Below, piece by piece: positions 1-29,566 of a stretch of DNA of 29,566 nucleotides. The stretch is from a virus. How positions within the stretch are numbered: position 1 is the first letter of the stretch; each line of letters begins with the position of its first letter. The notes beneath the pieces are model-generated. The model ran no database searches and was not told the DNA's origin. It worked only from the letters and a program-made list of their open reading frames with translations. Where the stretch lies: positions 1-29,566 of the IMG/VR virus record IMGVR_UViG_3300045141_000338. One strand, written 5' to 3'. Made by a program: the position numbers and the translations under genes.

Positions 1-57
1 CAGGTCGCATTTGGTGAAACTTCAAATTTGGAAGTTCAAAATGATTTATCGAGATAA
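1..57 (+). CDS. 3' end of an upstream gene (partial, uncertain)
   Basis: Frame 1 is open from the window edge and stops at the TAA at 55-57, giving 18 residues. It could be the tail of a gene that begins outside the window. The competing frame 2 is also open from base 2 and runs on to 139, so only one of the two need be real. No function can be assigned from so short a piece. Confidence 0.25.
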   Translation, partial: QVAFGETSNLEVQNDLSR

Positions 58-139
58 AATTGAAGCGGCCGAGCGCCAATTCAGAATTGCCGTTCAGTTT
101 CCTTCGAAGATGAACCATTGGGATATTGAAAATGAATGA
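41..139 (+). CDS. Small hypothetical protein (32 aa, or 3' end of a longer gene)
   Basis: ATG at 41 opens a 32-residue reading frame ending at TGA 137-139. The product is charged and mixed (MIYRDKIEAAERQF...), with no membrane segment. The same frame is open back to base 2, so this may instead be the C-terminus of a larger gene that starts upstream of the window. If ATG 41 is used, it overlaps the other open frame (ending at 57) by 17 bases, the stop/start-overlap style seen through the rest of the window. Family unknown. Confidence 0.4.
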   Translation: MIYRDKIEAAERQFRIAVQFPSKMNHWDIENE

Positions 140-158
140 TTTATTAAAGTAAACACCC

Positions 159-872
159 ATGATACCAAAACAGACAAAAGTTGATATTTTAAGAAAGCAT
201 GCCAAATGGTATGATGGCTTAAGCAAACTCGCTCAGGACGCATATCTGGCCGCAATGGATGAATACGCCCAATCTCAACCATCAGGACAAGGGGGAATAT
301 GGGTGAAGGCGGTTCCGAAAGACAATCTTAATCACTATCTCAGATTAACATCCAAAGACAAGAGGATAAAAGACAAAGTTTTAGCAACGGGGTATTACTA
401 CATTCCCAATGGCGTTTTAGTCAAAACCGAAGGGTGGTACTTATACAACTTTCCTGATTTCAATGAAGATGACTTTACTATTGAATATCTCGACGAAACT
501 CAATCACCCATACCCGATAGCAGCAGAATAAGGACAATCCTTAAAATAATTACCGTCCTATGTGAAGAAAATGGAACTCCTATTGATGGCTTTAGATTCA
601 GGGAGCTTATTCTGGAAGCCCGTGCAGCCCTGACCGATACTTCCTCCAATATGTCAGAAAATGACAATGGATGGATTGAAATAAAAGAGGGATGTGAGAT
701 GCCGGAGCTTGAAGATATTGTCATGGTGCATAACGGAGTACGGCCAGTAGTTGTAAGATACCATCCATTTGACAATATTAATCCCGAACAGTGTTGGTAT
801 CAAGAAGAAACAGGTAACTATCTTTTAGGTGCAACCCATTGGCAGTACATCAATTTTGAACCAGTAAAATAA
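159..872 (+). CDS. Phage protein with C-terminal DUF551-like domain
   Basis: A 237-residue soluble protein of unknown function. The N-terminal two thirds (about 1-165) match nothing I recognise; they are acidic, with aromatic runs such as GYYYIPNG and EGWYLYNFPDF. The last ~70 residues (about 168-237) have the layout of the DUF551 domain common in phage early regions: an opening GWIEIKEGCEMPE segment, a central strand containing VMVHNGV, and a closing ATHWQYI motif that corresponds to the family's THWMPLP-type ending. The role of DUF551 is not known. The gene starts 20 bases after the previous small ORF and is followed after 7 bases by the next gene, so it is probably in the same transcript. 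The DUF551 call rests on remembered motif layout. Confidence 0.75.
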   Translation: MIPKQTKVDILRKHAKWYDGLSKLAQDAYLAAMDEYAQSQPSGQGGIWVKAVPKDNLNHYLRLTSKDKRIKDKVLATGYYYIPNGVLVKTEGWYLYNFPDFNEDDFTIEYLDETQSPIPDSSRIRTILKIITVLCEENGTPIDGFRFRELILEARAALTDTSSNMSENDNGWIEIKEGCEMPELEDIVMVHNGVRPVVVRYHPFDNINPEQCWYQEETGNYLLGATHWQYINFEPVK

Positions 873-879
873 AATAGTT

Positions 880-1140
880 ATGCGAATAGTTGAATTTCCT
901 GGATGTAACACATGGCTGAATAAGCCTGAAGATATGACCGATGAACAATGCGAAGGTGTACCGGCTTTTAGATCAAAGGATGAAGATGGTTACCCTTTTA
1001 CACTTGTTGCGCTTCAACCAAATTATGAAGATCAAAAAGCTATTGCAGCGGGACGGCCAATAATGCTTAAAATACTTGGCAACGCTTTCCCCCCAATAGC
1101 AACCTTTACGATGGATGAAAATGATCAACCTAACTTCTAA
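880..1140 (+). CDS. Hypothetical phage protein (86 aa)
   Basis: A short soluble protein, unrecognised. It carries two Cys residues in its first third (FPGCNTW and DEQCEG), an acidic middle, and an Asn/Pro-rich end. There are no membrane segments or signal peptide. It lies 7 bases after the DUF551-like gene and 11 bases before the next gene, in the same direction, so co-transcription is likely. The Cys pair could bind metal or form a disulphide, but nothing else supports that. Confidence 0.65.
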   Translation: MRIVEFPGCNTWLNKPEDMTDEQCEGVPAFRSKDEDGYPFTLVALQPNYEDQKAIAAGRPIMLKILGNAFPPIATFTMDENDQPNF

Positions 1141-1151
1141 AATAACCAACC

Positions 1152-1568
1152 ATGAATAACGAACATACACCTTTAATAATGGGTGGCAAATTTGGTATAA
1201 CCGCAGATAATGAATTAGCTTTTGTTAAAACAAATGCAGATGGGTCTTTATCCTACTTTGTATTTGATAAAATTCCAACAGAACCCGATTCATTTTATTA
1301 TTTAAACATTACTAAAACTCCCGGCAAATATGAATCTGATTTTTTTAATGGGAAAAACCTTCAAGAGCTAATAGATAAATTTAATGATTCCGAATCTGCC
1401 CCCACCCTCAAACTCCAAAGGGATGAACTTCTTCAGGCATTGAGGGAATTGGTGGAAGTAGCGCAGGTAGCAATGGATTTCATGAAACACTTTCCAGAAT
1501 ACGATGATCACAGAAAACTAAAAGTAAGAATCACCAACGCTCTTTCAATCATTAATAAATATAAATGA
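1152..1568 (+). CDS. Hypothetical phage protein (138 aa)
   Basis: The N-terminal half (1-75) reads as beta-rich, containing GGKFGITADNELAF. The C-terminal half (about 80-138) is predicted helical, with a leucine-rich stretch around LLQALRELVEVAQVAM and an ending of the form DDHRKLKVRITNALSIIN. Helical tails of this style are frequent in small phage accessory proteins, but I know no function. The stop overlaps the start of the methyltransferase gene by 4 bases (ATGA at 1565-1568), so translation of the two is probably coupled. Confidence 0.65.
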   Translation: MNNEHTPLIMGGKFGITADNELAFVKTNADGSLSYFVFDKIPTEPDSFYYLNITKTPGKYESDFFNGKNLQELIDKFNDSESAPTLKLQRDELLQALRELVEVAQVAMDFMKHFPEYDDHRKLKVRITNALSIINKYK

Positions 1569-2434
1569 GACATGGATCTCTTTTTAGTGGGATTGGCGGG
1601 GCCGAACTTGCGGCATCATGGATGGGATGGACTAACATTTTTCATTGTGAAAAAGACGCTTATTGCCTAAAATTACTAAAACAACATTACCCTGAATCAA
1701 TAGAGCATACAGATGTTAAAACAACAGAATTTATTCAATACAGAGGCCGAATCAACGTCCTCACAGCCGGTTTTCCCTGCCAACCTTTTAGCCAATCAGG
1801 AAAAAGAAAAGGCAAAGAAGATGACAGATATCTCTGGCCGGAAACTATTGCAGCAGTTAAAGCAATTCAACCAGATTGGTTTGTTGGCGAAAACGTTCTC
1901 GGAATACTTAATTGGTCAAAGGGTATGGTATTCAACCAAGTGCAAACTGACTTGGAAGCTGCGGGCTACGAAGTATTCACGTATGTATTGCCAGCTTGTG
2001 GCATCGACGCTCCCCACAGAAGGGACAGGGTCTGGTTTATTGCTCACTCCCTCGACTGTGGACATAGGATTATCGGAGACGAGAATAGAAAAGAGAACGG
2101 CCTACAGAGCATCATTGGGAAGACAATATACTCCGGGGAATCTGACGGAACAGATAATGCGATTATTGCCGACCCTAACAGCGGTATCAGATGCAAAGGG
2201 AGGATGCACAAGACCAAACCCGAAACGACAGAACGACACATTAGCTCACGCAATGCACGGTTTAATGAAGGGGGCACCTGGAAATACTTCCCAACTCAAC
2301 CCCCGCTTTGTGGAAGAAATGATGGGATACCCAATCGGATACACCGAATTAAAGGATTAGGCAATGCCTGGGTCCCACAAATCGCGTTACAAATCTTTAA
2401 AGCTATACAAGAATATGAAACCAATACTCACTAA
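1565..2434 (+). CDS. C5-cytosine DNA methyltransferase
   Basis: A 289-residue SAM-dependent enzyme that would methylate carbon 5 of cytosine in a specific DNA sequence, plausibly protecting phage DNA from host restriction. Motifs in order: motif I LFSGIGG (6-12), the catalytic PCQ with nucleophile Cys72 in GFPCQPFS (70-76), motif VI ENV (109-111), motif VIII-like HRRDRVWF (151-158), and the closing motif X LGNAWVPQIA (265-274). Residues 160-262 would hold the target-recognition region; they are short and low in recognisable structure. That same stretch of DNA encodes a second conserved-looking ORF in the +1 frame (1713-2360). The start overlaps the previous stop by 4 bases. The specificity cannot be read from sequence. 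I see no cognate restriction enzyme nearby, so it looks like an orphan phage methylase. Confidence 0.93.
   Translation: MRHGSLFSGIGGAELAASWMGWTNIFHCEKDAYCLKLLKQHYPESIEHTDVKTTEFIQYRGRINVLTAGFPCQPFSQSGKRKGKEDDRYLWPETIAAVKAIQPDWFVGENVLGILNWSKGMVFNQVQTDLEAAGYEVFTYVLPACGIDAPHRRDRVWFIAHSLDCGHRIIGDENRKENGLQSIIGKTIYSGESDGTDNAIIADPNSGIRCKGRMHKTKPETTERHISSRNARFNEGGTWKYFPTQPPLCGRNDGIPNRIHRIKGLGNAWVPQIALQIFKAIQEYETNTH
1713..2360 (+). CDS. Nested ORF in the +1 frame of the methyltransferase gene (215 aa)
   Basis: This frame lies entirely inside the cytosine methyltransferase gene, opens just after an in-frame TAG at 1701, and runs 648 bases. The product does not look like a random shadow. It has motifs I associate, from memory, with the C-terminal part of certain phage cytosine methyltransferase proteins: IGLLAKTF (55-62), WYSTKCKLTWKLRATKYSR (72-90), a STLPTEGT segment (98-105), repeated LLLTP/LLPTLT elements (109-113, 151-156) and the ending SQLNPRFVEEMMGYP (193-207). 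The methyltransferase frame is itself intact and carries motif X downstream, so both frames appear functional. Possible roles are an accessory DNA-recognition subunit or a relic of a fused module. Whether it is translated is unknown. It ends 55 bases before the ATG of the ASCH-like gene. Confidence 0.55.
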   Translation: MLKQQNLFNTEAESTSSQPVFPANLLANQEKEKAKKMTDISGRKLLQQLKQFNQIGLLAKTFSEYLIGQRVWYSTKCKLTWKLRATKYSRMYCQLVASTLPTEGTGSGLLLTPSTVDIGLSETRIEKRTAYRASLGRQYTPGNLTEQIMRLLPTLTAVSDAKGGCTRPNPKRQNDTLAHAMHGLMKGAPGNTSQLNPRFVEEMMGYPIGYTELKD

Positions 2435-3098
2435 GCCTATTTTGTTTTCGACTCCAATGATCCAGGCTTTACTTGCCGGTAGAAAAAGTATGACCAGAAG
2501 GATTATTAAGCCGCAGCCTGTTTTAGAAGAACCCGTTGTTTCAGTGCCAAGAATCTTTAATTATAAAGGAGAGCGATTTTATGAAAAGAACTACACTGAT
2601 CGCCTTCTTTTGATGGGCAAATACCAGATCGGAGATGTTCTTTGGGTGAGGGAGACTTATGTCAAAGCCTGTATTTCAGAAGACGGCGAAGGCCCGATGG
2701 AAGGAAGCGATTGGAGATATTGGTATAGGGTTGATGATGATTGGAAGAATGAAGAATGGCATCATCCCCACAAGGACGGCCCACAACCATCGCCACGTTG
2801 GAAGCCTTCGATCTTCATGCCCCGCGAAGCTGCTCGAATCTTCCTAAAAGTAACTGACATAAAAGTAGAAAGAGCCTGTGATATATCGGAAGAAGATGCG
2901 ATTAAGGAAGGGATTGAAAGTATCGAGCAAAAGGGTAAATTGAGAGTTTGGAAAAACTATTTATCTCCTAAAACTCCTTTCTATGGCAATAATTCAATTC
3001 TTTCCTTCCGCTCCCTATTCGAATCCATCAACGGCCCTGATAGTTGGGAGAAATGGGTATGGGTCTATTCATTCAATCAAATAGATAAACCATGCTAA
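2415..3098 (+). CDS. ASCH/PUA-like phage protein
   Basis: A 227-residue protein of a type common in phage early regions. I recognise the opening KPILFSTPMIQALLAGRKSMTRR, read as an ASCH-like start where a substrate-binding GRK.xTRR element sits; the central GDVLWVRETY; then SIFMPREAARIFLKV and a closing WVWVYSF strand. ASCH domains resemble the RNA-binding PUA fold and are thought to bind RNA or nucleosides; the role in phages is not established. I chose ATG 2415 over the upstream in-frame ATG at 2364 because family members begin close to KPILFST. With this start it overlaps the methyltransferase stop by 20 bases. It ends by overlapping the next gene by 7 bases (ATGCTAA). Confidence 0.8.
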   Translation: MKPILTKPILFSTPMIQALLAGRKSMTRRIIKPQPVLEEPVVSVPRIFNYKGERFYEKNYTDRLLLMGKYQIGDVLWVRETYVKACISEDGEGPMEGSDWRYWYRVDDDWKNEEWHHPHKDGPQPSPRWKPSIFMPREAARIFLKVTDIKVERACDISEEDAIKEGIESIEQKGKLRVWKNYLSPKTPFYGNNSILSFRSLFESINGPDSWEKWVWVYSFNQIDKPC

Positions 3099-3292
3099 AA
3101 CGATTATTGATAGTACTAACCTGTATTGCGGGTATTGTGTTTGTTCCTTATTGGGTGGGGAGTAAGATGGACCCTCGCCACATAGATGTAATAGTGTCTT
3201 GGTGGACTGGATTTGTGCCATTATTTATTTCAATTCTATTAATAAAATTCGCAATCATTCCGGCTATCAACTGGATAATAAAAGGATCATGA
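3092..3292 (+). CDS. Small membrane protein (66 aa)
   Basis: Two hydrophobic segments are visible: residues about 4-23 (LLIVLTCIAGIVFVPYWVG) and about 35-63 (VIVSWWTGFVPLFISILLIK onward), separated by a short polar loop with KMDPRH. That fits a two-pass inner-membrane protein. The start overlaps the ASCH-like gene by 7 bases and the stop overlaps the next gene by 4, so it sits in a translationally linked run. It might be a superinfection or holin-like factor, but neither is supported by motifs or by a neighbouring endolysin. Confidence 0.6.
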   Translation: MLKRLLIVLTCIAGIVFVPYWVGSKMDPRHIDVIVSWWTGFVPLFISILLIKFAIIPAINWIIKGS

Positions 3293-3570
3293 CTGACTTT
3301 ACCCTCTTCGACTCATTAAATCCCCATATTTGGGCTAAGTTCAAAGAGATAACCTTCAGGCTGATTGAAAGGAAGGTGCCCAGGATAAGCTCTAAATTCG
3401 TTTGGGAGATAGTCAGGTATGAGGCTTATATGGAGACCGACCGGGAGGAATGGAACAAATACCGGCTAAATAACAATTTTACCGCCTATTATGGGAGGAA
3501 GTTTGTGGACCAGTACCCGGAGCATAAAAATAAATTTGAATTTAGGGCAATAAAAAGTTTGGTAATATGA
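3289..3570 (+). CDS. Conserved hypothetical phage protein (93 aa)
   Basis: I recognise the pattern of a widespread but uncharacterised phage family: an N-terminal LNPHIWAKF element, a helical ERKVPRISSKFVWEIVRYE stretch, then FKLNNN-type NNNFTAYYGRKF near residues 62-73 and an acidic end FEFRAIKS. The chosen ATG at 3289 overlaps the TGA of the preceding membrane-protein gene (ATGA). The same frame is open further upstream to 3199, but that stretch overlaps the membrane protein and shows no family similarity. Its position in the early region suggests a DNA-related role, but that is inference only. Confidence 0.7.
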   Translation: MTDFTLFDSLNPHIWAKFKEITFRLIERKVPRISSKFVWEIVRYEAYMETDREEWNKYRLNNNFTAYYGRKFVDQYPEHKNKFEFRAIKSLVI

Positions 3571-3734
3571 GAAGTCTTCCTAATTTTGGCTTTCAATTCA
3601 GTTCTACAGGGCATGGTATAACTGAATTTTGTCGAACGAACATAAGAGCTTTTCAGGAAGGGATGCCCCCCGACTTGAGAAGCTTTTTTAATTTCGACAA
3701 GCCGACCAAAGGTGAGGGAGGAAATAAATCGTAA
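3567..3734 (+). CDS. Small hypothetical protein (55 aa)
   Basis: An ATGA overlap at 3567-3570 couples this short frame to the previous gene, the same junction type used by its neighbours, which is the main reason to believe it. The product is soluble and mildly basic, beginning MRSLPNFGFQFSSTGHG and ending in a Gly/Lys-rich tail. There are no recognisable motifs. The frame ends at TAA 3732-3734. Confidence 0.5.
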   Translation: MRSLPNFGFQFSSTGHGITEFCRTNIRAFQEGMPPDLRSFFNFDKPTKGEGGNKS

Positions 3735-3899
3735 CTCCGGGTTAAATGAGTGGAATGGACGCAACACTTTCCGCCCTCAGCCGATTAACTTAGTACATGG
3801 CTCCGCTAAGCAAGGTCCAGATGTGTTTGTTCCTTTGGGGGCAGGGGGCAAACACTTATGGGACCAATTTCATAGAAACATTCACCACAAGCAATTAAT
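3735..3899. other. Unassigned stretch with an amber-interrupted small ORF
   Basis: No convincing single gene. Frame 2 opens at ATG 3746 (MSGMDATLSALSRLT), meets an amber TAG at 3791-3793, then continues from ATG 3797 to TAA 3896-3898 for 33 more residues ending near GANTYGTNFIETF. Frame 1 is open from GTG 3712 to 3972 (86 residues) but overlaps coding neighbours at both ends. Possible readings are a broken gene, two very short genes, or a real frame-1 gene. I cannot choose between them. Confidence 0.3.
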
Positions 3900-4085
3900 A
3901 TGGAATTTTACTACAGAATTAAACAAACCTTTGAAGGGAACTTCAGGGTACAGTATAAAAATAAACTCATAGGATGGATATTGGGCTGGCAGGATGAAGG
4001 GGTTTATAGTACAAAAGAACAAGCAGAAAAAAGGATTAAATCAATGAAATATAAAGAACCAACTATATGCAGCCAGCCAGAATAG
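3900..4085 (+). CDS. Small hypothetical protein (61 aa)
   Basis: A compact soluble protein that looks like a small alpha/beta domain: two strands around MEFYYRIKQ and FRVQYKNKLIGWILGW, then a turn EGVYSTKEQAEKRI leading into a helix. The STKEQAEKRI-type helix after an aromatic strand is a common layout in small phage accessory proteins, but I cannot name a family. The ATG is 1 base after the stop of the preceding short frame. It ends 5 bases before the chosen start of the next gene. Confidence 0.55.
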   Translation: MEFYYRIKQTFEGNFRVQYKNKLIGWILGWQDEGVYSTKEQAEKRIKSMKYKEPTICSQPE

Positions 4086-4090
4086 TTCAA

Positions 4091-4612
4091 ATGACCGATA
4101 AGCCACCAGTAGATGAACGGCCCACACTTGACCAGGTAGTTAATTACATTCAGTTTAAAATGAACTGGCCTGGTAAGTTCACTAAATACTACTCAGAGAA
4201 GTTTTGGAACTTTTATGAAAGTAAAGGCTGGAAGGTAGGAAATCAGTCAATGAAGAACTGGAAAGCTTGTTTTAATGGCCAATGGCAACATCTTAAACAC
4301 GAAAATGATTTTAAGGCCCTTTCTGAGGCTATTAGAGACGAATCTAAGGCTCATCCTGAGACAAGTGATAAAACAGTCGACAAAACAATTCAATACCTTA
4401 ATGACCGTTTAAATGAATATTTCAAACACCCAACCTGGATAACAGATGAGACCTTAAACTCGATCTATGACTACCTGAAGGCTAATAAACCATTTTCGTT
4501 GCCTGCAGAACAAGTAAAGATCTGCCGGTCAATGGGAGAAGTTAAAGGTAAAGCCCAGGCGGTTAAGTTTCTACTGGAAACAATGATAAAAGAAAGGAGG
4601 AAGTTTATATGA
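4091..4612 (+). CDS. Replication-associated protein with replisome-organiser-like motif
   Basis: A 173-residue protein. Near the N-terminus it has PTLDQVVNYI followed by FWNFYESKGWKVGNQSMKNW and then ACFNGQWQ. This matches the C-terminal motif found in phage and plasmid replication-initiator or helicase-loader-associated proteins (the 'F..YYe..GWkvGk.pMkdWka...nW' type). Here it sits at the N-terminal side, so the protein may be a separated or rearranged module. The rest is helical and unassigned. An in-frame ATG at 4067 overlaps the previous gene; 4091 is preferred because it clears that overlap. Neighbouring NinG-like and DnaA-like genes support a replication or recombination setting. Direct function is inference. 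Confidence 0.6.
   Translation: MTDKPPVDERPTLDQVVNYIQFKMNWPGKFTKYYSEKFWNFYESKGWKVGNQSMKNWKACFNGQWQHLKHENDFKALSEAIRDESKAHPETSDKTVDKTIQYLNDRLNEYFKHPTWITDETLNSIYDYLKANKPFSLPAEQVKICRSMGEVKGKAQAVKFLLETMIKERRKFI
4593..4600 (+). promoter_or_regulatory. Strong Shine-Dalgarno sequence
   Basis: AAAGGAGG lies 8 bases before ATG 4609. Most starts in this window have only A-rich leaders or overlap a stop codon, so a near-perfect anti-16S match stands out. It supports the reality of the 46-residue ORF that follows. Confidence 0.55.
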
Positions 4613-4749
4613 AAACTATTTACGATTTTCCTTTTAATCAACCTTCTAACTGCTATCAGTATAATTATTTAGGTGTGGTTTATTTTAGTAATTATTATTA
4701 CACAGGCCGCGATATTGTTTGTTGTTGGTTAATAAAAAAATTAAAATGA
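4609..4749 (+). CDS. Tiny Tyr/Cys-rich protein (46 aa)
   Basis: An unrecognised short protein rich in Tyr, Asn and Cys (a YQYNYLGVVYF stretch, then YYYTGRDIVCCW). It begins at an ATGA overlap with the upstream stop, is preceded by a strong ribosome-binding sequence, and ends at TGA 4747-4749, which overlaps the ATG of the next gene at 4746. The double coupling plus the ribosome site suggest it is translated. No function is suggested; a weakly hydrophobic centre is not enough to call a membrane segment. Confidence 0.5.
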   Translation: MKTIYDFPFNQPSNCYQYNYLGVVYFSNYYYTGRDIVCCWLIKKLK

Positions 4750-5117
4750 GTTTTGAATCTACATATCATAACGGCTTTTTACAGCTCGGTTTTAAATTCA
4801 TAGACTGGAAAAATATAGGTATCTTAAAACATCCTTATTCCAAATCCCAGGTTGAAATCTTAAATGAAGTTTACCGGATACTTTTATCTAAAAACCTTCT
4901 TATGAAAATAGAAGAAATCCCCGATGAAGAAAAGAACCAAATCTGGGAAGAAGTCAAACCTCACGTTACTCACAAACCCAAAGACCAAAAGATAAAATAT
5001 GCTAAAGCTGTCTATGTCCTCACCGAAGAAAAAAAAGAGATTAAAGAGCCTTCCAAAGCTTCTAAAAGACACCCAACAGATATTCAACCGCTGGATACGG
5101 GAACGGGACCAGGATAA
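4746..5117 (+). CDS. Hypothetical protein (123 aa)
   Basis: Soluble and Lys/Glu-rich. The first ~70 residues contain mixed helices (MSFESTYHNGFLQLGFKF, then SKSQVEILNEVYRILLSKN); the C-terminal third becomes low-complexity and charged, ending in TGTGPG. I chose ATG 4746 because it forms an ATGA overlap with the tiny ORF before it; an upstream in-frame start at 4719 would lie inside that ORF. The last 119 bases overlap the NinG-like gene in another frame, an unusually long overlap for this window. The C-terminal residues of this frame look like a by-product of the NinG coding sequence. Confidence 0.55.
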   Translation: MSFESTYHNGFLQLGFKFIDWKNIGILKHPYSKSQVEILNEVYRILLSKNLLMKIEEIPDEEKNQIWEEVKPHVTHKPKDQKIKYAKAVYVLTEEKKEIKEPSKASKRHPTDIQPLDTGTGPG

Positions 5118-5388
5118 AGGTTGTATCTCCTGTGGAGCACCAATAACACAAGCAGGTCATTATCTTTCACAAGGCCATAACTCACTAATGAGGTTTAATG
5201 AAATGAACACCAATGGTCAGTGTACCCAGTGCAACCTCTTTTTACACGGGAATTTAATTCATTACCGTTGTGGGCTCATTCAACGTTACGGTGAACAAAA
5301 GGTACTTTATCTGGAATCCAAAGCACACCAGGTAAAGAAATGGTCAAGACCCGAACTCGAAGCTATTATACAGACTTATAAACTCTAA
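4999..5388 (+). CDS. ninG: NinG/Rap-like recombination protein (HNH-type zinc protein)
   Basis: A 129-residue protein resembling lambda NinG (Rap), which binds branched DNA such as D-loops and Holliday junctions and acts with phage recombination functions. Visible features: a basic N-terminus KKKKRLKSLPKLLKD; a helix FNRWIRERDQDKG; a CISC zinc pair (42-45) followed by GHYLS with His54; the RFNEMNTNGQCTQCN block with the second Cys pair (75-78); and a C-terminal helix. Spacing between the Cys pairs and the His residues fits the family. The N-terminus overlaps the previous frame by 119 bases; Met6 (5014) is another possible start. It ends 2 bases before the DnaA-like gene. NinG membership rests on motifs and is fairly secure. 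Confidence 0.8.
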   Translation: MLKLSMSSPKKKKRLKSLPKLLKDTQQIFNRWIRERDQDKGCISCGAPITQAGHYLSQGHNSLMRFNEMNTNGQCTQCNLFLHGNLIHYRCGLIQRYGEQKVLYLESKAHQVKKWSRPELEAIIQTYKL

Positions 5389-5390
5389 AC

Positions 5391-5705
5391 ATGAACTATT
5401 TTATTGCTCCCGGCATTTCCTCAATGTCAGAACCTGAAAGAATAATATTTGACGTGGCTTATTATTTTAAAATCCCAATTGCATTATTAAAATCAAAGAG
5501 CCGCAAAAGATTTAAAGTATATCCTAGAATGGTTGCAATGTACTTCCTAAGGCAAAAGACTAAACTCCCTCTTAAAGCTATTTCTACTCTTTTGGGTAGG
5601 TCAGACCATACAACAGCAAGACATTCAATCAATACCATTAAAGATTTATGCGAAGTTGACCAGTCCGTAAAGAACGATATTAACAATTTGTGGAAAAGTT
5701 TGTAA
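5391..5705 (+). CDS. Stand-alone DnaA domain IV-like DNA-binding protein
   Basis: A 104-residue protein corresponding to only the C-terminal DNA-binding domain of the bacterial initiator DnaA. Seen in order: a helix with FDVAYYFKI, the basic KSKSRKRFKVYPR loop (34-46), the long helix MVAMYFLRQKT (47-57), and the DnaA signature GRSDHTTARHSI (69-80) that reads DnaA-box DNA. The AAA+ ATPase part is absent, so it cannot open origins by itself. It may recruit or compete with host DnaA at the phage origin, or act as a regulator. It sits at the boundary of the replication region and the packaging genes, 18 bases before the small terminase. Confidence 0.85.
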   Translation: MNYFIAPGISSMSEPERIIFDVAYYFKIPIALLKSKSRKRFKVYPRMVAMYFLRQKTKLPLKAISTLLGRSDHTTARHSINTIKDLCEVDQSVKNDINNLWKSL

Positions 5706-5723
5706 TTTTACCTAAAAGTAGGG

Positions 5724-6041
5724 ATGCCTAAGGAAGACACACAATTCAAGAAAGGTCAAGGAGGAAGAGAGCCAGGAGTTCCAAACAAACTCACCAAGAC
5801 AATCAGGGAATCAGTCCTCGAAGCTTACAATGAACTTCAAAAGGATAAGAAAGCCAATATCGTAGCCTGGGGCAAAAGACAACCTGGTTTGTTCTATCAA
5901 ATAGCCGCTCGTTTAATCCCTACTGAAATCAATGCTACTCTTGCAGGTAAATTAGAAATCACTAAACCATCATGGTTTGATACGGAAGCAGCCTACCACA
6001 TATTACCAGCTCAAAGCATCAAGGAAGAGATTAGTAATTAA
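5724..6041 (+). CDS. terS: Terminase small subunit-like protein
   Basis: A 105-residue, basic N-terminal protein directly upstream of the large terminase, the usual place for the small subunit that recognises phage DNA for packaging. The opening QFKKGQGGREPGVPNK resembles the FKKGQSGNPxGRP-type start of phage packaging proteins (DUF5681-like). A helical region with IRESVLEAYNEL and FYQIAARLIPTEI follows, typical of small terminase oligomer-forming parts. Its 3' end overlaps the large terminase frame by 65 bases. The assignment comes from position plus the N-terminal motif; no DNA-contact data can be inferred. Confidence 0.75.
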   Translation: MPKEDTQFKKGQGGREPGVPNKLTKTIRESVLEAYNELQKDKKANIVAWGKRQPGLFYQIAARLIPTEINATLAGKLEITKPSWFDTEAAYHILPAQSIKEEISN

Positions 6042-7119
6042 CCAGGGTGGAACGAGGTCAGGTAAGACTTACTCAATCCTTCAAGTTCTAATCGAATATT
6101 GCGTTTTCAATAAGAATGCAGGTGCAGTAATAACAATTGTCCGTAAAACCCTCCCAGCACTCAAAGGATCAGCATACAGAGACTTTCTACAAATCCTAGA
6201 TAAGGAAGGCTGGTATGACGACGCTGCCCACAATAAGACCGAAATGACCTATTGGTTGAATGGGAACTTAATTGAATTTATAAGTATTGACCAACCCCAA
6301 AAGATCAGAGGACGAAAAAGAAACGTTTGTTTCATCAATGAGGCCAATGAACTCGAGAAGGAGGATTTCCTTCAGCTCAACCTAAGAACTACGGATAAGA
6401 TGATACTTGACTATAATCCTTCGGATGAATACCATTGGATCTATGAGGACTTAATCAATGACAATGCTGAGTTCTACATAACGACCTATAAAGACAATCC
6501 ACACCTACCTAAGGAGACGATTGATGTTATTGAAGCCCTCAAAGATACAGATGAAAACTACTGGAAAGTTTACGGACTAGGGGAACGAGGGGCCTCTACT
6601 GAGACTATTTATACACACTGGAAGTATTGTGAAGAATTACCAGGGAAAGGAGAAATCATCTACGGTCAGGACTTTGGTTACAACAATCCCTCCGCTTTAG
6701 TCAAAATAGAACTATGGGAGGATGCGATTTATGCTGAAGAAATCCTCTACCAAACCAAACTCACCACCAATGACTTAATCGATGAATACAAGATCCTCGG
6801 ACTTCACCGGTCGGATCAGATCTACTGTGACTCAGCCGAACCAAAGACGATAGAAGAGATCCACCGGGCAGGATATAACGTTCAGGAGTCAGATAAAGAG
6901 GTTTTAGAAGGAATCAGGTCCATTAGAGGCAAAAGAATCTTTATTAGCAGAAACTCACCAAATCTGATCAAAGAGATTAAAAACTACAAATGGAAGGTGG
7001 ACAAGACTGGAAAGGTCTTAGATGAGCCGGTGAAGTTCAATGATCACCTGATGGACGCTTTAAGATACGCCTGGTACACATGGTCAACCCAACCGCAGAT
7101 AAACTGGTTACCACATTAA
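5977..7119 (+). CDS. terL: Terminase large subunit
   Basis: The 380-residue DNA-packaging motor. The N-terminal ATPase domain has Walker A GGTRSGKT (24-31) and Walker B CFINEAN (118-124). The C-terminal RNase H-like nuclease has acidic residues in YGQDFG (Asp232), CDSAEP (Asp285) and HLMDALRYAW (Asp360). These cut concatemeric phage DNA and pump it into the prohead through the portal. No ATG lies in this frame near the N-terminus; the only start between the frame's upstream stop (5953) and Walker A that gives a sensible length is TTG 5977, inside the small-terminase gene. The missing ATG suggests translational coupling. The length is a little short for the family but all catalytic motifs are present. 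Confidence 0.95.
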   Translation: MIRKQPTTYYQLKASRKRLVINQGGTRSGKTYSILQVLIEYCVFNKNAGAVITIVRKTLPALKGSAYRDFLQILDKEGWYDDAAHNKTEMTYWLNGNLIEFISIDQPQKIRGRKRNVCFINEANELEKEDFLQLNLRTTDKMILDYNPSDEYHWIYEDLINDNAEFYITTYKDNPHLPKETIDVIEALKDTDENYWKVYGLGERGASTETIYTHWKYCEELPGKGEIIYGQDFGYNNPSALVKIELWEDAIYAEEILYQTKLTTNDLIDEYKILGLHRSDQIYCDSAEPKTIEEIHRAGYNVQESDKEVLEGIRSIRGKRIFISRNSPNLIKEIKNYKWKVDKTGKVLDEPVKFNDHLMDALRYAWYTWSTQPQINWLPH

Positions 7120-7122
7120 AAG

Positions 7123-7151
7123 TTGATAATATTGTTTTTTAGGTATTTTTA
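7123..7151 (+). promoter_or_regulatory. Possible Bacteroidota-type promoter before the portal gene
   Basis: TTG at 7123-7125 and TATTTTTA at 7144-7151 are 18 bases apart, approximating the -33/-7 (TTTG ... TAnnTTTG) layout of Bacteroidota promoters; the -7 box differs at the last base. It would only be non-coding if the portal begins at GTG 7168 rather than TTG 7123. Weak support. Confidence 0.2.
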
Positions 7152-7167
7152 CCCACAAAATAACAAA

Positions 7168-8787
7168 GTGGGTTTAAAGTCATTCTTCACAAAAGCTCTG
7201 AGTCCCTATATAAACCTTTACAACTTCCGGACCGGTGCCCTCCAACAGTTTCCGATAACAATAGGCCAACCGGCCGTCTATCCACCGCAAGAGACTCAGA
7301 GTTATATCGACGCTTACACTACAAATGCCTCTGTTTATACGATAGTCTCAACGATAGCCAATAAGTTCGGGTATATTCCGAGGTACGTTTATCAAATCGA
7401 GGATTCCGAAGCGGCTGAGGCTTACCAGAAGTACATTAAAACAAAAGGATTTGACTTTGTTAAAGCGGTCAAACTTCACAAAAAAGCCTACAAAAAGGCT
7501 GATTCAAAGATCAAAGTAAGGTATAAAAACTACTCAGAACAAGAAGTTGACAACGCTTTAGCTGATTTACTTAAAACTCCCAACGATCAACAGGGTCAGG
7601 ATTCTTTCTTTGAACTGCAGGACATTTTTTATGAGTTAACAGGTGAATGTTTTATCTGGCTCAACAGGGGAGATTCGTTTCTCATTCCTACCCAGGTTTT
7701 ACCGGATGGTACATTAAGACAAGGTGAAATGGTCGATGTGACTGCTCTTGAAGGAACCGATAGATTAAAGATTCCCCCAATTGAGCTTTATGTCTTTTCA
7801 AGTAACGACGTAGCTTTCAACGTCAACAGAAACACAATGACCGGTGAGATTATTAATTATATCTTAATCAGAAACGGTCAACAAACCCCGATTCCGAAAG
7901 AAGATATCATTCATTGGAAGAAACCAAATCCGAAATACGATTATTTCAACTTTACTCACTTAAGAGGGCTGAGTCCTCTTGCAGCCGGATTAAAACTTTA
8001 TACAGCTGATAATGCAGCTATGGATGCTCAGGTAGCTATGCACCAAAATGACGGTGCTAAAGGAGTTCTTTACAATGAAACGTTAGATAAGCTAACACCA
8101 GTACAAAAATCGGCGGCTGATGATGCGATTGATAACAAGATTAACAACAGAAACTTAAAGAGTGCCGTTGCCATGCTCCCCGGGAAGTGGGGTTATCTTT
8201 ACACAGGTCAAAATGCGGTTGATCTTGATTTAGGTGAAGCGATGGATAAGATGTTTTCACGTCTTTGTAACTTATATCAGGTCAATCCGAACTTCTTTGT
8301 CTCGGGCCAGACCTTTGATAACTTAGAACAGGCAAGAAAAGACTTCATCACCCAGACGATCATGCCCAGGGCTTGTTCGAACCGGGATGAATTGAACAGG
8401 TCTTTACTGATAGCTTTTGGACTCGACCCAAAGAAGTACACGATTGATATTGATATTACGAACCTTCCTGAGATGCAGGACGATATGGGTAAGCTTGTTA
8501 CTTCTCTGGCCGCGGCTTGGTGGCTTTCCCCGAATGAGAAGCTTGAGCAGATGAATGAGGAAAAAAGCACTGATCCCAATATGGACAAAGTTTGGATTCC
8601 TAATAACTTAATTTTAATGGACGATGCAGCCGTTCCAATGCCAACGCTTGACGGATTTACTGGACAACCGGTACCGAATTCTACCAACGGATTGTCGGGT
8701 GGAACGTCGAACCAAAGCAAACCTCCGGGAAGTAATGGAAGTACGAATCAGGGAGGAAATAAGCCTAAGCCCGCAAGCAATAGATGA
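7168..8787 (+). CDS. Portal protein
   Basis: HK97-like portal, forming the ring at the capsid vertex through which DNA enters and to which the tail attaches. Evidence: size (539 residues from GTG 7168), position directly after the large terminase and before head morphogenesis, protease and capsid genes, and family-type segments. These include NASVYTIVSTIANKFG near the N-terminus, a long stem/wing region with the IIHWKKPNPKYD motif, LRGLSPLAAGLKL, and VNPNFFVSGQTFDNLEQARKDF near the crown. The last ~60 residues are low-complexity Gly/Ser/Asn/Pro. The frame extends upstream to TTG 7123; GTG 7168 (MGLKSFFTKAL) is preferred because it gives a normal portal start. Confidence 0.92.
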   Translation: MGLKSFFTKALSPYINLYNFRTGALQQFPITIGQPAVYPPQETQSYIDAYTTNASVYTIVSTIANKFGYIPRYVYQIEDSEAAEAYQKYIKTKGFDFVKAVKLHKKAYKKADSKIKVRYKNYSEQEVDNALADLLKTPNDQQGQDSFFELQDIFYELTGECFIWLNRGDSFLIPTQVLPDGTLRQGEMVDVTALEGTDRLKIPPIELYVFSSNDVAFNVNRNTMTGEIINYILIRNGQQTPIPKEDIIHWKKPNPKYDYFNFTHLRGLSPLAAGLKLYTADNAAMDAQVAMHQNDGAKGVLYNETLDKLTPVQKSAADDAIDNKINNRNLKSAVAMLPGKWGYLYTGQNAVDLDLGEAMDKMFSRLCNLYQVNPNFFVSGQTFDNLEQARKDFITQTIMPRACSNRDELNRSLLIAFGLDPKKYTIDIDITNLPEMQDDMGKLVTSLAAAWWLSPNEKLEQMNEEKSTDPNMDKVWIPNNLILMDDAAVPMPTLDGFTGQPVPNSTNGLSGGTSNQSKPPGSNGSTNQGGNKPKPASNR

Positions 8788-8910
8788 AATTTTGGATAAG
8801 TATGAAAAACGATTCCAATGAATATAAATATAATTCAGAAATTTGACCAGGGACAATTCATAACACTTAAAGACATTCTTTTTTCAATCAAATCACAAAA
8901 CAGTAAAATC

Positions 8911-9102
8911 ATGGCAACACAAGCAGAACTTGCGACCCAACTTGGAACGATTAAGGCAACGGTAGACCAGATTGCCACCGACGTAAAAGCAAACGATCAG
9001 GCTGAACCAGGACTGACTCAGGCAGTTACCGACCTCAGTACTTCGGTTGATGCTCTGAGAGCAGCTGTACCAACCGCACCGGCTCCGGCACCCGCTCCCT
9101 AA
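8911..9102 (+). CDS. Small coiled-coil protein with Pro/Ala tail
   Basis: 63 residues from ATG 8911. The body is heptad-like and Ala/Thr/Val/Asp-rich (MATQAELATQLGTIKATVDQ onward), predicted as a coiled coil; it ends in a PTAPAPAPAP tail. Similar small Ala-rich coiled-coil proteins occur among phage head or fibre genes, but I cannot assign a role. The frame is open back to ATG 8818; the shorter start is preferred because the upstream 31 residues lack the heptad character. A candidate is a scaffold-like or capsid-accessory factor, inferred only from its place between portal and minor head genes. Confidence 0.6.
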   Translation: MATQAELATQLGTIKATVDQIATDVKANDQAEPGLTQAVTDLSTSVDALRAAVPTAPAPAPAP

Positions 9103-9879
9103 TTGACCCGTCAAGGCTACATACGCAATCAGAAGATCATTCAAAACCGGCTCATGAATAAATACATGAGTCCGGTTTACCGTGCTTTAATGAGCCAGGT
9201 TTTACCTTATGCTCAGTATGTCGAGGAACATGGTGTTGAGGCAGCTTTACACAAAGCACGTTCGGATGTGGGAATCAATCATGAAATCGGTCCTGTGATA
9301 ACAGCCCTTTATAAAGACTCGGCCAAACTTGCTGAACCTCAGCTAAGAATTAATAAAGCGGCTTTTGGGTTCAATCTTGGGTTTATTAAAGACGTTTTAG
9401 CTTATTTCGCTCAATACTTGTTCGAGAAAGTCGTTTTACCAATCACCCAAACGACAATGGACAATATAAGAGACCTACTCGAACAGGCGATTGAGGATGG
9501 CTGGGGAGTTGAGGAGACAGTATCTAACTTAAAGAACTCCGATATTCCCAAATGGAGAAGTAGAACGATAGTGAGAACTGAATCCATAAGGGCAATGAAT
9601 TATTCCCAACTTAAAGCCGCTGACGATGAAAATTATGAAGTCGAAAAGATGTGGATTGCCATTGAAGACAAAAGGACGAGGATTGCTCATACCCATGCCG
9701 GTGTTGACGGGGAAATCAGGGATCTTTACGATGAATTCTCCAATAACCTCCTTTTCCCGGGTGACCCTACGGGTCCACCAAAGCAAACGATTAACTGCAG
9801 GTGCACGCTTGGGTATCACTATAAGCGTGATTTGAATAACGAACTGGTTCCTAAAAATAAAATCCTTCAATCTATTTAA
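9103..9879 (+). CDS. SPP1 gp7-like head morphogenesis protein (minor head protein)
   Basis: 258 residues. The C-terminal part matches the phage Mu F/SPP1 gp7 family, packaged with the DNA or bound at the portal and needed for correct DNA entry. Motifs: TIVRTESIRAMNYSQL (about 155-170), WIAIEDKRTRIAHTHAGVDG (about 184-203) and the closing LLFPGDPTGPPKQTINCRC (about 217-235), the conserved Cys-rich end of the family. The N-terminal half is helical. The start is TTG 9103, immediately after the previous stop; later in-frame ATGs exist at residues 18 and 22. It is placed between portal and prohead protease, as usual for this family. Confidence 0.88.
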   Translation: MTRQGYIRNQKIIQNRLMNKYMSPVYRALMSQVLPYAQYVEEHGVEAALHKARSDVGINHEIGPVITALYKDSAKLAEPQLRINKAAFGFNLGFIKDVLAYFAQYLFEKVVLPITQTTMDNIRDLLEQAIEDGWGVEETVSNLKNSDIPKWRSRTIVRTESIRAMNYSQLKAADDENYEVEKMWIAIEDKRTRIAHTHAGVDGEIRDLYDEFSNNLLFPGDPTGPPKQTINCRCTLGYHYKRDLNNELVPKNKILQSI

Positions 9880-9896
9880 ACCTATAATTTTGAATT

Positions 9897-10634
9897 ATGC
9901 TTCAGTTTAAAAACATTTCGGACAGCGTTTTAGATGTCGATGATAAGACAAGGACAGTGAAGGTGGCTGTTTCTGAGGTGGGCTCAAAGGATCTTGATAA
10001 TGATATTATAGATAATTCAGCCTATACGAAAACCGTTTCAGAACGTGGCCCGGGTGCGCAAAACCTTATTTGGCATCTTACCGACCACAATCCGAGTCTT
10101 AAGTCAGCCATAGGTAAGCCATCTAATATAGTGATGGAGGGAAATAAACTGACTTTCACCACCAATATTGCCAAGACTGATTGGGGTAACGATGTTCTTG
10201 AAATGTACAAGAACGGAATGATTAATCAACACTCAGTGGGATTTAAATCAGTCAAAAGTGAACTGATGAACAAGGGTGAAGCTGAAGAGTACACTTTAAT
10301 CAAAGAAATAAAACTCTTTGAAGGTTCAGCGGTTCTTTGGGGGGCTAATCCGAATACGCCGACTATGACGGTAGGAAAATCTGAAATGAAGCAAGAAGTT
10401 GATGTTATTGATCGCGAACTGGATATTCTTTCAAAATGTTTAAAAAACGGTAGATTTACCGATGATACTTTTGAATTGGTTGAACTTAGGATAATAAATT
10501 TAAAAGACAGGATTCGCAATCTTTTCTTAACAGTAACCACTCCCGCCGAGGCCAAAGCCTCACTTGAGCCGGTCAAAGAGAAAGAGTTTGTAAAATCATT
10601 ACAGGCTTTAATTTTTCTTAACCGGCTAAAATAG
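9897..10634 (+). CDS. HK97-family prohead protease
   Basis: 245 residues, serine protease of the HK97 gp4/U35 type that trims the capsid protein delta domain and then itself during maturation. Catalytic elements seen: His60 in NLIWHLTDHNP (56-66; His64 is a less likely alternative), Ser113 in NQHSVGF (110-116), and the downstream acidic GluLeu-type LFEGSAVLWGANPNT (140-154) containing Glu142. The C-terminal 75 residues are charged helices that are probably scaffolding and removed in assembly. Directly followed after 15 bases by the capsid gene. No scaffold gene is seen, in agreement with scaffolding being built into the capsid N-terminus. Confidence 0.92.
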   Translation: MLQFKNISDSVLDVDDKTRTVKVAVSEVGSKDLDNDIIDNSAYTKTVSERGPGAQNLIWHLTDHNPSLKSAIGKPSNIVMEGNKLTFTTNIAKTDWGNDVLEMYKNGMINQHSVGFKSVKSELMNKGEAEEYTLIKEIKLFEGSAVLWGANPNTPTMTVGKSEMKQEVDVIDRELDILSKCLKNGRFTDDTFELVELRIINLKDRIRNLFLTVTTPAEAKASLEPVKEKEFVKSLQALIFLNRLK

Positions 10635-10649
10635 CCACAATACAATATA

Positions 10650-11837
10650 ATGGAAACAATGACAATGGAGCAAGCCGTAGAAGCGGTAAAAGCCTCCAAT
10701 ACCGAACTTATAACCAAAGCCACTGAAAAGACCGAAAAAGAAATTCAGAAAATGGCTATTGAGCTGAAGGCAGCCCAGGACAAGATTGAAGAGCTTAAAA
10801 CCGATGCAGCCACAAAAGGAGCAACGATTCTGGATCTTCAAACGATTCAAAAAGACGCCAATGCACGTAATGCCCGTACCGTTCAGTCAGGGAAAGAAAG
10901 CTCTTCAGGACTTGTTAAGTCTCTTTCTGATTTGATTTGGAAGAATAAAGATGTTTTCGAAAAAGCCGCTGAGACTGGGCTGAAAATGGAGGATTTGAAT
11001 TTCAAAGCTTCCAACGTTTCTTCGAGTTCAATGTCGGCTGGTTCGGCTTCTCCTTATGCTACCTTTCTACCCTGGCAGCCAGGTATGGAGCCAATTGGGC
11101 AGTTCAGGATTCGTTCTTTAGTGAGTACGATCCAATCTGATTTTGATGTGGTTTACTTCCCCCGTGCGAACTCACCTGTTGGTGCCGGTTCGTTCAGTCG
11201 TCAGACAACGGAAGGTAACGCAAAGGATCAGGTGGATAGGGGATGGACCATGAACAAAGTAACCTGCACAGCATTTGCGGCTTATTTGATTGCTTCACGT
11301 CAGTCTCTTCGTAATATCCCTTTCATGCAAACCTGGCTTCCAACGTCCTTAAATGAGCAGCTTTTGGACGCTGAGGATTTGGATTACGCCAACCAGCTTG
11401 TAGCGGGTGCAACGGGCTCAGCTTCGACCACAGGTGCCGGCTCGGTAGCCATTGAGCAAGTCATTTTCCTGCTTAAGAATTTGATCAAAGCAAAATTCTA
11501 CCCAACAGCCGTAGCGATAGATCCGGATAAGTGGGCTTCCATGCTGATCACCAAACCGTCCAACTATTCACTTCCTAATGCGGTTGTGATAGGAACCGAT
11601 GGAATGGTCCGCATTCTGGGACGCCCTGTTTATCCTGCCAACTGGCTTACCGGTGGACGTACGCTGATTGGAGACTTTACAAAAGCTTCGATCATTGAAT
11701 CAGAAAGTCTTTCCTTGCGTCAAACCGATTCACACGCTTCGACGTTCATTGCAAACCAGGTTACTTTCCTTCTGGAAAGAACTGAACAGCTTGCAATCTT
11801 CCGTCCTGATGCGTTCAACACAGCTATCTTGAGTTAA
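10650..11837 (+). CDS. Major capsid protein (HK97 fold)
   Basis: 395 residues. Residues 1-80 are a Lys/Glu/Ala-rich coiled coil, the delta-domain-type internal scaffold. After a Ser-rich region (120-135) the HK97-fold shell domain starts, with FRIRSLVSTIQSDFDVVYFP, then ESESLSLRQTDS and the late VTFLLERTEQLAIFRPDAF strand that is typical for HK97-type capsids. The prohead protease next door would remove the N-terminus. Cleavage is expected between about 105 and 125, not visible precisely. The gene is followed by a strong terminator, as is common for the most abundant virion protein. Confidence 0.93.
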   Translation: METMTMEQAVEAVKASNTELITKATEKTEKEIQKMAIELKAAQDKIEELKTDAATKGATILDLQTIQKDANARNARTVQSGKESSSGLVKSLSDLIWKNKDVFEKAAETGLKMEDLNFKASNVSSSSMSAGSASPYATFLPWQPGMEPIGQFRIRSLVSTIQSDFDVVYFPRANSPVGAGSFSRQTTEGNAKDQVDRGWTMNKVTCTAFAAYLIASRQSLRNIPFMQTWLPTSLNEQLLDAEDLDYANQLVAGATGSASTTGAGSVAIEQVIFLLKNLIKAKFYPTAVAIDPDKWASMLITKPSNYSLPNAVVIGTDGMVRILGRPVYPANWLTGGRTLIGDFTKASIIESESLSLRQTDSHASTFIANQVTFLLERTEQLAIFRPDAFNTAILS

Positions 11838-11856
11838 TAAAATAGGAATAGTAAAA

Positions 11857-11886
11857 GAGTCCCCTTTTCTAAGGGGATTTTTTTTT
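11857..11886 (+). terminator. Intrinsic terminator after the capsid gene
   Basis: A perfect 6-bp stem CCCCTT/AAGGGG with a TTCT loop (11861-11876), extendable by an outer A-T pair, followed by nine T's (11878-11886). It sits 20 bases after the capsid stop and fits a rho-independent terminator. Genes downstream must be read through it or use another promoter. Confidence 0.85.
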
Positions 11887-11904
11887 ATTACTACTTATTA
11901 CTAC
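11885..11904 (+). repeat. Tandem 10-bp direct repeat
   Basis: TTATTACTAC occurs twice without gap at 11885-11894 and 11895-11904, in the AT-rich leader between the terminator and the next gene. Function unknown; it could mark a promoter region or slippage. Confidence 0.7.
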
Positions 11905-11921
11905 TTTTAATAAAAATTACT

Positions 11922-12128
11922 ATGCCTAAAATTGAAAAGAAAGAATCAGCCGAGAAAGAAATCAAAGCCTCTTCTCAGAATGATTACGAACAACAGGAAG
12001 CCAAATTACTCAAGGATATGGAAGATGATGGTTTCCGACTTACAGGAATGATGAATCCCCTACCGTTTTTTGGGAAGTATTATTTCCTCAAAGACCCCCA
12101 GAATCCAACCGCAAAAGAGTTTAGTTAA
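11922..12128 (+). CDS. Small hypothetical protein (68 aa)
   Basis: Begins with a Lys/Glu-rich, probably disordered 35 residues (KKESAEKEIKA) and ends with a compact part containing RLTGMMNPLPFFGKYYFLKD. Small proteins of this size just after the capsid are sometimes capsid-decoration or head-assembly factors, but there is no direct evidence. The last base of its stop is the first base of the next ATG (TAATG at 12126-12130). Confidence 0.6.
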   Translation: MPKIEKKESAEKEIKASSQNDYEQQEAKLLKDMEDDGFRLTGMMNPLPFFGKYYFLKDPQNPTAKEFS

Positions 12129-12454
12129 TGGCTTTAACCGTTACTATAAACCAAGATGAGGTAAGCCCTTCACTTATGATGTATATTGTAAGATCATTTG
12201 AGGAAGGGTTAACTTTTGGTTTAAAGTGCGAAGATTCTGCTATTATTTTTTGTATCGGTAATTTAACGGCTTACTGGATTGGTAAAGACGGGAAAGAGGC
12301 CCAGCATAAATCAAGAAATATAGAGGATTTTAAGAACGTAGTAAAGCTTCAATGTATTTCTCATAAGGAATTCTTCTTACCAAATCAATATTTAAATGAT
12401 CCTGGTATTAACCCAAAAATCACGTCCGGAAAGATTCGAACAATTTCTTATTGA
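12128..12454 (+). CDS. Hypothetical protein (108 aa)
   Basis: Unrecognised. The middle is hydrophobic/aromatic with two Cys (LKCEDSAIIFCIGNLTAYWIG), and the rest is mixed. It is coupled to the preceding small gene by a one-base stop/start overlap, and its last 59 bases overlap the first glycosyltransferase gene in another frame. The 3' end (INPKITSGKI...) may be simply the by-product of that overlap. It could be a small phage structural or accessory protein rather than part of the sugar cassette. Confidence 0.55.
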   Translation: MALTVTINQDEVSPSLMMYIVRSFEEGLTFGLKCEDSAIIFCIGNLTAYWIGKDGKEAQHKSRNIEDFKNVVKLQCISHKEFFLPNQYLNDPGINPKITSGKIRTISY

Positions 12455-12998
12455 CAATGATCCTTATCTGGATTTGGAACAGGTTGTTCCTTTTTATTCA
12501 ATAGATCACCCAGAGCCGTTTAAATCGTTTTGTCTCTCACAGGCAGCTATGATCAGATGCGCTAATTATAGTTCACCTTCCGATGGTCCTGTTTTGCTGA
12601 TGGAGGATGATTGCATGTTAAAGGCTCCTATTCCGGATATTGAGGTTGATTTTGATCTTATTTATCTCGGGTGCAATCTTCACGGCGAAAAGCCCGAACC
12701 GGTCACAGCAAATTTAAGCCGTGTGAGAAAAGCATGGATGAGTCATGCGATTATTTACTCAAAGAAGACTTTGGAGTATATCATTTCAAAGTATAATCCG
12801 CATACCTGGAATATGTATGACAATTGGCTGAGTGAACAGCTTGATAAGCTCAATGGACTTGTTTTAAACCCGATGATAGCTTTTCAAAGACCATCTTTGA
12901 CTTATAAAGAGCCTAAAGTAAGTGATTTATGGGGGGCTCATACTGATTACACTTATACAATTGAGTCAGGGAATGAGCTCATGAAAATCGTCGATTAA
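12396..12998 (+). CDS. GT25-like glycosyltransferase
   Basis: A 200-residue protein of the kind seen in LPS-type glycosyltransferase family 25. The N-terminus ILVLTQKSRPERFEQF corresponds to the family's 'INL.r..eR...f' opening. LLMEDDCML (67-75) is the acidic ExD metal/nucleotide-sugar motif, and further conserved-looking parts are HAIIYSKKTLEYII (117-130), MYDNWLSEQL (140-149) and PMIAFQRPS (159-167). It would transfer a sugar from a nucleotide donor; acceptor unknown. It is the first gene of the modification cassette, starting within the previous frame and ending 54 bases before the secreted-protein gene. Confidence 0.7.
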   Translation: MILVLTQKSRPERFEQFLIDNDPYLDLEQVVPFYSIDHPEPFKSFCLSQAAMIRCANYSSPSDGPVLLMEDDCMLKAPIPDIEVDFDLIYLGCNLHGEKPEPVTANLSRVRKAWMSHAIIYSKKTLEYIISKYNPHTWNMYDNWLSEQLDKLNGLVLNPMIAFQRPSLTYKEPKVSDLWGAHTDYTYTIESGNELMKIVD

Positions 12999-13052
12999 AA
13001 ATCGAGTAAAAGTACGCATAGTAATACCAAAACTCCTTTATAGCTTTGAGAT

Positions 13053-13499
13053 ATGAAAAAGCTAAACCTTCTATACCGAATTTTATTCATTGTCCTTTGG
13101 ATTGACCTGGTGATGATAGCTGAATGTTTCAGTCAATCAAAAGGGGACAATACAATAATTGTAACCCCTGCAAAATATTCTCAGGTGATTGAGACTTGTT
13201 ATAGGCATAATATTTTCATTCAATACCAGGATACGCTTAATCAGGCTATTTTTACTCAGCCTCAATCGGATGATTTTGGGTCTACATGGTACTATAATAT
13301 TCTGGTGAGAAATGATTCAGCTTTTATTTCAGGAGTTTACCAACTGAGCAAAGTAGCTGCAGGGATGTTTGCTGGTATCGATACCGGCAGACAACCAATT
13401 GCTTTTGTGGGCTGGAGAACAGGAAGTCCAAGAGTTTTCTTTTCTTATATGACTAAATTCGCATCTCTTTTGGGTCCGATTACTTTTAAAAAAATATGA
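13053..13499 (+). CDS. Secreted protein of unknown function
   Basis: 148 residues with a Sec-type signal peptide: a basic start MKKLNLLYR, a hydrophobic core ILFIVLWIDLVMIA, and probable cleavage near AECFSQ (about 24-29). The Cys is preceded by Glu, so a lipoprotein box is unlikely. The mature part is soluble with beta-like character (DNTIIVTPAKYSQVIETC, then WYYNILVRNDSAFISGVY) and no known motif. An exported protein sits between two glycosyltransferases, and its stop overlaps the next start by 4 bases. It may act in the periplasm or on the cell surface, for example in exclusion of other phages, but that is inference. Confidence 0.6.
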   Translation: MKKLNLLYRILFIVLWIDLVMIAECFSQSKGDNTIIVTPAKYSQVIETCYRHNIFIQYQDTLNQAIFTQPQSDDFGSTWYYNILVRNDSAFISGVYQLSKVAAGMFAGIDTGRQPIAFVGWRTGSPRVFFSYMTKFASLLGPITFKKI

Positions 13500-14245
13500 A
13501 TCATTTAATCTGTTTTGCTTCTGAGAATATGACTATTTCAAGAGATAAATGTATTCAATCGGCTCTAAAGCATGGGATGGATACTTTTACCAGATGCTCG
13601 TCTGATGATATTTCAGACGAGTTTTTTATTTTCAATAAAGATATTTTAGAGCAACCCAGAGGAGCCGGGTATTGGCTTTGGAAGCCTTATTTTATTTATC
13701 AGGCTCTTTGTTCCCTTCCGGAAGGTTCTTACGTTCATTACTCTGACGCCGGGATTGAATTTGTTGGGAATGTTCAGCAAGTTATTGACGCAATGGACAA
13801 TGATTTGATGCTTTTCTCAAACGGATGGCAGGACGTTCATTGGAGTAAGATGGACATCATAAGAGGAATCAATGGAATGACTTTCCAGGTCACTCAAACC
13901 CAATCAGGAAACTTTTACAATATGGGTGACTATGAGGACTACCGGCAAGTGCAGGCGAGTAACTTAATCTTTAAAAACACTGAATTCTCAAGGGACTTCG
14001 TAAAAGAATGGCTCCTTCTTTGTCAGATCCCGGGTTGGATTGACGATTCTGTTAGTATAATTCCAAACCATCCGGAGTTTCAGGACAATAGGCATGACCA
14101 GAGTATTTTAACGGCTCTTTGTTACAAGTATGGAATTAAGCAACATTGGTTTCCTTCGACTACCAACCTCCATAAAAGACAAGATTTTTCAGATAGATAC
14201 GATCCTATTTTCCTTCACCACAGAAAAAGAAATGAAGAATGGTAA
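13496..14245 (+). CDS. GT-A-type glycosyltransferase
   Basis: 249 residues. Conserved-looking elements are RGAGYWLWKPYFI (55-67), a central HYSDAG (81-86) that resembles a DxD-type nucleotide-sugar/metal motif, and a late HDQSILTAL (200-208) before a HHRKRNEE tail. This is the layout of uncharacterised glycosyltransferases found in surface-polysaccharide clusters and in phages, in which 'GaGYWlWKP' and 'DaG' are the anchor motifs. Acceptor unknown. Overlaps the upstream gene by 4 bases and the methyltransferase downstream by 7, so translation is coupled within the cassette. Confidence 0.65.
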   Translation: MNHLICFASENMTISRDKCIQSALKHGMDTFTRCSSDDISDEFFIFNKDILEQPRGAGYWLWKPYFIYQALCSLPEGSYVHYSDAGIEFVGNVQQVIDAMDNDLMLFSNGWQDVHWSKMDIIRGINGMTFQVTQTQSGNFYNMGDYEDYRQVQASNLIFKNTEFSRDFVKEWLLLCQIPGWIDDSVSIIPNHPEFQDNRHDQSILTALCYKYGIKQHWFPSTTNLHKRQDFSDRYDPIFLHHRKRNEEW

Positions 14246-14757
14246 ATTGGTGGCCTAACGGGTATCAGGAAGACTTTGAAACTATTTCAATAGAACCCCT
14301 TAAAAAAGCTATTGAATTACTTAAAGGAGATACTTGTCTTGAAATAGGCTGCGGAAACGGGTATTGGTCAAAAGAACTCCTCGGAAGGTTTAAATTGACA
14401 GGAATTGATATTATAGAAAAGTCCGACTTTTTAAAAGGAGAATATATAAGACTTTGGAATTTTGACTGGAACAGAAAGTTTGATATAATATACTCTTTTG
14501 GGGTTTTTTGCCATCTTCCCCTTTGGCACCAACAGGATTATCTTTATAAAGTAAGGAAGATGCTCAAAGGGAAAGCACTTATAAGTTTTGCCAATTGGGA
14601 CAGGCACCCCTCCCTTTCGATTCATAGTAACATAAAAGAGATCGATGGATGGTATTATAACAATTTAGAAATTACCAAAACAATGTGCCTTAATGCGGGT
14701 CTGAATATGACTGATATTGATCCTGCTTACAGGGACACAATTGCTTTATTATGGTAG
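14239..14757 (+). CDS. Class I SAM-dependent methyltransferase
   Basis: 172 residues with a clear SAM-binding motif I LEIGCGNGYW (34-43), an acidic motif II position TGIDIIE (54-60), and a motif around FDIIYSFGVFCHL (about 86-98). This is the Rossmann-type methyltransferase core. The substrate is unknown. Position between two glycosyltransferase-like regions suggests methylation of a sugar, amino sugar or the glycan carrier rather than of DNA. Overlaps the previous gene by 7 bases (ATGGTAA) and the next by 7 (ATGGTAG). Confidence 0.85.
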   Translation: MVNWWPNGYQEDFETISIEPLKKAIELLKGDTCLEIGCGNGYWSKELLGRFKLTGIDIIEKSDFLKGEYIRLWNFDWNRKFDIIYSFGVFCHLPLWHQQDYLYKVRKMLKGKALISFANWDRHPSLSIHSNIKEIDGWYYNNLEITKTMCLNAGLNMTDIDPAYRDTIALLW

Positions 14758-15332
14758 AACTTGACCAAACCTCACTCAAAAAATGGCAGGACGGTAATCT
14801 TGAGTATATGAGATACCGTTACCCTTTGAAACAAGATTCAGTGATTGTTGATATCGGTGCTTACCAGGGAGAATGGTCAAAGAAGATCAGAGAGATGTAT
14901 GGGTGTGAAAACTTCACTCTTTTCGAACCTACCGATAATATTCATGCTTGTAACTTCGGACACAAAATACAAGCTTGTGCGTGGACCGAAGACACCGAAG
15001 TTCGGACGAACGGAGCCTTTTACTACACTTCCCAGCTTCATAATGACGAGATCGGACTAAATAAATACCAGGCTGTGAATATCACTAAACACTTCCCTCA
15101 GAATGTGGATTTATGTAAGATCAATGTGGAAGGAGCTGAGTGGTATTTAATTCCTTACATGATCGCAAAGGGACTTATGGACCGGTGCAGGTTTATTCAG
15201 ATTCAATTTCATCTTACGGACAAACTTGATTACAAGACGATTTACAAAACGATTACTGAACTTTTAAAAAAGACTCACACCCAAGAATGGAATTGTCCTT
15301 ATGTGTGGGAGTCATGGACCAGAAAATGTTGA
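14751..15332 (+). CDS. FkbM-type methyltransferase
   Basis: 193 residues. Motif I VDIGAYQGEWS (33-43) is followed by FTLFEPTD (55-62), and the FkbM signature KINVEGAEW (123-131) follows. FkbM-family enzymes are SAM-dependent O-methyltransferases acting on sugars and macrolides and are frequent in bacterial surface glycan clusters and in some phages. Co-translation with the class I methyltransferase (7-base overlap) and the following FkbM-like gene suggests successive or alternative methylations of the same glycan. Substrate is inference. Confidence 0.8.
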   Translation: MVELDQTSLKKWQDGNLEYMRYRYPLKQDSVIVDIGAYQGEWSKKIREMYGCENFTLFEPTDNIHACNFGHKIQACAWTEDTEVRTNGAFYYTSQLHNDEIGLNKYQAVNITKHFPQNVDLCKINVEGAEWYLIPYMIAKGLMDRCRFIQIQFHLTDKLDYKTIYKTITELLKKTHTQEWNCPYVWESWTRKC

Positions 15333-15892
15333 CTTTTATAAAAGAATATTCAAGGAATTTCTTCTCTCAGAACGGCGAAGACGGAGTTATAAACGAGATT
15401 TGTAAAAGGATAAAGCTTTCAGGTGTGGCGATTGAATTCGGGGGTCATGATGGTTATTTCTGTTCGAATGTTCGCCTATTGGCCGAATGGGATAAGTGGA
15501 AGATTCTGCAATATGATATTGACCCTGGTAATGCGGAGGTCATTGAAAAAGCCATTACAGACGAGAATATAAACGATTTGCCGACTTGTCAGCTGATGAG
15601 TATAGATATTGATGGAAACGATTTTAACGTCTGGAAAGGGCTTAAATCAACTCCTGATGTGATTATAATTGAAATCAATTCCGGACTTCGCCCAATGGAG
15701 GATTTCTTTCATCCTTCACATGGATCTAATTATTCTCAAATGGTCAAACTCGGAATTGAGAAAGGGTACTTTTTAATCGGTCATACAGGGAATTTAATCT
15801 TTGTGCTGAATAAATACAGAGATCTTTTCCCAGAGATTGAGGGGGATGGACTTTCAAATTACTGGCTTTATTTTAATTCCTCCTGGTTATGA
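15326..15892 (+). CDS. FkbM-like methyltransferase-fold protein
   Basis: 188 residues from ATG 15326. The opening SQNGEDGVINEIC (14-26), EFGGHDGYFCSN (37-48) and SIDIDGND (92-99) are characteristic of a methyltransferase-like family often found next to glycosyltransferases; the last of these matches the FkbM 'kiDvEG.e' position. ATG 15326 overlaps the previous stop by 7 bases (ATGTTGA) and is preferred over in-frame ATGs at 15287 and 15314 that lie deeper in the previous gene. Its stop overlaps the fucosyltransferase start by 4 bases. The SAM pocket is present but less canonical than in its neighbours. Confidence 0.65.
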   Translation: MLTFIKEYSRNFFSQNGEDGVINEICKRIKLSGVAIEFGGHDGYFCSNVRLLAEWDKWKILQYDIDPGNAEVIEKAITDENINDLPTCQLMSIDIDGNDFNVWKGLKSTPDVIIIEINSGLRPMEDFFHPSHGSNYSQMVKLGIEKGYFLIGHTGNLIFVLNKYRDLFPEIEGDGLSNYWLYFNSSWL

Positions 15893-16638
15893 TTACCTAT
15901 CTCCAACTTGGACGAATGGGACGGCTGGGAAATCAGATGTTCGAGATTGCCGGCACTATTGGAGTGGCCAGACAATCAGGTCAGGAGTTTGCTTTCCCTG
16001 AATGGAAGAATTATGATAATTTAGAACGCTTTGGACAGAATCATATAAATGTGCAGGATTATTTTGTCAATCCCTTGCCGGTTCTTGAAGATCCAAGTAG
16101 ATATCAATTTCAGGATATTCCTTACTATTGGGGTTACAGGTACGAATATCACCCTACGGGAAATTGGAATCTTAATGCTCACATGCAATCGGATAAGTTC
16201 TTTAAAAATGATTTGGAGGAAGTGAGGCATTATTTCACGATGAAGGATGAAGTTGAGCGACCTTATACTGCGATTCATTGGCGTGCCGGCGATTACGAAG
16301 ATAACCCTGAAGCCTACCATCCTCGACTTACAAAAGAATATTATCTAAAGGCAATGCAGCATGTATCAGGTCCTTATATGATCTTCTCAGACGATCCGGT
16401 TAAATGTAGAGAAATTCTCAGGATAGATGGGTTTTATCCGGATGGAGATTATTTAACTGATTTTAAGCTAATGAAGTCCTGTAAGAATTTTATTTGTGCA
16501 AACAGCTCTTTTTCGGTCATGGCTGCTATCTTAGCCAATCAACCAGGTAAGCAGATTGTTTGCCCTAAGAAATGGTTCGGTCAGATCGCAAACCTTGATA
16601 CAACCGACCTTTACCCTGAAAACTCAATTGTAATATGA
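15889..16638 (+). CDS. GT11-like alpha-1,2-fucosyltransferase
   Basis: 249 residues. The N-terminal GRMGRLGNQMFEIAG (8-22) is a hallmark of family GT11, followed by the donor-binding HWRAGDY (130-136; typical members have HxRRGDY), FSDDP (166-170) and the C-terminal SSFSVMAA (206-213). GT11 enzymes transfer L-fucose from GDP-fucose to galactose-type acceptors through an alpha-1,2 bond. The Arg-to-Ala change in the HxRRGD motif is a minor departure seen by eye. The presence of a fucosyltransferase among methyltransferases suggests a fucose or methyl-fucose containing glycan. GDP-fucose would have to come from the host because no synthesis gene is seen here. Confidence 0.85.
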   Translation: MITYLQLGRMGRLGNQMFEIAGTIGVARQSGQEFAFPEWKNYDNLERFGQNHINVQDYFVNPLPVLEDPSRYQFQDIPYYWGYRYEYHPTGNWNLNAHMQSDKFFKNDLEEVRHYFTMKDEVERPYTAIHWRAGDYEDNPEAYHPRLTKEYYLKAMQHVSGPYMIFSDDPVKCREILRIDGFYPDGDYLTDFKLMKSCKNFICANSSFSVMAAILANQPGKQIVCPKKWFGQIANLDTTDLYPENSIVI

Positions 16639-17705
16639 GAATCCTTCTCTCGGTTCATCTTTATCCTCCAACTCACAACGCCGGGGGTGAATCACTGATC
16701 CATAACATGGCTAAGTTCCTGATAACAAAAGGTCATGAAGTTCACGTTTTACTTCACCAGGGCGGTCTTTACGGGATTGATACTCTTTACGAATGGGAAG
16801 GGGTTACGGTTTTCCCTTTTAAAGAGAATGTAATGCCTATTGTCGACTGGGCTGAGGTAGTCATAACTCACTTAGGTTATACGGCTTGGACTTGTATTAT
16901 CGGTAAAGAACTTTCAAAACCGGTTATTTTCATTTCCCATAATACGTGGATTTACGACCAGATGGATATTTATCCTGAAACGAAAGTCATTTATAACTCC
17001 GAGGCGATGAAAAACGTCTTAAAGTACAAAAATGACTCTTTGGTACTTCATCCTCCTTGTGATTTCAGAAAGTATGATCTTAAAATGGACCCTTCTCAGA
17101 ATAAGTACATTACGATTGTGAATCTAAATAAAAACAAGGGGGGGAAAATATTCTTTAATATTGCAAAGGCGATGCCAGACAGAGAGTTCCTTGCAGTCAA
17201 AGGGGGTTACGATCCTCAAGTGTTACAGGAGCTTCCGAACGTGAAATTGGTTGAAAACGGCCCGGATATTTTAGAAGTTTACAGAAAAACCAGAGTTCTT
17301 TTAATGCCCTCCAAGTATGAAAGCTGGGGGATGTGTGCAACGGAAGCAATGTGTTCCGGGATTCCGGTGATTTACTCACCTACTTTCGGACTGAGTGAAA
17401 ACGTTGGTCAGGCTGGGTTAATAGTAGAAGATCCCAATCCGGACTACGAAGACGATGATTTAGACCGAATGACTGACGGTAAGATTTGTGAAAACCCTGG
17501 TTTAGATCCTTCGAATTGGGAAGCGTGGGTGACGGCGATTAAAAGACTTGACAATAAAGAATTTTATAAAAGGGTTTCAAACAGGTGCAAGAAAAGATCA
17601 AGAGAATTAGACCCTTTACCGGAGCTTGAAAAACTGGAAAAGTTTTTATTTAAAGCGATAAAAGACAATGAACAGGTTATCCATCAAAGATATCTACAGA
17701 GATGA
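16635..17705 (+). CDS. GT4-type (GT-B fold) glycosyltransferase
   Basis: 356 residues. The N-terminal half has ILLSVHLYPPTHNAGGES (3-20), a GT4-type donor-recognition start; the C-terminal half has the strand ITIVNLNKNKGG (159-170), the helix with FFNIAKAMPDREF, and the EX7E motif E229-E237 in KYESWGMCATEAMCSGIPV, as in retaining GT-B enzymes. It is the last gene of the cassette. Its 3' end overlaps the head-tail connector gene by 38 bases, tying the cassette to the virion genes. Donor and acceptor are not readable. Confidence 0.85.
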   Translation: MRILLSVHLYPPTHNAGGESLIHNMAKFLITKGHEVHVLLHQGGLYGIDTLYEWEGVTVFPFKENVMPIVDWAEVVITHLGYTAWTCIIGKELSKPVIFISHNTWIYDQMDIYPETKVIYNSEAMKNVLKYKNDSLVLHPPCDFRKYDLKMDPSQNKYITIVNLNKNKGGKIFFNIAKAMPDREFLAVKGGYDPQVLQELPNVKLVENGPDILEVYRKTRVLLMPSKYESWGMCATEAMCSGIPVIYSPTFGLSENVGQAGLIVEDPNPDYEDDDLDRMTDGKICENPGLDPSNWEAWVTAIKRLDNKEFYKRVSNRCKKRSRELDPLPELEKLEKFLFKAIKDNEQVIHQRYLQR

Positions 17706-18303
17706 ATCATACTACTCGGGTGCCCAGACCGAACCGGTTTCCCTCTCAGAGACCAAAGCACATTTAAACATTGAAGACACTTTCACGACCGATGACGCCT
17801 TAATCTCAGGTCTCATTTCAGCGGCAAGGAACCAGATTGAAAACTTCTGTAATATTTCAATCCTTTCAAAACTAATTACTTGTACTTTAGCTTATCAATC
17901 CAATGCAGGTCCTTATAAGAAGAATTTTGACCGTTTATTCCTCGGGCAAGGACCTTATGATAATCAATGGTTTCAACTTCCTTACGGACCCATCAGGGGG
18001 CTTTTGACGGTCACGGCCGTAGATCAGACCACTATTATAAACATGGTCTTAAACCAGGATTATTTTCTTACCGGGACACAGTTTTTAAGTATCCAGTTTC
18101 AATCGATGTACCCGAATTACATTTTGATTTACCAAGCGGGGTGGCCTTCAATTCCTTCGGGTTTAAAACTGGCGATCTTAAACGAAGTAGCTTTCAGGTA
18201 TGAAAACAGAGGCGACAATACAAACAGATATGCTTCTCAAAACGTTGGTCTTTGTGAGGCTGCGGAATATCTTGCCAGTCCTTTTAAACGCTTACAGCTG
18301 TGA
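17668..18303 (+). CDS. Head-tail connector protein (gp6-like)
   Basis: 211 residues. Layout fits the phage head-tail connector/DNA-packaging family (HK97 gp6, SPP1 gp15-like): a helical N-terminal half with LSETKAHLNIED (26-37), AALISGLISAARNQIENFC-type helix (44-62), a central beta region YGPIRGLLTV (about 106-115) and a C-terminal helix with LKLAILNEVAFRYENRG (about 165-181). It forms a ring between portal and tail. The start lies inside the GT4 gene (ATGAACAGG at 17668). The stop overlaps the following start (GTGA). Confidence 0.85.
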   Translation: MNRLSIKDIYRDESYYSGAQTEPVSLSETKAHLNIEDTFTTDDALISGLISAARNQIENFCNISILSKLITCTLAYQSNAGPYKKNFDRLFLGQGPYDNQWFQLPYGPIRGLLTVTAVDQTTIINMVLNQDYFLTGTQFLSIQFQSMYPNYILIYQAGWPSIPSGLKLAILNEVAFRYENRGDNTNRYASQNVGLCEAAEYLASPFKRLQL

Positions 18304-18671
18304 GTTCATTTAATCAAAATATCTTCCACCGGGGGAAAATGAGATACGTGGCAACGTTCAGAAATCCTACGGTGGTGTCTGATGCAGCCGGGGGTACTTA
18401 TAATTCGGGTTATAATGACGTTTTAACCACAAGATGCCAGTTAATAAAAGACTCAGGACAAGAAGTGCTTTCTACCGGGCAAGTTTTTTACAATGGTACT
18501 TATACGATGAGATGTGGTTATCGTCCGGCGATAGGGATAAATTCTGATACTTTGGTTCACATTTCAGGCCCGGGGTTACCTGTGGCGACCTTTAAGATCA
18601 ATGACGCCGTTCGGGTAGATATGATCAATCATTTATATGAATTTAAACTCATAGCCGCAAATGTCAACTAA
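18300..18671 (+). CDS. Head closure / head-tail adaptor protein
   Basis: 123 residues, matching the SPP1 gp16/phage head-tail joining family in size, position and strand-rich layout. It starts with a GKMRYVATFRNPTVV segment (13-27), contains TRCQLIKDSGQEVLSTGQ and ends with HLYEFKLIAANVN. It would seal the connector and hold the DNA. The start is GTG 18300, overlapping the previous TGA (GTGA). It overlaps the gp10-like gene by 11 bases. Confidence 0.78.
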   Translation: MSSFNQNIFHRGKMRYVATFRNPTVVSDAAGGTYNSGYNDVLTTRCQLIKDSGQEVLSTGQVFYNGTYTMRCGYRPAIGINSDTLVHISGPGLPVATFKINDAVRVDMINHLYEFKLIAANVN

Positions 18672-19098
18672 TGCGTTCAGGATGGAGCTTAAAGGAATTG
18701 ATGAACTCAAAGCAAGAATTCATCAAATGCCCGATACGTTACAAACTGAACTCCAGGCGAAGATTAACTCGGGGGCTGAGGCAATTGCGGCTGAAGCAAA
18801 ACAAAGGGCTCCTGTAAATTTTGGTATTTTAAAGAATCTTATATCAAATACAAAAGCCCAAAGTTCAGCCGATGGTCTTACGGCTGTGGTTGTCTCCGCA
18901 GCAAATTATTCAGCTTATGTTGAATTTGGAACGGGGACGAAGGTTTCTGTCCCACCGGATTTGGAGGAGTTTGCCATTCAGTTCAAGGGTACCAAAATAG
19001 TAAAGGGAATGAGGGCTCAACCTTATTTCTTCCCGGCTGCAAAAAGGATTTTTCCTCTCATTGAGGACGATGTTCAAAAAACCTTAGATAAACTTTGA
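18661..19098 (+). CDS. HK97 gp10-like tail component
   Basis: 145 residues. Family features are the N-terminal helix with LKGIDELKARI, the AAEAKQRAPVNFGILKNLI segment (46-64), and the signature SAYVEFGTGT (84-93) followed by RAQPYFFPAAKRI (about 119-131). HK97 gp10-type proteins act in tail completion or head-tail joining. Coupled upstream (11-base overlap) and downstream through a TTGA stop/start overlap with the tail terminator. Confidence 0.88.
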   Translation: MSTNAFRMELKGIDELKARIHQMPDTLQTELQAKINSGAEAIAAEAKQRAPVNFGILKNLISNTKAQSSADGLTAVVVSAANYSAYVEFGTGTKVSVPPDLEEFAIQFKGTKIVKGMRAQPYFFPAAKRIFPLIEDDVQKTLDKL

Positions 19099-19799
19099 TA
19101 GACGTTAAATTTCCCATAAGAAAAGCAGTTTATGAATGTTTAAACGGAAACGTTTTAGACCTTGAGGGGAACGTATTGAATGTCTATGACGACGAACAGA
19201 AGTTAGGAGATTTCTTTTCCACTTATATACTTCTCGAACAGCAAAGCGGGACTCCCACAGATGAGAACCAAACTATTTTCGCTTCACATGAGGATATCTT
19301 GGTGTCAGTGGTTAAAAAGAACCCAGGAAGGGTTTCTAAATACCAGGTCGATTTTATCGCTAATCAGATCCTTTCATTAGTCTTTCCTACTATACAGCAA
19401 AATGGGCTTCCGATTCAATCAGGGGTTCAGATACTTGATTTAAGACTCGGACAGGATCAGTACCAAACGTTCACACTTGAACAAGGGGACGCTGTTATAA
19501 GGAGAATGCTTACTTTTGAAATGGATGCTTTTCAGTGTGACCCGATTACGCCACCATCACAAGGAGGATTTGGAATGTTCAAAAAAACCAGTACTGACTT
19601 TACAACAGCAACAAATTGCCCGATTCCTGAATTAGCTGGTTTAGGAATAGTGGTTTATCTCAATCCGATTAAGTGGCTTGAAGAAGGAACAGATTTCACC
19701 AATCTTCCCAGCGGGGGCTTTAATATCACAATTCCGGGTTTTAATGCCGCTGATGCCAATGGTCCCTATGTATTTTATGCAACTAAAAAAGAAAATTAG
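19095..19799 (+). CDS. Tail terminator-like protein with extra C-terminal domain
   Basis: 234 residues, starting at TTG 19095, which overlaps the previous TGA. Residues 1-150 look like the short tail-completion/terminator protein (DUF3168-like) that caps the tail tube, as expected at this position. Residues about 159-234 are a second module after a PSQGG linker: DFTTATNCPIPELAGLGIVVY, then WLEEGTDF, PSGGFNITIPGFNA and a closing YVFYATKKEN. That module is also present at the C-terminus of the small protein at 26001-26378, so it is a mobile domain rather than part of the terminator fold. It may sit outside the tail. Role unknown. Confidence 0.72.
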   Translation: MIDVKFPIRKAVYECLNGNVLDLEGNVLNVYDDEQKLGDFFSTYILLEQQSGTPTDENQTIFASHEDILVSVVKKNPGRVSKYQVDFIANQILSLVFPTIQQNGLPIQSGVQILDLRLGQDQYQTFTLEQGDAVIRRMLTFEMDAFQCDPITPPSQGGFGMFKKTSTDFTTATNCPIPELAGLGIVVYLNPIKWLEEGTDFTNLPSGGFNITIPGFNAADANGPYVFYATKKEN

Positions 19800-19817
19800 G
19801 TTATTTCTGAAATACTT

Positions 19818-19825
19818 TAATTTTG
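19818..19825 (+). promoter_or_regulatory. Candidate -7 box (TAnnTTTG) before the major tail gene
   Basis: TAATTTTG fits the Bacteroidota -7 consensus and lies 16 bases before ATG 19842, in one of the few gaps of the structural operon. No -33 TTTG is visible at the right distance, so support is weak. An internal promoter for the abundant tail tube protein would make sense. Confidence 0.25.
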
Positions 19826-19841
19826 GTTCAAACAACGAAAA

Positions 19842-20279
19842 ATGAGTCAATCAGCCATTCAATCCGTTAACCTACCGATAGAGATTTCTCAGGATAACGG
19901 GGTTACATATAAGTCAATCATTTGTATCGAAGGGTTTGCTGTAACCAATACAAGTCCGACAAATGATGCAGATACGGCTTGTGGACGTTTCGTTGGGATT
20001 GGGATTGAGGGCTCAGAAATTCAGGGAACCGGTGTAGTGGCAATGTTCCCGACAGCCTCACAGCTTTCTTACCAGGATATTACAACATTTCAATTCAATT
20101 TAACACAGGTCAAATACAGAACCCAATACCCTTCCACGGGTTCAATTGGTGGTTATCTCTATCAGACAGGCCAGGCTCTTTTCTCCGTTACTTCGATTCA
20201 GGATGCAGCCGGTCAGGTAGTTAAGTTCGGTTTCACGCTGAAAGGAATTGGTTCAAGAAATATAGTCCCAGGAACATGA
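19842..20279 (+). CDS. Major tail (tube) protein
   Basis: 145 residues, at the place where siphophages encode the tube subunit that polymerises around the tape measure: after the terminator and before the tail chaperone pair. The sequence is beta-rich, with SIICIEGFAVTNTSPTND and FVGIGIEGSEIQGTGVVAMF in the N-terminal half and FQFNLTQVKYRTQYPSTG centrally; a possible inner-sheet loop follows. No signal peptide. The assignment rests on synteny and fold-like pattern; a specific family is not certain. The protein at 24715 starts with another tube-like domain. Confidence 0.7.
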   Translation: MSQSAIQSVNLPIEISQDNGVTYKSIICIEGFAVTNTSPTNDADTACGRFVGIGIEGSEIQGTGVVAMFPTASQLSYQDITTFQFNLTQVKYRTQYPSTGSIGGYLYQTGQALFSVTSIQDAAGQVVKFGFTLKGIGSRNIVPGT

Positions 20280-20635
20280 TTAAATTAGATATGGCAGGGG
20301 TCGAACTTCCTCTTTTGTTCGGACTTCCTGCTTTAAGACGAATAGTTGAAAAGACTTCTATTAATGAGTTCACCGACTCTATCTCCCTTACTTTTTTCAA
20401 CATAAGGGACATCCTTTTTTCAGGGTATTTAAATCACTGCAAAGCTGAAGATATCGATCCAAAGATTTCAGCTAAAGACATTTACGATTATCTGGAAACC
20501 AATCTTTACAATGAAGTTGAGTTTCAGAAGATCGCAGATGCGGTGAATGCTTTTAATACGTCTAAATACCTCAAACCTACCAACGGTAAGGCGTCAGATG
20601 AGGAAAAAAAAAGCCTTTCGACTTCGACGAAATAG
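20276..20635 (+). CDS. Tail assembly chaperone, zero-frame product (G-like)
   Basis: 119 residues, overlapping the major tail stop by 4 bases and directly before the tape measure, as lambda gpG-like proteins are. The body is helical with FTDSISLTFFNIRDILFSG and a DPKISAKDIYDYLE element. It ends ...EEKKSLSTSTK at a TAG (20633-20635), shortly after nine A's at 20604-20612. The same DNA continues in the -1 frame as the T-like extension, described separately. The protein would bind tail tube subunits and the tape measure during assembly and not be part of the virion. Confidence 0.8.
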   Translation: MIKLDMAGVELPLLFGLPALRRIVEKTSINEFTDSISLTFFNIRDILFSGYLNHCKAEDIDPKISAKDIYDYLETNLYNEVEFQKIADAVNAFNTSKYLKPTNGKASDEEKKSLSTSTK

Positions 20636-20928
20636 AAGCTTTCTGCCTGGGGAATAATTACGATTATGTTCGTCTTACGTGGAGGGAATATCAACTTATT
20701 TTAAGGGAACACAAAAGGAAGGACCTGGTTCAAATGAGTCATACCAGGCTTGTTAGTTTCTGGTCGGTTGCTGCATATCTTCCCAAAGGAACGACAATAG
20801 AAAAGTTCTGGCCCCTCGACTCCGACGAGTCTGAAGATTTACAAGGGTGGGAGGAAAAGGCTTTATCTTTGATCATGCAGCGTGAGGAGGAATATTTAGC
20901 CAACCAAAAAAATCTTGAACAGTTATGA
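20276..20928 (+). CDS. Tail assembly chaperone, -1 frameshift product (GT-like)
   Basis: Predicted 217-residue fusion: the first 112 residues in frame (through Lys at 20609-20611), then a one-base backward slip at the run of nine A's and reading from 20611 in the -1 frame for 105 residues to TGA 20926-20928. The new frame is coding-like immediately after the slip (KPFDFDEIEAFCLGNNYDYV, then LTWREYQLILREHKRKDLV) and has no stop before 20926. The extension begins without any start codon and is essentially gene-like throughout, so frameshifting explains it better than a separate gene at ATG 20734. In other siphophages this product binds the tape measure; the order here (chaperone, then tape measure) matches. 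Confidence 0.75.
20603..20613 (+). promoter_or_regulatory. Programmed -1 frameshift site (slippery A9)
   Basis: GAAAAAAAAAG: reading GAA-AAA-AAA in the zero frame followed by AGC allows tRNAs to slip to AAA-AAA-AAG. It sits just before the end of the G-like frame, with the -1 frame open for 105 codons. No downstream pseudoknot was searched for. The site type (A-rich heptamer) is the common one in siphophage tail chaperones. Confidence 0.75.
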
Positions 20929-22523
20929 GTATCAGGGAATCACTCTTAAGGCTGGTGGTTTCTTTTGAGACAAAAGCGGCAATCGCCGGCATGAAAGAAT
21001 TAGATGCTGCGGTAACTCAAACAGCTGCTAATACCACGAAAGCAGGTGATCAGATTGCAGAAACTTCAACAGCTCTTGACGGGGTAACTACAAGCGCAAA
21101 TACGGCCAAAACAGCCCTTTCCGGCATAGGAACAGGTATTGCAATAGGTGCAGCGATTGCGGCTGTGGCAGCCCTTGCAGTTGGTTTTGCTGAAGTAGTC
21201 CAAAATGCAAGAGCGGCCAAAGATGCTACTGAAGCTTTTGCGGTTGATTTGGAAAGATTAAAAGAAGCCTCAGACGGAGTTATTGACAGATTAAAGCAGG
21301 AAGGGAAACTCATTCAGGCTATTGATGACCTTGAAGGCAAAACGGCTCCTCAGAAAACGGCTGATCAGATTGCAAATAACAACCGGGAGATTCAGGCTCT
21401 GACTAAGAATTTATCCGATCTTCAAAAAGCCCGTGAAGAACTTCAGAAACCCAATGATTTAAAGTTAGCCGATGTTGAAAAACAAGGACTTTCAATAGTT
21501 GAGCAGGAAATTGCTTCTCGGAAACAACTTAAACAACTTCAGGATGAAAACAATATCCTTGCAATTAAGCAACTCACTGAGCAGAATAAACTTGCTGAGG
21601 ATAACAACAAAGAAGCCAAAGACGAACTCGGGAAAAGAATAGCCATCCTCGAACAAATCAAACGAATCCAGGATGAACTCTCAAAAGGTTCTAATCAGCC
21701 TCTTTTCCGGCAAGTAGCTGATCAGGGGATTAATGAAAAAATAATTCAGGCGAAGATTGCAAAAGCAATTCAAGACGGGGCCAAAGATCCGGCTAACAAA
21801 GACGCTTTTGATCAGCTTGCGGCCGAGTTACAGAAGCAACTTTCAGCGACTAAGAACCCGAATCTAAAGGCGAATATCGGGGGAATAGTAGACGTTACAG
21901 ACGACGAAATTGCAGCTTTAGATAAGAAGATTTTCGACAAATTCAAAAAGATAAAACCTATTGACATCCCTGTAAATGTAAATGTGGATAAGCTTCTCAA
22001 TGATTTGAATAGAATTTTAGCCAGGGGTCTTGAACAAACTTTTTCTACCGTGGGAGATGCCATTGCTTCGGCGATTGGAGGCGGAGCTAAGGGGGTAGAA
22101 AATGCTGGTAAGCAGATTCTTCAAGCCGTTGGAGGGCTTATAAAAGACATAGGGAAAGCTTTGATTGAATATGGTATTGTTAAACAAGGGCTTGATAAAA
22201 TCATTGGGACCGGGGGTCTTGCCATTCCCGGACTTGTGGCTATTGCTGTAGGTATAGCAGCTGAAGCGGCTGGTGCCCTGGTTGCCAATGCCGGCAAGAG
22301 TTATAAAGCTTTAGCCGTGGGGGGAATAGTAACCGGTCCGACAAATGCGTTAATCGGGGAAGCCGGTCCGGAAGTAGTCTTTCCTCTTTCTCAGTTAAAC
22401 AGATTTGTGAGGGGTGTTCAAACCCAGGCTCAGTCTGCCAATGAGACTACGACAGTTTTAAAAGGAACAGATATTTGGCTCTTAAATAAACGGGTAACTA
22501 AAAATCAAGGCTTTACAGGTTGA
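20925..22523 (+). CDS. Tail tape measure protein
   Basis: 532 residues. It overlaps the chaperone stop by 4 bases. Features: an Ala/Thr-rich start, a hydrophobic stretch (about 65-92, IAIGAAIAAVAALAVGF), a long charged coiled-coil middle (100-340) and a C-terminal hydrophobic segment (about 425-455) before the tape-measure-type motif AVGGIVTGPTNALIGEAGPE (about 466-485). By the usual rule of about 1.5 Angstrom per residue, a tail of roughly 80 nm is expected. It sets tail length and is delivered with the genome; the hydrophobic parts may help membrane passage. The next gene starts in TTGA overlap. Confidence 0.9.
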   Translation: MSIRESLLRLVVSFETKAAIAGMKELDAAVTQTAANTTKAGDQIAETSTALDGVTTSANTAKTALSGIGTGIAIGAAIAAVAALAVGFAEVVQNARAAKDATEAFAVDLERLKEASDGVIDRLKQEGKLIQAIDDLEGKTAPQKTADQIANNNREIQALTKNLSDLQKAREELQKPNDLKLADVEKQGLSIVEQEIASRKQLKQLQDENNILAIKQLTEQNKLAEDNNKEAKDELGKRIAILEQIKRIQDELSKGSNQPLFRQVADQGINEKIIQAKIAKAIQDGAKDPANKDAFDQLAAELQKQLSATKNPNLKANIGGIVDVTDDEIAALDKKIFDKFKKIKPIDIPVNVNVDKLLNDLNRILARGLEQTFSTVGDAIASAIGGGAKGVENAGKQILQAVGGLIKDIGKALIEYGIVKQGLDKIIGTGGLAIPGLVAIAVGIAAEAAGALVANAGKSYKALAVGGIVTGPTNALIGEAGPEVVFPLSQLNRFVRGVQTQAQSANETTTVLKGTDIWLLNKRVTKNQGFTG

Positions 22524-24718
22524 GTTATGTAACTAAATATCAGTCTAATTTTCAATCTGAGCTTTCGGAGAATTATGAGATTCTTTTTGATTTTCTAAAC
22601 TACGCCGGGGGAATTACGGATATTAAAGTGGTTGACGTAATCAACCGGTCAGTGGTGGCTGATGATAACCGGCTTACTCCGATTTTAGGTAAGGAGCTTT
22701 TGATTACTATCGAGGTCGGGGTCAGTGATCCGGTTTCAATTCTGGATTTAATTGCCACACATGATAATGATATACGGGTAACTTGTAACCTGGTTAAAGC
22801 CACTGGTGATAAATCAATGATCTTTCAAGGGTTTGTTGTGGTTGAAGATAACAATCAACCCTTACAGGATAAACCTTGTGCGCTTAATATCCGGGCTCTT
22901 GACGGACTCGGGCATTTAAAAGGGGTGGATCTTCAGGATACCAACGGGTTAAGGTTTGTCGGTTCTTTAACGATCATAGAATGGATTGCTCAGATCCTTT
23001 ACAAAACAGATCAGACTCTTCCAATAAGGGTTTATTTCAACATCTTTCCCTTTAACCTTACAGAGTCAAGTGCTTTTGATGAAATTGCTTTAAACTCAAA
23101 CACATTCTCCCAGGGGGATGCTTTTAATGTTTCACCTACGGACCCGAGTATAGATATTAACGCTTCAAGTGCAGATGATTGCTATACTGCTCTTGAAAAG
23201 ATTATTCGGTGTTTTAAGTGCAGAATTTTCATGGAAGACGGAAGATGGAATATAGTTTCCCTTTGGGATCACATGAACCCCGAAGGAATGAGTTTTGTCG
23301 AATTCGCTCTTCAGGCTCCTATTTCCGGAATAGTCCCGGTGGCTCAAACTGACATTCAACTCAATCAAAACTATGACGTTCAGATAGGTAAGAGTGAAGT
23401 AATTTATCCCTTTAATGCCGATGCGGATATTTATTTAAAACTTGCTACCAAGTGGATTAAATTAACGTACAACTATGACCAGTCCCAGAATAAAGTTTGT
23501 AACCAGGATTTTACAGAAGGAACCTTAAACGCTTTTACGGGAACGATATCAAGTTCAATTCAGGATACTACTATTAATCCACCGGTTACTTTCAATTATA
23601 TAGGGTATGACGCTTATTGTTGGACAAAGCAAGGTGGAACGATTACAGCCGGCTCAGGAGGCAATTATCAACCTTTCCCGGCCACTGTAACGACAGCCGA
23701 TGTTTATATACGTTCTGTTTTGGACTCACTTGATTATGAGGCTTATCGTTATCTTACGGTTAAATCTCAATCGGCTTTAGCTTTCGTAAAGAGTTCTACT
23801 TTCAAAATAGATATAGGGGATTGTTTAGAAGTGGCTTTCGATTGGAGGCTCATGACTTCCGGTACCGGAGGGGTGAGATCGGTTTTTTATATTCTTCTTG
23901 CCGGGATAGATGGAACGTTTTGGGCTCTTGGGTACCCGGGGAGTACGGACGATTACCATTGGTTTCAATGCGACTCAAATTACTATGCTTTAGCCGCGGC
24001 GGGGGTGACTCCGTTTATTCATTATGATTCTTCCGGGGGAACGGCCAATAACGAGTGGAATACTTTTGACGTTAAATTAGGGGCAACGGGTAATTTTAAT
24101 ACCGTGCCGGTATCCGGAGATTGTTTTTTGGTTCTACCGGGTGAAAATGATGGAACGGAAACCTGGTTTAAGAATATCTCCGTTACAATTTTCCCTTTTC
24201 TACAAGGGTCTTTCAGGCAACTTAAGGGGGATTACAACTACTCGTCGATTGCAGATAATATTAAATTAACCGAGTCGGATACAGTGGAAATTTCCGATTC
24301 TCCTAAAAGGTACTTCAAGGGGGCTCTTTTACAAAATGACGGCCAAACGCTTTTACCTCCATCTTTTCACCGTAGGGGAAAGAACGGACTTGAATCTTTT
24401 CGTTTCACTCAAGGCATGGAAAGAATCATGTGGAACCTTTTAAACCACATGAATTATAAGATTGAAGGAACTTTTAAAGGACTTCTTTACCAAACCGCAG
24501 ATTTGGACCTTCATCCGGCGGGGTTTTTAAACAACTACTTTTTTGTGGATGGTGATTTCCAGACTAAGAAATTCATTCTTTGTTCTTTTGACAGATCCCT
24601 TGCTACGGGAACCGGGAGGCATGTTTTCGTTGAAATAGTGAAAGATGAGAATACCGATCCTTTTATTGATCCCGCTCTTTCGCCTAATACTTTTAAATTT
24701 GATTACATTTTCCAATGA
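22520..24718 (+). CDS. Tail-tip / distal tail protein with probable carbohydrate-binding insert
   Basis: 732 residues, starting at TTG 22520 in overlap with the tape measure stop. The first ~300 residues look like a tail-tip hub/Dit-Tal type protein: SELSENYEILFDFLNYAGG near the start and DCYTALEKIIRCFKCRIFMEDGRW around residues 220-243. Residues about 335-560 have a different, jelly-roll-like beta pattern (LEVAFDWRLMTSGTGG, FFDVKLGATGNF-type strands), resembling a carbohydrate-binding or laminin-G-type insert. A C-terminal part then returns to tail-hub features (FKGALLQNDGQT). Position after the tape measure fits the tip. No lytic-enzyme motif was seen. Confidence 0.68.
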   Translation: MSYVTKYQSNFQSELSENYEILFDFLNYAGGITDIKVVDVINRSVVADDNRLTPILGKELLITIEVGVSDPVSILDLIATHDNDIRVTCNLVKATGDKSMIFQGFVVVEDNNQPLQDKPCALNIRALDGLGHLKGVDLQDTNGLRFVGSLTIIEWIAQILYKTDQTLPIRVYFNIFPFNLTESSAFDEIALNSNTFSQGDAFNVSPTDPSIDINASSADDCYTALEKIIRCFKCRIFMEDGRWNIVSLWDHMNPEGMSFVEFALQAPISGIVPVAQTDIQLNQNYDVQIGKSEVIYPFNADADIYLKLATKWIKLTYNYDQSQNKVCNQDFTEGTLNAFTGTISSSIQDTTINPPVTFNYIGYDAYCWTKQGGTITAGSGGNYQPFPATVTTADVYIRSVLDSLDYEAYRYLTVKSQSALAFVKSSTFKIDIGDCLEVAFDWRLMTSGTGGVRSVFYILLAGIDGTFWALGYPGSTDDYHWFQCDSNYYALAAAGVTPFIHYDSSGGTANNEWNTFDVKLGATGNFNTVPVSGDCFLVLPGENDGTETWFKNISVTIFPFLQGSFRQLKGDYNYSSIADNIKLTESDTVEISDSPKRYFKGALLQNDGQTLLPPSFHRRGKNGLESFRFTQGMERIMWNLLNHMNYKIEGTFKGLLYQTADLDLHPAGFLNNYFFVDGDFQTKKFILCSFDRSLATGTGRHVFVEIVKDENTDPFIDPALSPNTFKFDYIFQ

Positions 24719-26004
24719 GTACAAACGTAATACAAGGTATAGATGCGGTCTTAAGCTTTAAAAAGAGTACCTTTTTACCGTTTGTATGCTCGTCTAACGT
24801 CGATATTGAGATCACAACAGACACGACCTCAGTTAAAACGATTGGAGATGGAATCTGGGACAAACAGAAAGCAGTTAAAAACTCCTATACGATAACCCTT
24901 TCAGGGGTTTTGAAATTTGATAATGCTAATTTCTCCGGCTGGGATGTTATTACAAACCAAATCGGCTGGGTTGATCTTGAGTTCCTTCTTTCCTTTACAG
25001 ACGATGCAGGGAATATAAAAAGCTTCTCCGGGTTCCTTGTGGTTCAGAAAACGACTCTGAATGCGGCTGTTGGGCAAGTAGTTAAAGATGATTTCTCTTT
25101 CGTCGGCAATGGAGGTTTAAAATATTTCGATGGTTTAATTCCTTGTCCCTCAGCAATCACGGCGATTGTTTGTACAAATCCGACTGACGCAAGCGGGAAT
25201 TTGGTTTTTACTTATACTTACACAGGGGCTCCTTATCAGGTCAAATATCGTTTAGATGGATCAGGTCCTTACGCTTACGCTTTAGTAACGGGGACTTTTA
25301 CTATTAACGGTGTTTCAGTAGGGACACACAGTATAGAAGTTATTCCAATTTGTTCGAATAATTACGAAGGAACCAGTGATCAAATTACATTCTCAGCCAC
25401 TCATTCATTAACGTGTACTCTCGCGATCACTTCAATAACTTCAAGCGTTTCCGGAAACAACGTAACGTGGACGGTTAACTTTAACGCAGCTCCCGGGACG
25501 GCAACGATTCGTTACTCAATCGACGGAGGGGCTTATGTTTATCCTTCCATCTCTTTGGCAAATCCGACAATTTTCGTAACTGCTTTACCAGTGGGAGCGC
25601 ACACGATCAGTATTATTCCGACTTGTGCGAACGGAGTAGACGGAACAGGCAACACAGGAAGTGCAACCGTTTCAGGGGGTTCTTTAATCTCGACAGTGAA
25701 TTACAACTTCACTGCTATCCCAGGAGGTTCACCGCTGTTTAATATTTACGTAAACGGACTGGTTACCGTTACCAAGTCAGCAACCGCTTCCGGTTCAATC
25801 AATGTCAATACAGGAGATGTTGTAAAAGCTCTTGTACAGGTTAATTTCGCCGGTCGGGATATGAGTTTGAAAGTTGAAGATTCAACTCTTGTGACGACCC
25901 TTTACAATCACAGTCAAATTACCGGAGCCGGTACAGTTACAGATAGTTATATTTGGACAGCCAATGGGGACACTTTTTTAATCACCGCAACCATTAGTCC
26001 ATGA
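24715..26004 (+). CDS. Tail-tube-like protein fused to Ig/FN3-type repeats
   Basis: 429 residues. Residues 1-140 resemble a TP901-1-type major tail protein (IDAVLSFKKSTFLPFVCSS, then TTSVKTIGDGIWDKQKAVKN and SYTITLSGVLKFD). Two tandem ~85-residue beta-sandwich repeats follow (about 145-230 and 231-322), each with a Cys pair and the same RLDG/SIDGG ... VGTHSIEVIPIC or VGAHTISIIPTC pattern; disulphides are possible. A last domain (323-429) is separate. Overlaps the tail tip by 4 bases and the next gene by 4. It could be a tube-end or adhesin-bearing decoration protein, since the main tube gene is at 19842. Confidence 0.7.
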   Translation: MSTNVIQGIDAVLSFKKSTFLPFVCSSNVDIEITTDTTSVKTIGDGIWDKQKAVKNSYTITLSGVLKFDNANFSGWDVITNQIGWVDLEFLLSFTDDAGNIKSFSGFLVVQKTTLNAAVGQVVKDDFSFVGNGGLKYFDGLIPCPSAITAIVCTNPTDASGNLVFTYTYTGAPYQVKYRLDGSGPYAYALVTGTFTINGVSVGTHSIEVIPICSNNYEGTSDQITFSATHSLTCTLAITSITSSVSGNNVTWTVNFNAAPGTATIRYSIDGGAYVYPSISLANPTIFVTALPVGAHTISIIPTCANGVDGTGNTGSATVSGGSLISTVNYNFTAIPGGSPLFNIYVNGLVTVTKSATASGSINVNTGDVVKALVQVNFAGRDMSLKVEDSTLVTTLYNHSQITGAGTVTDSYIWTANGDTFLITATISP

Positions 26005-26378
26005 GTGATATAGATGTAGCAATTGCGTTAATAAACGCCAATGTGAATAATTACCCAAATCAGGCTTTTCAGAATAATACACTGAAAACGATACTTCTTT
26101 TGATGTGCGGGCAAATTACTGGTGGCGGGGGTGGTGGATTTGATGGACCATTCCAACTCACTCAGGCCAATTTCACCACTTCGGTAGATTGCCCGATTCC
26201 GCTCTTTACCGGGCTTTCAATACTTGTATATTGGAATGATGCTCAAAGATTTTTAACCAAAGGTGTAGAATGGCAGGACTACCCGGGGGGTGGGTTTACG
26301 ATTTTAACTGCTGCTTTACCGGGATTTGATGCAACCGCAAATAATTATACATTTTATGTCTCGATTAAAGGTAATTAG
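26001..26378 (+). CDS. Small tail-associated protein with shared C-terminal domain
   Basis: 125 residues. The N-terminal ~40 residues are helical (IDVAIALINANVNNYPN, LKTILLLMC), then a Gly6 linker (42-47) leads to a C-terminal domain (50-125) that is clearly homologous by eye to residues 159-234 of the tail terminator-like protein: FTTSVDCPIPLFTGLSILVY, PGGGFTILTA, PGFDATANNYTFYVS and K-N at the end. It is coupled to the gene before (4 bases) and overlaps the fibre gene by 23 bases. It may be an adaptor linking a fibre to the tail, using the shared domain as a docking or glycan-binding unit. This is inference. Confidence 0.6.
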   Translation: MSDIDVAIALINANVNNYPNQAFQNNTLKTILLLMCGQITGGGGGGFDGPFQLTQANFTTSVDCPIPLFTGLSILVYWNDAQRFLTKGVEWQDYPGGGFTILTAALPGFDATANNYTFYVSIKGN

Positions 26379-29319
26379 CTTCTTAATGTTTTTGAGTTTT
26401 GGGCTGAAAGCTCAGGTGCCTGTCCCAAGAGGTCCGGCTACTGTTTTGGAGCGTGATGCAAGAATTCAAGGGTATCTTAATCTTGTCGTTCCCAGATATG
26501 CAGATACAACGGCTGCCAATACTCAAAAGGGGCTTGATTCCCTGGGGGCGGTGGTTTATACCAATGCCGATACGACTATCTGGGTTCGGGGGGTGAGTGC
26601 AAATGGGACACATATTTGGAGGAGGGTAAGTACGGGGAGTTCGGTTACATTGCCTAGCTCTTATTATCAATCAGGTCTTTATGCTTTCAATGACTCGACG
26701 GTTAGGTTGGGCCATAACGCTTTTTTGGAGAACGTCCATTTTGATGGATCAAATACTTATAGTCTTTATTTGGATTCCCTACTTCCTATAACGCCGAATG
26801 ATAACGTTACTGATAAAGCTTTGACATGGGATATTGGGACACATCAACTCAAAAGCATTTTCAGATATGTGCCGCATATTCAAAGATTCTTTTATGACAC
26901 TGCTACCACAACACAAACAGCAATTTCTGGTTTACAAACAGTTAAACTTTCAACAGGTCAATTAGTTGGTGTTGCAACAGGATCTGGTACAAATCCTTCT
27001 GATGGTGCAAGCTCATCTCTTTGGGCTTATGACAGCTATGATAACGGTCATACGTTTGTAAATAAAAGAAATATTATTCCACTATCAGGAGTTTCAGGAG
27101 CTCTTGCAATTTACACTCCATCTATTGTTTTGATTCCTGGCGATACGCTACTTATGGTTTTTACTGTGGCCACAGCAACCGGGCCCACGTATGTTTCTTC
27201 GCTTTGGCAATCTAAAAGTTATCGCGGCATATCCTGGTCCGCGCCGATAAAAATCTATGATGGCGGTGGATCTAAATATTTAAATGATGCATCCGGCAGA
27301 ATGATTAGAACTTTTAAAGGCACTATAATACAGCCGTTTGAAATTTGGAGATTTGATCCAGTACTTTCACCAAATTCTACGTCTGGATTTGACGGTGCAC
27401 TGGCTATCAGTAATGATAACGGCAGCCATTGGAATGTTCATACAAATGTTTTTGTCGCCCCCGATAGTGGTTGGGTCGAATCGGGGCTGTACCAAACAAA
27501 TGATAGTATTTTATGGGCATACGCCAGGTCGCCCCGGGGTGGGTGGGCTGTAGGATCTTACTGCACAACAAATGATACCAGTTATGCCACATGGACTTCA
27601 GTTTATCGTCTTAATCTTCCAAACCCAAACGCAAATGTTTACATATATCACAATCCGTATAACGATATTTTAATTGCCGCGACGAATGAAATAACCTTAT
27701 TTCCACAGGGATCAGACAGGCACAAATTAGTTCTATCTGAATTGGCGTATAGTCAGCACAATAAAGATGGCCACAATCGACCGGCAGTAACAAACTCCAA
27801 TTGGATTTGGAAGCAGGTCTGCATTTTAGATACTGCGTTAGGATCAGGGCAGATGTTTGGTGTTAATCAAATCCGAAACTTAAATGATACGGCCTATGAA
27901 ATGAATTATATTTCATTAAGTTCTACAAATGCCTGGATTTCTATGAAGGCCGCCATTGTTCCAGTAACTTATTTCCCGACGGAATTCAAAGAGTATAACC
28001 CCGAATTTGATCCACAATTATATTTGCATAGGCACAAAGATAGTTTGGGTCAGCAGATGATAATTTTGGATTGGGAAAATAACTACACTGACAATACGAA
28101 AAATCATCCCCGGTGGGTTTATAGCCTAAGTAATAATGTAAATAGCGCGACAACATTCACGCCCTCACTTCAAAGTAGTTCAAGTTCAAATTCTTTGTCA
28201 GGATTGGTAACTAATATTGATGACAGTGCATCATCCGTAGCTACTTCGATTTGGGATATAAACACCAACGCGATAGGATTGCAAGAAACTACGCTACCAT
28301 TAATTCATTTACATACTGCCGGGCTAAATGTATTGGATATTAATGCAAATACGATGAAGCATTACGGTACTGGTGGATTTCAATTACCAACAGGAACGAC
28401 AGCGCAAAGATCAACATTAGCAAGTGGATTAAGGTTTAACTCAACTCTCACACAATTTGAAGCATATTCTACAGAGCATTCAAATAATAGCTGGGCGACA
28501 ATGTGGATGAGTGGAACCGGATTGCAGACAGATGCCAATATCAAGCAGATGAACTTGACAAGTGTGGGCGAGGCCGGAACGATTACATTTCAAAATGCTG
28601 ATGCTTCAACTTCAAACTTCAACACCCTTCAATTTAAAAAATCAGTTTCAGGTTCTTTTAATATTGGAACTTCTACACCTGTTGGACAGATTGATTTAAG
28701 TACAATGGCTCAGTTAAGATGGATAGGTTCCCCAAATACCACCGGTGGACTTACCACACTTGATATGATTTACAGAGCCTATAATGCAGCCGGAGCCATT
28801 AATGAACGCTTTAGGGTAACGGCCGAAGGTGGAGTTTATATCGGTACAGGTGCTCCGACGATTGATCCAGCTTCTTTGCTTACTTTGACTTCAACGACTC
28901 AGGGTTTTCGTCCTCCTTCGATGACGGCATCACAAATGACTTCCATAAGTTCGCCCACAGCAGGGACAATGGTTTTTAATTCCGATGCTAACGATTTTTA
29001 CGGCAGAGAAAACGGAGCATGGACGCCTATAAATTCTCAGGGTATAATGAGATATGTTGCAAAGACAACAACTTACGGGATAGGTCAATTTGATTATTAC
29101 ATTGACTGTACTTCTGGTTCATTTACAGTTACGCTTCCAAGTGCAGTCACGGTTGGTGCAGGTAAAAATTATATTATTAAAAACTCAGGAACTGCGACCA
29201 CAATAACAATAGCGACAACTTCAAGTCAAACTATTGACGGTTCTGCTCCCGGAGTTTTAACAGGTACTTTAATTCCTTTGAGGGTAATTAGTGATGGAGC
29301 AAATTGGAAGTCATGGTAA
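26356..29319 (+). CDS. Tail fibre with signal peptide and sialidase-like propeller
   Basis: 987 residues from ATG 26356, preferred over an in-frame upstream ATG (26326) because it places a Sec-type signal peptide at the start: basic MSRLK, hydrophobic VISFLMFLSFG, cleavage near LKAQ-VPVP (17-21). Residues 25-170 resemble a virion-attachment region. Residues about 180-560 look like a BNR/sialidase propeller with an Asp-box SNDNGSHW (352-359) and degenerate copies SYDNGHTF (227-234) and SYRGISW (288-294), plus WVESGLYQ and ARSPRGGW where such enzymes hold Glu and Arg. From about 690 come tail-fibre-type LPTGTTAQRS and PSMTASQM repeats, and the end (SFTVTLPSAVTVGAGKNYII, then TIDGSAPG) matches a common C-terminal fibre domain. 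Glycan cleavage or binding is inferred. Confidence 0.78.
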   Translation: MSRLKVISFLMFLSFGLKAQVPVPRGPATVLERDARIQGYLNLVVPRYADTTAANTQKGLDSLGAVVYTNADTTIWVRGVSANGTHIWRRVSTGSSVTLPSSYYQSGLYAFNDSTVRLGHNAFLENVHFDGSNTYSLYLDSLLPITPNDNVTDKALTWDIGTHQLKSIFRYVPHIQRFFYDTATTTQTAISGLQTVKLSTGQLVGVATGSGTNPSDGASSSLWAYDSYDNGHTFVNKRNIIPLSGVSGALAIYTPSIVLIPGDTLLMVFTVATATGPTYVSSLWQSKSYRGISWSAPIKIYDGGGSKYLNDASGRMIRTFKGTIIQPFEIWRFDPVLSPNSTSGFDGALAISNDNGSHWNVHTNVFVAPDSGWVESGLYQTNDSILWAYARSPRGGWAVGSYCTTNDTSYATWTSVYRLNLPNPNANVYIYHNPYNDILIAATNEITLFPQGSDRHKLVLSELAYSQHNKDGHNRPAVTNSNWIWKQVCILDTALGSGQMFGVNQIRNLNDTAYEMNYISLSSTNAWISMKAAIVPVTYFPTEFKEYNPEFDPQLYLHRHKDSLGQQMIILDWENNYTDNTKNHPRWVYSLSNNVNSATTFTPSLQSSSSSNSLSGLVTNIDDSASSVATSIWDINTNAIGLQETTLPLIHLHTAGLNVLDINANTMKHYGTGGFQLPTGTTAQRSTLASGLRFNSTLTQFEAYSTEHSNNSWATMWMSGTGLQTDANIKQMNLTSVGEAGTITFQNADASTSNFNTLQFKKSVSGSFNIGTSTPVGQIDLSTMAQLRWIGSPNTTGGLTTLDMIYRAYNAAGAINERFRVTAEGGVYIGTGAPTIDPASLLTLTSTTQGFRPPSMTASQMTSISSPTAGTMVFNSDANDFYGRENGAWTPINSQGIMRYVAKTTTYGIGQFDYYIDCTSGSFTVTLPSAVTVGAGKNYIIKNSGTATTITIATTSSQTIDGSAPGVLTGTLIPLRVISDGANWKSW

Positions 29320-29566
29320 AATGGATATTGATATTGATATTATTATTTCCATTTTATTCATTTGGGACAACTTATTATTTTTCTTCATCGACGGGCTCTG
29401 ACGCGGGAGCGGGCACAATAGGTTCTCCCTGGCAAACGATAACCAAGTTCAATACCTTAACTCCCACTTCAGGGGATCAGGTTCTTTTCAAGTGCAATGA
29501 TATTTTCCCGGCTACAATGGGATTCAGACCAAAAGGAGCCAATTATTATATCGGCTCTTATAGTAC
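29313..29566 (+). CDS. Secreted parallel beta-helix protein, 5' part (partial)
   Basis: The gene continues past the window. ATG 29313 lies in the 3' end of the fibre gene (ATGGTAA overlap, 7 bases). The first 84 visible residues are a signal peptide with basic MVKW, hydrophobic ILILILLFPFYSFG and likely cleavage before TTYYF, followed by YYFSSSTGSDAGAGTIGSPW and GDQVLFKCNDIFP, the typical opening of pectate-lyase-like right-handed beta-helix proteins. Those occur in secreted polysaccharide-degrading enzymes and phage tailspikes. As it immediately follows the fibre it may be a depolymerase or spike. Catalytic residues lie outside the window. Confidence 0.65.
   Translation, partial: MVKWILILILLFPFYSFGTTYYFSSSTGSDAGAGTIGSPWQTITKFNTLTPTSGDQVLFKCNDIFPATMGFRPKGANYYIGSYS

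Follow-up and report, generated by a model that had tools for sequence, protein, structure and literature searches.

The alpha/beta layout of the YGGCCR methyltransferase M.EcoHK31I was reportedly described by Lee, Kam and Shaw in 1995; its beta polypeptide (176 aa) is encoded within the gene for alpha (309 aa), in a different reading frame. In this enzyme, the larger polypeptide has been described as carrying the C5-cytosine methyltransferase motifs I to VIII and X together with a predicted recognition domain, with motif IX only in the smaller polypeptide (PMC3404938). Another divided enzyme is M.AquI, where motifs IX and X are both located in the smaller subunit (PMC3404938). No description of a nested phage pair of this kind was found in the papers searched; those on an Edwardsiella phage and on the ShiLan HNH gene concern other overlaps.

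The locus described here lies on a 29,566-nucleotide stretch of viral DNA (IMG/VR record IMGVR_UViG_3300045141_000338; the whole stretch is referred to below as the window), in which terminase, portal, head-morphogenesis and NinG genes are also present. On the plus strand, where the motifs and subunit segments given below are also located, positions 1565..2434 encode a C5-cytosine methyltransferase subunit of 289 aa with motifs I to VIII and X, termed alpha, and positions 1713..2360 encode a second subunit of 215 aa, termed beta, with its ATG at 1713 and nested in the +1 frame of alpha ((1713-1565) mod 3 = 1). The initial annotation had placed both reading frames exactly, and the three family-like peptides that it quoted from the nested product (IGLLAKTF and two others) are all present in beta. 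The two genes very probably specify an orphan two-polypeptide C5 methyltransferase with the layout of M.EcoHK31I, in which beta contributes motif IX and probably target recognition.

Compared by its published description, M.EcoHK31I is like the window enzyme in being formed of two polypeptides, with motifs I to VIII and X in the large one and motif IX in the small one, and the window presumably shares with it a small subunit that is read out of frame from within the gene for the large one, such that the arrangement itself is not new. What is added to the 1995 layout is its breadth in phages and bacteria, a measured constraint on two frames, and evidence that the recognition domain is probably in beta. 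M.EcoHK31I is part of a restriction-modification system; in the window, none of the genes scanned was recognised as a restriction gene, and for this reason the methyltransferase of the window looks like an orphan phage enzyme. M.AquI shares the natural split after motif VIII, but its small subunit has motif X, which in the window, as in 242 loci, belongs to the frame and ORF of alpha. The single-chain enzymes M.HhaI, M.HaeIII and those of the actinophage loci L248 and L257 have the same catalytic domain and the same total motif set as the window, although these are borne on one chain, with motif IX in frame with the rest.

In alpha, motifs I, IV (PCQ), VI (ENV), VIII and X are present, and an alignment of 89 homologues (A2) has invariant residues at P71 and C72, at E109, N110 and V111, at R153 and R155, and at G266 and N267. 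Motif I (SLFSGIGG, 1577..1600), in conserved columns of A2, is 5' of the overlap; within it are the PCQ of motif IV (1775..1783), which includes the catalytic cysteine C72 and the nearly invariant Q73, and the ENV of motif VI (1889..1897). Motif X (IKGLGNAWVPQIA, 2348..2386), with its invariant G266 and N267, starts just 5' of the beta stop codon (2358-2360). The phage profile phrog_363 matches alpha over its full length (E 7e-67), the alpha profile matches M.HhaI (E 3e-39) and M.HaeIII in the PDB, and PF00145 (E 3.8e-40) covers residues 1-168 only. The AF2 model of alpha (pTM 0.70) is confident at residues 1-170 and in most of the motif X helices, modelled at 259-266 and 271-288, and it represents a catalytic domain and these helices, joined by a linker that replaces the recognition domain and motif IX. 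Most of this linker, residues 175-252 (2087..2320), is predicted to be disordered (pLDDT below 50 at 175-238 and 243-252), and the segment at 181-240, which coincides with the modelled disorder, is the least constrained part of alpha. The same DNA codes for the C-terminal part of beta, whose frame is still constrained there.

Motif IX (SQLNPRFVEEMMGYP) is confined to beta, and motifs I to VIII and X to alpha; no motif IX-like string was found in the alpha-frame ORFs of 130 unique nested loci, where it is found in beta instead. In the window, the motif (LNPRFVEEMMGYPIGYT) spans beta residues 195-211 (2295..2345) in conserved columns of alignment A1, in which G205 is invariant and L195, P197, V200, M204, P207 and columns 210-211 are nearly so. 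The view in the initial annotation that alpha is intact, with all canonical motifs, does not hold, given the restriction of PF00145 to residues 1-168 and of motif IX to beta. Its suggestion of separate catalytic and recognition subunits is supported by the confinement of motif IX to beta and by an alpha model without a recognition domain, but alpha is incomplete alone.

Beta belongs to a phage family that has already been catalogued, phrog_1008 ("DNA methyltransferase"; E 7.7e-22), whose profile matches all 89 aligned beta homologues. Pfam and NCBIfam scans of beta gave nothing meaningful, and neither beta nor its profile matched any sequence in the PDB, methyltransferase small domains included. 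The AF2 model of beta alone is poor (mean pLDDT 63, pTM 0.28), with confident prediction of a beta-hairpin at residues 78-98 (1944..2006; pLDDT 84-88) and of a motif IX helix at 197-204, as might be expected if the subunit folds on its partner; a Foldseek search with this model found no methyltransferase small domain, a result that is meaningless given the quality of the model.

In the proposed enzyme, alpha would provide SAM binding, the catalytic PCQ and ENV, and motif X, while beta, translated from a start inside alpha, would bring motif IX and probably the target-recognition domain. Assembly of the two would yield the equivalent of a single-chain C5 methyltransferase, with beta standing in for the small domain missing from alpha, and with alpha residues ~175-252 serving as a loose linker to motif X that would be essentially an out-of-frame reading of the beta coding sequence. 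We infer that alpha and beta form a heterodimer, that it methylates DNA with recognition by beta, and that phage DNA would be protected in this way from host restriction. In a variant of this proposal, beta would supply motif IX and structural support, and recognition would reside in the variable segment of alpha, as in the assignment made for M.EcoHK31I (PMC3404938). This variant is rather unlikely, as that segment is disordered in the alpha model and is where constraint falls on beta and least on alpha, and as the homology between the C half of beta and L248 extends beyond motif IX; the evidence here favours beta, in contrast to the assignment to alpha in M.EcoHK31I.

An open +1 frame could also arise with alpha as the only gene, in which case its openness and its similarity to relatives would be by-products of codon bias and of the alpha motifs. 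The window-specific evidence on dual coding comes from codon-permutation tests. The open +1 stretch of 218 codons was reached by 4 of 20,000 synonymous-codon permutations of alpha and by none of 20,000 resamplings using codons of the other window genes, and the +2 frame of alpha was unremarkable in the permutation test. When the halves of beta were scored against profiles built without the window, with 300 codon permutations of alpha as the control, the N half scored 141.7 bits (best permutation 103.6, mean ~74) and the C half 70.8 bits (best permutation 35.5). Since the N half overlaps the catalytic motifs of alpha, about half of its resemblance to relatives is mechanical, an echo of those motifs, and the resemblance was no longer taken at face value after this control; the C half overlaps the poorly conserved segment of alpha. 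The echo is seen in the single-chain enzymes of L254 and L255 as well, where the +1 C half is absent, and to this extent, including the absence there of a +1 motif IX, the reading of alpha as the only gene accounts for the data. Even so, the real scores of both halves exceed all 300 permutations, and the ORF-length and profile tests together rule out chance or codon bias as the origin of the +1 ORF.

Selection was measured at the level of the family, in 51 close pairs (85-99% alpha identity) drawn from 28 loci, which are not independent of one another. In these pairs, the difference at alpha third positions is 0.050 in the overlap versus 0.205 and 0.221 in the single-coding flanks, and at fourfold-degenerate sites of alpha it is 0.044 versus 0.213 and 0.287, a five- to six-fold suppression that is limited to the overlap. 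The most variable codon position in the overlap is the first of alpha, which is the third of beta. Per possible change, the rate is 0.023 for changes silent in alpha that alter beta, 0.129 for those silent in both, 0.051 for those altering alpha only, and 0.007 for those altering both, as expected of two protein-coding frames and not of a conserved RNA structure. Along alpha, the rate of changes that are silent in alpha and alter the +1 product falls from ~0.18 upstream of the overlap to 0.07-0.14 within it and is 0.165 downstream, such that the suppression begins and ends with the overlap; the alpha-synonymous rate is lowest, 0.069, at alpha residues 121-150, near the predicted hairpin of beta. 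Dual coding at the family level is under selection in both frames, and not in one only. With changes silent in beta tolerated, motif IX missing from alpha, and the site-class rates refuting it for the family, the reading of alpha as the only gene is very improbable.

Relatives were collected from two sets of viral contigs, one retrieved with beta and the other with only alpha, and from contigs of bacterial genomes retrieved with a beta profile; all were scanned with the profiles of both proteins. A tblastn search with beta returned 69 phage records, mainly of Paenibacillus larvae phages, and many homologues of the nested protein were found. The closest relatives of the window reach ~54-56% alpha identity at best. 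All 245 loci with both proteins, whether from viruses or from bacteria, have a beta that overlaps alpha in the +1 frame. The set takes in 80 viral loci that had been retrieved with only alpha, as well as 80 contigs of bacterial genomes from several phyla, and no fused or separate alpha and beta were found in it; the long dual-coding overlap first proposed from the window is in this way borne out in its relatives, where the +1 frame is kept open. A scan by segments showed 242 loci in which frame 0 encodes the catalytic part, +1 the two halves of beta, and frame 0 of the first ORF again motif X; the loci outside this set are explained by contig ends, by frame-breaking indels, or by distant phage enzymes fetched deliberately as contrasts. 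The nested pair is spread over Bacteroidota, Bacillota, Pseudomonadota and candidate phyla.

Both nested CDSs are annotated in some phages, such as Paenibacillus phage Tadhana (54/55) and Escherichia phage K1H (gp32/gp33). The phrog_363/phrog_1008 pairs of Tadhana and K1H consist of a homologous alpha and a nested +1 beta, each annotated as a DNA methyltransferase, but only about one third of the beta residues are identical to those of the window, and the records are silent on the nesting. In other phage records alpha alone is annotated; gene callers that forbid nested genes miss beta, so that the phage methyltransferases they annotate lack motif IX, and inactivity would be expected of alphas cloned without beta. 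Conserved same-strand dual coding over ~640 nt is rare in prokaryotes, and as the two products seem to belong to a single enzyme, the family offers a good system for the co-evolution of interacting proteins that share nucleotides.

A single-chain methyltransferase in decay, its recognition and motif IX segment shifted out of frame by a compensating pair of indels or assembly errors, would produce a similar picture, and a single-chain form with the beta C half in frame is indeed known in the actinophage loci L248 and L257, as are frame breaks in some relatives. As an account of the window it is just as improbable as the reading of alpha as the only gene, being contradicted by conservation across phyla and by the +1 arrangement, with both frames open and under selection, in 245 loci on different contigs and in different genomes. 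A double frameshift is plausible as the event from which the nested layout arose in the distant past. In L248 and L257, the stretch from motif VIII to motif X contains an in-frame match to the profile of the beta C half, a match that was not found in the single-chain L254 and L255, and from it the C half of beta is taken to be homologous to the recognition and motif IX region of single-chain enzymes. By this comparison of sequences, a shift of that region into another frame probably gave rise to the nested layout. In a tree of the catalytic domain, nested forms dominate, with single-chain actinophage forms among them, and the supports are too weak to order events. A more far-reaching form of the preferred two-polypeptide reading, which we consider possible but just short of an even chance, is that the nested frame would be the entire target-recognition subunit and the middle of alpha its tolerated shadow, the pair being ancient, shared across phyla and derived from a single chain by a +1 slip, with some actinophages keeping or regaining the single chain.

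Production of alpha and beta as one chain by programmed frameshifting has also been considered, since the N-terminal catalytic part of alpha followed by the C half of beta would give motifs I to IX. Motif X, however, is again encoded in the alpha frame, such that a single shift gives no complete enzyme, a start codon is found close to the N terminus of beta homologues and is often accompanied by a Shine-Dalgarno match, and separate CDSs are annotated in the Paenibacillus phage and Kagunavirus records; a shared chain is accordingly highly unlikely. Among relatives, +1 ATGs cluster at alpha residues 43-50 and 58-63, and at one of these positions, close to where beta starts, a Shine-Dalgarno match is found at 19 of 35 ATGs, as compared with 2-6% for other ATGs. 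For the two-polypeptide enzyme of the window, translation of beta most likely starts at the ATG at 1713, which falls in the cluster of the relatives and has a weak Shine-Dalgarno match. An internal ATG at codon 37 (1821..1823) is an alternative from which a beta of 179 aa would result; AAGG lies 8 nt upstream of it, but this context is weak evidence because it follows from the KEDD codons of alpha itself. At the other end of the locus, a phage gene at 2415-3098 (phrog_874, E 4.7e-55; function not assigned) has a start that overlaps the end of alpha and is a candidate for translational coupling.

Several variant layouts were observed alongside these loci. In L248 (prophiGD91-2, 1489-2643) and L257 (Fancypants, 1501-2727), the beta-like recognition and motif IX segment shares its frame with the catalytic part, a natural contrast to the nested form that is either ancestral or secondarily fused. 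The actinophage methylases of L258 (Phelipe), L259 (Gmala1) and L266 (SchoolBus) are annotated as two genes with short or no overlap, resembling intermediates between nested and separate layouts. In the alpha subfamily of L250 (K1H), L251, L252 and L253, a stretch like motifs II-III (YYNEWDKGAAAWLRELI..) precedes motif I, resembling a circular permutation, and here too a beta with motif IX is nested in the +1 frame. Eight loci (L031, L139, L140, L152, L154, L160, L165 and L247) have a net frame shift between the beta halves, placing motif IX in the alpha frame or motif X in that of beta, which could be assembly error, decay or a real frame exchange. One such break, seen in L139 when compared with L123 (near base 486 of the compared region), falls in the overlap, within a G9/G10 homopolymer, a location that would fit either a phase-variable tract or an assembly error. 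Lastly, five loci on a Roseovarius chromosome (OX638333.1; L234, L235, L237, L239 and L240) have identical alpha and beta match statistics, which suggests repeated prophages or a repeated element.
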